Origin: Ahrensia sp.
Lineage (GTDB): Bacteria > Pseudomonadota > Alphaproteobacteria > Rhizobiales > Rhizobiaceae
Assembly (NCBI GenBank): GCA_028817895.1
Contig: JAPPOQ010000033.1
Location: forward strand, 1-64,000
DNA: 64,000 nucleotides
Direction of reading: 5' to 3'
The notes under the pieces are model-generated. The model worked only from the letters and a program-made list of their open reading frames with translations, ran no database searches and had not been told where the DNA came from. Positions 1 to 64,000 of the stretch are shown in pieces. Every line of letters begins with the position of its first letter. Position 1 is the first letter of the stretch. The position numbers and the translations under genes were made by a program.

Positions 1-81
1 AGCAGCGTGAATCAGAAAAGGGCCGTCGATTCAACCAGAGAGGAAAACGCTCTAGCCGAGCCAAAAAGCGGACTATTCCAA

Positions 82-669
82 TCACTCCACCCATTGTGGG
101 GTCTCGCCGTCCCAAAGCAGGATGCGGTCTTGCGGAACGACCAGATTGACGGCGTCTGTCGGGTCCATGCCGCCCAAATGGTGCATCAGAACGCGGATCA
201 CGCCGCCATGGGCGACTACCACAGTGTCACGCTCGACATAGGGCAACCAGGAGAGCACGCGCGCCAACAGCATGGCGTAGCTTTCGCCCTGTGGGGGGAT
301 GAAGTTGTATTTGTCGTTCTTGCGGCGCCGCCGTTCTTTGGGGATGAGGTCCTTCACCTCATGCGTGGTGTAACCTTCCCAGGCGCCGTAACTGACTTCC
401 TTCAGCCGACCATCCGTACGATATCCTACGGTGGGAAGCCCAAGCACCTGGCGGATGATCTCCATTGTTTCGCGAGCACGGGACAGTGGACTGGCGACAT
501 AATCAAGCGCTGTCGGATCGTCCAAGATCGATTTCAGCGTTTCGCCGCTGCGCCGCGCCTGGCCGCGTCCGGTCGCATTTATGGGAATGTCGCGTTGCCC
601 TTGAAAGCGGTGCTGTGCGTTCCAATCCGTCTGGCCATGGCGCACGAGATAAAGCTTGGGATCGGCCAA
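82..669 (-). CDS. Histidine phosphatase family protein (phosphoglycerate mutase-like)
   Basis: Cytoplasmic phosphatase of the histidine phosphatase superfamily, about 195 aa; the substrate cannot be told from sequence. The RHGQTDWN motif lies at residues 9-17 (phospho-accepting His11), Arg64 is in SPLSRARET, Glu91 in LKEVSYGAWEG, and the second catalytic His154 is in VVVAHGG. I chose a TTG start at 669: it follows the stop of the upstream DUF21/CBS gene (680-682), has a GAGGG ribosome site about 8 nt before it, and puts RHG where the family has it. The frame stays open to an ATG at 801, but that would overlap the neighbour by more than 100 bp. The two genes are probably co-transcribed. No gene is seen in bases 1-81. 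Confidence 0.85.
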   Translation of the reverse strand: MADPKLYLVRHGQTDWNAQHRFQGQRDIPINATGRGQARRSGETLKSILDDPTALDYVASPLSRARETMEIIRQVLGLPTVGYRTDGRLKEVSYGAWEGYTTHEVKDLIPKERRRRKNDKYNFIPPQGESYAMLLARVLSWLPYVERDTVVVAHGGVIRVLMHHLGGMDPTDAVNLVVPQDRILLWDGETPQWVE

Positions 670-679
670 GGAAACGCCC

Positions 680-1843
680 TCAACTGCCGGTCGATTTCGG
701 TGAGGCGGGCGTGATGTTTGCGGTTTGGTCAGATTTTGCAGCAAGTGGCTGCGCGGCGCGTTCCGCCTCTGCGGCATCTTGCGCATCGCTGGAGGGGTCA
801 ATTATCGTCATGCCAAGTTGCTTGGCGCGCTGTCGGGCCTGTTGACGGGCCAGAGCCTGCATGTCGACGGTTTCGTCCGCTTCGTCGACGATCTCGAGAC
901 CAAGCAGGGTCTCGACAACATCTTCCATCGTGGCGACGCCGTCCATGCCGCCGAATTCGTCGGTCACAATGGCGATATGAGCGCTTTCCTCCAGAATGCG
1001 GGTGAAAAAGTCCTCCAGCGCGGTTTGGGCCGATACGCGAACCGCGTCACGCTTGAGCGCGCTGAGCGGTGTGTCCTGTTCGCCGCGCAACATGGCCGCG
1101 AATATATCGTTCTTCAAAACGATGCCCGTGATCTGATCGATGGACTCCTCATAGACGGGAATGCGGGAGAAACGCAGGGCATCGATCTCCTCCCGAAGCG
1201 CTTCAACCGGCGTGGTCTCGTCCAGGGCATAGACCACCGTGCGCGGGGTCATGATGTCTTCAACGGTAACCTGATGAAAACGAAGCAGGTTGCGCATGAT
1301 GCGACTGTGTTGCTCGCCCACGACGCCCTGCTGGCGGCCAACATCAGCCAGTGCCGCGATTTCCTCGCGCGTGACTGTGCCTTTGCTTTTGCCGCCGGAG
1401 ATGAGCTTGGAAAGAAGCTGGGAAAACCAGACCAGGGGATACAGCAGAAAGATAAGCGGAGGCAGCGTGCGCACCACGAAGGGCACCAGGCTTTTCCAAT
1501 AAGTTGCGCCGAGTGTTTTGGGGATAATTTCTGAGACGAACAGGATGATCAGAGTGAGAATGATCGAAAAAATCGTGATCGACGCATCGCCGAACACCCG
1601 GGCCGCCTGAGCGCCCGCTCCTGCCGCTCCAATCGTGTGGGCAATGGTGTTCAGCGTCAAAATTGCGGCAAGTGGCCTGTCGATATCGGTCTGAAGCTCT
1701 TCCAGCTTCTTGCCCAGCGTCGGGTTGCTCTCCTTCAACGCGCCAAGATAAGACGGTGAGACAGAAAGCAGGACCGCTTCCAGCACGGAGCAAAGGAAAG
1801 AGGCGCCGACCGCAATTGCGATGTAGATCATCAGAAGCGTCAT
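680..1843 (-). CDS. Hemolysin/CorC-family membrane protein (DUF21 + two CBS domains)
   Basis: Inner-membrane protein of 387 aa related to CorB/CNNM-type transporters often labelled hemolysin-like. Residues 1-145 form the DUF21 (CNNM) membrane domain with about four hydrophobic segments, the first at residues 1-28. CBS domain 1 spans about 197-255 (starts DIMTPRTVV) and CBS domain 2 about 265-322 (EFGGMDGVATMEDV). The C-terminal tail of about 60 residues is Ala/Gln-rich; no separate CorC/HlyC domain is evident. The role is probably Mg2+ or other divalent cation handling gated by adenosine nucleotides bound to the CBS pair; this is inferred from the family. It lies between fabI and the phosphatase on the same strand. 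Confidence 0.88.
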   Translation of the reverse strand: MTLLMIYIAIAVGASFLCSVLEAVLLSVSPSYLGALKESNPTLGKKLEELQTDIDRPLAAILTLNTIAHTIGAAGAGAQAARVFGDASITIFSIILTLIILFVSEIIPKTLGATYWKSLVPFVVRTLPPLIFLLYPLVWFSQLLSKLISGGKSKGTVTREEIAALADVGRQQGVVGEQHSRIMRNLLRFHQVTVEDIMTPRTVVYALDETTPVEALREEIDALRFSRIPVYEESIDQITGIVLKNDIFAAMLRGEQDTPLSALKRDAVRVSAQTALEDFFTRILEESAHIAIVTDEFGGMDGVATMEDVVETLLGLEIVDEADETVDMQALARQQARQRAKQLGMTIIDPSSDAQDAAEAERAAQPLAAKSDQTANITPASPKSTGS

Positions 1844-1883
1844 GCGTCCGCCCTCCGGCGCTCAAGCGCTCTGGTAACGATCA

Positions 1884-2714
1884 TCAGTCTTTCACAACCG
1901 AGATGTCCGGCGCATCAACCGCCTTCATGCCGACGACATGATAACCGGAATCGACGTGATGCACTTCGCCGGTTACCCCTGAAGACAGATCCGAAAGCAG
2001 ATAGAGGCCGGACTTGCCCACATCCTCAATCGTGGTGTTGCGCTTCAAGGGTGAGTTCAACTCGTTCCACTTCATGATGTAGCGGAAATCGCCAATGCCT
2101 GATGCCGCCAGCGTTTTGATCGGGCCGGCAGAGAGCGCGTTGACGCGGATATTCTGCTTTCCAAGATCGACAGCAAGATAACGCACCGACGATTCCAGCG
2201 CCGCCTTTGCAACTCCCATGACGTTGTAATGGGGCATGACCCGCTCGGCACCGTAATAGGTCAGCGTCAGGATCGATCCGCCATTGCTCATCAGCCTCTC
2301 GGCGCGTTGCGTGACGGCTGTCAGCGAATAGACCGATATGTTCATGGTCATGGCGAAATTGTCGAAGCTGGTATCGACATAGCGGCCGGTTAGTTCGTTC
2401 TTGTCTGAAAATCCGATGGCGTGAACGACGAAATCCAGACTGCCCCATTCGGCTTCAATCGCGGCAAAGGTGGCGTCCAGCGTATCGAAATCGCCGACAT
2501 CGCAGTGACCGACGACCCAGCCCCCCAATTGCTCGGCGAGAGGGGCAACGCGCTTCTTGAGAGCATCGCCCTGATAGGTGAAGGCAAGCTCCGCCCCTGC
2601 ATCGGCAAGCGCGCTGGCAATGCCCCATGCGATGGAACGATTGTTGGCAAGGCCCATGATAAGGCCACGTTTGCCTTTCATGAGGCCGTTTTGGCCAGCT
2701 TCGGAGCCAGTCAT
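1884..2714 (-). CDS. fabI: Enoyl-[acyl-carrier-protein] reductase (NADH)
   Basis: Catalyses the last, NADH-dependent reduction of each fatty acid elongation cycle (FAS II). The 276-aa SDR-type protein has the FabI dinucleotide region GLANNRSIAWG near residue 21 and the catalytic pair Tyr163/Lys170 (Y-x6-K) with an additional Tyr153, the spacing of E. coli FabI Tyr146/Tyr156/Lys163. The SAGPIKTLAASGI segment follows the family pattern at the substrate-binding loop. Start is the ATG at 2714; an in-frame Met at residue 12 (LMKGKRGLIMG) is also possible and is where many homologues begin. It is likely expressed with the downstream CBS and phosphatase genes. Confidence 0.95.
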   Translation of the reverse strand: MTGSEAGQNGLMKGKRGLIMGLANNRSIAWGIASALADAGAELAFTYQGDALKKRVAPLAEQLGGWVVGHCDVGDFDTLDATFAAIEAEWGSLDFVVHAIGFSDKNELTGRYVDTSFDNFAMTMNISVYSLTAVTQRAERLMSNGGSILTLTYYGAERVMPHYNVMGVAKAALESSVRYLAVDLGKQNIRVNALSAGPIKTLAASGIGDFRYIMKWNELNSPLKRNTTIEDVGKSGLYLLSDLSSGVTGEVHHVDSGYHVVGMKAVDAPDISVVKD

Positions 2715-2791
2715 GCGTCAAATGTCTCGCTTACGGCGCCGGATCCGGCGGGCGAAGGCGGTATGGCACAGGCGCCGGGCGCCTTCAAGCA

Positions 2792-3736
2792 TCACGCCGC
2801 GGTCGGTTCTTCCTGCGCAAACAAATCGATAAGGGCCTGATCCTTTTCGTCCGGCAAGCGCAGACTGAGCACGGCGAGAATGTCGCCGTGACCACCGGAA
2901 CGGGCCGGCAGCCCTTTCCCGCGGACACGAAAAACATCGCCGGAAGATGACCATTCGGGAATCGTGAGCGCAACCGCCCCGGTCAGGGTCGGCACGCGGA
3001 TTTTGCCGCCCAGCACTGCCGTTCTCAAATCAACCGGCACATGGGTGCGCAGATTGGCTCCTTCACGCTGGAACTGCGAATGCGGTGCGATGCTCAGCGC
3101 GATCAAGGCGTCACCCGGGCCGGCAGGGCCTTCCTTTCCCTGTCCCTTGAGCCGCACCACCTGACCGTCATCCGGTTCGGGTGGAATGGTGACATTGACG
3201 GTGCGGTCGGTGCCTAGACGTACCGGCGCCTTGCCCAGAGCAAGGTCTTTCAGGTGAACTGTAAGCGCTATTTTGCGGTCTTCGCCCTTCGGCGGTCCAC
3301 CCTGGCCTGCGCGCGCTCGACCGCCGCCCATGCCTGAACCGCCCATGCCCGCGCCGGCGAATCCACCACCAGCGCGGCCAAAGGGATCGCCGCCGCCGCC
3401 CATTTGCCCGAACATTTGCGACAGTATGTCTTCTGCACCCGTGAATTGGCCACCGCCACCCCCGCGCCGCATGCCTTCAAATGGGTTACCACCCGCAAAA
3501 CCCTGGAACCGTTCCTTTCCTTCCGCGTCTATTTCGCCATTGTCGAATTGGCGACGCTTCGTTTTGTCACCAACGATCTCATAGGCTGCATTGACCTCGG
3601 CAAAACGCTCCTTGGCCTTCGGATTGTCCTTGTTCTGATCGGGGTGGAAACGTTTCGCAAGCTTGCGGAAGGCGGACTTGATCTGTTTCTCGTCCGCGTC
3701 CTTGGAAACGCCCAACACTGCATAGGGATCGTGCAT
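2792..3736 (-). CDS. DnaJ-like co-chaperone (CbpA type, no zinc finger)
   Basis: Hsp40-family protein of 314 aa. The J domain is residues 1-65 with the DnaK-stimulating HPD at 31-33, followed by a very Gly-rich linker (about 95-155, with FGRAGGG and GGSGMGGG stretches) and a C-terminal substrate-binding region of two beta domains ending with RVRGKGLP. The Cys-rich zinc-finger domain of canonical DnaJ is absent, so this is a CbpA/DjlB-type cofactor rather than the main DnaJ. It reads in the same direction as fabI with a gap of 77 bp. In Rhizobiales this gene commonly lies next to pdxH and fabI, as here. Confidence 0.9.
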   Translation of the reverse strand: MHDPYAVLGVSKDADEKQIKSAFRKLAKRFHPDQNKDNPKAKERFAEVNAAYEIVGDKTKRRQFDNGEIDAEGKERFQGFAGGNPFEGMRRGGGGGQFTGAEDILSQMFGQMGGGGDPFGRAGGGFAGAGMGGSGMGGGRARAGQGGPPKGEDRKIALTVHLKDLALGKAPVRLGTDRTVNVTIPPEPDDGQVVRLKGQGKEGPAGPGDALIALSIAPHSQFQREGANLRTHVPVDLRTAVLGGKIRVPTLTGAVALTIPEWSSSGDVFRVRGKGLPARSGGHGDILAVLSLRLPDEKDQALIDLFAQEEPTAA

Positions 3737-3851
3737 CGCGTCACCTCGCCCTGATTGCCGACAAATGTAGAATTTTCAGCACATATGGGTGGAAACTACC
3801 ATGTTTCCAGGCGATTCTTGCGAAAATGAGCTGGCTTTTTGCTTGTAGAAA

Positions 3852-4328
3852 TCAGGTCGGCCGAAACCAGGACAAAACCCAGCGATCTTCCGCCACCTTG
3901 CAGGTTTCGCCATTGTAAAACGAAACCCCGGTAAAGTTGGCGACGCTGGTCTTGAAGCCGCGGCAGGACTGGCCGTGCTTGCCCATAAACGTGTCGATGG
4001 CGACAATCGCGCCGGAAGAGCCGGTTTCAGGATTGCTCCAGGCCAGGGGGCGAATGGTGCTCGCCTCCGTCTCCGCTGCTGCGACAGTCGACTTGATAAT
4101 GTCTGCGTCAGTTTGCGCCACCCCTTCGGGCTTCGCCTGCTTTACGACAGAGCCGGTAATGATGTCGTCAGAAGAAGCAAGTTTCGGTTGCGGCAGGCCG
4201 CTGCTCAGCGAACATCCAGAAACAATGAGCGCAGATGAAATGATGACAAAGTGAAACAACCAGCCGCGAATGGGCGCCAGAAAATGCGTGTCTTTTACAG
4301 CGGATTCGGTCACAACTCGACTTCCCAT
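3852..4328 (-). CDS. Surface-antigen-like lipoprotein (RT0821/Lpp0805 family)
   Basis: A 158-aa lipoprotein. Residues 22-38 are hydrophobic and end in the lipobox VSGC, placing the lipid-modified cysteine at 39. The mature part ends with a compact domain (about 100-158) containing SCRGF, GETCKV and a terminal WVLSWFRP, the pattern of the alphaproteobacterial RT0821/Lpp0805 surface proteins related to the 17-kDa antigen. Molecular function is unknown. It is divergent from pdxH, sharing a 79-bp intergenic region, and is separated from the dnaJ-like gene by 115 bp in which nothing else was seen. Confidence 0.75.
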   Translation of the reverse strand: MGSRVVTESAVKDTHFLAPIRGWLFHFVIISSALIVSGCSLSSGLPQPKLASSDDIITGSVVKQAKPEGVAQTDADIIKSTVAAAETEASTIRPLAWSNPETGSSGAIVAIDTFMGKHGQSCRGFKTSVANFTGVSFYNGETCKVAEDRWVLSWFRPT

Positions 4329-4407
4329 GGCCGACCATGGCCAAGGCGCGGTACAATCGCCAACGCGTCAATGGTCGCAAATTGCAGTGAATAAAGGGTA
4401 AATCGGG

Positions 4408-5001
4408 ATGGAGTTCACACAGCGCAACGATCCCCACCAGCTGTTCGAAGAGTGGTTGGAAGAAGCGCGGGCCAGTGAGATCAACGACCCCAATGCGGTG
4501 GCGTTGGCCACAACAGACAACTCAGGCATGCCCGATGTGCGCATGGTGCTGCTGAAGGGGCACGATGAGCGCGGCTTTGTTTTCTACACAAACTTTGAAA
4601 GCACAAAGGGCCAACAACTTCTCGCCACCGGCAAGGCTGCCATGGGCTTTCACTGGAAATCCTTGCGGCGTCAGGTGCGTCTTCGTGGAGCCATCGAGAA
4701 GGTCACCGATGAGGAAGCGGATGCCTATTTCAGCTCGCGGCACCCGCAAAGCCGTCGCGGCGCCTGGGCATCGCAGCAGTCTCGCCCCTTGGCGAGCCGC
4801 GATGCGCTGGTTGAGCAGTTGCGTGCTTTTGAAGAGACTTATGCCGACGATGACGCAATCCCGCGACCGCCGCATTGGTCCGGGTTTCGCATAATGCCGC
4901 AATCAATCGAGTTCTGGCAGGATGGCGAGTTTCGCCTGCACGACCGCATCGTGTTTGAGCGCGATGGGGAGGGATGGACCAAGACCAGGCTCAATCCCTG
5001 A
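4408..5001 (+). CDS. pdxH: Pyridoxamine 5'-phosphate oxidase
   Basis: FMN-dependent oxidase converting pyridoxamine or pyridoxine 5'-phosphate to pyridoxal 5'-phosphate, the last step of B6 synthesis and salvage. The 197-aa length is normal. The FMN-binding split-barrel region contains VRMVLLKG and [13 protein letters not shown]; the C-terminal PNPOx dimerisation part contains the near-invariant [10 protein letters not shown] and ends [15 protein letters not shown] is a conserved phosphate-binding segment. It stands alone on the plus strand, convergent with the ArsC-like gene 11 bp downstream. Confidence 0.96.
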
Positions 5002-5012
5002 AGCAAAAGCGG

Positions 5013-5354
5013 TCAGGCCGCCAACCAATCCTTGATCGCGTCGTTGAAGCCCACCATCACTTCATGCTCCGTGACGAAGACTGGGCGCTTTAACAGGGTC
5101 GGGTTGGCGGTGATCAGGGCGATGGCCTTGTCATCGTCGATATCGGCTCGGTCTGCATCTGACAGACCCCGCCACGTCGTGCTCCGGCGGTTCACGGCCT
5201 CTTCCCACCCTGCCGTATCAACAATGTGGCGGACCGCAGATTCCATCAGCCCGTCTGCTCGCACATCGTGTGCTTCATGGGCGATGCCCTGTTCAGCGAG
5301 CCATTTGAGAGCCTTTTTGCAGCTGTCGCAGCTTTTGAGCGTGTAGACTTTCAA
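5013..5354 (-). CDS. ArsC/Spx-family reductase-like protein (YffB type)
   Basis: Small thioredoxin-fold protein of 113 aa with an N-terminal CDSC (Cys9, Cys12) and the LKRPVFV segment with its conserved Arg-Pro, the pattern of the ArsC/Spx/MgsR family. It is not next to any arsenic gene, so the YffB-type, probably glutathione-linked reductase is a better guess than arsenate reductase. Its start overlaps the stop of the upstream class II aldolase gene by 4 bp (ATGA), so the two are probably translated together. The physiological substrate is unknown. Confidence 0.85.
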   Translation of the reverse strand: MKVYTLKSCDSCKKALKWLAEQGIAHEAHDVRADGLMESAVRHIVDTAGWEEAVNRRSTTWRGLSDADRADIDDDKAIALITANPTLLKRPVFVTEHEVMVGFNDAIKDWLAA

Positions 5355-6088
5355 AGCGCCACCAGCCTTTTGAGCGCCTCAAAATGCTTGCCCGCATAGA
5401 CCGCGAAGTCTTTGCGGAACTGCTCTGCAGTGTGCTTGACGGTGTCTTCGGGAATGATCGCCAGTTCTTGCCCGGTTGATTGCGCCAATACCTGCTGACG
5501 CGCCGCACGCTCCAGATAGTAAAGATCATCAAAAGCCTGCGCGACGGTGGGGCCGGAACACACCACACCGTGATTGGCCAAAAACATCGTGTCGATATGG
5601 GCATTTGCCTTGGCTTCGCGAGCAATGCGTTCGCCTTCCTCCTGCGTAAGCGCGATGCCGCCAAATTCCTCCTCATAACCGATCCGACCGTGAAAGCGGC
5701 AAGCCGTTTGGTGCGCCATCAGCAACCGCCCCCCCTTCAACATGGAAATCGAAGTCGCATAGGGCATATGCACATGCAAAATGGCTTTGTGGCGCGGATT
5801 GGCGCGGTGGCTGGCGACGTGGATGTTGCGGGCGCTCGCCTCCACTTCGCCATCGCCCTCCAGAACATCGCCATCCCCATTGATGAGCAGTAGACGCTCG
5901 GGGGTCATCTCGCTCCAATGCCAACCATAGGCGTTTATCAGGTAAAGCTCGTCCGGCCCATCACACTGCACCGAGAAATGATTGCAGATTCCCTCATGCA
6001 TATCGAAATATGCGGCAAGTCGAATGGCCGAAGCGAGGTCTTCGCGATCACGCGTGATGGATTTTGCTATTTCGGTTCGGTCGAGCAT
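5351..6088 (-). CDS. Class II aldolase/adducin family protein
   Basis: A 245-aa protein of the class II aldolase/adducin fold (fuculose/ribulose-phosphate aldolase-like). Metal-binding histidines are seen in ILHVHMPYAT and the downstream NHGVV; CNHFSVQ near residue 36 and SGPTV near the C-terminus are also family signatures. Members include sugar-phosphate aldolases and epimerases and many proteins of unknown role, and the flanking genes do not identify a substrate. It is the first gene of a two-gene unit with the ArsC-like gene. The 141 bp to the next gene at 6230 hold a divergent promoter region. Confidence 0.85.
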   Translation of the reverse strand: MLDRTEIAKSITRDREDLASAIRLAAYFDMHEGICNHFSVQCDGPDELYLINAYGWHWSEMTPERLLLINGDGDVLEGDGEVEASARNIHVASHRANPRHKAILHVHMPYATSISMLKGGRLLMAHQTACRFHGRIGYEEEFGGIALTQEEGERIAREAKANAHIDTMFLANHGVVCSGPTVAQAFDDLYYLERAARQQVLAQSTGQELAIIPEDTVKHTAEQFRKDFAVYAGKHFEALKRLVAL

Positions 6089-6229
6089 GGGGCTGTCCTG
6101 TTCTCAATAGTTTCGAAATGCCAAAGGGCCGACCAATCCTTATCCCAGATTTTCACAAAGCAATAGACATTCCGGCGGCACAACTATAAGCTGAAGCGCA
6201 GGGGCATTCCAACTTGGGAGGGATACCCC

Positions 6230-7171
6230 ATGTATTTTCTGAACAATTCAATCGGCGCAGCTATGCGGTATGGCAAATCGTTGTTTGCCCTTGCCGTGTT
6301 TGCTGGAATGTTGTCGTCCGCGGCTTTGGCCGATGGATTCCTGCCGGGCCAGACGCGCGATCTGCAGGGCAACGCGACGATTGCTCCGGTAAGCGACAAA
6401 GCCAAGGCTTTGAGTGATGTCGAGCGTCTGCGTGGCTTCATTCCAAAAATAATCGACGGTTCAGATGCTTCTCCGGGCGAGTTTCCGCATCAGGTCAGTT
6501 TGATGGCCTCGTCGCAAACGGATTCGCGAACCGGAGTGGAACGTCACTTTTGCGGCGGCTCGATCATCGGCGACAAATGGGTGCTGACTGCGGCCCACTG
6601 CGTGGAATCCATGATAGGCTTCCAGGAATACTACGCGATTGGCGGCGGTAGCATCGACCTCAACCAACTCGACGAATATGAGCTGGACGGGATCTGGATT
6701 CATCCCAACTACAATGGCAGCACCTTCGATTACGATTTCGCTATCATCAAAACGGCCCGCCCGCTGTTCGACAAAGAAATCGCGGTTGTCAGTCGCGCCG
6801 ACAACCAGTTCATTCAGGTCGGCAATGACGCAACCATCACCGGTTGGGGTGTGGACGGCACGGATCAGATCCAGCAGATATTGCAGAAGGTCACCGTCAA
6901 GGTGATCAGCCGCACCGATTGCAACGACGCCAATTCGTATGATGGCCTCATCACGTCACGCATGATCTGTCTTGGCCTGCCTCAGGGCGGCAAGGATTCC
7001 TGTCAGGGCGATAGCGGGGGTCCGGCAATCACTGCCGTCGCCAACAATGCGAAGGTTCTCTTTGCCAATGTCAGCTGGGGTTTTGGTTGTGCGGAGCCCC
7101 AGAAATATGGCGTCTATGGGCGTTTGATCGCCGTTCGCGGGTGGATCGATACGGTTGTCGGTTCCAACTGA
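6230..7171 (+). CDS. Secreted trypsin-like serine protease (S1 family) zymogen
   Basis: Exported chymotrypsin-fold protease of 313 aa. A signal peptide covers about residues 1-35 (hydrophobic core after MRYGKSLFALAV, AALA before DGF), followed by a propeptide to Lys73 and the mature N-terminus IIDG (74-77). The catalytic triad is His123 (TAAHC), Asp169 (DYDFAII) and Ser262 (GDSGGP). Asp256, six residues before the serine, and SWGFG predict trypsin-like Lys/Arg specificity, so activation after Lys73 may be autocatalytic. Cys pairs include FCGG/HC and DSCQ/FGC. A strong GGGAGG ribosome site precedes the ATG. S1 trypsins of this animal-like form are patchy in Rhizobiales. It is a lone gene, convergent with tldD. 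Confidence 0.93.
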   Translation: MYFLNNSIGAAMRYGKSLFALAVFAGMLSSAALADGFLPGQTRDLQGNATIAPVSDKAKALSDVERLRGFIPKIIDGSDASPGEFPHQVSLMASSQTDSRTGVERHFCGGSIIGDKWVLTAAHCVESMIGFQEYYAIGGGSIDLNQLDEYELDGIWIHPNYNGSTFDYDFAIIKTARPLFDKEIAVVSRADNQFIQVGNDATITGWGVDGTDQIQQILQKVTVKVISRTDCNDANSYDGLITSRMICLGLPQGGKDSCQGDSGGPAITAVANNAKVLFANVSWGFGCAEPQKYGVYGRLIAVRGWIDTVVGSN

Positions 7172-7211
7172 CGCTCAGCCATTAGGTTAGACACACGGAA
7201 GGCGGCGCGTT

Positions 7212-8627
7212 CTACACCTGCGTGCCGCCGATCGTCACACCGTCGATGCGGGTCGTGGGCTGGCCGACACCGACTGGAACGCCCTGGCCCTGCTTGCCGC
7301 ACATGCCAATGCCGGTGTCCAGCGCCATGTCATTGCCGAGCATGCGCACGCGGTTCATGTCAGCCGGTCCGTTGCCAATCATCATGGCGCCTTTCAAAGG
7401 CGCGCCAATTTTGCCCTTTTCGATGCGATAGGCCTCGGTGCAATCGAAAACATATTTTCCCGAGGTGATGTCCACCTGACCGCCGCCAAAGGACACCGCG
7501 TAGATCCCGTTCTCAACAGAGGCGATGATCTCTTCCGGCTCCTTGTCGCCGCCCATCATATATGTGTTGGTCATGCGCGGCATCGGGTTGTGTGCGTAGG
7601 ATTGGCGCCTTCCATTACCCGTGGGGGCCATGCCCATGAGACGCGCATTCTGGCGATCCTGCATGTAGCCCGTCAGCACGCCGTCTTCGATCAGGGTTGT
7701 GCGCTGGGTCGGCGTGCCTTCATCATCAATGGTCAGCGATCCGCGCCGGTCAGAAATCGAGCCTTCATCCACCACCGTCACGCCCTTGGCCGCAACCTGC
7801 TCGCCAAGCAATCCGCTGAAGGCGGAGGTGCCCTTGCGATTGAAATCGCCTTCAAGTCCGTGGCCCACGGCTTCATGCAACATGACGCCGGGCCACCCGG
7901 CGCCGAGGACAACATCAAATGTGCCTGCCGGTGCTGGCTTGGCGTCCAGATTGACGAGAGCCTGCCGCAGGGCCTCCCGCACAGCGCCCTGCCAAATGTC
8001 CGGTGTGATCAGGCTGGTCAAATCGTGCCGCCCGCCAAGCCCGTGCGAGCCGGTTTCCTGCCGATCGCCGCGACCGGCAACCACCGAAACGTTCAGACGA
8101 ACCAAGGGACGGATATCGCTGACCCAGTGCCCATCGGCGCGCAGGATCTCGACACGCTGACGGGATGTGCCCAGCGACACGCTAACTTGCCGGACCGCCG
8201 GGTCAGCCGCCCGAGCAAAGGCGTCAATTTCCTCCAGCACACCGATCTTGGCCTCAAAACTGGGTGCGAGCAGCGGATTGTCGGCGCTGTAGAGGCGCTG
8301 ATTGGTGTGCTGTGGCGCCGCTGCATAGTCGCCTGAATATCCATTGGTGACGGCACTGACTACCGCTGCTGCGCGGCCGAGCGCGGCGGTGGTGAGCTCG
8401 CCCGAATGTGCGTAGCCGGTGGCTTCGCCGGCCACACTGCGCAGTCCGAATCCTGCCCGGGTGTCGTAGGAGCCGGTTTTCAGCTTGCCATCATCGAAAA
8501 CCAGCGTTTCTGATTCGGCCTGCTCGAGAAACAATTCCCCATCATCGGCTCCACGCAAGGCCTCGCCAAGCTGGCGTTCAATGGCGTTGCGGTCAGCGTC
8601 GAAGCGCGAAAGCAGCGATTCCGTCAC
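7212..8627 (-). CDS. tldD: Metalloprotease TldD
   Basis: Zinc metallopeptidase of the TldD/PmbA (U62) family, 471 aa, which with its partner TldE (not in this window) degrades modified or unfolded small peptides in the cytoplasm. The HExxxH zinc motif is HEAVGH at residues 251-256, followed by GLEGD. DEGTPTQRTTLIEDGVLTG and the C-terminal GKQGQGVPVGVGQP are family-typical. Start is GTG at 8627, overlapping the stop of the upstream IalB-family gene. The tldD-ialB-coxB order is common in Rhizobiales. Confidence 0.95.
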   Translation of the reverse strand: MTESLLSRFDADRNAIERQLGEALRGADDGELFLEQAESETLVFDDGKLKTGSYDTRAGFGLRSVAGEATGYAHSGELTTAALGRAAAVVSAVTNGYSGDYAAAPQHTNQRLYSADNPLLAPSFEAKIGVLEEIDAFARAADPAVRQVSVSLGTSRQRVEILRADGHWVSDIRPLVRLNVSVVAGRGDRQETGSHGLGGRHDLTSLITPDIWQGAVREALRQALVNLDAKPAPAGTFDVVLGAGWPGVMLHEAVGHGLEGDFNRKGTSAFSGLLGEQVAAKGVTVVDEGSISDRRGSLTIDDEGTPTQRTTLIEDGVLTGYMQDRQNARLMGMAPTGNGRRQSYAHNPMPRMTNTYMMGGDKEPEEIIASVENGIYAVSFGGGQVDITSGKYVFDCTEAYRIEKGKIGAPLKGAMMIGNGPADMNRVRMLGNDMALDTGIGMCGKQGQGVPVGVGQPTTRIDGVTIGGTQV

Positions 8628-9184
8628 GGCAGGGCCGCAAAGCCATTGCTGAAACCGCCCAAATCGACCGGTATGCCGATTCCTTCCTCAGGCGTTGAGA
8701 AGATGATGAAAGTGGCGCTCTGACCGGACGAAAGCTGTCCCAGCAAATCATCCTTCAGGATCACTTCCGCATAGCACCCGTCTGAGACGCAACGTACAAA
8801 CTGGGCGCGCCCGAGATCCTTGCCGTCAATGTTAAGCCCAAGTCCGTTGGGCAAAATGACGCCGAGCGGAGCAAGAACGCGCAAGATACGGGCCTTTCCG
8901 TCCGCTGTTTTGAGCACGACGACTGACAGGCCAACCTCCGGACGATCCTCCGCAACCACGTTCTGCATCAGGGCGCATTGTTCGCTGGACGCTCCTGCCG
9001 GTGTTTCGCAGACAATCGACCAGGCTCCGTGCTTGCGCGCTTCGGGCGTGGACTGCGCGTTGGCGCCACCGAGGCCGACAGTCAGGCAGGTCATAAGACT
9101 TGTGAGCAGGACGGGGAAATACCAGGAATGCAAGTAGGATACTGGGCGCATGAACATGTTTCGAATCACAAATGCCTCTTTCAT
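8624..9184 (-). CDS. Invasion-associated locus B (IalB) family protein
   Basis: Exported protein of about 186 aa. The hydrophobic stretch LHSWYFPVLLTSLMTCLTVG followed by GGANAQ is the signal peptide; the mature part has HGAWSIVCE, CALMQNV and VRCVSDGCYAEV, the conserved cysteines and strands of the IalB domain. In Bartonella the founding member affects erythrocyte invasion; most homologues are free-living periplasmic proteins of unknown function. The start is uncertain: ATG 9184 is used here, GTG 9169 has a good AAAGAGG site, and the frame is open to 9247. The stop overlaps the tldD start. Confidence 0.85.
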   Translation of the reverse strand: MKEAFVIRNMFMRPVSYLHSWYFPVLLTSLMTCLTVGLGGANAQSTPEARKHGAWSIVCETPAGASSEQCALMQNVVAEDRPEVGLSVVVLKTADGKARILRVLAPLGVILPNGLGLNIDGKDLGRAQFVRCVSDGCYAEVILKDDLLGQLSSGQSATFIIFSTPEEGIGIPVDLGGFSNGFAALP

Positions 9185-9437
9185 CGATCTTGGCATGCAG
9201 GAGCGCTTGTGCAAAAGAGCGGCGCTCTTGGGACGTTGTGAGTTCACTTGACGGCCAATTGCGGCGCAAGACGGGCAGGGGCGCTATGTGCCATGCTGAC
9301 TTGCAAAAAATGCCGCACCGCAAAAACTTGCATGTGTCTTGCAGGTGGCGGTGGGTTGTGGTTCTAAGAGCGCGATAGTGAGCGGGGCGGGCGCAGTCCG
9401 TCTTTGCCGAAGACAAACGACTGTTGGAGACTGCTGG

Positions 9438-10346
9438 ATGGGAAATCCGATCAGCAAGGCGCTAATGCTGGGCGCTGCCGCGACGATGGGCAGCTTGGTT
9501 TCGGCGCAGGCTGCAAAGCTTGAAGATTGGCAGTGGTGGCATCAGCCCGCTGCTTCGCCAGGCGCCCAGGCGATCATCGACTTCGATATCTACACCTTCT
9601 GGTTCATCATTCCGATCACGATTTTCGTGATGTTTTTGCTGGCTTATGTGATGATCCGCTTTCGGGCAGGTGCAAACGCGGAACCTTCTAAGACGACCCA
9701 CAACACCGCCATCGAGGTTGTGTGGACTTTGGCGCCTGTCGCCATTCTGGTTGCGTTGGCAATCCCATCTTTCCAACTGCTGACAGCGCAGTTCAATCCA
9801 CCGGAAGAACCGAGCGTGACCATCAAGGCCACCGGTTATCAATGGTATTGGGGGTTTGAGTATCAGGATGCCGAGATCACCTTCGATTCGCGCCCCATAG
9901 GTTCGCCGGTCATCGCTGGCAGCGAAGAGGCTGCTCAGGCTGAGCGTGTCGCATTGGGCAAAACCGATCTGACCGAATATCCACGCCTGCTGGCGGTGGA
10001 CAATGAGGTCGTGGTGCCGGTCGGCAAGGTGATCCGCGTTCTCGTGACGGCGGGTGATGTGATCCACAATTTCGCTCTGCCCGCCTTTGGCTTGAAGATG
10101 GACGGCTATCCGGGCCGCATCAACGAGGTCTTTTTTCAGCCGATGAAGGAAGGTCTGTTCTACGGACAATGTTCGGAACTGTGCGGGAAGTTTCACGCCT
10201 ACATGCCGATTGGCATTCGGGTTGTTTCGCAGGACGCCTATGACACGTGGATTGCTGCGGCTCAGGAAGACGTCGAGGACGCAAATCGCGCATTGATGGC
10301 GTCCATTGAGGCGCAGAAGAAATCGGTAGAGGTCGCCGGCAACTGA
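9438..10346 (+). CDS. coxB: Cytochrome c oxidase subunit II (CuA)
   Basis: Subunit II of the aa3-type terminal oxidase, about 302 aa, accepting electrons from cytochrome c. The ATG at 9438 is chosen because GGAGA lies 8-9 nt upstream and the protein then begins with a signal peptide ending AQA just before KLEDWQWW. Two TM helices follow (about 46-73 and 91-116). CuA ligands are visible: His210 (VIHNF), Cys245 and Cys249 (CSELC), His253 and Met256. It is the first gene of the cox operon. The 253 bp between it and the IalB gene are the shared divergent upstream region; no convincing -35/-10 pair could be picked. Confidence 0.97.
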   Translation: MGNPISKALMLGAAATMGSLVSAQAAKLEDWQWWHQPAASPGAQAIIDFDIYTFWFIIPITIFVMFLLAYVMIRFRAGANAEPSKTTHNTAIEVVWTLAPVAILVALAIPSFQLLTAQFNPPEEPSVTIKATGYQWYWGFEYQDAEITFDSRPIGSPVIAGSEEAAQAERVALGKTDLTEYPRLLAVDNEVVVPVGKVIRVLVTAGDVIHNFALPAFGLKMDGYPGRINEVFFQPMKEGLFYGQCSELCGKFHAYMPIGIRVVSQDAYDTWIAAAQEDVEDANRALMASIEAQKKSVEVAGN

Positions 10347-10374
10347 GTTTGCGGCACGAAACGAGACGGATTGA

Positions 10375-11998
<1,624 letters not shown>

Positions 11999-12014
11999 TG
12001 CGGTTGGCTAGTGA

Positions 12015-12401
12015 ATGGCTGATTTCATCGTCTGGAATTGGCCATTTGCGGTAGCTTCGGCGCTTACGCTTGCCGTCTTCGTGCTGCATGTTGTGGCTGG
12101 CGGACGCGAGGTGCGGCCGGTCCTGAATGATCAGACACTCGGGCGTCAGGCCAGAATGACGCTGGCATACGCATGGAGCCTCGTGTCAGCCGGGCTTCTG
12201 GCAACCGCTCTGGTTTTTCTGGCGGCCGCGCTGAGGCCAGAATGGGTGGCCATCGGCTGGGCGGCCGGACTGATGGTCGCGATCTTCGCTGTGGTCAGCC
12301 TCTGGCAGACCGTGGCAAATAAATTGCCGATCACGATGGTTGGCCAATGGATGTTTTTCGCGCCGATTGCCGCACTGGCTCTTTGGGGCGCAACACGGTG
12401 A
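12015..12401 (+). CDS. Unrecognised 4-TM membrane protein in the cox operon
   Basis: A 128-aa hydrophobic protein, not recognised. Four hydrophobic segments can be seen at about residues 10-28, 52-72, 76-96 and 106-125, joined by short loops; there are no cysteines or metal-binding motifs. It lies 26 bp after ctaD and about 67 bp before ctaB on the same strand, so it is part of the cox operon. In the Rhizobium arrangement ctaB follows ctaD directly, so this gene looks like an insertion. A small accessory oxidase subunit or assembly factor is possible, but nothing in the sequence proves it. Confidence 0.7.
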
Positions 12402-12468
12402 GACAAAAAGAGCCGGGATTTGCAAGCGGAATTCTACCCGCCTTTGTATTTTGGCTGAGGGTGATGTG

Positions 12469-13443
12469 ATGAGTGGTTTGGCAACAGCGACAGACAACGG
12501 TGCATTCAACAGTCGGCCGGTGGAAAATGCGGCGGTTTCCGAGGCTCTGCCATCGGATTTTTTTGCGCTGCTGAAGCCGCGCGTGATGCGCCTCGTGGTC
12601 TTCACGGCGCTCGTTGGCATGTTGCTGGCACCCGGTGCGCTTGATCCGGTTCTCGCCACTATTGCCATCGCCGCTATTGCCGTTGGGGCGGGGGCCTCAG
12701 GCGCGCTGAACATGTGGTATGACGCTGACATTGATGCCGTCATGTCGCGCACGCAGAAGCGGCCAATTCCAGCCGGGCGGGTTTTGCCAAGCGAAGCGCT
12801 CAACTTCGGCATGGTCCTGTCCATCTTTTCGGTGCTCACGCTGGGTTTGCTGGTCAATTGGGTGGCCGGTGGTCTGCTGGCCTTCACGATCGCCTTTTAT
12901 GCCGTGATCTACACCATGTGGTTGAAGCGCTCGACGCCACAAAACATCGTCATCGGTGGCGCAGCCGGTGCGTTTCCGCCGATGATTGGCTGGGCGGTGG
13001 TCACGGGATCGGCTACGCTCGAAGGGATCGCACTTTTTGCGATAATCTTCATTTGGACGCCGCCGCATTTCTGGGCGTTGGCGCTTTGGAAGATGCGCGA
13101 TTATGACGATGCTCATGTGCCCATGATGCCCAATGCGAAGGGCGAAGCGTCGACCCGTTTGCAAATGCTGGCCTATGCTGCGGTTCTTGCGCCTGTTGGC
13201 ATGTTGCCCTGGATGATGGGATTTGCCGGACACTTTTTCGGCCTGATCGCAGCGGTTTTGGGTGGCATCTTTGCCTGGCTGACATTTGCGGTTTGGCGCG
13301 ATGCTGGTCGGGACGAAAAACTGCGCGCTGAAAGACGCTTGTTTGGCTTCTCGATCTTCTACTTGTTTGCGCTGTTTGCCGTTCTGTTGGTCGATGCCAT
13401 CGCGATGCGTGGCTTTGGCAGCTATCTTCTTGGAGGGCTGTGA
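12469..13443 (+). CDS. ctaB: Protoheme IX farnesyltransferase (heme O synthase)
   Basis: UbiA-superfamily membrane prenyltransferase that converts heme B to heme O, the precursor of the heme A in CtaD. About 324 aa with multiple TM helices. The first Asp-rich motif [15 protein letters not shown] with the following KRPIPAGR and the second [11 protein letters not shown] loop are diagnostic, as is the [11 protein letters not shown] segment. ATG 12469 is preceded by GAGGG; a GTG one codon upstream is the alternative. The TGA stop shares its last base with the next gene's ATG. Confidence 0.96.
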
Positions 13444-13643
13444 TGCTCAGCGCGCGTGAAGGACGTTTCGACGATGCGCCGCCGGTTGAGCTGACGGACC
13501 GGCAAAGGCGGGCAAGACGGGCCCGCAACATCGCCATTGCGCTGGGCCTCTTCGCCATGGTCGCAACCTTTTACATCGCCACCATCACAAAATTCGGGCC
13601 GCGCCTGATGGATCGGCCAATCATCAATGTGAACACGCAATGA
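13443..13643 (+). CDS. Small single-TM protein of the cox operon (CoxF-like position)
   Basis: A 66-aa protein with a basic segment (RQRRARRARN) before one TM helix at about residues 29-47, ending in a short periplasmic tail. It sits between ctaB and ctaG, where rhizobial cox operons carry a small gene sometimes called coxF. ATG 13443 overlaps the ctaB stop by one base and has GGAGGG upstream; its own stop overlaps the ctaG ATG by 4 bp. The N-in topology next to CtaG suggests a role in oxidase assembly; function is unproven. Confidence 0.82.
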   Translation: MLSAREGRFDDAPPVELTDRQRRARRARNIAIALGLFAMVATFYIATITKFGPRLMDRPIINVNTQ

Positions 13644-14236
13644 CGACACGCGCAGACAGTTCAGCTCATTTGAAGGTTGCCGCTATTTGCGCTGGGGTGA
13701 CCTTTGGCATGCTCGGCATGGCCTATGCAGCGGTTCCGCTCTATCAGTGGTTCTGTCAGGTGACAGGCTATGCCGGCACTACGCAGCGCGCTGAAGCACC
13801 GACAGGCACGGTACTCGACAAGACAATCACAATTCGTTTCGACGCCAACACGTCAAACGAGTTGAACTGGGATTTTGCGCCCAAGGAACGCGCAGTCACG
13901 CTGAAAATTGGTGAGAAGGGGCAAACAGCCTACACGGCCTCCAATATCAGTTCCGATCGAAGCTTCGGTACCGCCACGTTCAATGTCACGCCAGGCATTG
14001 CGGGCGCCTATTTTAACAAGATCGAATGCTTCTGCTTTACTGAGCAGGAGCTTGCAGCCGGTCAGTCTGTCGACATGCCGGTCATCTTTTTCGTGGATCC
14101 GGACATCGTCAACGATCCGCTGCTGAAAGGCACAAACACCATCACCTTGTCCTACACCTTCTTCCCTGATGATGAGGCGGAGGCAGCTGCACAGGCCGCG
14201 CTCAAGGCGGGTGAAAATTCAAAATCGCGACTTTAG
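13640..14236 (+). CDS. ctaG: Cytochrome c oxidase assembly protein CtaG (Cox11)
   Basis: Copper chaperone that inserts CuB into subunit I. The 198-aa protein has one N-terminal TM helix (about 13-33, ending in the conserved VPLYQWFCQVTGYAGTT) and a periplasmic immunoglobulin-like domain with the copper-binding CFCF motif in NKIECFCFTEQEL. It is coupled to the preceding 66-aa gene by an ATGA overlap. Confidence 0.97.
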   Translation: MTTRADSSAHLKVAAICAGVTFGMLGMAYAAVPLYQWFCQVTGYAGTTQRAEAPTGTVLDKTITIRFDANTSNELNWDFAPKERAVTLKIGEKGQTAYTASNISSDRSFGTATFNVTPGIAGAYFNKIECFCFTEQELAAGQSVDMPVIFFVDPDIVNDPLLKGTNTITLSYTFFPDDEAEAAAQAALKAGENSKSRL

Positions 14237-14294
14237 AAAGCGCCAAAAGACGCTATAACAGGCGCAATTCGAAGCGCTGGAGGCTGGAGACGAC

Positions 14295-15185
14295 ATGGCC
14301 GACGCCAACACCAAAAACCACGATTATCACATTATCGATCCAAGCCCTTGGCCACTGATCGGCGCCATTGGTGCCATCCTCATGGCCATTGGCGGCATCG
14401 CCTATATGCGCACATTGGGTGGTGGCTCCGGCATCGAACTGTTTGGCATCTCGATGTCCGGGCCCTGGTTGCTGCTCATCGGCACGGCCGTGGTGATCTA
14501 CACCATGTATGGCTGGTGGGCCGACACGGTGAAGGAATCGCATGCGGGCGACCACACTCCCGTGGTGTCTCTGCATTTGCGCTACGGCATGATCATGTTC
14601 ATCGCCTCGGAGGTGATGTTCTTCGTAGCCTGGTTCTGGGCGTTTTTTGACGTATCGCTGTTTTATGATGAAGCGGCGCAGGTGGCGCGCATGGCCTATA
14701 CGGGCGGCACCTGGCCACCTTCCGGCACGGGCGCGGTCGAAGTCTTCGATCCAATGCATCTGCCGCTGTTCAACACTGTCACGTTGCTTCTTTCCGGCAC
14801 GACAGTCACCTGGGCACACCACGCCTTGCTTGAAGGCGATCGCAAAGGGCTGATCTGGGGTCTGACGCTCACCATCGTGCTCGGCGTCATCTTCAGCGCT
14901 GTTCAGGCCCTTGAATACGCCATCGCGCCATTCGGTTTCAAAGACTCCATCTATGGTGCAACCTTCTTCATGGCGACCGGCTTTCACGGCTTCCATGTTC
15001 TGGTTGGCACCATCTTCCTTGCCGTGTGCCTGTTCCGTGCGCTGAAAGGGCATTTCACGCCGGAGAAGCATTTCGGCTTCGAAGCTGCGGCTTGGTACTG
15101 GCATTTTGTGGACGTAGTCTGGCTGTTCCTGTTCGTCGCGGTTTACATCTGGGCGTCCGCCGGCGGCGTGATCGCTGCTCACTGA
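14295..15185 (+). CDS. ctaE: Cytochrome c oxidase subunit III
   Basis: Seven-TM structural subunit of the aa3 oxidase, 296 aa, which stabilises turnover and proton uptake. Typical segments: DPSPWPLIGA near the N-terminus, GMIMFIASEVMFFVAWFWAFF, WAHHALLEG, ATGFHGFHVLVGTIFL and the C-terminal WYWHFVDVVWLFLFVAVY. It follows ctaG by 58 bp. In many Rhizobiales a DUF983 gene comes next; here only 49 bp separate it from the SURF1 gene. Confidence 0.97.
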   Translation: MADANTKNHDYHIIDPSPWPLIGAIGAILMAIGGIAYMRTLGGGSGIELFGISMSGPWLLLIGTAVVIYTMYGWWADTVKESHAGDHTPVVSLHLRYGMIMFIASEVMFFVAWFWAFFDVSLFYDEAAQVARMAYTGGTWPPSGTGAVEVFDPMHLPLFNTVTLLLSGTTVTWAHHALLEGDRKGLIWGLTLTIVLGVIFSAVQALEYAIAPFGFKDSIYGATFFMATGFHGFHVLVGTIFLAVCLFRALKGHFTPEKHFGFEAAAWYWHFVDVVWLFLFVAVYIWASAGGVIAAH

Positions 15186-15234
15186 CGCGACTTCAACGCT
15201 GCGCGCAGTCCGGCCTGATGGACGGCCTATTGCG

Positions 15235-15960
15235 ATGACTGTGCGCAGCATCATCCTCTTGGTTGCAATCGTGCTTGGGACCGCCTTTTTGAGCGGCCTT
15301 GGCGTCTGGCAGCTTCAGCGCTTGGCTTGGAAAGAAGCCCTTATCGAGCGGGTCGAAACCGGTCTGTCGAAAGAGCCGGTGTCGGTCGCAGCCATCGAAC
15401 AGGCGCTCGCGGCGGGTGAAGATGTTGAATATCGGCCGGCAAGGGCCACGGGCAGTTTTCTGCATGCGCGCGAAGCCCACTATTTTGCAACTTTCAAGGG
15501 GCAGCCGGGCTATTTCGTCTACACACCATTGCAGCTTGATGATGGGCGGATGCTGTTCGTCAATCGCGGCTTCGTAACGATGAACAACAAGGATCGCGCA
15601 GTTCGACCCGAAAGTCTTGTTGAGGGACGCCAGGAAATCTCCGGGCTGGCCCGCAATGCGCCATCTGCCAAACCCAACAGCTTCGTGCCCGACAATGATC
15701 TTGAGAAGAACATCTTCTACTGGAAGTCGCTGACGCAGATGACGGATCGGTCGATGGATTCAATGGCCGCCAATGTCGTGCCGTTCTTTCTCGATGCCGA
15801 TGATGCTCCGGTCCCGGGCGGTATCACCGGAGGGGTTACGCGCATCACCTTCCCCAACAGCCATCTGCAATATGCGCTGACCTGGTTCGGTCTCGCGGGA
15901 ACCCTGCTGGTGGTCGGGCTGTCGTTTTTCTGGTCTCGTCGCAAGGCGGTGAGCGCATGA
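15235..15960 (+). CDS. SURF1 family cytochrome oxidase assembly protein
   Basis: A 241-aa SURF1 protein that helps insert or hold heme A during CtaD maturation. Two TM helices flank a periplasmic domain: the first at about residues 5-25 with [15 protein letters not shown] just after it, the second at about 211-231 ([22 protein letters not shown]). [23 protein letters not shown] is the conserved central motif. It is the last gene of the cox block before ispH, which starts 70 bp later. Confidence 0.95.
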
Positions 15961-16030
15961 TGATGTGGTCTTTCGCTGCGCTTGTCGTAAAGTCCAGTCG
16001 CGCAATGTCCTGTGCGGGAGAAACGACTCG

Positions 16031-17038
16031 ATGAACCAGAACCGCCAGAAAGTTCGACTGTTGCTGTGCGGTCCGCGTGGTTTTTGCGCCGGCGTGGACC
16101 GGGCGATCCAGATCGTGGTGCTGGCCATCAAGAAATATGGCGCGCCAGTCTATGTGCGCCACGAGATTGTGCACAATCGCTATGTCGTTGAAGGGCTTGA
16201 AGCACTTGGCGCGGTATTTGTCGAAACGTTGGACGAGATACCTGACACAGCGCAGCCGGTGATTTTTTCCGCCCATGGTGTGCCGAAATCGGTGCCGGAG
16301 GCGGCGCAGGCACGCAATCTGTTTTTCCTCGACGCGACCTGTCCGCTCGTTTCCAAGGTGCACAAACAGGCTATGCTGCATGACAGGCGAGGCCGCCATG
16401 TGCTGCTGGTTGGACATCGGGGTCACCCTGAGGTGATCGGAACCATGGGGCAATTGCCCGAAGGCGCGGTGAGCCTCATCGAAACGCTGGACGATGCGGA
16501 CCAGTTTGAACGGCCTGCCGATCTGGGCCTGGGCTATGTCACCCAAACGACCCTCTCGGTGGATGACACTGCCGACATTGTTGCAAGACTGTCCGCGCGC
16601 TTTGACGATCTCGTCGCACCAGCGGCTGAGTCGATCTGTTATGCGACCACAAACCGCCAGGAGGCCGTGCGTCAGGCGGCGCCTGGCACCGACCTGTTCA
16701 TAATTGTGGGCGCTCCAAATTCCTCAAACTCGATGCGCCTTGTCGAGGTGGCCGAGCGCGCCGGGGCTGCGCATTCGGTGTTGGTGCAGAATGCGAGCGA
16801 CATTCCCTGGGCGGTTGTTGAAGATCGTACAGACAGCATAACTGTTGGTCTTTCGGCGGGCGCATCGGCGCCGGAGGTGCTGGTGGAAGAGATCGTGGAA
16901 GCCTTCCGCCAGCGTTATGATCTGTCGGTGGAACTGGCCGAGACAGTGGTTGAGGACGAAGAGTTTCTCGTCATGCGCGATCTGCGCGACGTCCCGCTGG
17001 AAGCCTCCGATATGGCCTTCGTCAATGGAGCTGCGTGA
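16031..17038 (+). CDS. ispH: 4-hydroxy-3-methylbut-2-enyl diphosphate reductase
   Basis: [4Fe-4S] enzyme making IPP and DMAPP in the last step of the non-mevalonate isoprenoid pathway. About 335 aa. Cluster cysteines are seen in [24 protein letters not shown] and [22 protein letters not shown] is the diphosphate-binding segment. ATG 16031 is preferred to the upstream in-frame start at 15965 because homologues begin shortly before the first cysteine motif. The stop is followed directly by the thrB GTG. Confidence 0.96.
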
Positions 17039-18001
17039 GTGGCAGTCTACACAGATGTTTCCGATGAGGCCCTGGCACGCTTTCTGAACGACTATGACAT
17101 CGGTCAGGTGGTGTCTTTCAAGGGCATTGCCGGTGGAGTGGAGAATTCCAACTTCTATCTCCAGACGGACCGTGACGCCTATATTCTGACCCTCTATGAA
17201 AAGCGCGTCGCGGAGGCCGATCTGCCCTTTTTTGTTGGGTTGATGGACCATCTTGCAGCGAGAGGGTTTCCATGCCCTAAGCCGATCAGGGACAAAGGCG
17301 GCCAAGCGATCAAAAGGCTGGAGAACAGGCCAGCCGCCATCGTCTCCTTTCTGTCGGGTGTCGACGTGCAAACGCCATCGCTCGACCAATGCCGTATGGC
17401 GGGCGAAGCGCTGGCGGACCTGCATCAGGCCTCGCAAGGGTTTGAAATTTCCCGAGCCAATGCTCTGGCGCCAGCCGGATGGCCCGCATTGGCGAAGGCT
17501 TCAGGGCGCGATGCCGACAAGGCGCAGGAGGGTCTGGCCGATCTGATCGAAAGCGAACTGGCCGTCATCACTGCTGCCTGGCCGAATGATATTCCCACTG
17601 GGGTCATTCACGCCGATTTCTTTCGCGACAATGTTTTCTTTCTCGACGGAAAATTATCCGGCGTCATCGACTTCTATTTCGCATGCAACGACTATCTGGC
17701 CTACGACATCGCCGTCACCATAAACGCCTGGTGCTTTGACAAGTCGCTGGTTTTTTTGCCGGGCAATGCGGCAGCCATTCTGGAAGGCTATCGTTCGCGC
17801 CGCCCTTTGCAGCAAAGCGAGTGTGATGCGCTGGCCATTCTGGCGCGAGGTGCTGCTTTGCGCTTTCTGCTGACGCGCATCTATGACTGGTTGAACGTGC
17901 CAAAGGGCGCTCTGGTTTTGCCTCACGACCCGACCGAGTTCAGCGCGAGGCTACGTTTTTTTAGAGACGAGGGAGCGGCGGTGTTCGCCGACCTTCTGTG
18001 A
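17039..18001 (+). CDS. thrB: Homoserine kinase (APH-type)
   Basis: ATP-dependent kinase making O-phosphohomoserine for threonine synthesis; thrC lies at 25.7-27.1 kb. The 320-aa protein is the aminoglycoside-phosphotransferase-like ThrB of alphaproteobacteria, not the GHMP type. Seen: [13 protein letters not shown] near residue 31, the catalytic loop [13 protein letters not shown] and the Mg-binding [10 protein letters not shown]. The GTG start is contiguous with the ispH stop. Confidence 0.95.
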
Positions 18002-18438
18002 AGCACGTTTCGATCTGGACGGATGGGGCCTGCTCTGGAAATCCCGGCCCCGGCGGTTGGGGTGCCTTGCTTCGCTTTGGTGACAAGGAGCGGGAACTGT
18101 CGGGAGGTGAAGTCCTCACCACCAACAACCGTATGGAGCTTCAGGCCGCCACTGAAGCGCTCAACGCGCTGAAGGAACCCTGCGAAGTCGATCTCTATAC
18201 CGATTCACAATATGTCAAAGGCGGAATCGAGGGCTGGATCCACGACTGGAAGAAGAATGGCTGGAAAACGTCTGCCAAGAAGCCGGTAAAGAACGCTGAA
18301 CTGTGGCAGGCCTTGGACGATGCCGTCGCCCGCCACAAGGTGCATTGGCACTGGGTGAAGGGACATGCCGGTCATGACGAGAATGAGCGCGCGGACGAAC
18401 TCGCCCGCGCCGGCATGGCACCCTACAAGGTCATGTGA
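17998..18438 (+). CDS. rnhA: Ribonuclease HI
   Basis: Endonuclease removing RNA from RNA:DNA hybrids, 146 aa. The four catalytic carboxylates of type 1 RNase H are in [16 protein letters not shown] (Asp), [10 protein letters not shown] (Glu), YTDSQYV (Asp) and NERADELA (Asp), with the catalytic-loop His in [12 protein letters not shown] 17998 overlaps the thrB stop (GTGA). A 10-bp hairpin begins just before its stop. Confidence 0.97.
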
Positions 18439-18455
18439 TCGTATTGATCACGTGA
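18431..18455 (+). terminator. Hairpin between convergent rnhA and peroxiredoxin genes
   Basis: Bases 18431-18440 pair with 18446-18455 (10 bp including one G-T pair) around the 5-nt loop GTATT; the rnhA stop is in the left arm. It lies between two convergent genes and could serve either strand as a terminator. The downstream run is only weakly T-rich (GTCTGTCTTAC), so efficiency is uncertain. Confidence 0.5.
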
Positions 18456-18469
18456 GGGGATCGTCTGTC

Positions 18470-18958
18470 TTACAATTGGCCCAGAATGACTGCGGCTGAA
18501 CTTTTCTCCGCCTGGCCGGGATTGTCTTCCACATTGAGCTGAACGACCTTCCCGTCTTTCACAAGCATGGAATAGCGTTTCGAGCGCACGCCAAGCCCGG
18601 CTGCAGTCAAATCGATGTCCATGCCGACGGCCTTGGCAAAATCAGCGCCCGGATCGGCGAGGAAATGGATCTTGCCCTTGCCCTTCGATGCCGTGGACCA
18701 GGCGTCGAACACGAAGACATCGTTGACCGCCGTCACCGCAACGGCATCAACGCCCTTCTCCTTGATTTCCTCAATATGTTCCAGAAAGCCGGGCAGATGG
18801 TTGGCGTGACAGGTCGGAGTGAACGCACCTGGAACCGCAAAGAGCACAACGGTCTTCTTGTCCGTAAACAGTTCAGCGGTTGTCATTTTCGCCGGGCCGT
18901 CATCGCTCATGATCATGAATGTTGCGTCCGGCAGTCTGTCGCCAATCTGAATGGCCAT
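18470..18958 (-). CDS. Peroxiredoxin (Prx5 type)
   Basis: Thiol peroxidase of 162 aa. PGAFTPTC places the peroxidatic cysteine at residue 50, with Thr47 of the conserved PxxxT/SxxC. No second cysteine is present, so regeneration must come from an external thiol such as glutathione/glutaredoxin. LTAAGLGVRSKRYSMLV is the C-terminal family signature. ATG 18958 has a GAGGA ribosome site about 6 nt upstream; the frame is open upstream to 19027, but that part is not conserved in type. Confidence 0.93.
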   Translation of the reverse strand: MAIQIGDRLPDATFMIMSDDGPAKMTTAELFTDKKTVVLFAVPGAFTPTCHANHLPGFLEHIEEIKEKGVDAVAVTAVNDVFVFDAWSTASKGKGKIHFLADPGADFAKAVGMDIDLTAAGLGVRSKRYSMLVKDGKVVQLNVEDNPGQAEKSSAAVILGQL

Positions 18959-19075
18959 GGTGAATTCCTCGAAGGTGGGTTTGCATCGGTTGGTTGAGAC
19001 TGTGTTCCAGCGCATTGAGCCGGTCAAGCGCCGTTCCTTGGCGCATTCAAACCGGCATGGAATACGCAGCTGGAA

Positions 19076-19876
19076 CTACTCGACTGTGATGGCCTGCTCG
19101 TATCCGCGTCCATCTACAGCCAGGGTTGCGCGCAACGCTTCGCCCCGCGCGGCGTCCGGTTGAATTCCTCTTGGCAGCGTGACGGAAAACTCTGCCGAGC
19201 CGTTTTCAAGTCGCGTTGGCGTTTCCGGTGCCAGATACCAGCTTACCGGCCCCTCCAGAAACAGCGTCACATGGTTTGCATCGGCAGGAAGCGTCGCCGT
19301 CACCACAAGTTTTCCCGCCTTTGCTTTGGCAGATGTCACCGAGACCGCGTCGGTTGCAGGGGTGGGGAGGGAGGCTTCGGCGCGCGCAAGAAGTTGCGCT
19401 GCTTCCAGTGAGGAACCGCCATCGACCCGATCTGTCAATTCGGTGGTGAACTGCATGGGGACGCACACATCTTCGCACACGCCCATCAGACCCTGCAGAG
19501 ACAAAACCACGTTGCGGTCGCTGAAAATCGTTTCCACCGCGATCGGCAGAACGACTTCTCCGCTATATCCGCTTGTCAGCCCGGTGCCTTCGCCAAAGGC
19601 GATGGGCGTGGGGAAGGCGATGTCCGCTTTGGCAACATTTTGCGAGCGCGAAAAATCAAGCTGCGGCGGCAGTCCGGACGAACCGGGCGAGCGCCAATAG
19701 GTTTTCCAACCCGGTTCCAGCACGATGTGAAGGCCAGCCCTGATTGTGCCGTTGGAGGCATCCCGCAACGAAACAAGGCGCAATTTCACGCCATCACCCC
19801 TGAACCATTCGCCAACGGCGGCAACAGCTGGGGTGGTCAGCAATACAGTCGTGAGCAGAACGATAAGGTAGCGCAT
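19076..19876 (-). CDS. DsbD N-terminal-domain-like exported protein
   Basis: Periplasmic protein of about 266 aa with a cleavable signal peptide (residues 1-19, ending TPAVA). The body resembles the N-terminal (alpha) domain of the disulfide reductase DsbD, including GVCEDVCVPMQF with its redox-active Cys pair and YSGEVVLPIAVE. No transmembrane or thioredoxin domain follows, so it is a stand-alone domain and must receive electrons from another protein; a copper-tolerance or cytochrome-maturation role is possible but unproven. ATG 19876 is used since it begins the signal peptide. Confidence 0.85.
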   Translation of the reverse strand: MRYLIVLLTTVLLTTPAVAAVGEWFRGDGVKLRLVSLRDASNGTIRAGLHIVLEPGWKTYWRSPGSSGLPPQLDFSRSQNVAKADIAFPTPIAFGEGTGLTSGYSGEVVLPIAVETIFSDRNVVLSLQGLMGVCEDVCVPMQFTTELTDRVDGGSSLEAAQLLARAEASLPTPATDAVSVTSAKAKAGKLVVTATLPADANHVTLFLEGPVSWYLAPETPTRLENGSAEFSVTLPRGIQPDAARGEALRATLAVDGRGYEQAITVE

Positions 19877-19996
19877 GTTGTTCTCAATAAGCGCTGATGG
19901 AGCCAAATGCGACCATCCACACGCGCACGTTCGGTCATAAGCGCGTTATCGGCGCCGGGAGGTTTCCCCGCGTACAATCCCTTGCTAAAAGACCGC

Positions 19997-20596
19997 ATGA
20001 GCGGCGCATCCACCACCGAGCGGCAAGACCTGTCGCTGATCGGGCAGTTTTTGCTTGCCATGCCCGGCATGAGCGATCCGCGCTTTGCCCGCAGCGCCAT
20101 ACTCATGATCTCGCACGGCTCGACCGGCGCGATGGGCTTTATCCTCAACCAACCCGTTGAAAGTCCAAGTTTCGACGAGATTCTCAAAGAGATCGGTCTA
20201 ACCGAAGAAGCTGCGATGGCTTACAATCTGGCGCAAATGCCGCAAGTTTTTCGCGGTGGGCCGGTTGAGCAGGGCCGCGGCTTCGTTCTGCATTCGCTGG
20301 ATTTCGGCCTTGAGGCGACGGCACGTATTGGTGACATCGCAGCTTTAACGGCTACGCAGGAAGTCTTGCGCGCGATTGCCAAGGGGCGGGGCCCGGAACG
20401 ATCCATCGTGTTGCTGGGCTATGCCGGATGGTCCGGTGGGCAAGTGGAAGACGAAATCATCGCAAATGGCTGGCTGAGCGTGCCAGCGACACACCAATTG
20501 CTGTTCGACACGCCCTGGGACGAAATCTACAGCGCCGCTCTCGCATCGCTTGGCGTGTCTGAAGCCCTGCTGTCGAGCGAGGCAGGGCACGCCTGA
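19997..20596 (+). CDS. YqgE/AlgH family protein (UPF0301)
   Basis: About 199 aa, matching the UPF0301 family length. Family blocks: GQFLLAMPGMSDPRFARSAI at the N-terminus, HGSTGAMGFILNQP, VFRGGPVEQGRGFVLHS and LLGYAGWSGGQVEDEI. The family is widespread and of uncertain biochemical function. The ATG at 19997 fits homologue N-termini; the frame is open back to 19907. It is divergent from the DsbD-like gene and convergent with the EAL protein 14 bp downstream. Confidence 0.92.
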   Translation: MSGASTTERQDLSLIGQFLLAMPGMSDPRFARSAILMISHGSTGAMGFILNQPVESPSFDEILKEIGLTEEAAMAYNLAQMPQVFRGGPVEQGRGFVLHSLDFGLEATARIGDIAALTATQEVLRAIAKGRGPERSIVLLGYAGWSGGQVEDEIIANGWLSVPATHQLLFDTPWDEIYSAALASLGVSEALLSSEAGHA

Positions 20597-20610
20597 TCAA
20601 GATGTATCGT

Positions 20611-23568
20611 TTAAGCCGATAACCGCAGGTCTTGTTGCATGGCCTTCAGTGCGAGATCGGCATTCATAGGCTCACCAAAAAGAAAGCCCTGGGCGAACTC
20701 GCATCCCAGTTGATGCAGTTCAAACGCATCGTTCTCGTCTTCGGCGCCTTCGGCGACGACCGCCATGCCCAGATCATGCGCCATGCCGACGATTGAGCGC
20801 AGAATGATCGGCCTGCCTCGACCGTGATCGCTCGACACAAAGATGCGGTCGATCTTGATTGTGTCGAACGGAAATCTCATCAATTGCGACAAAGATGAAT
20901 AGCCTGTGCCGAAATCATCGAGCGACAATCCAGCTCCAAGCGCTTTGATACGCCGCAGAACGGTCGAGGACTGTTCGGGATTTTCCATCACAAGAGACTC
21001 GGTGAGTTCCAGCTTCAATGTGTTGGGCAACAGGTCCACCTCATCCAGAACACCTTTCACATCGGTGATCAGGTCGTGTCGCAAAAGCTGTCGGCTGGAA
21101 ATGTTGACGCTTACAAAGACGGGTGTTCCGTCAAGCGACTTTTGCCAATGCGAAAGGTCCTGGGCCGCCCTGCGCAGAGCGAACAGGCCAAGTGGTACAA
21201 TCAGACCATTCTTCTCAGCGAGTGGGATGAAATCTGCGGGCATGATCAGGCCGCGCCGCGGGTGTCTCCACCGCAACAGGGCTTCGAAACCCGCCACCGT
21301 CTTGTGTTCCAGATTAATGATAGGTTGGTAGTGCACCTCGATTTCATCGCGGTCGAGCGCGCGCTGCAACTCTGATTCAACCTGAATGGCCGGCGTTTGC
21401 TGCGAGCGGAAGGTGGGTCGAAATGGCTCGATCCGGTCCCCACCGACGCGCTGGGCCTGGAACATGGCGAGTTCGGCATCGCGAACCATGTCTTCGGCGC
21501 TGGTCTGCTCGGCTGACCAACTCACCAAACCGATAGAGGCGGTTACGAATATTTCCTTGTCAGCATAGCTGATCGGTTTTTTGACGGTTTGGCGAATGGC
21601 GTCGGCGAAAATGGCAATCCGGTCAGGGTCGCTCTGCGAGTTGAGCAAGAGCGCAAATTGGTCGCCGGAAAGCCGCGCCAGAGAGTCCTGCGGTTTCAGC
21701 AGGCGCCCTAAACGACGCGCCATCGTCAGGAGCACGGAATCGCCAACCGAAAGGCTGATGCCCTCATTGATCTGCGAAAAACGGTCGAGATCGATGAAGA
21801 ACAGCGATGGCCGCAGCTTTCCATTTGCCCGCCCATGCGCGATGGCCGTCTCCAGCCGATCCATGAACAATTCGCGGTTGGGCAGGCCGGTGAGATTGTC
21901 GTGCACAGCATCGTGCAGCAGCCTCTGGCTGGCCACGCGTTGCTCGGTCACATCCGACAGTGTGCCAACACAACGCAGCACCTCGCCATCATTGCCGATG
22001 ACGGGCCGTGCCCGCAGGTTCATCCAGTGATAGTGGCCGCTCGCGGATCGGAGACGGAAGTCCTGCATGATGCGGCCCCGCCGATGGTCGATCACAACAT
22101 CCAGCATGGTCTTGAATCGATCCCGGTCTTCCGGGTGCAGCAGTTCCAACCATTTTGTGGGCGACCCGTTCAGGGCGTTTTTCGGCAGACCCAAGTAATC
22201 GCTCGCCTCTGGCCCGGTGAAGATCTCGTCGCGATCGACATCCCAGTCCCAAACTGTGTCACCGCATCCGGCCAGGGCCAGCGCCTGGCGTTCGACATCG
22301 CTCACCAGACCCTGAACCAGCGTTCCGCCGGCAAAAGCGTGTTGCATAACGGTGAAGGAGATGAGCAGGACGATCAGCACCAGACCGCCGCCCAACGCAG
22401 GCTGTATGATGTCGTTGTCGAGAGCGCCATTGACCGTGCCAAAGGCGCCCATCAGCCAGGCACAAAGCAGCATCCAGGTCGGTATCAGCAGGATTGCCCG
22501 ATCAAATTTGCGCAGGCTCAAAACGATCACCAGCAGCAGGCCGAGGATCGCCGTCAGCGCAAATGAAAAACGCGCCAGACCAGCTGCGATGTCGGAATTG
22601 AACAGAGCGAGTGCCGCAAGCGAAGCGAGCGCGACCAACCATGCGATCATCAAATAGGTGTAGCGGGTGTTCCAGCGCGACAGGTGCAAATAAGCGTAAA
22701 GAAACAATACAACGCTGGCCGAAACCAGAATTTCGCTGCCTGCCCGCCACAGATTGAGCTCGCCCGGTTGCAGAGACACCATCTTGCCGATGAAACCAAA
22801 ATCAACACAGACATAGACTAGAGCCGACCACGCCAGGGCTGCAGCGGCTGGAAACATGATTGAGCCCTTCACGACGAACAGAATTGTCAGGAAGACCGCG
22901 AGCAAGCCGGCAATGCCGAGCACGATCCCCTCATACAGCGTGAAGGAGTTGATCGTGTCCTTGTAGGCGTCGGGCTCCCACAAGGTCAGCTGCGGCACAT
23001 CTTTTGACGACATTTCGGCGACAAAGGTGATGACGCTGCCGGGATCGAGAGTGATGCGAAAAACATCGGCATCGTCAACCGCCTGACGGTCCAACTGAAA
23101 GCCTTCGCTGGGCGTGATGGAGCGTATTCTGCTGCTCCCCAGATCCGGCCAGACAAAGCCAGAACCCACCAGCCTGTAATGCGGCGCCACAATAAGTCGG
23201 TCAATCTGCACATCGGAATTGTTGGCCAAGGCAAAGGCGATCCATCCACCCGGAGCTTCTGCGGTCGAGTCTGATGAGCGAACTTCGATGCGGCTAACCA
23301 CGCCATTGGCGTCCGGGGCGGTTTGGACCGAGACTCCTCGATCTGTGCCCTCGAAGGTCTCGTAAGCGTTCGACAAATCGATGGCCGCAAGGTTCTGATT
23401 AACCTCAACCGGCTCCAGAGCATGCGCTGTGCTAGCGGCAGCAAGCAGAAGCAGGACCCCAAAAAAATGCCGAACCAGACTACGCACGCACTTATCCAAC
23501 CATGGTTCTTTTGACATTGAGTCGACCGTTCGCCGCGTCGAAACTCCCAGCATCTGTTGTGTCGCCAT
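20611..23568 (-). CDS. 7TM-PAS-GGDEF-EAL cyclic-di-GMP signalling protein
   Basis: Large inner-membrane signalling protein, 985 aa from the first Met; Met18 (23517) is an equally likely start, as it begins the signal peptide ending ASTAHA at 50. Order of parts: periplasmic sensor about 51-205; seven hydrophobic helices about 210-415 (7TMR-DISM-like); PAS with PAC about 426-545; GGDEF about 550-715; EAL about 725-980. The GGDEF site reads SGDQF (634-638), lacking the acidic Glu, so cyclase activity is probably lost. The EAL site is intact: EALLRW (762-767), ELTES, DDFGTGYS (884-891), KIDR and AEGAE. It is therefore predicted to be a c-di-GMP phosphodiesterase controlled by an external ligand. 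Confidence 0.93.
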   Translation of the reverse strand: MATQQMLGVSTRRTVDSMSKEPWLDKCVRSLVRHFFGVLLLLAAASTAHALEPVEVNQNLAAIDLSNAYETFEGTDRGVSVQTAPDANGVVSRIEVRSSDSTAEAPGGWIAFALANNSDVQIDRLIVAPHYRLVGSGFVWPDLGSSRIRSITPSEGFQLDRQAVDDADVFRITLDPGSVITFVAEMSSKDVPQLTLWEPDAYKDTINSFTLYEGIVLGIAGLLAVFLTILFVVKGSIMFPAAAALAWSALVYVCVDFGFIGKMVSLQPGELNLWRAGSEILVSASVVLFLYAYLHLSRWNTRYTYLMIAWLVALASLAALALFNSDIAAGLARFSFALTAILGLLLVIVLSLRKFDRAILLIPTWMLLCAWLMGAFGTVNGALDNDIIQPALGGGLVLIVLLISFTVMQHAFAGGTLVQGLVSDVERQALALAGCGDTVWDWDVDRDEIFTGPEASDYLGLPKNALNGSPTKWLELLHPEDRDRFKTMLDVVIDHRRGRIMQDFRLRSASGHYHWMNLRARPVIGNDGEVLRCVGTLSDVTEQRVASQRLLHDAVHDNLTGLPNRELFMDRLETAIAHGRANGKLRPSLFFIDLDRFSQINEGISLSVGDSVLLTMARRLGRLLKPQDSLARLSGDQFALLLNSQSDPDRIAIFADAIRQTVKKPISYADKEIFVTASIGLVSWSAEQTSAEDMVRDAELAMFQAQRVGGDRIEPFRPTFRSQQTPAIQVESELQRALDRDEIEVHYQPIINLEHKTVAGFEALLRWRHPRRGLIMPADFIPLAEKNGLIVPLGLFALRRAAQDLSHWQKSLDGTPVFVSVNISSRQLLRHDLITDVKGVLDEVDLLPNTLKLELTESLVMENPEQSSTVLRRIKALGAGLSLDDFGTGYSSLSQLMRFPFDTIKIDRIFVSSDHGRGRPIILRSIVGMAHDLGMAVVAEGAEDENDAFELHQLGCEFAQGFLFGEPMNADLALKAMQQDLRLSA

Positions 23569-23619
23569 GCCCCCTGAGACGCAAGCTTTGGATTGGCTGC
23601 GTTCTGTGGATGACCGGCC

Positions 23620-24243
23620 TCAACCAGACGCGGGCTTGTTGCAAATTTCCGGCGGCTTGTCGCTGGCCAAACGGGCAAAAAGAAGGTGATCGCGCCAGGT
23701 GCCTGCAATCTTCAGATAGCCGCGCGCATGGCCCTCGTCGCGGAAGCCGCATCGACGCAGCAGGCGCTGGGACCGTTCATTCTCCAGCACAGTCGCAGCC
23801 TCCAAGCGATGCAAACCGTGACGCTCGAATGCTGAACCACAAACCGCGATGACCGCTTCGCGCATCAACCCCCTGCCGGCGTAGGATTCCCCCATCCAAT
23901 AACCCAATGTCGCCGTTTGAGAGACGCCGCGGCGAATGTTTGACAGCGTGATGCCGCCAACCAACACGTTGTTGGCAAGGTCAAACAGGAACCAGGGAAT
24001 TCCGCGCCCGGCGGTGATTTCAGCCTCCTGCCGCCGCATGCGCAGCCGATAGGCAGAGCGGGACAGTTCATCCTGCGCCCAGCTTGGTTCAAATGGCTTC
24101 AGGAATGCTGCGCTGCGTGCGCGAAGGGCCGACCATTCGTCAAAGTCGGCTGCTTCTGGCCTGCGCAACATCAATCTTTGGGTGAACAGTTGCTCCGGCC
24201 CCGGATGTGCACGATTGAGTTTGAGCAGACGCAATTGCATCAA
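23620..24243 (-). CDS. GNAT family N-acetyltransferase (RimJ-like)
   Basis: A 207-aa acetyltransferase. The acetyl-CoA loop is GESYAGRGLMREAV, preceded by TLGYWM and followed by LHRLEAATVLENERSQRLLRRCGF, the pattern of RimJ/RimL ribosomal-protein or small-molecule acetyltransferases. The start ATG overlaps the stop of the upstream M16 peptidase gene by 4 bp, so they are co-translated. The substrate is unknown; the M16-GNAT pairing is commonly kept in Rhizobiales. Confidence 0.9.
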   Translation of the reverse strand: MMQLRLLKLNRAHPGPEQLFTQRLMLRRPEAADFDEWSALRARSAAFLKPFEPSWAQDELSRSAYRLRMRRQEAEITAGRGIPWFLFDLANNVLVGGITLSNIRRGVSQTATLGYWMGESYAGRGLMREAVIAVCGSAFERHGLHRLEAATVLENERSQRLLRRCGFRDEGHARGYLKIAGTWRDHLLFARLASDKPPEICNKPASG

Positions 24244-25571
24244 CGCGCGCTCAGATGGGCAGCCATGTCGGCGCTCGAGGGCAGGGAGGCAACAGGACCA
24301 ATCGCCGAGACGGTTGGCTGCGCCTCACCGAACAGGCGCGCGGCAAGGTCGCTCAAACGATCGACGGTCAGGGCCTGCAGGCGGTCCATCAATTCGTCGT
24401 TGGAGATCGGACGCCCGTACAACAGAATTTGGCGGGCGATCTGGCCTGCCCGCGATGCCGGGCTTTCCATGCTCATCATCAGACCGGCGCTGATTTGGGC
24501 GCGTGCCCGGTTCAGTTCGGACTCATCGATGAAATCGCCAGCCTTGCGCAGTTCCTCCAGCATGACCGGCATGAGCTGCTCAATATCGGCCTCTTCCGTC
24601 GCGGCGTGAATGCCGAAAAGGCCGGTGTCGGAAAATCCCCAGTGAAACGCATAGATGGAATAGCAAAGGCCTCGTTTCTCCCGCACTTCCTGAAACAGCC
24701 GCGACGACATCCCGCCACCCAGAAGCGTTGCCAAAACCTGCGAAGCATAGAAGTCACGTGCGTGATAGGCGCGCCCTTCAAAACCCAGCACGATCTGCGC
24801 TTCCTGAAGCGCCTTGTTGTGTACCGCTTCGCCGCCGCTGTAGCGGCATCCGACCGGTTCCCGCGCGGGAGCGGCTCCGAAACTGGCAAAGCGCGTTTCC
24901 GCCATCCGCACAATCGCATCGTGATCAACATTGCCGGATGCCGCCAACACCATGTTTGGACCGTGATAGTGGTCGGCCAGATAGCTGCGCAAATGATCGG
25001 CTGAAAACGACGACACGGTTTCCGGCGTGCCCATGATGGGCCTGCCCAATGCCTGTCCTGAATAGGCGGCGGCCTGAAAATTGTCGAAGACCACGTCTTC
25101 GGGACTGTCCATCGCGGCGCCGATTTCCTGAAGGATAACATGTTGTTCGCGGCGCAGCTCTTCCTCTTCAAACAGAGAATTGGTGAGAATGTCCGACAGA
25201 ATGTCGATGGCCAGCGGCACATCGTCCTTCAAAACCCGGGCATAAAAGCTTGTTGTCTCGGCGCTGGTCGCCGCGTTGACGTCGCCACCCACATTTTCGA
25301 TCTGCTCGGCAATATCGCGGGCGCTGCGGCTGGCTGTACCCTTGAACGCCATATGTTCCAGAAGATGAGCGATGCCGTGCTCATGGTCCAACTCATCGCG
25401 TGACCCCGCCTTGACCCACACGCCAAGCGCCGCGCTTTCGAGATGATCCATGCGGTCCGTGACAACGGTCAGACCGTTGGGCAGCTTGCTCACCTCAACA
25501 TTGCGCGGCAACTCTCCGGCCTTGGCTAAAGGGTTGGCATCGCGGCGGGCGGCCTCGTTCTTTGTCAGCAT
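24240..25571 (-). CDS. M16 family metallopeptidase (pitrilysin/MPP-like)
   Basis: Zinc peptidase of about 443 aa resembling the beta subunit of mitochondrial processing peptidase. The inverted zinc motif HxxEH is HLLEH in GIAHLLEHMAFKGT; the distal Glu is in LRREQHVILQE. The C-terminal half contains GGGMSSRLFQEVREKRGLCYSIYAF, the conserved Arg/Tyr substrate-binding segment. ATG 25571 has GGAGGAG about 11 nt upstream and is preferred to the frame extension to 25640. It lies downstream of thrC and is coupled to the GNAT gene. Confidence 0.94.
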   Translation of the reverse strand: MLTKNEAARRDANPLAKAGELPRNVEVSKLPNGLTVVTDRMDHLESAALGVWVKAGSRDELDHEHGIAHLLEHMAFKGTASRSARDIAEQIENVGGDVNAATSAETTSFYARVLKDDVPLAIDILSDILTNSLFEEEELRREQHVILQEIGAAMDSPEDVVFDNFQAAAYSGQALGRPIMGTPETVSSFSADHLRSYLADHYHGPNMVLAASGNVDHDAIVRMAETRFASFGAAPAREPVGCRYSGGEAVHNKALQEAQIVLGFEGRAYHARDFYASQVLATLLGGGMSSRLFQEVREKRGLCYSIYAFHWGFSDTGLFGIHAATEEADIEQLMPVMLEELRKAGDFIDESELNRARAQISAGLMMSMESPASRAGQIARQILLYGRPISNDELMDRLQALTVDRLSDLAARLFGEAQPTVSAIGPVASLPSSADMAAHLSAR

Positions 25572-25666
25572 GATTGGGGGTCTCCTCCCGAGACCAGACG
25601 CATAAACAAACATTTGGGCTTGGCCCCGTCGGTGCCTCACCCTGACCTCATTCGCTCGCGCGGCGC

Positions 25667-27067
25667 CTATTCGTTCACACGGCTATGCGCTGCGATATGG
25701 TCTTCCACCGCATCGAGGGTGTTGGAAAGCACTTTGAAGCGTTCTTTGCCCTTCATCAAGTCTTTCTGCCGTTCCGGCAGCGCTGGTCTTGTGCCGCATG
25801 CGGATTCGACGGCATCGGGAAACTTGGCTGGATGCGCCGTGCCAAGAACGACCATTGGGGCGGACGAAGACCCTGACGATTGCTTGGCCGCATGAACGCC
25901 AATCGCCGTGTGCGTGTCGACCAGATAGGAGGCCTGCTTGAGCAGAGATTCAATCGTGTCGGCCACTTCATCTTCCGACACTCGGGCCGCGCGAAAATGC
26001 GACCTGACCGCATTCAATGTGTAATCGGGCAGCCTGAAACTGCCGGATTGCTTCAGCGCATTCATCAATTGGCGCACTTGCGCATCATCGCGGTTGCAGG
26101 CCTCGAAAATCAGCCGCTCAAAATTGGACGATACCTGAATGTCCATGCTGGGCGACGTGGTGGCGTGCACCCCGGCTGTTTCATAGCGACCGGTTTCCAG
26201 AGTGCGCACGAGAATGTCGTTGACATTGGTGGCGATGATCAGTTCGTCGATCGGAAGCCCCATGGCCTTGGCGACAAAGCCTGCAAATATGTCTCCAAAA
26301 TTGCCGGTTGGCACGCAAAAGGAGACCTTTCGGTCGGGTGATCCAAGGCTTGTCGCAGCGGTGAAATAATACACCACCTGCGCCATGATGCGCCCCCAAT
26401 TGATGGAATTGACACCGGACAGTCTGTAGCGATCGCGAAAGGTGTGATGGTTGAACATCGCCTTCACGAGCGACTGGCAATCATCAAAATTCCCCTCAAT
26501 CGCAAGGGCATGGACATTGGCGTCGCTGACACCCGTCATCTGCCAGCGCTGGACGTCTGACACTTTGCCATGCGGGTAGAGTATGAAAATGTCGCAGTTT
26601 TCACGGCCCTTGAAGGCTTCAATCGCCGCACCGCCCGTATCGCCGGATGTTGCCCCGACAATCGTTATTCGCTCGTTCCGTTTGGCGAGTATGTGATCCA
26701 TGAGCCGCGCCAGAAGCTGCATCGCAACGTCCTTGAAAGCCATGGTGGGCCCGTGGAACAGTTCCAGGACAAAGCGGTTGCTGTCGATCTGCACCAGCGG
26801 CGCGATAGCCGGATGACCGAAGTCGGCATAGGCTTCGTCGACGAGGCGGGACAGCACATCGGTCTCGATTTCGTCGCCGACAAAGGGTGTCAGCACAGCC
26901 TTCGCGACATCGACATAAGATTGGCCGCGAAAACCCTTGATTGTGTCAGCATCGATCTGTGGCCAGTGTTTGGGTACATAAAGCCCGCCATCGCGTGCCA
27001 AGCCCGCCAGCACGGCGTCGCAAAAGCCGAGCGCAGGTGCCTCACCTCTGGTCGAAACGTATTGCAT
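25667..27067 (-). CDS. thrC: Threonine synthase
   Basis: PLP enzyme converting O-phosphohomoserine to threonine, 466 aa. The N-terminal MQYVSTRG, the PLP-lysine segment HGPTMAFKDVAMQLLA, the phosphate-binding GATSGDTGGAAIEAF and the VPTGNFGDIFAG motif identify it. thrB is 8 kb away at 17.0 kb. It is divergent from a lipoprotein gene, with about 187 bp of shared upstream sequence. Confidence 0.97.
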   Translation of the reverse strand: MQYVSTRGEAPALGFCDAVLAGLARDGGLYVPKHWPQIDADTIKGFRGQSYVDVAKAVLTPFVGDEIETDVLSRLVDEAYADFGHPAIAPLVQIDSNRFVLELFHGPTMAFKDVAMQLLARLMDHILAKRNERITIVGATSGDTGGAAIEAFKGRENCDIFILYPHGKVSDVQRWQMTGVSDANVHALAIEGNFDDCQSLVKAMFNHHTFRDRYRLSGVNSINWGRIMAQVVYYFTAATSLGSPDRKVSFCVPTGNFGDIFAGFVAKAMGLPIDELIIATNVNDILVRTLETGRYETAGVHATTSPSMDIQVSSNFERLIFEACNRDDAQVRQLMNALKQSGSFRLPDYTLNAVRSHFRAARVSEDEVADTIESLLKQASYLVDTHTAIGVHAAKQSSGSSSAPMVVLGTAHPAKFPDAVESACGTRPALPERQKDLMKGKERFKVLSNTLDAVEDHIAAHSRVNE

Positions 27068-27254
27068 GGAATGGAAGCCTGCGGGTGCCAGATGGATGCT
27101 TGTTGGCGTGTTTAGGTCACCGCAACGTTAAAGCAAGGACAATTGCGGCCGCGAGACGCAAAACACCGTGCGAAACCCGCCCCTCCGACCTCGCAAAGGT
27201 CATGTTTGCTTGCTATAGCACTGCGCGATTGCTGTTAGGGCATGGCATGTGGCG

Positions 27255-27881
27255 ATGAATGGGCTTCTGAGAAGTACAGTTCTGATTGTAGCATCGTCCG
27301 GTTTGGCGGCCTGCCAAACTGCGGGCAACCAGGGTGGCAGCCTGCTTGATGGTGTGTTTCCGACCGCCGAGAACACGCCGACCCAGCAGGAACAACAGGT
27401 GGCGGCTGCTCCGACGGGCCAGAACCCGAACGCACGCACCAAGTTGCGCAACACCCGCAACGCCTTGTCCGACTATTGTCCTGCCGTACGCATTCGCGCC
27501 GGAACAGAAGCGTTCCGCGACTATAAGGGGCAGGACGAGAACAATGATGACAATGTCGCCTATCAGGCGACTATCAATCAGGTGGCTCGCGAATGCGCCT
27601 ATGTCGGCAACAATCTCGAAATCAAGGTCGGCGCGCGTGGCCGGGTGATCACCGGCCCCGCCGGCGGGCCGGGTACGCTCACCATGCCAATCCGGGTGGC
27701 CGTGACGCGCGGAAACGAGACCGTGTATTCCAAGCTGCATCGGCCACAGTCCACCGTACCGGAAGGTTCGGCCAATACCGAATTCTCATTCGTGGACGAA
27801 AATGTGGTGATCCCGGCCCCAACGGCGACAAATGTGCGCGTTTATGTGGGTTTTGATGAAGGCCCCTACAACACGCCTTGA
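27255..27881 (+). CDS. Conserved hypothetical lipoprotein
   Basis: About 208 aa. A short basic N-terminus and hydrophobic stretch end in SSGLAAC, a lipobox (Cys20 from ATG 27255; a GTG two codons upstream is an alternative). The mature protein has a Gln-rich linker and then one domain with TKLRNTRNALSDYCPAVRIRAGTE and ECAYVGNNLEIKVGARGRVI. Conserved proteins of this form occur across Rhizobiales, but I do not recognise a function. It is convergent with the DUF2093 gene across a short hairpin. Confidence 0.8.
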   Translation: MNGLLRSTVLIVASSGLAACQTAGNQGGSLLDGVFPTAENTPTQQEQQVAAAPTGQNPNARTKLRNTRNALSDYCPAVRIRAGTEAFRDYKGQDENNDDNVAYQATINQVARECAYVGNNLEIKVGARGRVITGPAGGPGTLTMPIRVAVTRGNETVYSKLHRPQSTVPEGSANTEFSFVDENVVIPAPTATNVRVYVGFDEGPYNTP

Positions 27882-27885
27882 CAAC

Positions 27886-27914
27886 GGGGACCGGCCTTCC
27901 GGCGAATGGTCCTC
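27886..27914 (+). terminator. Imperfect hairpin between convergent lipoprotein and DUF2093 genes
   Basis: GGGGACC (27886-27892) pairs with GGTCCTC (27908-27914), and GCC (27894-27896) with GGC (27901-27903), around a TTCC loop with a small internal loop. It starts 5 bp after the lipoprotein stop and ends at the stop of the DUF2093 gene, as expected for a shared terminator. No U-run follows on either strand. Confidence 0.4.
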
Positions 27915-28140
27915 AGCCGAACGTGCCCGCTTTCGTTTCGGCTTCCATTGACGCCTGCGCGTCGACATAGGGTTCCTGCCGCTCAAAACTCCAATATTTG
28001 AGATCGTCCAGCTGGATGGGCTTGCACGTCACGGCGCAGACAACGTGATTGCCTGGCACCAGGACGACGAAATCAGATTCGCGATATTTCAACTTGGCGG
28101 GCTGTCCCCGCATCGGGTCGAGTTGGTTGAGCATCATCAC
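27913..28140 (-). CDS. DUF2093 domain-containing protein
   Basis: A 75-aa cytoplasmic protein, nearly all of it the DUF2093 domain: AKLKYRESDFVVLVPGNHVVCAVTCKPI, then LDDLKYWSFERQEPYVDAQASMEA. The protein begins with three methionines, so the exact start is 28140, 28137 or 28134. It follows mutL by 5 bp on the same strand and is probably co-transcribed with it. Function is unknown. Confidence 0.85.
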   Translation of the reverse strand: MMMLNQLDPMRGQPAKLKYRESDFVVLVPGNHVVCAVTCKPIQLDDLKYWSFERQEPYVDAQASMEAETKAGTFG

Positions 28141-28145
28141 TTTGG

Positions 28146-29978
28146 TCAGCGGCGTCCGAACAGCCGTTCGATATCATGAAGTTTCAGTTCAACATAGGTC
28201 GGGCGGCCATGATTGCACTGTCCCGAATTGGGTGTGGCCTCCATATCACGCAGCAGCCGGTTCATTTCCGGTGCCAAAAGGCGTCGGCCCGACCGCACCG
28301 AGCCGTGGCAGGCCATCGTTGCAGCCACATGGTGAAGACGTTCCTTCACGAGATCGCTTGCGCCCCACTGAGCAAGCTCATCGGCAAGGTCGCGCAGCAA
28401 AGCCGCGCTATCGACTTCGCCGAGAAGGGCAGGCGTTTCACGCACGGCCACAGCGCCCGGCCCGAATGGTTCAATGGCAAGACCGAAGCGGGCGAACTGT
28501 TCCGCGTTGTCGAGAAGACGGTTGACGTCCTCCTCCGGCAAATCAACGACATCGGGAATGAGCAGCAATTGCCCCGCTACGCCGTTTTCAGCCAACTGCT
28601 CCTTCATGCGCTCATAGACCAGCCTTTCATGAGCAGCGTGTTGATCAACAATAACAAGCCCGTCTTCCGTTTGCGCAACGATGTAGTTTTCATGCAATTG
28701 CGCCCTCGCAGCCCCAAGCGGATGATGAATTGGCGCCTCATCCTCGACATCGATGTCGCGCATATCTGCGGAAGGTGCCGGGTCGAACGAGGCTTGCGGC
28801 TGATCGGACAATCCGCTGACAGGCTCTTGATCAATTGGGCGATGCGCAGACTGGCGCCAATCATAGCTTGCCTGCCCATTCGATGGCTGTTGATAGCCGC
28901 CGCCAAAACGGGCCTGTGCAGTGGGGCTGGTCTCATGCGGGCGGAAGGCGGCCAGAGTGTCCGTTCCGCCTTGCGATGACGAGCGGTGGCCCGCCGAAGC
29001 GATGGCCTCACGCAGGGCGCCAACGATCAGTCCGCGAACCAGTCCCGCATCACGAAAGCGGACTTCCGCCTTTGCCGGGTGCACATTCACGTCCACCAGC
29101 GCCGGATCGATGCCGACATTCAGCACCGTGATCGGATGGCGATGGCGCGAGAGCACATCAGTATAGGCGCCACGGATTGCTCCGGTAAGCTGCCGATCTC
29201 GCACATTGCGACCATTGACGAAACTGTATTGCTGCTGGGCGTTGCCGCGATTGAAGGTAGGTAGCGAGGCAAATCCGGAAAGCGTGACGCCTTCACGCTC
29301 CGCCTCGATGACGAGCGCATTATCGGCAAATTCAGCACCAAGCACCTGTCGCACGCGTTGAGATAAAGCGGCCTCGTCCTGCGTCGCTGGATAATCCAGT
29401 GTCTGGCGGTCATCACCGGACAGGGTGAAATGGACGTCCGGGTGTCCGAGCGCGGCACGTTTGAAGACATCCGTGATGGCGTTGGCCTCCGCACGGTCCG
29501 TCTTGAGGAATTTCAGCCGCGCGGGTGTAGCAAAAAACAGATCGGCCACCTCGATAATCGTACCGCCGCGCAATGCTGTTGGCTTGGTGTCACCAACTTT
29601 GCCGCCCTCAACACTCAGCGCCCAGGCTTCGCTGCTGTCAGCCTGACGGCTGCGCAGGCTCATACGTGCGACGGACCCGATAGAGGGCAGGGCCTCTCCG
29701 CGAAAGCCGAGCGTGCGAATATCGTCCAGCCCGCCACCGAGTTTCGACGTGCAATGCCGCTCAACCGACATTGCAAGATCATCGCGGCTCATGCCCACAC
29801 CATCATCCGTGACGCGGATGAGCGCCTTGCCGCCCTGCGATGTGACGACCTCGATACGGTGCGCATCGGCATCGATGGCATTGTCGAGCAACTCGCGCAG
29901 CACACTTGCAGGCCGTTCGATGACCTCACCGGCGGCAATTTGGTTGACGATGGTCTCTTCGAGACGGCGAATGGACAT
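28146..29978 (-). CDS. mutL: DNA mismatch repair protein MutL
   Basis: Mismatch repair ATPase and matchmaker, about 610 aa. The N-terminal GHKL domain has [15 protein letters not shown] and [12 protein letters not shown]; the transducer domain contains [12 protein letters not shown] variable Pro/Gln-rich linker follows, then the dimerisation domain with [12 protein letters not shown], which fits the DQHA(x)2E(x)4E endonuclease motif, plus [10 protein letters not shown] and [11 protein letters not shown]. It is thus an endonuclease-type MutL, as expected in bacteria without MutH. ATG 29978 starts MSIRRLEE; the frame is open to 30020. Confidence 0.96.
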
Positions 29979-30064
29979 GGTGGGCAGGCAGGAGAATCGC
30001 TCTTGATTGGGTGCGCGCATTTGGCGTCAAATCATGGCGAAAGAAAAGGAGCCTCGCAGCGTCT

Positions 30065-31087
30065 GTGGAACGAGTGGAATTGGCTGACCTCAGCTTTGTG
30101 GGTCACGGACTATCGCGGCCTGAATGCGCACTCGCTCATTCCTCAGGGCTGATTGTCGCGCCGGATTGGACAGGCAATGGCGGCGTGTCGGTGATTTTCC
30201 AAGACGGCAGCGTAAAGCGACATCTGGCGCGAGAACCTCTGGACACGGGTGAAGCGCTGCGGCCAAACGGCATTTGCCTTTTAGAGGGCGGCGATCTCCT
30301 GCTTGCCCATTTGGGCGATGAAACGGGCGGTGTGTACAGATTGCGGCCCGATGGCAGTGTCCAACCCTTTCTGACGCATCTCAATGATGAACCACTTCCG
30401 CCGACCAATTTCGTGACCCTCGATATCGCCGATCGGGTCTGGGTCACCGTGTCAACGCGCATGCGCCCCCGCGCCGCCGCATATCGCAGCGATGTCGCCG
30501 ATGGTTTCATTGTCCTGGTTGAGGGTGGCGACGCGCGCATCGTTGCCGATGGGTTGGGTTACACCAATGAGTGCATGTTGCACCCGGACGGCGAACGATT
30601 GTTCGTCAACGAGACCTTTGCGCGGCGGCTGACATGTTTCGAGATTGACAGCGATGGCGGGTTGAGCAACCGGAAAACGGTCGCCGAGTTCGGCACCGGC
30701 ACGTTCCCGGATGGCCTCGCTTTCGACGCCGACGGATGCGCATGGATCACATCCATCGTCTCAAACCGCGTATTGCGGGTGGACGATACGGGCGACGTTT
30801 TGGTCCTTTTGGAAGATGCAAATGCGGAGCATCTCAACTGGGTGGAGAATGCCTGGAGCCAAAATGCGATGGGACGAACGCATCTCGACAAGGCTGCCGG
30901 TCGCCGCCTGCGCAACATCTCGAACCTCGCCTTTTGCGGCGAGGGCCTGCGGCAAGCCGTGCTCGGCTGCCTTTTGGGCGACAGTCTTGCGCTTCTCGAT
31001 ATGCCTGTGGCCGGCGCCCGGCCAATTCACTGGACTTTCGATATCGCACCGCTGATAAGCGCGCTCGATACAAAGCCGGCTCTTTGA
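30065..31087 (+). CDS. SMP-30/gluconolactonase family protein
   Basis: Six-bladed beta-propeller lactonase of about 340 aa. Metal-binding and family segments: RPECALAHSSGLIVAPDW (Glu), TNFVTLDIADRVWVTVST (Asn), GYTNECMLHPDGERLFVNET (Asn) and FPDGLAFDADGCAWITS (Asp). It probably opens a sugar-acid lactone. The GTG at 30065 has AAGGAG upstream with a long 13-nt spacer; an ATG at 30011 in frame has no ribosome site, so the start is uncertain. It leads a three-gene unit with a decarboxylating dehydrogenase and a MocA-type oxidoreductase. Confidence 0.85.
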   Translation: MERVELADLSFVGHGLSRPECALAHSSGLIVAPDWTGNGGVSVIFQDGSVKRHLAREPLDTGEALRPNGICLLEGGDLLLAHLGDETGGVYRLRPDGSVQPFLTHLNDEPLPPTNFVTLDIADRVWVTVSTRMRPRAAAYRSDVADGFIVLVEGGDARIVADGLGYTNECMLHPDGERLFVNETFARRLTCFEIDSDGGLSNRKTVAEFGTGTFPDGLAFDADGCAWITSIVSNRVLRVDDTGDVLVLLEDANAEHLNWVENAWSQNAMGRTHLDKAAGRRLRNISNLAFCGEGLRQAVLGCLLGDSLALLDMPVAGARPIHWTFDIAPLISALDTKPAL

Positions 31088-31102
31088 ATAAGGCACGCTA
31101 CC

Positions 31103-32197
31103 ATGGCCGATCCGCTGCAACTTGCTATCCTGCCGGGAGACGGCATCGGGCTGGAGATTACCCAGCCAAGCGTGGACCTCGTGCAAAAAGCGCTCATGGC
31201 TTGCGGGGAACCGGAAGCGTATATGGTGTGGCTGGAAGCCGGTGCGAACGCTTATGTGAAGCTAGGCGAGGCATTGCCACAGGCAACAATCGATGGCTGC
31301 CGTGCCGCCGATGCAATTTTGCTGGCGGCTATGGGTGACCCCGACATCCGCTATCCTGACGGCACAGAAATCATTGCCCAGATCGATTTGCGGTTTGAGC
31401 TTGATCTTTATGCGGGTGTGCGCCCGGCGCGGTCTGTCGCGGGGGTCGCCGGGCCGCTTGCTGATCCGCGCGCCAATGCGCTCGATTTTGTGGTGATCCG
31501 TGAATCGACGGAAGGATTGTTTGCCTCGCTCGGCAAGGGGATGCGCGAGGAAGGCGAGGCCCGCGATACGCAGGTCATCACCCGCAAGGGAACGCAGCGC
31601 GTTTGCGACTTCGCCTTTCGTCTCGCTCAGCAACGCAAGGCGCAAGGCAAACGCGGTCAGGTGATGAGCGTCGACAAGGCCAATGTGTTCGTGTCTATGG
31701 CCTTTTGGCGCGACGTTTTTGACGATGTGGCGAGCCGCCATCCAGACATTGAAAAGCGCCATGGCTATGTTGATGCCATCGCCATGGAGATGGTGCGACG
31801 GCCCTGGGAATTCGATGTGATGGTCACGGAAAACATGTATGGCGACATTCTCTCCGACCTCGCCGCCGGACTGATCGGCGGGCTTGGCATGGCGCCATCC
31901 GCCGATATTGGCGATGATCACGCCGTATTCCAGCCGTGTCACGGCTCCGCGCCCGACATTGCAGGCACTGGCAAGGCCAATCCGACCGCCATGTTCCTCT
32001 CTGCCGCCATGATGTTGGAATGGCTTGCGCAGGAAAAGGGCGTCGAAGCCTATGCGCAGGCGGGGAAACTGATGACGGATGCCATTGATGACGCGTTTCG
32101 CGATGGCACACTTGTATCCACCGAGCGCGGCGGGGACGCTGGCGTTGAAGCGATCACACAGGCTGTCAACGCGGCGCTTGATCGCCGCATCGGATGA
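31103..32197 (+). CDS. Isocitrate/isopropylmalate dehydrogenase family protein
   Basis: Beta-decarboxylating NAD(P)-dependent dehydrogenase, 364 aa. [10 protein letters not shown], the catalytic Lys in SVDKANVF, and the metal-binding Asp cluster in [15 protein letters not shown] followed by [18 protein letters not shown] are all present. The substrate is not leucine precursor or isocitrate by context: it lies 15 bp after an SMP-30 lactonase and overlaps a Gfo/Idh/MocA gene by 4 bp, so a 2-hydroxy acid from sugar-acid breakdown (tartrate- or malate-like) is more likely. This is inference. Confidence 0.9.
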
Positions 32198-33219
32198 CCA
32201 GACTGCGCGTTGCTGTCGCAGGAACCGGCTATTTCAGCCAGTTTCATGTCGACGCCTGGTCGCGATGCGAGGAGGTCGAGATCGTCGGCATATGCGGGCT
32301 TGAGGCTGACACCGTCGCGCGTATCGCGGCCGTTCTTCGTGTTCCGGCCTTCGCAGATGCTGGGGAGATGTTGGATGCGGTGAAGCCCGACCTCCTCGAT
32401 ATCATCACGCCGCCCGACACGCATGTGAGCCTGATCGAAACCGCCGCATCGCGTGACGTGAATGTGGTGTGCCAGAAGCCGTTTTGCGGATCTCTGGACC
32501 GAGCGACGGCAGCCGTCGAAACAGCCCGGAACGCTGACATCACATTGATCGTGCACGAAAATTTCCGCTTTCAGCCCTGGTATCAGGAAATCGTGCGGCA
32601 GATTGAAAGCGATCGACTGGGAGAACTCTTTCAGGCGACGTTTCGCTTGCGCCCGGGAGACGGGCAGGGGGTGGACGCTTACCGTGATCGCCAGCCCTAT
32701 TTTCGCAATATGCCGCGCTTTCTGATCCATGAAACGGTTGTTCATTTCATCGATGCGTTCCGCTTTCTCTTCGGCGAACCACAAAGCGTCTTTGCGGATC
32801 TGCGTCGCCTGAACCCGTCCATCGTGGGTGAAGATGCGGGTCTTGTCGTGCTGTCGTTCCAAAATGGTCTTCGTGGCCTCATTGATGGCAATCGTCTGGC
32901 AAGCCATATGGCCGAAAATCCGCGCCGCACGATGGGCGAGATGCTCGTCGAGGGTGAAAAGGGGTCGCTGTCCTTGAATGGTGACGCGGCTTTGGAGTTT
33001 CGGTCGCATGCTGCCCAAGAGACGCAGCGCGTCGACTATGATTGGGATGATGTGGGCTTTGGTGGCGATTGCGTCTATCGCTTCACGCGCCATGTTGTGG
33101 ATCACTTCTGCCATGGCGCGGCTTTACAAACCGAGGCCGAAGCCTATCTCGCCAATCTGCGCATTGTGGAGGCGATCTATGAGTCGGCAAGTCAGCGCCG
33201 CGTTGTTGACCTCACCTAG
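32194..33219 (+). CDS. Gfo/Idh/MocA family oxidoreductase
   Basis: NAD(P)-dependent sugar oxidoreductase of 341 aa. The Rossmann motif VAGTGYFSQFHV is at the N-terminus; NVVCQKPFCGS contains the EKP-like catalytic lysine (here QKP, Gln for the usual Glu); GENFRF-type NFRFQPW and IHETVVHFIDAFRFLFGEP provide the substrate-site histidine. The start overlaps the preceding stop (ATGA), completing the three-gene sugar-acid unit that begins at 30065. Confidence 0.9.
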   Translation: MTRLRVAVAGTGYFSQFHVDAWSRCEEVEIVGICGLEADTVARIAAVLRVPAFADAGEMLDAVKPDLLDIITPPDTHVSLIETAASRDVNVVCQKPFCGSLDRATAAVETARNADITLIVHENFRFQPWYQEIVRQIESDRLGELFQATFRLRPGDGQGVDAYRDRQPYFRNMPRFLIHETVVHFIDAFRFLFGEPQSVFADLRRLNPSIVGEDAGLVVLSFQNGLRGLIDGNRLASHMAENPRRTMGEMLVEGEKGSLSLNGDAALEFRSHAAQETQRVDYDWDDVGFGGDCVYRFTRHVVDHFCHGAALQTEAEAYLANLRIVEAIYESASQRRVVDLT

Positions 33220-33296
33220 TCGTTCATGCAGCCTTCAGATTCCATGATGCATATGTTTCTCACGGTCTTCGATGATTGGCCTTTGAGGTCTTTAAT

Positions 33297-33575
33297 ATGT
33301 TGAAAATGAACATCTTCCTTTCTGTTCTGGTTGCCGCAAGTTGGCTTGTCGTGCCGACAGCCTTGGCAGCGACAGTGTCCAATTCTGGTGCCGAAACGAT
33401 CACCGTCACTGTCACGGAGAATGGCGACCGTCGTGATGTCGACATTGCGGCTGGTGCAGTGGTGAACCTTTGCCCGGCTGGCTGTTTCATCTCCTTTCCG
33501 TCGGGCGACATTCTAGCGCTGAAAGGCGGTGAACGGGTCGTGGTGGAAAACGGCGTCGGCCGCATTGCGCAATAG
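33297..33575 (+). CDS. Small secreted protein of unknown function
   Basis: A 92-aa protein with a signal peptide (about residues 1-25, ending TALA before ATVSNSG) and a short beta-rich mature domain with two cysteines in NLCPAGCFISFPSGD. ATG 33297 is preceded by GAGG at a spacing of 8 nt; a TTG at 33276 is an alternative. I recognise it only as a rhizobial hypothetical protein. It lies between the MocA gene and the MscS channel, 98 bp before the latter. Confidence 0.75.
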   Translation: MLKMNIFLSVLVAASWLVVPTALAATVSNSGAETITVTVTENGDRRDVDIAAGAVVNLCPAGCFISFPSGDILALKGGERVVVENGVGRIAQ

Positions 33576-33673
33576 GCTTTGCTGAGAGAACTGATCTGCC
33601 TTGAGCTTGCCGCTTTGCAGCGTCAGGGCTAGCTTTTGACTTTGGCGATTTCGTCGACCTCATTTTGAACTGA

Positions 33674-36091
33674 ATGCCGACATCCAAACCCCTGCCAAGA
33701 GTGTTGGCGCTGGCTTTTTGCCTGTTGTGGCTCGCCGGTTGGTCACATGTTGGACTGGCTCAGCAGACGAGCGCCGACCCAATGCCCGACCTTGCCGGGC
33801 AACTGACAAAATCGCTGGCGCCGATTGATGAGCGCCTCAACCGCATCGAGGCGGCGATTTCCGAGCAGGATCTGTCTACCGAACAGTTGAACCGCCTACG
33901 AGCGGAGTTGGAAGGGCTGGATGATGATGTGCTTGGCCGCGTCATTGAGCTGCAGCCCGAATTGTCAGACCTGAAAGCCCGTCTGCAGCGTTTGCCCGAT
34001 CCTCCCAAGGAAGGAGATCCCGCGGAACCGCAGGAGATTGCAAACGAACGACAAGCGCTTTCCGATGCCAGTGCAAAAGCGACATTGGCCATGCGTGATG
34101 CCGAACTTATGGCCGTGCGTGCCGGCAATCTGCTGGACCGTGTTCTGTCGCAACGCCGCGAGCTTTTCGTCTCGCGCTTGTTCGAGCGGCGTTTCATCGA
34201 TTCCCAGACGGTGACGGTCACGATGGACGAGGCTGGTCGCTACGCCGCGCTGGTGGTCAGTAGCATAAGCGGTTGGATCCGGTCTCTTTTCGAGTTCAAT
34301 CTGCTGCGGCTTCTGGCCGCTCTTGCGCTCACGGCAATCGTCGGTGTTTTGCTGAGCATTATGCTGCGGCCTTTGCGCCGGTGGCTGCAACACGTCTTGG
34401 CGACAGACCGTATCAGCTATTTGCAGCAGGTCACGCTCGCCTTTTTCACAATCATCTTGCCGACGGCGGCGGCAGCGATCTGGGCGCTTTCGCTTCACCT
34501 GTTTCTCACGCAACTTGGCCTGTATCGATTTCGCGTCGACGAGATCGTGCCGGTCGTCTTGGGAGTGCTCGTCGCGGCGGTGTTCTTCTGGCTGCTGCTG
34601 CGGGCGGTTCTGTCACCTGGCGATGAATCGCGGCGATTGATCGCGCTCTCCGGAAGCGCGGCGCGCCGACTCACCTGGCTTGGCATGGCAATGGCGCTGG
34701 TTGCGGGGCTGGACTACGCCCTGACGCAACTCGTCATCATTTTTGACATGCCGGTCGAGTTCACGGTGGTTAAAAGCGTTATCTCCGCGCTCTTGCTGGC
34801 ACTGCTGATGGTGCTGGTGGTTCGAACCCGGCTGCAACCTGTCGGTGCGGAATCACCGCGCAGTGGATATCGCGGCTGGAACCCGATCATCTACTGGCTG
34901 GTCTGGGCGAGCGTGTTTGCCATCGTGATCGCCATCGTCGCTGGCTTTGTCAGCCTTGGCCGGTTCATGGCGGGGCAGATCATTTTCACCGGATCGATTG
35001 CCGCGACCCTCTACATTGGCTATCTGGCCTCGCGCGCCATTGCCACACAGGGGGCGATGGCGACCACTCGTTTTGGCGCAAGGCTCGTGCAGGAGCGCGG
35101 CTTTTCTGAGCTGAGACTTGATCAGATCGGTCTGCTCGCCTCGATCCTCATCAACATCATGCTGCTGATGATCGGCATTCCAGTTGTCCTGTTGCAGTTC
35201 GGCTTTGAGTGGAGCGATGTTCTGCGTTGGGGCGGATCGCTGCTCTTCGGCTTTTCCGTTGGCGGCGTGCAGATTTCACTTGGGCGGATCGCCTTTGCGC
35301 TTCTGGTTTTCTTCCTGCTCATCGCGGCCACACGCATGGTGCAGCGTTGGTTCGACGGTAAAATTCTGGCGCGAACTCAATTGGATGCTGGCGTCAAGAA
35401 CTCGGTGCGTGCCGGAGTCGGTTATGTCGGCTTTTTCATTGCTGCGATGATCGGGATCAGTTGGGCGGGCTTCAACCTGTCCAATATCGCGCTGATCGCC
35501 GGTGCTTTGTCGGTGGGCATTGGCTTTGGGCTGCAAAACATCGTCAACAACTTCGTTTCCGGGATTATCATGCTCATTGAGCGACCCATCAAAGTGGGGG
35601 ACATTATCGTCGTTGCCGGGGCAGAGGGCTTTGTGCGCAAAATCAACGTGCGCGCCACCGAACTGGAAACGTTCGACCGTCAATCCGTGATCATTCCCAA
35701 TTCTGAGGTGATCAACACATCGGTGGGCAACTGGATGCACACCGACAGCGTACGTCGCGTGGTGATTGCGATCGGCGTGGCCTACGGTTCCGACATCGAG
35801 AAGGTTCGTAACGTGTTGCTGGAGACCGTCGAAGGCGACGACAGGATCGCGACATTTCCGCACCCTTTCGTGCATTTTGCCGATTTCGGGGCCTCATCGC
35901 TGGACTTCCAGTTGCGCTTTTTTCTGCGCGACATCATGGAAACTCCCTTCGTTGAGACGGATGTTCGGTTCCGCATCGACAAGGCGTTCCGTGAAAATGG
36001 CATAGAAATCCCGTTCCCGCAGACCGATCTGCACATACGCTCAGGCCTGAAAGAGGCTTTGCAGGACGATGCAAGCCGCGCTAACAGGTGA
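33674..36091 (+). CDS. Mechanosensitive ion channel protein (DUF3772 + MscS)
   Basis: Large MscS-family channel of 805 aa, with a signal peptide (ending GLAQ near 29), a periplasmic helical DUF3772 region with coiled-coil character (about 35-185), then about 10-11 TM helices from 205 to 620. The pore helix and beta domain of MscS follow: GALSVGIGFGLQNIVNNFVSGIIMLIERPIKVGD, then VIIPNSEVI and the C-terminal region with DFQLRFFLRDIMET. It belongs to the MscK/YnaI-like large class, releasing solutes under hypo-osmotic stress. Confidence 0.93.
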   Translation: MPTSKPLPRVLALAFCLLWLAGWSHVGLAQQTSADPMPDLAGQLTKSLAPIDERLNRIEAAISEQDLSTEQLNRLRAELEGLDDDVLGRVIELQPELSDLKARLQRLPDPPKEGDPAEPQEIANERQALSDASAKATLAMRDAELMAVRAGNLLDRVLSQRRELFVSRLFERRFIDSQTVTVTMDEAGRYAALVVSSISGWIRSLFEFNLLRLLAALALTAIVGVLLSIMLRPLRRWLQHVLATDRISYLQQVTLAFFTIILPTAAAAIWALSLHLFLTQLGLYRFRVDEIVPVVLGVLVAAVFFWLLLRAVLSPGDESRRLIALSGSAARRLTWLGMAMALVAGLDYALTQLVIIFDMPVEFTVVKSVISALLLALLMVLVVRTRLQPVGAESPRSGYRGWNPIIYWLVWASVFAIVIAIVAGFVSLGRFMAGQIIFTGSIAATLYIGYLASRAIATQGAMATTRFGARLVQERGFSELRLDQIGLLASILINIMLLMIGIPVVLLQFGFEWSDVLRWGGSLLFGFSVGGVQISLGRIAFALLVFFLLIAATRMVQRWFDGKILARTQLDAGVKNSVRAGVGYVGFFIAAMIGISWAGFNLSNIALIAGALSVGIGFGLQNIVNNFVSGIIMLIERPIKVGDIIVVAGAEGFVRKINVRATELETFDRQSVIIPNSEVINTSVGNWMHTDSVRRVVIAIGVAYGSDIEKVRNVLLETVEGDDRIATFPHPFVHFADFGASSLDFQLRFFLRDIMETPFVETDVRFRIDKAFRENGIEIPFPQTDLHIRSGLKEALQDDASRANR

Positions 36092-36161
36092 TTTGAGCAA
36101 GACACCATGGCTGCACTCGCCACCGGCGTCCGGGATGCGTGGCAAATAAGGCGGAACCGCT

Positions 36162-36719
36162 TTGGTCATAAGAAAACGTGAAGTCACGCTGGAAAGCCTG
36201 CTGTCAAAGACTGCAGCGGGTGACCGCGATGCGTTTCAGCAACTGTATGAGCGCAGTTCGGCAAAACTATTTGGCGTGGTTCTGCGTATCTTGAAGAACA
36301 GGCAGATGGCGGAGGACGCCCTTCAGGATGTCTATCTGAAAATCTGGCAGAGAGCTGATGCATTCGATGCGCAGAAGGGCAATCCGATTTCGTGGATGGC
36401 CACCATAGCGCGCAATCGAGCCATCGATGTTGTTCGGGCGTCGCGCAATCACCAGACGGTGGATGAGCCTGGCGACGAGGAGGAGCTTTTTCAACTGGGC
36501 GCAAGCGCCGCCGAGGGTGTTGAAGCTGGAGATCTGGAAACGCTGCGCTTCTGCCTGGGCGAGATGAAACTAGATGACCGACGTTACGTATTGATGGCTT
36601 ATTATGAGGGATATTCGCGCGATGAGCTTTCGGAGCGTTTTGACATGCCGGTGGGTACGATCAAAACGCGCTTGCGGCGGGGGCTGATGGCATTGCGCAT
36701 GTGTATGGAACGGGCATGA
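36162..36719 (+). CDS. ECF RNA polymerase sigma factor (SigK-like)
   Basis: Sigma-70 family ECF factor, 185 aa. Region 2 includes AEDALQDVYLKIWQ and FDAQKGNPISWMATIARNRAIDVVR; region 4 has YYEGYSRDELSERFDMPVGTIKTRLRRG, a helix-turn-helix for the -35 element. A TTG start at 36162 is chosen because no ATG or GTG occurs in frame before region 2, and AAGGCGG precedes it. Its stop overlaps the ATG of the anti-sigma gene, a standard ECF arrangement. Nearby exported msrB and DUF2177 suggest an envelope or oxidative stress response. Confidence 0.92.
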   Translation: MVIRKREVTLESLLSKTAAGDRDAFQQLYERSSAKLFGVVLRILKNRQMAEDALQDVYLKIWQRADAFDAQKGNPISWMATIARNRAIDVVRASRNHQTVDEPGDEEELFQLGASAAEGVEAGDLETLRFCLGEMKLDDRRYVLMAYYEGYSRDELSERFDMPVGTIKTRLRRGLMALRMCMERA

Positions 36720-37531
36720 GCACGCAAGAGCAACAACTGGATGCCGGCGAATATGTCATTGGCACGTTGAGTGCCGATGAACGCCGGGCATTCGAAGAAG
36801 CGCTCGCTGCTGATCCCAACCTGCAGATCGATTTGCAAGTGTGGGAACGCCAGCTCGGGCTGCTGGGGACCACGATTTCACCGGAACCGGTGCCCGATCA
36901 CGTCTGGAGCGGCATCGAGCAGGCCATCGGCATGCCCTCATCCTTCAAGCCCGCGGATATCGGGTCGGTTGGCGCAGATGGTGCCGGCGTTGCGGCATTG
37001 CAGCGCAAGATTGCCAACAACGACAATATGATCGCAGATTTGCGCATAAGCGTGCAGCGCTGGCGTCGCGGCGCGGTTGCCGCCGCTCTGGCTGCGTTCG
37101 CGCTTGGTGCCATTGTGTTCAGCGGCAGCGATGTGACCGCTCTACCCGATCAGTCCGTTGCGGAAAGCGTTGAAGGAAAGACCTATGTGGCAGTGGTGAA
37201 TGCCAATGGCGATTTGCCGTCGCTTCTGGTCAACATTGACACGGCCAGTGGTGACATCACTTTGCGCAGTCTCGGCATTGAACGACCAGCTGGTCGCAGC
37301 CTGGAACTCTGGTATGTGCCGCCGGGGCAGGCGCCGGTCTCAGTCGGGCTGGTTTCGGAAGGAACTTTGGACTTCAGCCAGGTTGACTTGTCTGACAATG
37401 GCCTGCTTGCGGTTTCACTGGAGCCGCAGGGCGGTTCACCAACTGGTTCAGCCACAGGTCCGGTGCTCTATACCGGCAAGCTGGTCGATGCTTCAGCTGC
37501 GGAACCGCAGGTCAACGCTGAAGAGCAATAG
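36716..37531 (+). CDS. Anti-sigma factor (RskA/anti-sigma-K type)
   Basis: Membrane-anchored anti-sigma factor, about 271 aa. The N-terminal cytoplasmic part begins with the RskA-type anti-sigma domain (YVIGTLSADERRAFEEALAAD, residues 13-33, and WERQLGLLG). One TM helix lies at about 119-136, followed by a periplasmic RskA C-terminal domain with VNANGDLPSLLVNID, GRSLELWYVPPG and GLLAVSLEPQGGSPTG. No ZAS-type Cys/His motif is seen, so release is probably by proteolysis rather than by thiol oxidation. The ATG overlaps the sigma gene stop. Confidence 0.9.
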   Translation: MSTQEQQLDAGEYVIGTLSADERRAFEEALAADPNLQIDLQVWERQLGLLGTTISPEPVPDHVWSGIEQAIGMPSSFKPADIGSVGADGAGVAALQRKIANNDNMIADLRISVQRWRRGAVAAALAAFALGAIVFSGSDVTALPDQSVAESVEGKTYVAVVNANGDLPSLLVNIDTASGDITLRSLGIERPAGRSLELWYVPPGQAPVSVGLVSEGTLDFSQVDLSDNGLLAVSLEPQGGSPTGSATGPVLYTGKLVDASAAEPQVNAEEQ

Positions 37532-37544
37532 CCGGTCTGATCTG

Positions 37545-38117
37545 TTAGCCGCTTTCGCTCTCGACATTGCCGGAACCTGCGTCCGGGTGGAATGTCAATG
37601 CAATTCCGTTGATACAATGGCGATTGCCGGTCGGTTGTGGCCCGTCATTGAAAATGTGCCCCTGATGGCCACCGCAACGCGCGCAATGCACTTCCGTGCG
37701 GGGAATACCGAAATAGCTGTAATCGATCTTGGTCCCGACCGTGTCCTTGATTGCTTCATAGAAACTCGGCCAGCCCGTGCCGCTGTCATATTTCGTCTCG
37801 GAACGATAAAGTGGCAGGTCACAGCCGGCACAATGGAAGGTTCCAGTCCGCTTTTCATTGTTCAGTGGGCTGGTGAATGGACGTTCCGTAGCTTCCTCAC
37901 GCAAAACGGCGAATTGGTCTGGCGTCAGCACCGCCTTCCATTCTTCAACGGTCTTTTCGATTTTTTCAATCGTGGCGGGAACGAGATCGTGCCCGTAAGT
38001 GGTGGTCACTTTCAGCGGATCGAATGCGGCAGAGGCGATTTTTCGACCAGACAACCCCACCGCGGCCAGCGTTGTGACTGCGGCTGCCGAACCAAACAGG
38101 AAAAGACGTCGATTCAT
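37545..38117 (-). CDS. msrB: Exported peptide-methionine (R)-S-oxide reductase
   Basis: Repairs R-methionine sulfoxide in proteins. The 190-aa protein has an N-terminal export signal (MNRRLFLFGSAAAVTTLAAVG, Tat-like with RR) so it works in the periplasm, unlike cytoplasmic MsrB. Zinc is bound by CAGC and CARC; the catalytic Cys is in NRHCINGIALTF. Note His in place of the common Tyr (RYC) and Gly for Ser at CIN. It is convergent with the sigma/anti-sigma pair 13 bp away. The stop is followed by no clear terminator. Confidence 0.94.
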   Translation of the reverse strand: MNRRLFLFGSAAAVTTLAAVGLSGRKIASAAFDPLKVTTTYGHDLVPATIEKIEKTVEEWKAVLTPDQFAVLREEATERPFTSPLNNEKRTGTFHCAGCDLPLYRSETKYDSGTGWPSFYEAIKDTVGTKIDYSYFGIPRTEVHCARCGGHQGHIFNDGPQPTGNRHCINGIALTFHPDAGSGNVESESG

Positions 38118-38204
38118 GAGATTCTACCCACTTTTCTTACCGATTCTGGCCAATTTAGACACCGACTGTCAGTTGCGCCATGAAATTTGGCTCACATTGA
38201 AGTG

Positions 38205-38330
38205 ACCCGCTCCCCGCAAATGCACGGTCTTGGGTGGGCCGCAGGTGGCAAATGCTCCGCATTGCTGCAGACCCTGCGGCCCGCTGACAGCAACCTCCCG
38301 CGTGCTGACAGTCACCCGGCGCGAGCGGGT
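38205..38330. ncRNA. Candidate structured RNA in the msrB-DUF2177 gap
   Basis: The 310-bp stretch 38118-38427 has no convincing gene. It can fold into one long interrupted hairpin: ACCCGCTC (38205-38212) pairs with GAGCGGGT (38323-38330); GCACG (38222-38226) with CGTGC (38301-38305); after a large internal bubble GGGCCGCAG (38236-38244) pairs with CTGCGGCCC (38274-38282); and GCAAATGC (38248-38255) with GCATTGC (38259-38265). The strand is undecided. On the minus strand it would be a 3' element of DUF2177 or a leader of msrB. The shape recalls 6S RNA, but no family can be assigned. An 8-bp direct repeat GCTGACAG occurs at 38283-38290 and 38304-38311. Confidence 0.35.
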
Positions 38331-38427
38331 GTTCTGAATCAACGCTGGTTGGGGCGCAACAGTTTCAAATCATGCTCTGAAAATAGCCGGTTCGGACAGA
38401 TTTTCGCGATTCGGCTGCACAAAAGGG

Positions 38428-38832
38428 CTATCCCATGATCATACGCGTGATCCATGCGCCGGAAACGGCCGAAATACTGGTCAATGTGATGCCCCAGAAG
38501 AAATCCACAAACGCGACGGTGGCGGTGTAGCCTTTCAACGTTGCCAGATTGGTGAAATCATAAGTGCCGTAGCACATCGCCCCCACAAGGGCGCCGAAGC
38601 CAAGCGCTGTGAGCAGGCTTCCCGAGTCGAGCCCCGGTTTCACTGCAAAGATCACCACACCGATGCCGTAAAGCAGATAGAAGCCCGCTGCCCAATGCAG
38701 TTTGAACTCGTCCAGCAGAAGCGGCCCAATCTGGTCTCGGTAGAACGTCTTGGCGATCGTACCAAGCCAGACATAGTCGATGGCGAAGAAAACGATCATG
38801 GTTGCGAAATAGGCAACGATGTAGCGTGTCAT
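38428..38832 (-). CDS. DUF2177 family membrane protein
   Basis: A 134-aa protein with four predicted TM helices (about 4-20, 43-63, 69-90, 101-130). FAIDYVWLGTIAKTFYRDQIGPLL and GALVGAMCYGTYDFTNLATLKGY are DUF2177 signatures. Function is unknown, but the family is often found with ECF sigma factors and lipid or singlet-oxygen stress genes, which matches the sigma/anti-sigma pair 2 kb away. ATG 38832 starts at MTRYIVAY; the frame is open to 38886. Confidence 0.88.
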   Translation of the reverse strand: MTRYIVAYFATMIVFFAIDYVWLGTIAKTFYRDQIGPLLLDEFKLHWAAGFYLLYGIGVVIFAVKPGLDSGSLLTALGFGALVGAMCYGTYDFTNLATLKGYTATVAFVDFFWGITLTSISAVSGAWITRMIMG

Positions 38833-38868
38833 GAAGCAGGCTCTTTTCTCAAGTGTCAGTAGCGGGGT

Positions 38869-38894
38869 AACGTGTTGGACCAGCAAGAGGTTTC
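38869..38894 (-). promoter_or_regulatory. Possible EcfG/general-stress-type promoter of the DUF2177 gene
   Basis: Reading on the minus strand, GAAAC (38894-38890) and CGTT (38872-38869) are separated by 17 nt. The EcfG (alphaproteobacterial general stress sigma factor) consensus is GGAAC-N16/17-CGTT, so there is one mismatch in the -35. Transcription would begin about 30 nt before the ATG at 38832. A four- or five-base match is weak evidence on its own. Confidence 0.3.
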
Positions 38895-38912
38895 AACCCG
38901 GTTCGGCCTTCC

Positions 38913-39557
38913 ATGTCCTCCCACCCCATCAAAACTGTCGCGGGCAAGCGCTTGCTCTACGTCATGGCGGCACAGGCCGAATATGGCCCGCATTTGCAAG
39001 GCCGTATAAATCCGCTGATCTGCCATGTCGGCCCGGTGGAGGCGGGCATTCGCGTTGCACGCGCGCTGGCCATGGAAAGTGCAGTGGATCTGGTTGTTTC
39101 GCTGGGCAGTGCAGGTTCTGCGACGCTGGAACAGGCCCAGGTCTATCAGGTCAGCCAGGTGAGCTATCGCGACATGGATGCAAGCCCGCTCGGCTTTGAG
39201 CCGGGCGTCACGCCGTTTCTGGATTGCCCGGCCTCGATTTCCCTGATCTGTCCGCTTGATGACATCCCATCGGCGACCCTGGCGACAGGGGCAAGCATCG
39301 TCTCCGGTGACGCTTATGCAGCCATTGCCGCGGACATGGTGGACATGGAGAGCTATGCAATTACCCGCGCCTGCATGGAAGCCGATGTGCCGATGATCGG
39401 ATTGCGCGGCATATCAGACGGGGCTTATCCACTTGAGGAATTATCGGACTGGACCCGATATCTCGAGGTCATCGATGAGCGGCTTGCCGCTGTTCTTGAT
39501 CGGTTGGAGGCAAAACTTGCTGCCGATGGAGCGGGTCCTGTCGAAAACGGCCAGTAG
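38913..39557 (+). CDS. mtnN: 5'-methylthioadenosine/S-adenosylhomocysteine nucleosidase
   Basis: Hydrolyses MTA/SAH to adenine and the thioribose or ribosylhomocysteine product. The 214-aa PNP-superfamily protein has MAAQAEYGPHL at its N-terminus, the SLGSAGS nucleoside loop, VDMESYAITRAC (ribose-contacting Met/Glu) and GISDGAYP with the catalytic Asp. Divergent from DUF2177 by 80 bp and unlinked in function to the carnitine cluster that follows 74 bp later. Confidence 0.88.
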   Translation: MSSHPIKTVAGKRLLYVMAAQAEYGPHLQGRINPLICHVGPVEAGIRVARALAMESAVDLVVSLGSAGSATLEQAQVYQVSQVSYRDMDASPLGFEPGVTPFLDCPASISLICPLDDIPSATLATGASIVSGDAYAAIAADMVDMESYAITRACMEADVPMIGLRGISDGAYPLEELSDWTRYLEVIDERLAAVLDRLEAKLAADGAGPVENGQ

Positions 39558-39570
39558 CGTCGCAAATCTC

Positions 39571-39612
39571 TTGGACTTTTTTGCCTGCGCGTTAGACTTT
39601 CACAAGGTCCAA
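39571..39612 (+). promoter_or_regulatory. Putative promoter/operator before the carnitine cluster
   Basis: TTGGAC (39571-39576) could act as a -35 with TTAGAC (39592-39597) as -10 at a tight 15-bp spacing. The TTGGAC box also forms an inverted repeat with GTCCAA at 39607-39612, the arms separated by 30 bp, which may be a regulator site. The BKACE gene starts 20 bp further on. Both readings are tentative. Confidence 0.25.
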
Positions 39613-39631
39613 ACCGACGGAGCACACGCCC

Positions 39632-40546
39632 ATGTCGCTTGCCATGAACCGCGACGTATTCATCACCTGCGCCGTTACCGGATCAGGGTCGACACAGGAC
39701 AAAAGCCCACATGTCCCGCGCTCGCCGAAGCAGATTGCCGAAAGCGCCATAGATGCAGCCAGAGCTGGCGCTGCTGTTGTTCACTGCCATGTGCGTGATC
39801 CTGATACGGGAGTGCCCAGCAGAAGACTCGATTTGTACCGCGAAGTGACCGATCGCATCCGCGACGCAGATATCGACGTGGTGCTCAATCTGACCGCCGG
39901 AATGGGCGGAGACATGGTGTTTGGACCAACAGATGCGCCGCTGCCTCTGAACGACGCGTCAACTGATATGATCGGCGCTGCCGAACGCGTTGAGCATGTG
40001 CGCCAATGCCTGCCGGAAATCTGCACGCTGGATTGCGGCACAATGAACTTCGCCGAGGCTGACTATGTGATGACGAACACGCCGGGCATGCTGCGCGCCA
40101 TGGGCCGCATGATGACCGAATTTGGCGTTAAGCCGGAAATCGAAGCCTTCGATACCGGCCATCTGTGGTTTGCCAAGGAACTTGTGAAAGAGGGCGTTCT
40201 GGAGGACGATGCCCTGGTCCAATTGTGCATGGGCGTGCCATGGGGGGCTCCGGATGACCTCAACACCTTCATGGCGATGGTCAACAATGTGCCCAACAAT
40301 TGGACATGGAGCGCTTTTTCGCTGGGGCGCAATCAAATGCCATTTGTCGCCGCAGCGGTGCTGGCAGGTGGCAATGTGCGTGTCGGGCTGGAAGACAATC
40401 TGATGCTCGACAAAGGCGTTCTGGCCACCAATGCGCAATTGGTGGAGCGGGCCGTCACGATCATTGAAAATCTGGGCGCCAAGATCATCGGGCCAGAGGC
40501 CGCGCGCGAGCGTTTGGGCCTGACGAAGCGTGCGCCGCCCTCATGA
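39632..40546 (+). CDS. cdhC: 3-dehydrocarnitine cleavage enzyme (BKACE family)
   Basis: Beta-keto acid cleavage enzyme of 304 aa. The Zn-binding VVHCHVRDP gives His51 and His53, and GLEDN near the C-terminus the metal Glu; LNLTAGMGGDM and the LDCGTMNF segment are family blocks. BKACEs move the acyl part of a beta-keto acid to acetyl-CoA. Presence of an L-carnitine-dehydrogenase gene 2.9 kb downstream predicts the substrate 3-dehydrocarnitine, giving betainyl-CoA plus acetoacetate. The stop overlaps the SGNH gene start (ATGA). Other BKACE substrates such as 3-keto-5-aminohexanoate are less likely here. Confidence 0.85.
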   Translation: MSLAMNRDVFITCAVTGSGSTQDKSPHVPRSPKQIAESAIDAARAGAAVVHCHVRDPDTGVPSRRLDLYREVTDRIRDADIDVVLNLTAGMGGDMVFGPTDAPLPLNDASTDMIGAAERVEHVRQCLPEICTLDCGTMNFAEADYVMTNTPGMLRAMGRMMTEFGVKPEIEAFDTGHLWFAKELVKEGVLEDDALVQLCMGVPWGAPDDLNTFMAMVNNVPNNWTWSAFSLGRNQMPFVAAAVLAGGNVRVGLEDNLMLDKGVLATNAQLVERAVTIIENLGAKIIGPEAARERLGLTKRAPPS

Positions 40547-41196
40547 CAACAGCTATCATGACCAAAACGATCGTCTGTTTCGGCGACAGCAATACGCATG
40601 GCACGCCGCCAATGCGTTTGCTCAGCGATGATGCGCGTTTCGGACCAGATATTCGCTGGCCTCAGCGTATGGCGCGTCAATTGGGGCCGGAATGGCATCT
40701 GGTGGAAGAGGGCCATCCAGGACGCAACACCGTCTTCGATGACCCAATTGAGGGTGAGCACAGGAACGGCTTTCGTGTGCTTCCCGCCATCATTGAGAGT
40801 CACAAATGGATCGATGTGCTCGTCATCATGCTGGGCACAAACGATTGCAAACAACGGTTCGGCCTCACCACGCTGGACATCGCGCTTGGCATGGGCCGGC
40901 TGGTCGATCTGGTGAAGGCTTCGCCTTATGTGCACGATGTGCTGGTTGTCTGCCCGCCACCTGTGCTGGAACGGGGTGCGCTGGCCGAGATTTTTCAGGG
41001 CGCTGAGAAACGCTGCGAAGGTTTGGCGGACAAGATGAGACGTGTGGCCCAATTCCGGCAGGCGCATTTCTTCAATGCGGGAGACGTGATCGCCTGCGAT
41101 CCTCTCGATGGTGTTCATTTCAGCGAAGAAGCGCATGCTGATCTCGGTACGGCAATTGCTGCAAAGGTGTCCGAAATTGGTGAGAAGGGCGGATGA
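40543..41196 (+). CDS. SGNH/GDSL hydrolase in the carnitine cluster
   Basis: A 217-aa cytoplasmic SGNH esterase/thioesterase without a signal peptide. Block I is FGDSN (Ser16), the glycine block is EGHPGRNT, block III GTND (Asn100), and block V DGVH with Asp189 and His192. Closest form is the arylesterase/acyltransferase type (MsAcT-like). It is translationally coupled to cdhC (start in its stop) and to the HD gene (stop overlaps that start), which ties it to this pathway. Possible jobs: acylcarnitine esterase, or hydrolysis of betainyl-CoA or carnitinyl-CoA. ATG 40558 is a possible internal start. Confidence 0.85.
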   Translation: MTTAIMTKTIVCFGDSNTHGTPPMRLLSDDARFGPDIRWPQRMARQLGPEWHLVEEGHPGRNTVFDDPIEGEHRNGFRVLPAIIESHKWIDVLVIMLGTNDCKQRFGLTTLDIALGMGRLVDLVKASPYVHDVLVVCPPPVLERGALAEIFQGAEKRCEGLADKMRRVAQFRQAHFFNAGDVIACDPLDGVHFSEEAHADLGTAIAAKVSEIGEKGG

Positions 41197-41825
41197 TGGA
41201 ACACGTCAAATTCAAAGCCATGAAGGATGGCGATCGCGAAGACTATGCCTTTTTGGCCGAGCATGAGATCAAGTATGCCGCGAAGACGGGTCAGCGTTTG
41301 TTGCGAGCGATGGAAGAGTTAGATGAAAGCCTGTCGGGCTATCAGGTCACGCGTCTCGGTCATTCCCTACAATCTGCAACGCGGGCCTGGCGCGACGGGG
41401 CGGACATCGATTGGGTGGTCTCAGCCCTGCTGCATGACATCGGCGACATTTACGCGCCTTACAATCATGACGAATATGCCGCCGCGATCCTGCGCCCCTT
41501 TGTGCGCGAACAGTGCACCTGGACCGTGGAGAAGCATGGGGACTTCCAAAAGGTCTATTACATGCACCACTATGATGGCGATCCAAACGCGCGGGACCAA
41601 TATCGCGATCACGCCTTTTTCGGGGATTGCGCGCAGTTTTGCGAGCGCTGGGATCAAGCGAGTTTCGACCCGGACTATGAAAATTTGCCGCTCAGCTTCT
41701 TCGCGCCAATGGTCGACGAAGTTTTTGCACGAAAAGCCTATGACCCGGCGGTTATGCGGGCAGGGGAGCGGGAGCCTTTGATTTATGAGGGTGTGGCGGC
41801 TGTTCGTGCTGCGAAAACCGCCTAA
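41193..41825 (+). CDS. HD-domain protein, putative mixed-valent diiron oxygenase
   Basis: A 210-aa protein of the predicted HD phosphohydrolase group (COG4341 type). Aligning by eye with PhnZ, all six iron ligands of the mixed-valent diiron oxygenases are in place: His57 (LGHSLQ), His81-Asp82 (LLHDIGD), His92 (YNHDEYAA), His115 (EKHGDFQK) and Asp154 (ERWDQAS); PhnZ has LEHSLQ, LLHDLGH, QHEKVGADYLR, EGHVAAK and RAWDEKG at these points. PhnZ Glu27 is replaced by Tyr50. TmpB, a relative, acts on a trimethylammonium phosphonate. Here the gene is fused by overlaps into a carnitine operon, so an oxygenase for a quaternary amine is a fair hypothesis; phosphohydrolase activity cannot be excluded. Confidence 0.8.
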   Translation: MMEHVKFKAMKDGDREDYAFLAEHEIKYAAKTGQRLLRAMEELDESLSGYQVTRLGHSLQSATRAWRDGADIDWVVSALLHDIGDIYAPYNHDEYAAAILRPFVREQCTWTVEKHGDFQKVYYMHHYDGDPNARDQYRDHAFFGDCAQFCERWDQASFDPDYENLPLSFFAPMVDEVFARKAYDPAVMRAGEREPLIYEGVAAVRAAKTA

Positions 41826-41850
41826 TTTGCGGTTGTCTTTGATGCGTTCC

Positions 41851-42072
41851 CTACGCGTCCGCCTTCTCTTTCTCACCGAGGGGAAGTTCGGATTTTTCCT
41901 TCAACCCAAGTCTTTCCAAAAACTCGTCGCCATCGACCGAGCTTGTCAGCCAGACTTTGCCTCTCTCACCGGCGAGAAGACTGTAGGCGTAGGCCTCAAG
42001 CGCGATTTGGTCACGCTGCTCTTCGGTCATAGCGGCATAGTCATCGAATGAAACTTCACGAACGATCTTCAT
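41851..42072 (-). CDS. Small acidic protein, possible antitoxin
   Basis: A 73-aa protein of unknown family with strongly charged helices (SFDDYAAMTEEQRDQIALEAYAY, residues 8-30) and a C-terminal Lys/Glu-rich tail. ATG 42072 has GGGAG 7-8 nt upstream. It starts 17 bp after the stop of the 106-aa gene on the same strand; both are antisense to the flanking carnitine genes. Size, charge and order (larger partner first, as in HigBA) are like a toxin-antitoxin pair, but no known motif was recognised. Confidence 0.55.
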   Translation of the reverse strand: MKIVREVSFDDYAAMTEEQRDQIALEAYAYSLLAGERGKVWLTSSVDGDEFLERLGLKEKSELPLGEKEKADA

Positions 42073-42089
42073 TGTAGAACTCCCAACAT

Positions 42090-42410
42090 TCAAAGCCCAA
42101 GCGCGCTGCGCAGCATGGCAATCGAACTCAACAATCGCTTCAAACGGGAAAGCGAGTTGGCTGCTCCCCTCGGTTTGATCCGAACCACCGTAATGGCAAA
42201 TGCGGCATCATTTCTGCCAAGGTCAAAAACGAAATCGAACTCACCGAAGCTTCGAATGAGAAGTGGTCCGACCACCTCGTCATCGTCAGAGTATGGCAGG
42301 CGCAGGAAGCTGTTGCAAACGCTCCGCATATTCGCGTCACTGATGCCCAGAAGAGCGGCATCGTATTCTGCCGCTGAAGTGAAGCGGATCTCGATTGCTA
42401 TTTTATCCAT
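42090..42410 (-). CDS. Unrecognised 106-aa protein, possible toxin partner
   Basis: About 106 aa, predicted alpha/beta. It contains YDAALLGISDANMRSVCNSF and FGEFDFVFDLGRNDAAFAITVVRIKP; the latter strand-rich part and the basic C-terminus (SRLKRLLSS) are loosely RelE/HigB-like, but I cannot assign it to a family. ATG 42410 is chosen as the frame continues upstream only into low-complexity sequence antisense to lcdH. No good ribosome site is seen. It is divergent from lcdH by 88 bp. Confidence 0.5.
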   Translation of the reverse strand: MDKIAIEIRFTSAAEYDAALLGISDANMRSVCNSFLRLPYSDDDEVVGPLLIRSFGEFDFVFDLGRNDAAFAITVVRIKPRGAANSLSRLKRLLSSIAMLRSALGL

Positions 42411-42498
42411 GGACCGAATCTGACAGCTAAACGTCGGCTTGCAAAGTCTTGCGGGCGCGTTCAATGAAGGCTCACGGTGGTGGGCTGGAGCGCTCAAA

Positions 42499-43506
42499 AT
42501 GACCATTTCAACTACGGCAGCCATTGGCGGTGGCGTTATCGGAGGGGCTTGGGCGGCAAGGTTTGTGCTGAACGGCCTGGATTGCCGCATCTTTGATCCG
42601 CATCCCGATGCCGAACGCATTGTCGGCGAGGTAATGGCCAACGCCGAACGAGCTTTTGCCATGCTCACGGATGCATCGAAGCCGAAGCCGGGCAGGCTGA
42701 CCTTCGTGTCCTCCGTTGAAGAAGCCGTTGAAGGCACTGATTTGATTCAGGAATCCGTCCCAGAGCGGCTGGAATTGAAGCAAAAGGTGCATATGCAGAT
42801 CGACGCTGCGGCACCCGAGGATGCGTTGATCGGATCATCGACGTCAGGTCTGCTGCCGACCGACATTCAATGCAAAATGATGAACCCAGAACGCATGTTT
42901 GTGGCGCATCCTTACAATCCGGTATATCTGCTGCCGCTGGTCGAAATTGTTGGTGGCGCACGCACGAGCGCCGAGACGATTGGGCGTGCCCATGCAGCCT
43001 ATGCGCGAATTGGCATGAAACCCGTCACCATCCGCAAGGAGATCGATGCCTTTGTCGGCGATCGGCTGCTTGAAGCAGTCTGGCGTGAGGCGATCTGGCT
43101 GATCAAGGATGATGTCTGCACGGTCGAAGAGCTTGACGATATCATGACGCATTCCTTTGGCCTGCGCTGGGCGCAGATGGGCCTCTTCCAGACCTATCGA
43201 ATCGCTGGTGGTGAGGCCGGGATGCGCCATTTCATCCATCAGTTTGGCCCAACCATGAGCCTGCCTTGGACCAAATTGATGGATGTGCCTGAACTGAATG
43301 ATGCGTTGATCGAAAAAATTGCCGATCAGAGCGATGAGCAGGCGGGCGACCTTGGCATCCGCGATCTGGAGCGCATCCGAGATGACAATCTGGTCGGGTT
43401 TCTGCACGTTTTGCGAGATGCGCGAAACGGACGGGGATGGAGTGCCGGCAAAGCGCTCAAGGGTTACGAGGACCGCCTAAAAAGACAGGCTGCGAACGAT
43501 GCTTGA
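42499..43506 (+). CDS. lcdH: L-carnitine dehydrogenase (3-hydroxyacyl-CoA dehydrogenase family)
   Basis: NAD-dependent oxidation of L-carnitine to 3-dehydrocarnitine. About 335 aa: Rossmann motif GGGVIGG (10-16), FDPHPDAE, QESVPERLELK, the substrate region SSTSGLLPTDIQ, and RMFVAHPYNPVYLLPLVEIVGG, a hallmark of carnitine dehydrogenases. Rhizobial LcdH proteins as I recall them continue for about 150 residues with a betainyl-CoA thioesterase domain; that extension is absent here, so the protein is the dehydrogenase alone. ATG 42499 is the start; a ribosome site GGAG lies close upstream. Confidence 0.9.
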   Translation: MTISTTAAIGGGVIGGAWAARFVLNGLDCRIFDPHPDAERIVGEVMANAERAFAMLTDASKPKPGRLTFVSSVEEAVEGTDLIQESVPERLELKQKVHMQIDAAAPEDALIGSSTSGLLPTDIQCKMMNPERMFVAHPYNPVYLLPLVEIVGGARTSAETIGRAHAAYARIGMKPVTIRKEIDAFVGDRLLEAVWREAIWLIKDDVCTVEELDDIMTHSFGLRWAQMGLFQTYRIAGGEAGMRHFIHQFGPTMSLPWTKLMDVPELNDALIEKIADQSDEQAGDLGIRDLERIRDDNLVGFLHVLRDARNGRGWSAGKALKGYEDRLKRQAANDA

Positions 43507-43518
43507 GGAGGCGCAGGC

Positions 43519-44694
43519 ATGAATTTCTCCCTTTCCGAAGAACAGTCCCTCATCGTTGAGACCACGCGGTCTTTTGTGGAGAATGAACTTTATCCGCATG
43601 AAGCCGAGATCGAGCGCTCCGGTGTGCTGGAGATGGACCTCATTCGCGAACTGCAGAAAAAGGCGATGGAGGCAGGGCTCTATGCCGCCAACATCCCGGA
43701 GGAGTTTGGCGGGGCAGGTCTCGATACGCTGACATGGCTGCTCTACGAAAAGGAGCTTGGCCGGGCGAACTATGCCTTGCACTGGACCTGCGTTGCGAGG
43801 CCATCCAACATCTTGTGTGCGGGCACGCCGGAGCAGCGCGAGAAATATCTTGAACCGTGCATGCGTGGCGAGACATGGGATTGTCTGGCAATGACGGAAC
43901 CGGGCGCCGGATCCGATCTGCGCGGCATGAAAGCCACCGCCAAGCCGGACGGTGCAGGGTCAAATTCGGATTGGATATTGAACGGCACCAAGCACTTTAT
44001 CAGCCACGCCGATATTGCCGGCTTCGCAATCTGTTTCATGAAGACGGGGGAAGTTGAAACACCGCGGGGCCCGAAAGCGGAGATCACAGCGTTCTTCGTC
44101 GACAAGGGCACGAAAGGGTTCAGCGTTCGCGATGGTTACAACAACGTCTCCCATCGCGGCTACACAAATGCGGTGCTGGAGTTTGATGATTGTCGCGTGC
44201 CTGCGGAGAACATTCTGGGCGAAGTGGGCAAAGGGTTTGATGTCGCCAATGACTGGTTGGGGGCGACGCGCCTGCAGGTCGCTGCGACCTGCCTTGGTCG
44301 CGCGGACCGGGCTTTCAACCTGGCCGTCAGCTACGCCGCCGAACGTAAGCAATTTGGCCAGCAGATTGGCAAGTTCCAGGGCATTTCCTTCAAGCTTGCT
44401 GACATGGCGATGGAACTGAAAGCGGCTGAATTGCTGACTTGGGAGGCCGGCTCGAAGTTCGATGACGGCCGCTGCACCGACAGCGATATGGCCATGGCGA
44501 AGCTAAAGGCTTCCGAGGTGCTTGCCATGGTCGCGGACGAAGCCATTCAAATCCATGGAGGCATGGGGCTGATGGATGAATTGCCGCTTGAACGGATCTG
44601 GCGTGATGCTCGCATCGAGCGCATCTGGGAGGGGACAAGCGAGATTCAGCGGCATATCATCTCCCGAGCCTTGCTGCGTCCGCTAGGCGCGTGA
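43519..44694 (+). CDS. Acyl-CoA dehydrogenase (probable gamma-butyrobetainyl-CoA)
   Basis: FAD flavoprotein of 391 aa that desaturates an acyl-CoA. AMTEPGAGSDLRGMKATA, the flavin-binding YSERKQFG-like AERKQFGQQIGKFQ, IQIHGGMGLMDELPLERIWRDARI and WEGTSEIQRHIISR are the classical blocks. With the acyl-CoA ligase and CaiD-like hydratase after it, the best substrate is gamma-butyrobetainyl-CoA, giving crotonobetainyl-CoA. The gene follows lcdH by 12 bp. Confidence 0.88.
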   Translation: MNFSLSEEQSLIVETTRSFVENELYPHEAEIERSGVLEMDLIRELQKKAMEAGLYAANIPEEFGGAGLDTLTWLLYEKELGRANYALHWTCVARPSNILCAGTPEQREKYLEPCMRGETWDCLAMTEPGAGSDLRGMKATAKPDGAGSNSDWILNGTKHFISHADIAGFAICFMKTGEVETPRGPKAEITAFFVDKGTKGFSVRDGYNNVSHRGYTNAVLEFDDCRVPAENILGEVGKGFDVANDWLGATRLQVAATCLGRADRAFNLAVSYAAERKQFGQQIGKFQGISFKLADMAMELKAAELLTWEAGSKFDDGRCTDSDMAMAKLKASEVLAMVADEAIQIHGGMGLMDELPLERIWRDARIERIWEGTSEIQRHIISRALLRPLGA

Positions 44695-44726
44695 TCAATC
44701 TATGATTGTCGAGTATCTCAGTCCCC

Positions 44727-46847
44727 ATGCCTCGTGACCTGAATCGTCTGCTCTCGCCGAAATCGATTGCCGTCATCGGTGGTCTGGAGGCCGAACGGGT
44801 GGTTGAGCAGTGCCTGAAATTCGGCTTTGAAGGGGCGATCTGGCCCGTCAATCCCAAGCGTGAAGCCATGCATGGGATCGACTGCTTTGCCTCGGTGGCG
44901 CAGCTACCCGCTGTTCCCGATGCAGCCTATGTCGCGGTGAACAGGGAACGTTCAATCGAGGTGGTTGCGGCTCTGTCACAAATGGGATGCGGCGGTGCCG
45001 TCTGCTATGCAGCGGGCTTCGCTGAAGCGGAGAGCGAAGTGCAGGGTGCGATAAACCTTCAACACCGACTGCTCGACGCCTCAGGCGACATGCCCATTGT
45101 CGGCCCCAATTGCTACGGCGTTATCAATGCACTCACGGGCGCTGCGCTCTGGCCGGATCAGCATGGGACGGTACGTACACAAAGCGGCGTTGCGATCCTG
45201 ACCCAGTCGTCCAATCTGGCCATTTCGATCACCATGCAGCAGCGCGGGCTGCCCATCGCTTTTGTCGGAACGATGGGCAACCAGGCGCAGACAGGCATGT
45301 CGGAGCTTGCCCTGGGTCTCTTGCAGGAAGAGCGAATAACCGCCATCGGGCTGCATATTGAAGGTATTGACGATGTGATCGCCTTCGAGAAGGTCGCCCG
45401 CCTGGCACGCAAGCTTGAAAAGCCGATCATCGTCTTGAAGGCCGGTCGATCAGAGCAGGCGAGGGCCGCCACGCTCACACACACCGCTTCTCTTGCAGGA
45501 GGGGATGCTGCGCATGATGCCCTCTTTCGACATCTCGCGGTTGCCAGGGTGGAGAGCCTCGATGCCTTTCTCGAAACACTGAAGCTTGCTTGCTGCGGTG
45601 GTGCGCTGTCGAGCGGGTCGCTAATTTCTTTGTCCTGTTCGGGTGGTGAAGCTGCCCTGATCGCGGATGCGGCGGAGGGCATGCGGGCCAGATTTCTTCC
45701 CTTTGACCACAATACCAACGCTGATCTGAAAGCGCAGCTCGGGCCGATTGTGACCATCGCCAATCCGCTCGACTACAACACATTCATCTGGGGTGATTGG
45801 CCGGCGGTGGAGACCGTTTACGCAACCGCGATGCAGGCCGATTGCTCTTTGGCGATGCTGGTCCTCGATTTTCCACGCGGCGACACGTGCGATACCGAAG
45901 ATTGGGGCCACGCATTGGCCGCATGGGTGGCGGCGACCAGGGCAACGGGTCGCCGCACGGCAGTCGTGGCCACCATGGCAGAAAACATGCCGGAGCAGGT
46001 TGCGCGGTCCCTGATTGCGCAAGGCATCGCGCCCCTTTGCGGATTGCAAATGGCGCTTGCAGCAATCAACGCCTGCGTCGAGATCGGTGAGAACTGGCAG
46101 AAGCCGGAGAATGAGCCACTTCTTTCGAATGCGATTGTGCAGACAGATTCTCAAATCCTTGATGAGTTCGAGGCGAAACAGGCGCTTCGAAAATTCGGCC
46201 TTGTCACACCAAAGGGGAGCGTGGTGCGGCTGGTCGAGCCCGATGACAGTTTCGAGGTGATGGACGTCGTGCCCGGTGGGTTTGACCCGCATCAGCCGAC
46301 GTTGGAATGGCTCGACGGCGACACGGGATTGCAACCGCCCTTTGCCCTGAAAGCGTTGGGCATTGCGCACAAAACTGACGTCGGCGCCGTGCGGCTCAAT
46401 CTGCAAAGTCAGGCGGACGTGTTGCAGACAATGCGTGACATGGCGCATCTGTCTGGCCGATTCTTGCTGGAGGAGATGTCTGCCAAGCCTGATGCGGAAT
46501 TGATTGTTGGCGTCTCGCGGGACCCGGTTGTTGGCCTTGTGATGACGGTTGGCGCGGGCGGAGTTCTCGCCGAACTGCTGGCGGATATGGTGACCTTGCT
46601 GCTACCCACCGGCGGGGCGCAAATCCGTGAGGCACTGTCCCGTCTGAAGATCAACACTATGCTGGAAGGCTGGCGCGGTGCGCACGCCACCGATATCGAT
46701 GCATTGATCGCCAATATTGTGTGCATTGCCGATTACGCCACGGCGAACGCCGACACATTGGAGGAACTGGACGTGAACCCGCTCTTCGCGACGCAATTTG
46801 GCAGCGTGGCGGTGGACGCCCTGATCGTGAAAAGGAAACCGATATGA
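44727..46847 (+). CDS. ADP-forming acyl-CoA ligase (fused alpha-beta)
   Basis: About 706 aa. The N-terminal CoA-binding Rossmann domain begins with LLSPKSIAVIGG; the succinyl-CoA-synthetase-like domain contains LTHTASLAGGD with the phospho-histidine at 252; the C-terminal ATP-grasp domain starts near FEAKQALRKFGLVTPKG. This is the acetate-CoA ligase (ADP-forming)/pimeloyl-CoA-type architecture. In this cluster it probably activates gamma-butyrobetaine or carnitine with CoA, replacing the AMP-forming CaiC. ATG 44727 fits domain starts; a TTG at 44706 is in frame, and neither has a clear ribosome site. Confidence 0.87.
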   Translation: MPRDLNRLLSPKSIAVIGGLEAERVVEQCLKFGFEGAIWPVNPKREAMHGIDCFASVAQLPAVPDAAYVAVNRERSIEVVAALSQMGCGGAVCYAAGFAEAESEVQGAINLQHRLLDASGDMPIVGPNCYGVINALTGAALWPDQHGTVRTQSGVAILTQSSNLAISITMQQRGLPIAFVGTMGNQAQTGMSELALGLLQEERITAIGLHIEGIDDVIAFEKVARLARKLEKPIIVLKAGRSEQARAATLTHTASLAGGDAAHDALFRHLAVARVESLDAFLETLKLACCGGALSSGSLISLSCSGGEAALIADAAEGMRARFLPFDHNTNADLKAQLGPIVTIANPLDYNTFIWGDWPAVETVYATAMQADCSLAMLVLDFPRGDTCDTEDWGHALAAWVAATRATGRRTAVVATMAENMPEQVARSLIAQGIAPLCGLQMALAAINACVEIGENWQKPENEPLLSNAIVQTDSQILDEFEAKQALRKFGLVTPKGSVVRLVEPDDSFEVMDVVPGGFDPHQPTLEWLDGDTGLQPPFALKALGIAHKTDVGAVRLNLQSQADVLQTMRDMAHLSGRFLLEEMSAKPDAELIVGVSRDPVVGLVMTVGAGGVLAELLADMVTLLLPTGGAQIREALSRLKINTMLEGWRGAHATDIDALIANIVCIADYATANADTLEELDVNPLFATQFGSVAVDALIVKRKPI

Positions 46848-47641
46848 CCTCTCCCATCAAGACCCGAACAGAGGGCGGCATCCTGGAAGTCACCATTGAT
46901 CGCCCGAAAGCCAATGCGATTGATTTGGCGACCAGCCGCGCAATGGGTGAGGTGTTCCAGAACTTTCGCGATGACCCGGATTTGCGCGTTGCGATCCTCA
47001 CAGCGGCTGGAGGCAAGTTTTTTTGCCCGGGCTGGGACCTCAAGGCCGCATCAAATGCGGATGGCAGCGAAGGCGATGCGGTTGACGGGGACTATGGCGT
47101 TGGCGGCTTTGGCGGCTTGCAGGAAATGCGGGATATGAACAAGCCGGTGATCTGCGCCGTCAACGGCATTTGCTGTGGTGGCGGGCTGGAAATCGCTCTC
47201 TCATGCGACATCATTCTGGCAGCTGAAAGCGCAAGTTTCGCTTTGCCGGAAATCCGCTCTGGCACAGTTGCTGATGCAGCATCCATCAAACTGCCCAAAC
47301 GTATTCCCTATCACATCGCAATGGAGATGCTGCTCACAGGACGTTGGCTCGATGTCGAGGAGGCTCATCGCTGGGGGTTCGTCAATCACATTTATGCTGA
47401 CGACAAGCTGATGGATGAAGCCCGGGAAATGGCGCGACTTCTGGAAAGCGGTCCGCCGCTTGTCTATGCGGCGATCAAGGAAGTCGTGCGTGATGCGGAG
47501 GATTCCAAGTTTCAGGATGCCCTAAATCGCATCACTACCCGACAGTTGCGCACGGTGGACACGCTCTACGGCTCGGAAGACATGATGGAAGGTTTCAACG
47601 CTTTCGCAGAAAAACGCGATCCCGTCTGGAAGGGGCGTTGA
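46844..47641 (+). CDS. caiD: Carnitinyl-CoA dehydratase (crotonase family)
   Basis: A 265-aa crotonase. The CaiD-like stretch KFFCPGWDLKAA and GVGGFGGLQEM, the oxyanion-hole ICCGGGLEIALSCDIILA and LPEIRSGTVADAASIKLPKRIP with its catalytic Glu support hydration of crotonobetainyl-CoA to L-carnitinyl-CoA. The ATG overlaps the ligase stop and has AAAGGAAA upstream. It is the last gene of the plus-strand carnitine cluster, convergent with the TVP38 gene 4 bp away. Confidence 0.85.
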   Translation: MTSPIKTRTEGGILEVTIDRPKANAIDLATSRAMGEVFQNFRDDPDLRVAILTAAGGKFFCPGWDLKAASNADGSEGDAVDGDYGVGGFGGLQEMRDMNKPVICAVNGICCGGGLEIALSCDIILAAESASFALPEIRSGTVADAASIKLPKRIPYHIAMEMLLTGRWLDVEEAHRWGFVNHIYADDKLMDEAREMARLLESGPPLVYAAIKEVVRDAEDSKFQDALNRITTRQLRTVDTLYGSEDMMEGFNAFAEKRDPVWKGR

Positions 47642-47645
47642 CCTC

Positions 47646-48356
47646 TTACCTTTCTTCAAACTCCTTCAGCTTTGCCTGCGCCTTCTTGGTGACAAACCAG
47701 GTCACGACCAGTGTCGCCAGAATGCCGATGGCAAACACGATGTACCGTACAGTGCTGGTGTCACCGCTTGCTGCGCTTCCTCCCAGGCTGCCGATCCACA
47801 CATAGAGCAGCGTGCCAGGCATGATGCCAAAGAACGTCGCGATCTGCGCTGGCCAGAACCCAACTGGTGTGATGCCCAAGAACCAGTTTTGAAGCGAGAA
47901 AGGGAGCGCCGGGGAAAGACGCAGAAGTCCCACGACCTTCCAGCCTTCATCGCCTATCGCATCGTTGACCGCGCGGAACTTTGGATAGTCTTTCACCTTT
48001 TCCTGCACCTTGTCTTGGAACAGATAGCGTGCAGCAAGAAACGATATGGAAGAGCCAAGCGTTGCACCCACCACCACGATGGCAAATCCGCCGACCCCCC
48101 AAATCACGCCCGCCGCAAGTGTGAGAAACGAACCGGGCACGAGAAGAAATGCCGTAATCGCGTAGACCACGACGAAAATGAACCAGCCTACAACACCGAA
48201 GCCTTGAACCCAGCCCTGAAAGGCGGTGATCCACTCTTGAAGAGGCAGCATTCGATAGGCGAAAATAAGTGCCACGAGCGCGACAACGCCGACGATAATC
48301 TTCGACCATGGCAATGATTTCTTGCCGGAATCGGTGGCTTCAGCAGCGGTGTTCAT
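47646..48356 (-). CDS. TVP38/TMEM64 family membrane protein
   Basis: A 236-aa SNARE-associated/DedA-superfamily protein. Five to six TM helices with GWFIFVVVYAITAFLLVPGSFLTLAAGVIWG and the conserved LLRLSPALPFSLQNWFLGITPVGFW segment containing the reentrant-loop prolines and the typical Arg. Family members affect lipid scrambling or metal and selenite transport; the role here is unknown. It is separated from the SDR gene by 110 bp. Confidence 0.9.
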   Translation of the reverse strand: MNTAAEATDSGKKSLPWSKIIVGVVALVALIFAYRMLPLQEWITAFQGWVQGFGVVGWFIFVVVYAITAFLLVPGSFLTLAAGVIWGVGGFAIVVVGATLGSSISFLAARYLFQDKVQEKVKDYPKFRAVNDAIGDEGWKVVGLLRLSPALPFSLQNWFLGITPVGFWPAQIATFFGIMPGTLLYVWIGSLGGSAASGDTSTVRYIVFAIGILATLVVTWFVTKKAQAKLKEFEER

Positions 48357-48466
48357 GAGGCTTCCAGTCGATCAGGCGCTCGCAACTTTCTCCTATGTGA
48401 CAAATCCGGTGCGCGATTGCACCCCGCTTCACGCGACGGTGAGGAAATGTCACCAAGGAAGCTGCA

Positions 48467-49237
48467 TCAACTGATCGTCTGCCCACCGTCAATCACAATG
48501 CTCTGGCCGGTCATGTATTGTCCGGCTTTCGAGGCCAGAAACACGGCCGCACCGGCAATTTCATCGGCCTCGCCAATTCGCTTCATGGGTGTGGTTGCCA
48601 ATGCTCGTTTCAGATTGTCCGGGTCTTCCCAAAGGGCGCGTGCGAAATCCGTTTTGATCAAACCCGGGGCTATGCAGTTCACCCGCACATTATGAACACC
48701 ATGTTCTACGGCGAGGTTGCGCGCCAGTTGAAAGTCTGCAGCTTTCGATACGCAATAGGCTCCGATCACAGGTGAGCCTTTCAGCCCGCCGATGGAGGAG
48801 ACGAGCGTAATCGACCCGTCGCGGCGCGCCACCATTTGCGGAAGCACCATCGAGATGAGCTGGTTGTTGGCGACGATGTTGTTGTGCAGAATTTTGGCGA
48901 ACGCCTCGTCACCAATGTCGGCCATGGGGCCGTAATAGGGGTTGGATGCAGCATTGCAGACCAGAGTATGAATGTCGCCAAACGCCTTCGTCGTTTCCTC
49001 GACCAGCGTTTGAAGCGCGGCTCTTGAGGAAATGTTGCATTCCACGGCGATGGCCGTTCCCGCGCCGTGCATGGTGTTCAGAACCTCCGCGACCGCTGCG
49101 CAGGCTTCGAGCTTTCGCGATGATATGACGACCTTTGCACCATGCTCGGCCATGCGTTGTGCGATGGCCTTGCCAATCCCCCTCGACGAGCCTGTGATGA
49201 TGGCCGTCTTTCCCGTCAGGTCAAACAGATCGCTCAT
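48467..49237 (-). CDS. SDR family oxidoreductase
   Basis: Classical short-chain dehydrogenase/reductase of 256 aa. NAD(P) motif TGSSRGIGKA (16-25), NAAS, the catalytic Ser in VSSIGG and Tyr/Lys in YCVSK, then the FabG-like C-terminus YMTGQSIVIDGGQTIS. Possible substrates are 3-hydroxyacyl compounds of the neighbouring carnitine or beta-oxidation pathways. Unusually, its ATG overlaps the stop of brnA, so it is translationally coupled to a toxin-antitoxin pair. Confidence 0.9.
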   Translation of the reverse strand: MSDLFDLTGKTAIITGSSRGIGKAIAQRMAEHGAKVVISSRKLEACAAVAEVLNTMHGAGTAIAVECNISSRAALQTLVEETTKAFGDIHTLVCNAASNPYYGPMADIGDEAFAKILHNNIVANNQLISMVLPQMVARRDGSITLVSSIGGLKGSPVIGAYCVSKAADFQLARNLAVEHGVHNVRVNCIAPGLIKTDFARALWEDPDNLKRALATTPMKRIGEADEIAGAAVFLASKAGQYMTGQSIVIDGGQTIS

Positions 49238-49527
49238 TCTGCGGCGTCAACTTCCGGCTCTTCGAGCTTTCGTTCCTGGTCGACATGTCTGCGCAACACG
49301 TCAAGGATTCGATCCTTGAATTGCCCATGCTGCGACTTGAAATGCTCAACGACATCGTCATCAACTTTTAAGTTGATCCACTGGCCGTGTTGGCTTGAGG
49401 CACGGGTTTGCGCGTTCTCCCAAAACGATTCTGGCAGGGGTTCGCCGTCGGGGGCCTTCTCCCAATCAGTTTCGCTGGCCATGGCTCGCACCTCTTTAGC
49501 TGAAAAGCTGCGCAAATCTTCTTTCAT
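49234..49527 (-). CDS. brnA: BrnA family antitoxin
   Basis: Antitoxin and DNA-binding autorepressor partner of BrnT, 97 aa. The N-terminal SFSAKEVRAMASETDWEKAP and the C-terminal ribbon-helix-helix INLKVDDDVVEHFKSQHGQFKDRILDVLRRHV are typical. The first ATG (49527) overlaps the end of brnT by 32 bp, which fits family N-termini; a second start at 49482 has a better ribosome site (AGAGGT). Its stop overlaps the SDR start. Confidence 0.85.
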   Translation of the reverse strand: MKEDLRSFSAKEVRAMASETDWEKAPDGEPLPESFWENAQTRASSQHGQWINLKVDDDVVEHFKSQHGQFKDRILDVLRRHVDQERKLEEPEVDAAE

Positions 49528-49768
49528 CGCTCCTGACCGCCTTCCTAGCTGATATTATTCGGCAAACCTCGTCGTACTCGACATGCACAACCACCAATCG
49601 TCCATTACGACCATAGCCCAAGGCGATCAGACGCTCTTCATCGTGGCCAACACCATCGTCCATCGCAATGAGGTGGTTTCCTTCAAGAACCTCGACGGCG
49701 TCAACAAAATCGACGCCATGCTTCTTCAGATTGTGTTGTCGCTTTTTCTCGTCCCAAACATATCTCAT
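49496..49768 (-). CDS. brnT: BrnT family toxin
   Basis: Ribonuclease toxin of the type II BrnTA system, 90 aa, RelE-like fold. VWDEKKRQHNLKKHGVDFVDAVEVL at the N-terminus, DEERLIALGY and VVHVEYDEVCRIISARKA are the family blocks. The toxin is intact and followed directly by its antitoxin gene. The operon continues into the SDR gene. It follows the FadB-like gene by 39 bp on the same strand but probably has its own autoregulated promoter. Confidence 0.9.
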   Translation of the reverse strand: MRYVWDEKKRQHNLKKHGVDFVDAVEVLEGNHLIAMDDGVGHDEERLIALGYGRNGRLVVVHVEYDEVCRIISARKAVRSDERRFAQLFS

Positions 49769-49807
49769 AACTTGGCGTCTTCAAAGTTTGGTCAGGTCGA
49801 AAAGGCT

Positions 49808-51889
49808 TCACTGGTCAAACCCACCATCGCCCTCAGCACGCTCCATCAGAAGGTCCGAGGGCGTCCAATGCACGGCATTGGGTCCATTGCTCCATTCCCG
49901 CAGCTTTTCAGCGACGGTCTTCAGACCAACCGTCTCGGCATAGTGCATCGGGCCGCCACGCCAGCGGGGATAACCATAGCCGTGCACATAGACCGTATCG
50001 ATGTCGGATGAGCGGGCGGCGATGCCTTCGGAGAGAACATGCGCTCCCTCATTGGCCAGAGCAAACTGCGTGCGCTCGATGATCTCTTCATCCGAGATTT
50101 CACGCTGATTGATACCAAGCTCTGTTCGAACCTTGTTGACGATGCCTTCCGCCGCCGGATTGTGTGACCGCGCGCGTGTTTCAGGATCATAGCTGTAGAA
50201 GCCAGAGCCGGATTTCTGACCCAGATGACCGGCCTCAACCAGGGCATCGGCGATCCGATAAACGCGTCGCTCTTCCTCGTTCAAATCCTGATCCTGACGC
50301 GACTTGTAGCCGATATCGAGACCGGCAAGATCACCCATCGCAAACGGGCCCATGGCCATGCCGAAGCGGGTTAGCGCTTGGTCAATCTGTTGCGGAGAAG
50401 CGCCTTCAAGCAGCATCAAATGCGCCTGGCGCTGATATGGGGTCAGAAGCCTATTGCCGATAAAGCCATGTCCAACGCCTGCGATAACAGCCGTCTTGCC
50501 GGTGAGTTTTGCGGCCTTAAGCGCTGTCAGTAAAACGTCGTCGGCCGTTTTCTCCGCCCGCACGATTTCCAGCAATTTCATGATATTGGCCGGCGAGAAA
50601 TAGTGCATGCCAAGGACATCTTGCGGCCTGTCGGTTTCTGCGGCGATGGCATCGACGTCCAGATAAGACGTGTTGGTGGCAAGCACAGCACCGGGCTTTG
50701 CAACCGCGTCGATTTTGCGGAAGACATCGCGCTTGACATCCATGGTCTCAAAGACGGCTTCGATGATGAGATCGCAGTCCGCAAGATCGTCAAAGCTGGT
50801 GGTTGGATGCAGCCGCGCCATACGTTCTGACACGCCGGCTTCTGTTACCCGGCCGCTCCTGATGCCGCGCCGCCAATTTTTCTCGATGACGGAAAGGCCT
50901 CGATCAAGCGCCTCCTGGCTCATGTCGAGAAGTGTGACCGGCAGCCCCGCTTCCGCATAGGTCATGGCGATACCGCCGCCCATTGTGCCCGCTCCCAGCA
51001 CACCGACTGTGCGGATCGGGCGCGCTTCGCCCGAGATATCTTTTGGCGGCTTGGACGCCAGTCTCTCGGAGAAAAACATGTGTCGCATGGCTTTGGATTG
51101 ATCGCCAACCACCAACTCCATGAACGTATCCCGCTCGGCTTTCAGCCCATCGGCAAATGGCATTGTGTACGCGTTGCGCACGCATTCACCCGCCCTGATT
51201 GGCGCGACAGCACCTTTCGCGCGCTTCTCCACAGCCCTCATTGCCGCAGCGAACTGTTCCGCAACCTCATCAGTCATTTCGATCGATCTGCGGGAAAGGC
51301 GTCGTTCTTCAAACGGATCATCAACAATTTTGGCGGCAAAACCGATGGCGGCTTCAAGCAGGTCCCCGTCGACGACGGCGTCTACCAAACCCATTTCTGC
51401 GGCTCGCTTGCCTGATACGGGTTTGCCGGACGTGACCATGTCGATTGCGTCGGTCAGGGCGATCAATCGTGGTGTGCGTTGCGTGCCACCAGCGCCGGGC
51501 ACCAGTCCAAGATTGACCTCGGGAAAACCCAATCGGGTGTTCGCGGTCGCGACCCTGTAATGTGCGCCCAGTGCAACTTCCAGACCGCCACCAAGTGTGT
51601 TGCCTTGAACCAGCGCCACAACGGGGAGTGGGCTGGCCTCAATGGCATCACACACTTCAAACAGGCCCGGCGCCATGGGCGGCTTGCCGAACTCACGAAT
51701 ATCCGCACCGGCGATGAACGTGTCATTTACCCCCGCGAGCACGATCGCCTTGTGGTCGGTGACGGCGAGTTCAGCCACCGCATCGACCAAGCCTTGCCGA
51801 ACGGCTTGCGACAGCGCATTGACCGGCGGATGGTCAACCCAGACGATCGCGATGTCACCGCGGCTTTCGGTTCTCACCTGTCCGGACAT
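49808..51889 (-). CDS. Bifunctional enoyl-CoA hydratase/3-hydroxyacyl-CoA dehydrogenase
   Basis: Multifunctional beta-oxidation protein of 693 aa. The N-terminal crotonase part has GNTLGGGLEVALGAHYRVA and LGLVPGAGGTQRTPRL (about 96-155); the Rossmann domain begins TVGVLGAGTMGGGIAMTYAE (about 292-311); SYLDVDAIA and GMHYFSPANIMKLLEIVR belong to the dehydrogenase, and the C-terminal 3HCDH domains follow. It matches the peroxisomal/FadJ-like arrangement. It is the last gene of the minus-strand operon thiolase - ECH - FadB-like. Confidence 0.94.
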   Translation of the reverse strand: MSGQVRTESRGDIAIVWVDHPPVNALSQAVRQGLVDAVAELAVTDHKAIVLAGVNDTFIAGADIREFGKPPMAPGLFEVCDAIEASPLPVVALVQGNTLGGGLEVALGAHYRVATANTRLGFPEVNLGLVPGAGGTQRTPRLIALTDAIDMVTSGKPVSGKRAAEMGLVDAVVDGDLLEAAIGFAAKIVDDPFEERRLSRRSIEMTDEVAEQFAAAMRAVEKRAKGAVAPIRAGECVRNAYTMPFADGLKAERDTFMELVVGDQSKAMRHMFFSERLASKPPKDISGEARPIRTVGVLGAGTMGGGIAMTYAEAGLPVTLLDMSQEALDRGLSVIEKNWRRGIRSGRVTEAGVSERMARLHPTTSFDDLADCDLIIEAVFETMDVKRDVFRKIDAVAKPGAVLATNTSYLDVDAIAAETDRPQDVLGMHYFSPANIMKLLEIVRAEKTADDVLLTALKAAKLTGKTAVIAGVGHGFIGNRLLTPYQRQAHLMLLEGASPQQIDQALTRFGMAMGPFAMGDLAGLDIGYKSRQDQDLNEEERRVYRIADALVEAGHLGQKSGSGFYSYDPETRARSHNPAAEGIVNKVRTELGINQREISDEEIIERTQFALANEGAHVLSEGIAARSSDIDTVYVHGYGYPRWRGGPMHYAETVGLKTVAEKLREWSNGPNAVHWTPSDLLMERAEGDGGFDQ

Positions 51890-51916
51890 GGTTTCCTCCC
51901 AATTTTTGGTTGTCGG

Positions 51917-52708
51917 CTACTGGCCGGAGAAGTTGGGCTTTCGCTTTTCAACAAAGGCCATGGCGGCTTCACGATGGTCGCTGGTGTAGAAGCTGCGGGC
52001 CATGCGTTCCGCTTCGACCATCAGATAATCGTCGAGCGAGGCCGTTTCGGCCAGATTGAAATTGGCCTTCATCGCCGCAAGCGTGCTTTTGGGACCGTTG
52101 GCGATGTGTCCGGCTGCGGCTGCGACGGTGGTCGTGAAGGCATCGCGGGGGACGCTTCGATTGACCACGCCAGCAGCAGCGGCTTCAGCTCCGGTCAGGG
52201 TTGGCGACAGGAAAAACAATTCCCTTGCTTTGGCCTGCCCGACAATCTTGGACAGAAAATACGCGCCTCCAAAATCTCCCGACAGGGCGATATTGGCGAA
52301 TGCGGTGGTGAGTTTGGCATCATCCGCCATGATGCGCAGGTCGCAGGCCAGCGCGAGCGACAGTCCTGCCCCAGCCGCGGCGCCATTTATGGCTGCGATC
52401 GTGACCTTCGGCATGGTGTGCAGAAGCTTTGATGTTCGAACGATGTGCTGGATGCGTCCGATGTCGTCTTCCAGCTTGGCTTTGGACTGGCCAGAAAGCC
52501 GTTCGGCAAAGCCCTTGACATCGCCGCCCGCGCAAAAGGCTCCTTCGGCTCCGGTGAGAACAACACAGCCGATCGATTCATCCCGCTGAGCGGTCTCCAG
52601 TGCATCCAGAAGCATCACCCACATTTCGCCGGTCATGGCGTTGCGGGCTTCCGGTCGGTCCAGAACAATGGTGAACACCCCGTCCTTGCTGGTGGTCGTA
52701 ACGGTCAT
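51917..52708 (-). CDS. Enoyl-CoA hydratase family protein
   Basis: A 263-aa crotonase. GAFCAGGDVKGFAERL and AINGAAAGAGLSLALACDLRI form the two oxyanion-hole loops; SGDFGGAYFLSKIVG follows. The usual catalytic Glu of the second acid is not obvious (ALSGDFGG), so isomerase or another crotonase activity is possible. ATG 52708 is chosen; frame opens to 52762 inside the thiolase gene. Same operon as the thiolase and the bifunctional enzyme. Confidence 0.88.
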   Translation of the reverse strand: MTVTTTSKDGVFTIVLDRPEARNAMTGEMWVMLLDALETAQRDESIGCVVLTGAEGAFCAGGDVKGFAERLSGQSKAKLEDDIGRIQHIVRTSKLLHTMPKVTIAAINGAAAGAGLSLALACDLRIMADDAKLTTAFANIALSGDFGGAYFLSKIVGQAKARELFFLSPTLTGAEAAAAGVVNRSVPRDAFTTTVAAAAGHIANGPKSTLAAMKANFNLAETASLDDYLMVEAERMARSFYTSDHREAAMAFVEKRKPNFSGQ

Positions 52709-52724
52709 CGTGATCGCCCCAGCC

Positions 52725-53903
52725 TCAATAGACTTCGAACAGGCCGGAAGCGCCCATGCCACCGCCTACGCACATGGTGCACACCACATATTTTGCGCCG
52801 CGCCGTTTGCCCTCGATCAGTGCGTGACCGACCATGCGTGCACCTGACATGCCATAGGGGTGGCCGATTGAAATGGCGCCGCCATTGACGTTGAGGATCT
52901 CGTTTGGAATGCCCAAAACGTCGCGAATATGCAGAACCTGCACCGCAAACGCTTCGTTCAGTTCCCAAAGATCGATATCATCCATGGTCAGCCCATTGCG
53001 CTCCAGCAATTTGGGCACGGAGTAGATCGGGCCGATGCCCATTTCGTCTGGTTCGAGACCGGCCACGGCCATGCCGCGATAGGCGCCGAGCGGCTCAATA
53101 CCGCGCCTCTCGGCTTCATTAGCTTCCATCACAACGCTTGCTGATGCACCGTCAGACAGTTGCGAAGCGTTGCCCGCGGTGATCGTCTTGTCAGGACCGA
53201 GGACCGGTTTCAGGCCTTGCAATCCGTCCAGTGTGGTGGACGGACGGTTGCCCTCATCTTTGTCCAGCGTGACTTCATGCTCCGATTTCTCTTTGGTTTC
53301 CTTATTGACCATGATCATGGTGGAGGGCAGGGGCACGATCTCGTCGTCAAACTTCCCTGCTTCCTGGGCCGCTGCCGTACGCTGCTGAGATTGCAACGAA
53401 TATTCATCCATCGTGTCCCGCGAAATGTTGTAGCGCGCGGCGACCACTTCAGCCGTTTCCAGCATCGACATGTAGATGTGAGGATGCATCTTCTTGAGCT
53501 CCTGATCGGCTCCGACCCGCATTTCCGGTGTCTGCACCATGGAGATCGATTCAACGCCACCCCCAACGCAGATCGGCATATTGTCCTGCACGACCTGCTT
53601 GGCCGCCGTTGCAATAGCCATCATGCCCGAGGCGCATTGCCGGTCGAGCGACATGCCGGCAACCGTGACGGGTAAGCCGGCCCGCAGGGCTGACTGTCGC
53701 GCCACATTGACGGCCTGAACGCCCTGCTGCATCGCGCAGCCCATGATCACGTCATCTACTTCGCCGCCTTCGATCCCGGCGCGCTCAACCGCATGCTGGA
53801 TCGCATGTCCGGCGAGCGTGGGTGACGGCGTGTTGTTGAACGCCCCGCGATAGGCCTTGCCGATTGGGGTGCGGGCGGTGGAAACGATAACAGCTTCGCG
53901 CAT
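52725..53903 (-). CDS. Acetyl-CoA C-acyltransferase (thiolase)
   Basis: Thiolytic cleavage of 3-ketoacyl-CoA, 392 aa. The nucleophile Cys is in [12 protein letters not shown] (about 88), the catalytic His in [18 protein letters not shown] and the second Cys in [16 protein letters not shown]. It is the first gene of the beta-oxidation operon, with a palindromic operator-like site 59-80 bp upstream of its start. Confidence 0.94.
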
Positions 53904-53961
53904 GGACTTTATCTCCTGTCCGAAAAGGGCAGTTGGTGGCGCGAAACTTCGCCACGCAAAC

Positions 53962-53983
53962 CAACATACCGGGTAGTATGTTG
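53962..53983. promoter_or_regulatory. TetR-type palindrome between thiolase and SCP2 genes
   Basis: CAACATAC (53962-53969) and GTATGTTG (53976-53983) are perfect 8-bp inverted arms around a 6-bp centre CGGGTA. It sits 58 bp upstream of the thiolase start on the minus strand and 126 bp before the SCP2 ATG, i.e. in the divergent promoter region of the beta-oxidation operon. The ACATACCGN-GTATGT style of site is typical of TetR-family repressors of fatty-acid genes. The cognate regulator is not in the window. Confidence 0.55.
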
Positions 53984-54109
53984 ACTATGGCGTGCCTTTT
54001 CTGCAAGGGCAAGCGCGCGAGGCCGCGATGCGGCCCGTCAATTCATTTCCGGGCCGAAAGATGGCCGCAAAACCGGCGCTGCTATCAGCGCATCAAAAGG
54101 GGCATCACC

Positions 54110-54412
54110 ATGACGCTTGAAGAACTCACCAATGAAATGTCTGAGCGCATTGCGAGCAAGGGCGGCATCGACGGCAAGATCGTCAAGTTCGACTTCTCCG
54201 ACGACGGTGCCATCACGATCGACGGAACCAAATCTCCCGCAGAGGTGACCAATGACAATGGCGATGCCGATTGCACGGTTATCGTTGACAAGGACGTGTT
54301 CGAAAGCATCGCTTCCGGCGAAGAGAACGCGCAAATGGCCTTCATGTCGGGCAAATTGAAGGTTGAAGGCGACATGGGCATCGCCATGCAATTGGGCTCT
54401 ATTCTGGGCTGA
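54110..54412 (+). CDS. SCP2 sterol-binding domain protein
   Basis: A 100-aa stand-alone SCP2 domain: KFDFSDDGAITIDGTK, then DCTVIVDKDVFESIASGEENAQMAFMSGKLKVEGDMGIAMQLGSIL. It binds lipids or acyl-CoA in a hydrophobic tunnel and may carry fatty-acyl substrates. Its divergence from the beta-oxidation operon across the palindromic site supports that. ATG 54110 begins the domain; the frame is open upstream to 53933 without family similarity. Confidence 0.9.
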   Translation: MTLEELTNEMSERIASKGGIDGKIVKFDFSDDGAITIDGTKSPAEVTNDNGDADCTVIVDKDVFESIASGEENAQMAFMSGKLKVEGDMGIAMQLGSILG

Positions 54413-54435
54413 ACGAGATACGGCGGAGAGCGGCG

Positions 54436-55398
54436 ATGGTGATTTCGCTCTCCGCCAACGATATCAGAGCGGTCGCCAATTGGCCGTTTCTCATTGAAGC
54501 ATTGCGCCAGGGCCACCGGCTCGCCAGGGCCGATATTGGCGACACATTCGTTCATGCGCGTGGTAACACCATGCTGGTGCGCAGCGCCTGGATCGATGGT
54601 CTTGCCGCTGGGGTGAAGGCGGCAACCGTTGTGCCGCAAAACGCGAAGCGGTCGCTTCCCAGCATTCACGCCCAAATCATGCTCTTTGACGATGAGATGG
54701 GCGCCCTGTCAGCATTGGTTGACGGAACCGAGGTCACGGCGTGGAAGACGGCGGCGGATAGTGCTCTGGGTTGCGATTTGCTGGCTCCAAAGGATGTCGA
54801 CACCTTTCTGATGATCGGGGCGGGCGCTATGGCGGAGCCGCTCATTCGTGCTCATCTCAGCGTGCGACCTTGCATTTCGAACATTCTGCTGTGGAACCGC
54901 ACGACCGCCAAAGCGCATGATCTGGCAACCAGATTGGCCGATCTGCCTCAGTCCGTCGCAGTGGTTGATGATTTGATCGATGCGATCCCGCAGGCAGACA
55001 TCATCAGCTGTGCCACGATGAGCGCTGAGCCCGTTCTGGCGGGCGCGAAGGTTACCCCGGGAACGCATGTTGATCTCGTTGGGGCCTATCGCGCCGATAT
55101 GCGTGAGGCTGATGATGATCTGCATCGCGCCGGGCGATGGTTTGTCGACAGCTACGACACGACGCTTGACCATATCGGCGAGTTCACGATTCCCGTTCAG
55201 GCTGGGGTTATTCAACGCGAAGCTGTGCAGGGTGATCTTCACGAGCTCGTCGCGGGCAATGCGGGGCGAGGCCATGAAGACGAGATCACCGTTTTCAAAA
55301 ATGGCGGCGGCGCGCATCTCGATATCATGGTTGCGTCTGCATTGGTTGAGGAGTTTCGCACTCGCTCTGATGTGTCCGAGTCGGGCGCAGACGCATGA
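54436..55398 (+). CDS. Ornithine cyclodeaminase/mu-crystallin family protein
   Basis: NAD(P)-dependent protein of 320 aa. VKAATVVPQNAK near residue 60, TEVTAWKTAADSALGCDLLA, the dinucleotide-binding MIGAGAMAEPLIRAH and the C-terminal FKNGGGAHLDIMVAS are family blocks. Members include ornithine cyclodeaminase, alanine dehydrogenase and ketimine reductases; the substrate here is not clear. ATG has GGAG 7-8 nt upstream. The stop overlaps the phoR start by 4 bp (ATGA), an unusual partner for phoR. Confidence 0.9.
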   Translation: MVISLSANDIRAVANWPFLIEALRQGHRLARADIGDTFVHARGNTMLVRSAWIDGLAAGVKAATVVPQNAKRSLPSIHAQIMLFDDEMGALSALVDGTEVTAWKTAADSALGCDLLAPKDVDTFLMIGAGAMAEPLIRAHLSVRPCISNILLWNRTTAKAHDLATRLADLPQSVAVVDDLIDAIPQADIISCATMSAEPVLAGAKVTPGTHVDLVGAYRADMREADDDLHRAGRWFVDSYDTTLDHIGEFTIPVQAGVIQREAVQGDLHELVAGNAGRGHEDEITVFKNGGGAHLDIMVASALVEEFRTRSDVSESGADA

Positions 55399-56447
55399 CG
55401 CTTGGCAAGTCTGATCTGCGCTCGCTTTTGGGCGCTGCGGAAGACCCGATGCTGTTGGTCGATCGCAATTGGTCGATTGTTGAGGCCAATGATGCAGCGG
55501 AAGAGCTTTTCGGACATGAATTGCCCGGCCAGCCGTTGGTGCGTGCCCTGCGCAACCCGGATGCGATACGAGCCTTGTCGAGTGTGCTCGACCGGGGCGG
55601 TCGGGCGAAGGCTGAGATCACGCTGTCCAATCCCGATCCGATCCCGTTTCGGCTGCGGGTGGCCTCGCTTTCCGGGGTTGAGGCAGGCGAAGCCGCGGCT
55701 GTGATCGTGTTGCGTGACATCTCCCCATGGCAGGCTGCGCAACAGATGCGCAGCGACTTCGTTGCCAATGTCAGCCACGAACTGCGCTCTCCTCTGACCA
55801 CACTGGCCGGGCTTATCGAAACGCTGCGCACCACGGCAAGTGACGATCCCGAGGCGCAGGCCCGCTTTCTGGGAATCATGTCGCGTGAGGCGGCGCGCAT
55901 GGACCGGCTCATCGGCGATCTCCTTTCGCTGTCGCGCGTTGAGGCCGATGAGCGCATACGTCCCACCGATCCAGTCGATCTGATTGCGACGATCCGCAAT
56001 GTTTTGACGATCATTGCCGAACGCGCAGAGGCCAGCGACCGCACTCTGAGTTTCGAACCTGACCTTGAAGCCTGCCTTGTGGCGGGCGATTCGGACCAAC
56101 TGACGCAGGTTTTTCAGAATCTGCTCGAAAATGCGGTGCGCTATTCGCGCCAAGGTGGTTCGGTGCACATCTCCATTGAGCGGCGCAAGCCAATGCCGAA
56201 ATTTGCCACGGAAGTTTGGGCCATCTCAATCTCCGATGAAGGCGAGGGCATCGCGCCTGAGCACATTCCGCGCCTGACCGAACGCTTTTATCGTGTCGAT
56301 TCAGGCCGTTCACGCCAGATGGGCGGAACCGGGCTCGGCCTCGCTATCGTCAAGCACATCGTCAACCGCCATCGTGGACGCTTGGTCATCACCAGCCGAC
56401 AGGGTGTCGGCACGACGATGACCGTGTTGCTGCCCGTTCTGGATTGA
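55395..56447 (+). CDS. phoR: Phosphate regulon sensor histidine kinase, without membrane segments
   Basis: Partner of PhoB (62.6 kb). 350 aa: PAS domain about 10-115, HisKA with phospho-His128 in NVSHELRSPLTTL, and HATPase_c with NLLENAVRYS, DEGEGIAPEHIPRLTERFYR and GTGLGLAIVKHIV. Usual PhoR has one or two N-terminal TM helices before the PAS domain; none is visible here, so this is a soluble form or one that relies on PstSCAB/PhoU for localisation. It begins inside the stop of the OCD-family gene. Confidence 0.9.
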   Translation: MTLGKSDLRSLLGAAEDPMLLVDRNWSIVEANDAAEELFGHELPGQPLVRALRNPDAIRALSSVLDRGGRAKAEITLSNPDPIPFRLRVASLSGVEAGEAAAVIVLRDISPWQAAQQMRSDFVANVSHELRSPLTTLAGLIETLRTTASDDPEAQARFLGIMSREAARMDRLIGDLLSLSRVEADERIRPTDPVDLIATIRNVLTIIAERAEASDRTLSFEPDLEACLVAGDSDQLTQVFQNLLENAVRYSRQGGSVHISIERRKPMPKFATEVWAISISDEGEGIAPEHIPRLTERFYRVDSGRSRQMGGTGLGLAIVKHIVNRHRGRLVITSRQGVGTTMTVLLPVLD

Positions 56448-56467
56448 GATTTCAGCCCCGTTTTCCA

Positions 56468-56496
56468 CTGTCACAAAACTGAAACATAACCGTCAC
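56468..56496 (+). promoter_or_regulatory. PHO box (three PhoB repeats) upstream of pstS
   Basis: Three 7-bp PhoB half-sites at exact 11-bp spacing: CTGTCAC (56468-56474), CTGAAAC (56479-56485) and CCGTCAC (56490-56496), each separated by an A-rich 4-bp spacer. They match the CTGTCAT-N4 consensus and lie 98-126 bp before the pstS ATG. PhoB bound here would start transcription of pstSCAB-phoU-phoB under phosphate limitation. Confidence 0.8.
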
Positions 56497-56593
56497 ACAG
56501 GGTTTGCAGTGGCGGCCTAATGCGGCGCCAACTCGGGCTCAATCTGGAGCCTTGGTTGTGAAACCAACAGTCGAAGATGGAAGGATTTCCCCA

Positions 56594-57634
56594 ATGGCTG
56601 CAACTCTCAAGACCACTCTTTCTCTCGCCTTGGCGCTTGCCGGCGCCGTCTCCTTCAGCACAATCGCACAGGCCCGCGACCAGATTCAGATCGTGGGTTC
56701 CTCCACCGTCTTTCCCTTCTCGACTGCAGTTGCTGAAACCTTCGGTCAAGGCGGAAAGTTCAAAACCCCCGTTGTTGAGTCGACAGGCTCCGGCGGTGGC
56801 ATGAAGCTGTTCTGCTCGGGTGTCGGAGAGACCACACCGGACATCACCAACGCTTCCCGTCGCATCAAGGAAGGCGAGTTCAAGAACTGCGTTGAAAACG
56901 GTGTGACACCGGTTGAAGTCAAGGTCGGCTTTGACGGTATCGTTCTTGGTTCCGCAAAGGGCGGTATCAATCTGAACCTGACCCGCGAGCAGATCTTCCT
57001 CGCGCTCGCCAAGGAAATCCCGGTTGACGGCAAGCTTGTTGCCAACCCGAACCAGACATGGGCTGACGTTGATCCTTCGCTCCCCAATGTGAAGATCGAG
57101 GTTCTAGGCCCGCCGCCAACCTCCGGCACGCGTGACGCCTTTGCCGAACTGGCTCTGGAGGGCGGCGCCAAGAAGATCGAAATGCTGGCCGCCCTGCGCA
57201 AGGAAGACAAGAAAGCCTTCGGCCGGGTTGCCCATGCCGTGCGCGAAGATGGCGCTTACGTCGAAGCAGGTGAGAACGACAATTTGATCGTTCAGAAGCT
57301 TCAGGAAAACCCAAATGCTGTCGGCGTTTTCGGCTTCTCCTTCCTCGACCAGAACAGCGACAAGCTGCAGGGCGCAACGGTTGAAGGCAACTCTCCGGAA
57401 TTCGAGAAAATCGCAGCCGGTGATTATCCGATCTCGCGGTCGCTCTATTTCTACGTGAAGAAAGAGCATGTTGGCGTTATTCCCGGCATCGAAGAGTTCG
57501 TTGCCGAGTTCACCGACGAAGGCACCTGGGGTGATGATGGGTATCTGGCCGACAAGGGTCTGATCCCGTTGGCCGAAGATGACCGCAAGGCTGTCGCCGC
57601 GCAAGCGAAGTCACTCACACCGCTTTCGATGTAA
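56594..57634 (+). CDS. pstS: Phosphate ABC transporter substrate-binding protein
   Basis: Periplasmic phosphate-binding protein of about 346 aa. Signal peptide 1-26 (ending AQA) before RDQIQIVGSSTVFPF, the phosphate loop; TGSGGGMKLFC, SRRIKEGE and SGTRDAFAELA are further phosphate contacts. ATG 56594 has AAGGA upstream; it is the first gene after the PHO box. Confidence 0.96.
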   Translation: MAATLKTTLSLALALAGAVSFSTIAQARDQIQIVGSSTVFPFSTAVAETFGQGGKFKTPVVESTGSGGGMKLFCSGVGETTPDITNASRRIKEGEFKNCVENGVTPVEVKVGFDGIVLGSAKGGINLNLTREQIFLALAKEIPVDGKLVANPNQTWADVDPSLPNVKIEVLGPPPTSGTRDAFAELALEGGAKKIEMLAALRKEDKKAFGRVAHAVREDGAYVEAGENDNLIVQKLQENPNAVGVFGFSFLDQNSDKLQGATVEGNSPEFEKIAAGDYPISRSLYFYVKKEHVGVIPGIEEFVAEFTDEGTWGDDGYLADKGLIPLAEDDRKAVAAQAKSLTPLSM

Positions 57635-57643
57635 GTCGGTATC

Positions 57644-57681
57644 GGTGGTCGGCTGCTCGCTGCGCGTGATGGCCGGCCACC
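57644..57681 (+). other. Intergenic hairpin between pstS and pstC
   Basis: GGTGGTCGGC (57644-57653) pairs with GCCGGCCACC (57672-57681) over 10 bp with one G-T pair; the loop is 18 nt. No poly-T tract follows. Such a hairpin after a binding-protein gene usually stabilises the pstS part of the mRNA and lets the receptor outnumber the permease. Confidence 0.55.
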
Positions 57682-57739
57682 ACATTCTTTCGGCGCCGTT
57701 TGAGGCTTCAAGTGGCGCCCCTCCCTTGGGACGTTCCGC

Positions 57740-59131
57740 ATGACCACAACACTGCTGTTCGGCATCGCCGTTGTGGCCATTGTCGCCTACTTTCTGGGTC
57801 GCGGACGCGCCATCCAGTTGGCGGGTCCCGATATTTCGGCCCTTCATTCTCGGCCCAGCTATCACGGCTACTATCTTGCAATTCTGGCAGCCCTTCCGGC
57901 TCTGCTGCTGATGCCGGTCTGGGCTTTCATCAGCCAACGCATCATCAGCGGCAGCATCAGTTCTCAATTTGCCTCGTATCTGGCTGATATGTCTCGGCCT
58001 CAGATCGAGGCGTTTCTGCGTGATGCCGAAACCCTTGCGGAAGGTGGCACCATCGCTTTCAGCGATGAGATGAAGGAGCAAGCGGCGCGCGCGCTCGCAT
58101 CACTTCAGTCAACATCAAGCACTTTGCTGCTCTTTTGTGTGGCGGCACTGGTCTTGGCCGGAACGGTTTGGGGTTACCGGCAAATCTCGTTGCGCAAGCG
58201 TGCCCGCCACATCGTCGAGCGCACTTTGCGGGTGTTTCTGATCGCATGTTCCGCGGTTGCTATCCTGACAACGGTTGGCATCGTCTTTTCGCTCATTTTC
58301 GAGTCTCTGCGGTTCTTCGATCGCGTTTCGGTGTTTGATTTTCTGTTCGGCATTCATTGGTCGCCGCAATCGGCCTTTGAAGGGGCAGGGCGCGAAGCCT
58401 TGGCGGAAGACAATTCCGTCATCTTCGGCGCCATTCCGCTCTTTGCGGGGACCCTGCTGATCACATTCGTTGCGATGTTGGTTGCCGGGCCAATCGGGCT
58501 GATGTCCGCGATCTATCTGTCCGACTATGCAAGCGACCGTTTCCGCGCCGTGGCCAAGCCGATGCTGGAAATTCTGGCTGGCGTCCCCACCGTGGTTTAC
58601 GGCTTCTTCGCAGCTTTGACGGTGGCCCCGGCCATTCGCGGCTGGGGCGAGGGGCTTGGCCTGTCAGTTTCGTCGGAGTCGGCACTCGCCGCCGGTGTCG
58701 TCATGGGCATTATGATCATCCCGTTTGTGTCGTCCTTGTCCGACGACGTCATCAATGCGGTGCCACAGTCTTTGCGTGACGGTTCCGCCGGTCTGGGAGC
58801 AACCAAGTCGGAAACCATTCGGAAAGTGGTGCTGCCTGCCGCATTGCCGGGCATCGTCTCGGCTATGCTGTTGGCCGTGTCGCGCGCTGTGGGTGAAACC
58901 ATGATTGTCGTCATGGCGGCGGGGCTGGCCGCCAATCTCACCATCAATCCGCTGGAAGCGGTGACCACCGTTACCGTGCAGATCGTGACGCTGCTCGTGG
59001 GAGATCAGGAGTTCGACAGCGCCAAGACTTTGGCAGCCTTTGCGCTTGGTCTGGTGCTCTTCATCATCACGCTTTGCCTCAACGTCATCGCGCTGAAGGT
59101 CGTGCAGAAATATCGTGAGCAATATGACTGA
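57740..59131 (+). CDS. pstC: Phosphate ABC transporter permease PstC
   Basis: Membrane subunit of the phosphate importer, 463 aa. An extended N-terminal part (TM helices at about 3-20, 50-70 and 130-150) precedes the common core of six TM helices with the EAA loop LRDGSAGLGATKSETIRKVVLPAALPG. The stop overlaps the pstA start region. Gene follows pstS by 105 bp. Confidence 0.95.
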   Translation: MTTTLLFGIAVVAIVAYFLGRGRAIQLAGPDISALHSRPSYHGYYLAILAALPALLLMPVWAFISQRIISGSISSQFASYLADMSRPQIEAFLRDAETLAEGGTIAFSDEMKEQAARALASLQSTSSTLLLFCVAALVLAGTVWGYRQISLRKRARHIVERTLRVFLIACSAVAILTTVGIVFSLIFESLRFFDRVSVFDFLFGIHWSPQSAFEGAGREALAEDNSVIFGAIPLFAGTLLITFVAMLVAGPIGLMSAIYLSDYASDRFRAVAKPMLEILAGVPTVVYGFFAALTVAPAIRGWGEGLGLSVSSESALAAGVVMGIMIIPFVSSLSDDVINAVPQSLRDGSAGLGATKSETIRKVVLPAALPGIVSAMLLAVSRAVGETMIVVMAAGLAANLTINPLEAVTTVTVQIVTLLVGDQEFDSAKTLAAFALGLVLFIITLCLNVIALKVVQKYREQYD

Positions 59132-60989
59132 TCTTTCGCAAAACAAGGCGGCCGATGCGGCTGAATTAGTGACCGCTGCGGGGCGCAGAAAGCAGCGCAG
59201 CAAACACACCGCAAAGCGTTTCGCGGCCGAAACAAGGTTCAAATATGTGGGGCTTGGCTGTGTTCTGCTGGCGACCGCATTTCTCGTTCTGCTGCTCTCA
59301 ACAGTTGTTGGCAATGGCGTCCCAGCCTTCACCTTTCACTATGCCAAACTGTCGGTTGATCTGACGCAGGGTGAAGTTGACCCGCAGGCTCCGGGCGAGG
59401 CCGATTATCGCGGCATCATCAATGATGGCATCGCGCAAGCCTTGCCTTTCGTTTCGGGGCGCAGCGATCGCCGCGCGGCCCGCGGGCTGGTGTCAAGCGG
59501 CGCGCGGGTTCTGTTGCGGCAGGCCGTTGTCGATGGTGACCAACCGCTGGGCGCTGCCGGGCCAGTGGCGGTTGCGCTTTCAGATACGGCAGACCTTTAT
59601 CTGAAAGGCTTCTTCGGGCGGTTGAATGATTTGACCCCGCCGGGGGTTCTCACGCTGGTTGATGATGGCGGCGGCTCGGTTTCGCTTGAAGCGCAGCAGC
59701 CCGTGTTTGCAGATTTTCTCGCGCAGGCAAGGCAGGATTTGGCGCAACGGGCCGCTCAGGCGCAACGACGCATAGATGGGCTGGAGCGCTCAGTAGCAAA
59801 TCAACAACGGATCGAAGCTGCAGCGCAATCGGCTCTGGCAGAAAATGACCTTGCCGAGGAGGACCGGGAACGCGCGCAGCAGCGGCTGACATCGGCGCAG
59901 GCGACGCTTGAGAGCCTGCAAGCGCAGATTGATGAGCTTTCGGCTCGTCGTGACGGGCTTCAGCAGCGGGCCGACGCTGAAAGTGGTGCCGAACAGCTCA
60001 CAGCGGACTATCCCTCCTTGTTTTTGGCCACAGCTGGCGGCGTCGCAAAAATCACAAGCCTCGATGCCAGCACAGCCTCCGGCGATATCCTCGTCCCGTT
60101 CCAGCAAAGCGGAACGATAGGGCAGGGTGATTGGAAGTTGCGCACATTCGAACTGCCGGAAAACGAGCGCAAGATTTCCGACAAGGAATTGATCTGGATC
60201 GAAACGCTCGATCAGGCGCAAATCATCGAAAGTGGCTGGAATGAAGCGTTCTTCACACGTGGCGCCAGCCGCGAGGCTGAGATGGCGGGCATATGGGGTG
60301 CAGTGGTCGGCTCGTTCCTGACATTGGCGGTAACGCTGATGCTCTCCTTCTTCATCGGCATCGCAGCCGCAATTTACCTGGAGGAGTTCGCTCCCAAGAA
60401 TTGGGTGACGGACCTTATCGAGGTGAACATTAACAATCTCGCAGCCGTTCCTTCTATCGTGTTCGGGCTGTTAGGGCTGGGCATTCTCATCAATGGCGTC
60501 AATCTGGGCTGGTTCACCCTTGGCGGTGGCTTTCCGCGATCCGCAGCGGTGACCGGCGGTACCGTTCTGGCATTGATGACGCTTCCCACCATTATCATCG
60601 CATCACGGGCTGCGCTGAAGGCGGTTCCGCCGTCAATTCGTGAGGCTGCCTTGGGCATTGGCGCTTCGAAGATACAGACGGTGTTCCACCATGTTCTGCC
60701 GCTTGCCATGCCCGGCATGCTCACCGGAACCATTATCGGCATGGCTCAGGCTTTGGGCGAAACGGCCCCACTTCTGATGATCGGCATGGTGGCGTTCATC
60801 GTCGATATTCCCGGTGGCGTTACCGATCCGGCGACGGTGATCCCGGTTCAGATCTATATGTGGGCGGATTTCCCCGAGCAGGCGTTCCAGCAAAAAACTG
60901 CGGCTGCGATCATGGTGCTGCTCGGTTTCCTGGTTGTGATGAATGCTGCGGCGGTGCTTCTGCGCAAGCGCTTCGAACGGCGCTGGTAA
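59124..60989 (+). CDS. pstA: Phosphate ABC transporter permease PstA with coiled-coil insertion
   Basis: Second permease subunit, about 621 aa. TM1 lies at about 42-63. It is followed by a periplasmic region of about 320 residues that includes a long coiled coil (about 194-287, rich in Gln/Ala/Glu with [14 protein letters not shown] and [14 protein letters not shown]), then the usual core of TM helices with [27 protein letters not shown] as EAA loop. Rhizobial PstA proteins are near 430 aa, so nearly 200 residues are extra. ATG 59124 overlaps the pstC stop; a GTG at 59115 is an alternative. Confidence 0.93.
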
Positions 60990-61011
60990 CGAGTTGAAGG
61001 CAAAAGATATT

Positions 61012-61833
61012 ATGAGCACACAAGTGATGGACAAGGCGATCGGGCGAAATGATGCAGACGACGCCCATGAAGCCGCAGTGGTCAAAATCCGCTCGCGTGA
61101 CGTTTCCGTTTTCTACGGCGACAAGCAGGCTCTGCACGGCGTCGATCTCGACATCAAACCACAGCAGGTGACCGCGCTGATCGGCCCATCCGGTTGTGGC
61201 AAATCCACCTATCTGCGGTGTCTCAACCGGATGAACGACACGATCGACATTTGCCGCGTCACCGGAGAGATCTTGCTCGATGGGGAAGACATCTATGGCG
61301 AGGACATTGATGTGGTCGAATTGCGGGCCGATGTCGGCATGGTTTTCCAGAAGCCCAACCCGTTCCCCAAATCCATCTTTGAAAATGTCGCCTATGGTCC
61401 ACGCATTCACGGGCTCGCCAGGACCAAGTCCGAATTCAGCGACATCGTAGAGCGCAGCCTGCAACGGGCCGGGCTCTGGGAAGAGGTCAAGGACAGGCTG
61501 GATGAACCTGGCACCGGCCTGTCCGGCGGTCAGCAGCAGCGGCTGTGCATCGCGCGGGCGATTGCTGTCTCACCAAGCGTTATCCTGATGGACGAGCCGT
61601 GTTCGGCGCTCGATCCGATTGCCACGTCGATCATCGAGGAGCTCATCGACGAGTTGCGCCAGAATTACACCATCGTCATTGTTACGCATTCCATGCAGCA
61701 GGCCGCCCGTGTGAGCCAGGAGACGGCCTTCTTCCACCTCGGCAATATCGTCGAGACCGGACTGACGGATGACATTTTCACCAACCCGAAGGATCCGCGC
61801 ACGGAGAGCTACATCTCCGGCAGGATCGGCTAA
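61012..61833 (+). CDS. pstB: Phosphate ABC transporter ATP-binding protein
   Basis: ATPase of the phosphate importer, 273 aa. Walker A is GPSGCGKS (58-65), the signature LSGGQQQRL, Walker B VILMDEP, and the switch His in VIVTHSM. ATG 61012 begins MSTQVM; the frame is open upstream inside pstA. Downstream gap to phoU is 60 bp. Confidence 0.97.
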
Positions 61834-61893
61834 AGAACAAGGCAAGCTTTAGCAAACCTTCGGCCCCGGCGGCGGGGCCAGAAAGGCAAAGCC

Positions 61894-62616
61894 ATGAACG
61901 AAAATCCTCATATCGTATCCGCTTTTGACAAGGATCTTCGCCAAATCGAAAACCTTGTCGTGACCATGGGCGGCCTCGTCGAACAACAGCTTGAACAAGC
62001 AGCAGAAGTGATCATCAGTCGCGATTTAGAGCTCGCAGACCAACTCATCGCGTCCGATGACGAGGTCGACAAGCTGGAGATCGAGATCGACTCACTCGTC
62101 GTGCGCATCATCGCATTGCGGCAGCCCAAAGCGCAGGATTTGCGCAGCGTCCTGGCGGCGCTGAAAGTTGCCGCTGATCTGGAGCGCATTGGCGATTATG
62201 CCAAAAACCTCGCCAAGCGCACCCATGTTCTGGCGCAGGTCCCTATTGTTGGCGACAGCGCTAAGAGCGTGCGGCGCATGTGCAAAATGGTGCGGCAGAT
62301 GGTCAAGGATGTGCTGGACGCCTATCTGACCCGCGACGAGGCGGCGGCCAATGAGGTTTGGTTGCGCGACGAGGAGGTCGATCAGATCCACAACAATCTG
62401 TTTCGTGCTCTCCTCACCTACATGTTGGAAGATCCGCGCAACATCACGCCCTGTATGCATCTTTTGTTCATCGCCAAGAATGTCGAGCGCATGGGTGACC
62501 ACACGACATCGATTGCCGAGCAGATCCAGTTTCTCGTATCCGGCGAAATGCCGGAAGAAGACCGGCCAAAAGGCGATGTCACCAGCACCACACTTGTTGA
62601 AGCCAAGGCGAGGTAG
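61894..62616 (+). CDS. phoU: Phosphate signalling/transport regulator PhoU
   Basis: Negative regulator linking PstSCAB to PhoR, 240 aa in two PhoU helix-bundle repeats (about 15-105 and 120-215). Metal-binding E/DxxxD motifs are seen at LERIGDYAKNLAKR and VERMGDHTTSIAEQ. It is followed by phoB at 8 bp. Confidence 0.95.
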   Translation: MNENPHIVSAFDKDLRQIENLVVTMGGLVEQQLEQAAEVIISRDLELADQLIASDDEVDKLEIEIDSLVVRIIALRQPKAQDLRSVLAALKVAADLERIGDYAKNLAKRTHVLAQVPIVGDSAKSVRRMCKMVRQMVKDVLDAYLTRDEAAANEVWLRDEEVDQIHNNLFRALLTYMLEDPRNITPCMHLLFIAKNVERMGDHTTSIAEQIQFLVSGEMPEEDRPKGDVTSTTLVEAKAR

Positions 62617-62624
62617 AACAACTC

Positions 62625-63320
62625 ATGAGCCAGACAGCCACGATCCTGGTTGTTGAAGACGAAGAAGCGCAGCTTGAAGTGCTGCGCTACAATTTGGCCA
62701 AAGAGCGCTTCAACGTAATTGCCGCAGATGACGGCGAAGAGGCGCTTCTGGTCGCGCGCGAAGAGATGCCGGATGCGATCGTGCTCGACTGGATGCTGCC
62801 ATCGCTTTCCGGTATTGAGGTGTGCCGCCGTCTGAAAGCGTCTGACGAGACTTCGGCTATTCCCGTTCTGATGCTGACGGCGCGGGGAGAGGAGTCTGAC
62901 CGCATTCGAGGGCTTGAAACCGGCGCAGATGACTACATCGTCAAACCCTACAGCGTGGGTGAGTTGATCGCTCGTATTCGCACGCGGCTGCGCGTCACAC
63001 GCCCATCAACGACCGGCGAAACGCTGACATTCGAGGATATTGCGGTCGATACTGAACAGCATCGAGTAACCCGGGCAGGGAAGCCGCTGAAGCTCGGCCC
63101 AACCGAGTTTCGGCTGCTTACAGTGTTCATGGAACGGCCCAAACGCGTTTGGAGCCGAGACTCCCTGCTTGACCGGGTTTGGGGGCGCGATTCTGAGGTC
63201 GATCTTCGCACTGTTGATGTCCATGTCGGTCGTTTGCGCAAAATCCTCAATGCTGGCAATGCGACCGACCTCATCCGCACCGTACGCGGCGCGGGCTATT
63301 CGCTGGACGCGGATGCCTGA
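62625..63320 (+). CDS. phoB: Phosphate regulon response regulator PhoB
   Basis: OmpR-type transcription factor of 231 aa. The receiver domain has EDEE (acidic pocket), phospho-acceptor Asp55 in VLDWMLP, MLTAR and the Lys in DYIVKPYS; the winged-helix DNA-binding domain (about 130-228) has LGPTEFRLLTVFMERPKRVWSRDSLLDRVWG and VDVHVGRLRKIL. It binds PHO boxes such as that at 56468. phoR is separated from it at the other end of the operon. Confidence 0.97.
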   Translation: MSQTATILVVEDEEAQLEVLRYNLAKERFNVIAADDGEEALLVAREEMPDAIVLDWMLPSLSGIEVCRRLKASDETSAIPVLMLTARGEESDRIRGLETGADDYIVKPYSVGELIARIRTRLRVTRPSTTGETLTFEDIAVDTEQHRVTRAGKPLKLGPTEFRLLTVFMERPKRVWSRDSLLDRVWGRDSEVDLRTVDVHVGRLRKILNAGNATDLIRTVRGAGYSLDADA

Positions 63321-63366
63321 CGATTGGAGATGCTATTCACCGGCCCGCATCTGGACGGCCATTGCT

Positions 63367-64000
63367 TCATTTCGGCGCTGACAGACGAAAGACCTCTACT
63401 GGCTCGCGCATGCCCTTGAGGCTGATTTCGCCGATGGATTCGACCGCGAAATCATCCTCTATCGCTGTCGATGCACGCGGGCTTACAAGGATTTCCCCGT
63501 CGGAGGCCTGATCGGACAGCCTGGCCGCAAGGTTTACCGCCGTGCCGGAAGCCGTGTAGTCATAGCGGTCTTCGTAACCCACCATGCCGACCGTTGCATA
63601 GCCAAGCGATATGCCGACGCCGAAGCCGAGACGGTGGCCCAGTCGTTTCCACTGCTTGGAGAGATCCTGCATTCTTGCCCTCATGGCGATGGCCAACCGA
63701 ACAGCTTCGCCGGCTGGGTCTTCACAGGCTACGGGGTCGTTGAAGAGCACCATAATCCCGTCGCCCATTCGGTGATCGACACCAGCTCCGTATTGATTGA
63801 TGAGCTTGCCCATTTCCTGATGATAGGTTTGCAGCACTTCAATGGTCTCTTCCGGCTCAGCCGTTTCACAAAAAGCCGTGAAACCACGAATATCGCAGAA
63901 CAAGACACCCAACAGCGCCCGGTGGCTCGACAATACTCCTTCAGACCCTTGTGCAACCACGGTGTTGGCGACTGCGGCGGGCAGAAATCGCTTGAGCTTG
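63367..64000 (-). CDS. Adenylate/guanylate cyclase domain protein (partial, runs off the window)
   Basis: C-terminal part of a class III nucleotide cyclase; the frame remains open to the window edge (upstream residues KLKRFLPAAVANT), so the start lies outside. Metal-binding Asp are in FCDIRGFTAF and MGDGIMVLFNDP, and the transition-state Asn/Arg region is in YTASGTAVNLAARL. The DLRG/RFLP segment before the domain is usual in rhizobial cyclases having an N-terminal sensor or channel part. It is convergent with phoB, 46 bp away. Confidence 0.88.
   Translation of the reverse strand, partial: KLKRFLPAAVANTVVAQGSEGVLSSHRALLGVLFCDIRGFTAFCETAEPEETIEVLQTYHQEMGKLINQYGAGVDHRMGDGIMVLFNDPVACEDPAGEAVRLAIAMRARMQDLSKQWKRLGHRLGFGVGISLGYATVGMVGYEDRYDYTASGTAVNLAARLSDQASDGEILVSPRASTAIEDDFAVESIGEISLKGMREPVEVFRLSAPK

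Follow-up and report, generated by a model that had tools for sequence, protein, structure and literature searches.

A conserved HD-domain protein of carnitine operons, predicted to be a diiron oxygenase whose substrate pocket has changed

The closest described relatives of the protein considered here are PhnZ, an (R)-2-amino-1-hydroxyethylphosphonate oxygenase acting with PhnY, and TmpB, an (R)-1-hydroxy-2-(trimethylammonio)ethylphosphonate oxygenase acting with TmpA in a known pathway that yields glycine betaine. Section 1.4 of the review PMC8177086 names these two and MIOX as three HD-domain oxygenases, a class characterized by the ligand pattern H...HD...H...H...D; it places the substrate at Fe1 and O2 at Fe2, with abstraction of a substrate hydrogen and cleavage of the neighbouring C–C or C–P bond without an external reductant, and describes a YxxE substrate loop for PhnZ and TmpB, which is absent from MIOX. 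In PhnZ, the iron ligands are His34, His58, Asp59, His80, His104 and Asp161, while His62 touches the substrate hydroxyl and Arg158 is part of a proton chain (PMC7916636). Phosphonates are also the substrates of a Gimesia PhnZ and of the fungal fusion PhoF, and published estimates of phnZ abundance disagree widely, the lowest being below 1% and the highest near 20% of expected genomes (PMC10574752). A carnitine catabolism pathway with LcdH and BKACE as core enzymes is outlined in PMC12482172. Among the literature matches listed, where most subscription papers fell outside coverage, there was no description of an HD-domain oxygenase in carnitine metabolism.

The carnitine operon around the HD gene

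The window, that is, the whole stretch of 64,000 nucleotides analysed, contains a real open reading frame for a 210-aa HD protein, which stands in a same-strand set of genes encoding BKACE, an SGNH hydrolase, the HD protein, LcdH, an acyl-CoA dehydrogenase, an acyl-CoA synthetase and a crotonase. The features of the locus are as follows:

39632–40546, plus strand: BKACE, beta-keto acid cleavage enzyme (Pfam BKACE, 335.5 bits)
40543–41196, plus strand: SGNH/GDSL hydrolase between BKACE and HD (Pfam Lipase_GDSL_2)
41193–41825, plus strand: HD-domain protein, candidate mixed-valent diiron oxygenase (210 aa; alternative ATG at 41196)
41851–42410, minus strand: two small ORFs between HD and LcdH (41851–42072 and 42090–42410)
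42499–43506, plus strand: L-carnitine 3-dehydrogenase (LcdH), without fused thioesterase domain
43519–44694, plus strand: acyl-CoA dehydrogenase (no equivalog cut-off passed)
44706–46847, plus strand: ADP-forming type acyl-CoA synthetase
46844–47641, plus strand: enoyl-CoA hydratase (crotonase; nearest model crotonobetainyl-CoA hydratase)

The substrate cleaved by BKACE is probably dehydrocarnitine, judging from the operon, and the acyl-CoA dehydrogenase could possibly catalyse the gamma-butyrobetainyl-CoA/crotonobetainyl-CoA redox step. LcdH (query span 42502–43506) scored 580.4 bits against the NCBIfam carnitine 3-dehydrogenase model over positions 4–334 of 495, slightly below the cut-off of 592, and the hydratase (query 46841–47641) reached 307.5 bits with the crotonobetainyl-CoA hydratase model, below its cut-off of 500. 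The two small minus-strand ORFs had no Pfam matches at E<=0.001. The window operon has no Fe/2-oxoglutarate (2OG) hydroxylase gene adjoining HD, and a search of the window's genome with the TauD protein of locus L112, run without a positive control, gave no match.

In the original prediction, the HD gene was bound by overlapping stops and starts to the SGNH and BKACE genes. The overlaps are indeed there, 4 nt between the HD start and the SGNH stop and 4 nt between the SGNH start (40543) and the BKACE stop (40546), but the SGNH gene does not belong to the conserved operon: it was found at one of 130 HD loci, which is the window itself. The SGNH hydrolase was consequently rejected as a conserved partner of the system and represents a local insertion in the window operon.

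The neighbourhood survey that the original prediction had called for was carried out on the best 80 of 343 relatives (55 have Mesorhizobium in the record title), with genes called and neighbours labelled by a purpose-written script rather than a standard gene caller. Linkage of HD with BKACE and LcdH proved to be conserved: BKACE at −1 and LcdH at +1 were found together at 71 of these 80 loci, one of the remaining loci had LcdH at +2, and eight had neither gene. The corresponding offsets in the window are −2 and +3 because insertions flank the HD gene. By the same gene calls, the HD and LcdH reading frames share 4 nt at 57 of the 71 BKACE-HD-LcdH loci. The divergent upstream genes formed one cluster of 70; the one member scanned encodes an AraC-type regulator carrying a DJ-1/PfpI domain. 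A neighbour was labelled LcdH at 77 loci (three of these labels are weak), and a thioesterase was fused in 11 of them, separate in two and absent from the neighbours examined in 64.

The association was also visible in a set of 385 genomes of the window's class. With thresholds of E<=1e-55 for HD and E<=1e-90 for LcdH, HD was detected in 40 genomes, LcdH in 45 and both in 25, compared with an expectation of 4.7 (40 x 45 / 385); Fisher's test, which ignores shared ancestry, gave 4e-17. Looser LcdH cuts raised the number of HD genomes with LcdH to 27 and 29 of 40, and 14 of the 24 HD-positive families include both genes in one genome, while 20 of the 45 LcdH genomes lack HD at E<=1e-55. Of the 24 double-positive genomes besides the window's, 22 neighbourhoods were fetched, and neither LcdH nor BKACE was near HD in any of them (0/22), thus shared synteny by itself does not account for the link. 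In a control, 51 TmpB-like-positive genomes were taken from a 240-genome sample, which need not lie wholly within the 385, and 15 of them were in the LcdH list, so lifestyle and ancestry may explain some of the co-occurrence. Considering the conserved gene order and the genome co-occurrence, the membership in a carnitine operon claimed originally is strongly supported, and the HD gene is a conserved member of carnitine operons.

Fold, iron ligands and substrate pocket

An AlphaFold2 model built from the window protein and 33 homologues had a mean pLDDT of 91.1 and a pTM of 0.88. In a Foldseek search of the PDB with this model, all ten chains at E<=0.001 were PhnZ or TmpB. The next entries were tRNA-processing enzymes, starting at E 0.11; a predicted HD hydrolase came at 0.36, and the best value for MIOX was 0.66. 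The predicted fold, which the original prediction had proposed to compare with these two enzymes, is thus nearer to the oxygenases PhnZ and TmpB than to HD hydrolases. In phmmer and profile searches of the PDB, PhnZ likewise came first and TmpB next.

The NCBIfam scores were far below the cut-offs for Phn-HD (30.8 against 214.6), hydroxymethylphosphonate PhnZ1 (28.3 against 300) and TmpB (27.2 against 300, about one-tenth), so by the curated cut-offs the protein is neither a PhnZ nor a TmpB equivalog. The COG4341 label of the original prediction did not emerge from any of the searches. The general Pfam HD model was passed barely (22.7, cut-off 22), and Pfam MIOX (PF05153) gave 21.4, below its gathering cut-off of 25. 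One close HD relative is called an inositol oxygenase family protein in its NCBI record; no inositol genes occurred among those HD neighbours that were annotated, a minor fraction of the total.

The candidate metal ligands and the loop that faces the substrate in PhnZ and TmpB map to the following codons of the HD gene:

41331–41342, plus strand: codons 47–50, Leu-Ser-Gly-Tyr replacing the PhnZ/TmpB YxxE substrate loop
41361–41363, plus strand: His57, equivalent of PhnZ His34 (direct PhnZ alignment)
41433–41438, plus strand: His81-Asp82, equivalents of PhnZ His58-Asp59 (direct PhnZ alignment)
41466–41468, plus strand: His92, equivalent of PhnZ His80 (order and TmpB-like alignment)
41535–41537, plus strand: His115, equivalent of PhnZ His104 (order and TmpB-like alignment)
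41652–41654, plus strand: Asp154, equivalent of PhnZ Asp161 (second, weak PhnZ match)

The complete PhnZ ligand set listed in the original prediction is present, with Asp154 falling on the aspartate of the PhnZ 'AWDE' motif through a second, weak matched stretch, and the window protein has the H...HD...H...H...D pattern of the HD oxygenase class. All six ligands were invariant in the 159 aligned sequences including the window protein (111/111 above 50% identity and 48/48 below); near-duplicates were kept in this alignment, L094 was dropped due to in-frame stops and L171 yielded no protein. In 11 TmpB-like proteins, five ligands were conserved in 11/11 and the last Asp in 10/11, with Glu in the remaining one. 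As judged from these alignments, the putative ligands are conserved far beyond chance. The same pattern occurs in dinuclear HD phosphohydrolases too.

The surroundings of the predicted metal site are different. The original prediction noted that Tyr50 stands in place of PhnZ Glu27; this replacement is correct but incomplete, as Tyr24 of the YxxE loop is replaced as well, giving LSGY. Position 50 is Tyr in 74/75 carnitine-linked, 10/10 PhyH-linked and 10/10 TauD-linked proteins, and position 47 is Leu in 72/75, 9/10 and 8/10 of them, respectively, while both Tyr and Glu of the loop are kept in 11/11 TmpB-like proteins. The equivalent of PhnZ His62 is Asp85 (75/75 carnitine, 10/10 PhyH, 10/10 TauD; His in 10/11 TmpB-like proteins), that of Lys108 is Gln119 (75/75, 10/10 and 10/10; Lys in 11/11) and that of Arg158 is Glu151 (74/75, 10/10 and 10/10; Arg in 11/11). 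The HD protein of locus L150 has Asp at the Arg158-equivalent position, and the equivalent of PhnZ Glu162 in the window protein is Gln. We take Lys108 to be a residue near the substrate, and Lys108 and Arg158 are presumably the phosphonate contacts of PhnZ. The metal site thus appears to be retained, while the substrate surroundings are changed as a block. Since the second-shell residues His62, Arg158 and Glu162 are all replaced, the chemistry may differ from that of PhnZ, and the pattern of replacements suggests that the substrate of the HD protein is probably not a phosphonate.

Relatives, hydroxylase partners and phylogeny

According to the labels assigned to 163 HD loci, with near-duplicates kept in the counts, 75 are carnitine loci, 10 have PhyH and 10 have TauD directly upstream, one combines carnitine genes with TauD, six adjoin a class II aldolase and 61 belong to none of these types. 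TauD or PhyH is therefore directly upstream of HD at 21/163 loci; as background, a single one of 1930 called genes that do not adjoin HD bears either label. These labels omit a downstream PhyH in L232 and a divergent TauD in L204, and the carnitine label of L149 comes from a weak LcdH match (52 bits) and is probably wrong. A further 15 HD loci included one PhyH-HD, one TauD-HD and one carnitine locus (with the layout of L002), and 12 with neither type of neighbour.

Twelve TauD partners are adjacent to HD, nine of which were scored against NCBIfam (L206, L215 and L223 were not). All nine were closer to TmpA (318–423 bits, cut-off 400) than to GBBH (236–278 bits, cut-off 415), both of which are trimethylammonium hydroxylase families, and the adjacent TauD of L150 (422.8 bits) was the sole one above the TmpA cut-off; a second TauD of L150, not adjoining HD, scored higher with GBBH (305.7) than with TmpA (289). 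By PDB search, the TauD of L112 was nearer to TmpA (188 bits) than to GBBH (113 bits), and that of L207 was almost equidistant (170 and 162 bits). In L150, TauD, HD and a choline-type binding protein form a unit divergent from BKACE and LcdH, and in L112, TauD-HD is followed by genes for a choline-binding protein, choline dehydrogenase and aldehyde dehydrogenase. A PstS-like gene follows TauD-HD in L210 (160.5 bits against a cut-off of 206.6) and also in L215, which would fit a phosphonate substrate.

Other settings were also encountered. L201–L203 share a purine context, annotated in L202, with genes for an AlkZ-like protein, HD, urate oxidase, a deacetylase-like protein, allantoicase and ureidoglycolate lyase, and in L209 and L211 HD lies in a purF/glutathione context. 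These contexts do not fit a carnitine role, and the class II aldolase loci are likewise an unrelated setting.

A FastTree phylogeny of 119 non-redundant sequences (93% identity filter), rooted with a TmpB-like outgroup and having low support at several deep nodes, placed 23 of the 26 carnitine-labelled HDs within a clade of 62 (support 0.959). The clade also has 10 TauD-linked, 10 PhyH-linked and 19 other members, so that 20 of its 39 non-carnitine members are directly downstream of TauD or PhyH; the carnitine-labelled proteins outside it are those of L149 (the weak label), L150 and L222. A long branch lies between the window-type HDs and the outgroup, and for 56 of the 108 non-redundant HD proteins included, the script labels give no neighbour that is informative. 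Closest to the carnitine group in the tree stand PhyH-HD proteins. Because the TauD- and PhyH-linked HDs intermix (L216 and L217 are sisters with 0.99 support), the tree, with its several weak deep nodes, suggests that partners were exchanged while the HD reaction stayed the same.

Candidate reaction and relation to known systems

The original prediction, a diiron oxygenase that may oxidise a quaternary amine, is supported in part. A diiron oxygenase is the best-supported reading, which is suggested by the PhnZ/TmpB fold of the model and by relatives paired with Fe/2OG hydroxylases, provided that the protein is not taken for PhnZ or TmpB itself. A quaternary amine as substrate would fit both the partners that resemble TmpA and GBBH and the replacement of the residues that surround the substrate in PhnZ and TmpB. 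On balance, we lean modestly toward a PhnZ/TmpB-type oxygenase recruited to a carnitine/gamma-butyrobetaine operon, where it would cleave a hydroxylated trimethylammonium compound; the protein has probably been retuned from a phosphonate to a carnitine-like compound. Such an enzyme would have an HD fold with a probable mixed-valent Fe(II)/Fe(III) pair and would use O2 to break the bond beside the hydroxyl-bearing carbon of a presumed Me3N+-CH2-CH(OH)-R substrate, from which the mechanism of HD oxygenases would release glycine betaine. In the tandem versions found elsewhere, the TmpA/GBBH-like TauD or the PhyH would install the hydroxyl first, while in the carnitine operon it would already be on carnitine or a close relative, thus no hydroxylase partner would be needed there. 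The candidate substrates are L-carnitine, D-carnitine and decay products of dehydrocarnitine such as trimethylaminoacetone. By stereochemical reasoning, (R)-carnitine would have the spatial arrangement of the (R)-substrate of TmpB, with CH2COO- replacing the phosphonate, and its C2–C3 cleavage (L-carnitine + O2 -> glycine betaine + glycolate) by a PhnZ-type diiron oxygenase may be put forward tentatively, as a possibility that is considerably more likely to be wrong than right in this exact form. This reaction is the most specific and least certain part of the proposal.

One difficulty is that LcdH and BKACE already turn L-carnitine into betainyl-CoA with no need for O2, which would make an oxygenase for L-carnitine redundant in the same operon; the 20 of 45 LcdH genomes that lack HD at E<=1e-55 also speak against the proposal. 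The redundancy would be removed if the protein were a salvage oxygenase with unchanged fold and O2 chemistry. Its substrate would then be trimethylaminoacetone or beta-methylcholine, the reduced form of trimethylaminoacetone, as by-products of the unstable 3-dehydrocarnitine, or else the D-enantiomer, which LcdH cannot use. The position of HD between LcdH, which makes 3-dehydrocarnitine, and BKACE, which uses it, at 71 of the 80 loci from the best 80 of 343 relatives agrees with such a role, as does the trimethylaminoacetone found by metabolomics in a carnitine-using Citrobacter (PMC12482172). The pairing of relatives with TmpA-like or PhyH hydroxylases is left unexplained by it, however, and we regard a salvage function, with D-carnitine, trimethylaminoacetone or beta-methylcholine as putative substrate, as doubtful.

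A metal-dependent HD (phospho)hydrolase without O2 chemistry, whose substrate would be a nucleotide or a compound related to CoA, for example as a stand-in for the missing betainyl-CoA thioesterase, would share the motif of dinuclear hydrolases and would agree with the Pfam HD match (22.7 against 22), with the purine genes adjoining some relatives and with the lack of a CdhB-like thioesterase among the neighbours examined in 64 of the 77 LcdH-labelled loci (three labels weak). The nearest structures and sequences are nevertheless those of the oxygenases PhnZ and TmpB, and relatives occur in tandem with Fe/2OG oxygenases; moreover, HD is present as well at the 11 loci where the thioesterase is fused, and this coexistence lowers the stand-in version, so we consider hydrolysis improbable. 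The least likely of all, with a very small chance of being correct, is a second TmpB-type phosphonate oxygenase residing in the carnitine operon and acting on hydroxylated trimethylammonium phosphonates. The TmpA scores of the nine TauD partners, among them L150 above the cut-off, and the PstS-family gene of L210 speak for it. It is lowered by the changed equivalents of His62, Lys108 and Arg158, which are Asp, Gln and Glu throughout the carnitine, TauD and PhyH groups with one exception, and opposed by the TmpB model score (27.2 against 300) and by the lack of TmpA in the window operon, in line with the unmatched L112 TauD search of the window's genome mentioned above.

If L-carnitine is cleaved at C2–C3 as put forward above, this would be a further bacterial route of carnitine breakdown, by a PhnZ/TmpB-type enzyme working on a C–C instead of a C–P bond, and the TauD-HD and PhyH-HD tandems would form a complete gamma-butyrobetaine -> carnitine -> glycine betaine module. 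With a large proteobacterial clade linked to carnitine genes and to 2OG hydroxylases that are exchanged, HD-oxygenase chemistry would reach quaternary amines, compounds that commonly serve as sources of carbon and nitrogen. As a guess, proteins of this clade counted as phnZ could bear on the disagreeing abundance estimates. The protein is small and the candidate substrates are obvious, hence the question is directly testable.

Compared with the known systems, the window protein is most likely, as far as prediction goes, a diiron oxygenase of the HD type in which the substrate pocket has changed. With PhnZ it shares the HD fold (Foldseek E between 7e-6 and 2e-5, highest TM 0.70), the same six ligands, the HxxQ motif and, in its relatives, the position behind a 2OG oxygenase gene, but it differs in the low identity over the structural match (21–24%), in LSGY replacing YxxE and in its carnitine operon without PhnY. 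The fold and ligands are also common with TmpB, whose pathway leads to glycine betaine and whose partner is resembled by the TmpA-like TauD of some HD relatives, whereas the TmpB score of 27.2 bits against 300, the long tree branch and the other substrate residues set the window protein apart. MIOX has the same ligand pattern, a weak Pfam match (21.4 against 25) and, like the window protein, no YxxE loop, but its best Foldseek E was 0.66. The core enzymes LcdH and BKACE are common with the LcdH-BKACE pathway of Pseudomonas and Sinorhizobium, to which the window adds the HD gene between them and the CoA-route genes for acyl-CoA synthetase, acyl-CoA dehydrogenase and hydratase, while its LcdH is without the thioesterase domain. 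Finally, the HD relatives located behind TauD or PhyH parallel TmpB acting with TmpA and PhnZ acting with PhnY.

Accessory genes of the carnitine operon

The carnitine operon of the window genome is distinguished by an SGNH hydrolase gene and by two small ORFs of opposite orientation, which interrupt it between the HD gene and LcdH (L-carnitine 3-dehydrogenase):

40543-41196, plus strand, SGNH hydrolase
41851-42410, minus strand, two small ORFs of 73 and 106 aa

An SGNH hydrolase occurred in the carnitine operon at only one of the 130 loci, namely that of the window genome, and the LcdH encoded in the same operon is devoid of a thioesterase domain. The hydrolase might serve as a stand-in for the betainyl-CoA thioesterase, or it might act in acylcarnitine hydrolysis. 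The Pfam scan of the 73-aa and 106-aa ORFs gave no match for either; their layout somewhat resembles that of a toxin–antitoxin pair.

Relatives of the HD protein in other gene neighbourhoods

Relatives of the HD protein were also found in the following settings:

L111:8004-10486, HD relative (70% identical) on a Phaeobacter plasmid
L202:2754-8292, purine catabolic gene set with an HD relative (same layout in L201 and L203)
L209:5354-9631, HD relative with purF and glutathione genes (same layout in L211)

Downstream of the plasmid-borne gene lie a sterol desaturase family gene and one annotated as 3-methyl-2-oxobutanoate hydroxymethyltransferase. In the purine catabolic set, the HD relative has an AlkZ-like gene on one side and, on the other, urate oxidase, with which it shares a 4-nt overlap in L202. 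In the third layout, which belongs to genomes of 1.2–1.3 Mb, purF lies on one side and the glutathione synthesis genes (GCS2, glutathione synthase) on the other. The more distant branch, at ~45% identity, has 28 non-redundant members, and in six of them (L115, L119, L140, L147, L148, and L156) the HD gene adjoins one for a class II aldolase/adducin.

Bearing on phnZ abundance

Published estimates of phnZ abundance spread from <1% to ~20%, according to the abundance table of PMC10574752. We would guess that this spread could be caused in part by the tallying as phnZ of proteins from the clade of the HD protein and its relatives.
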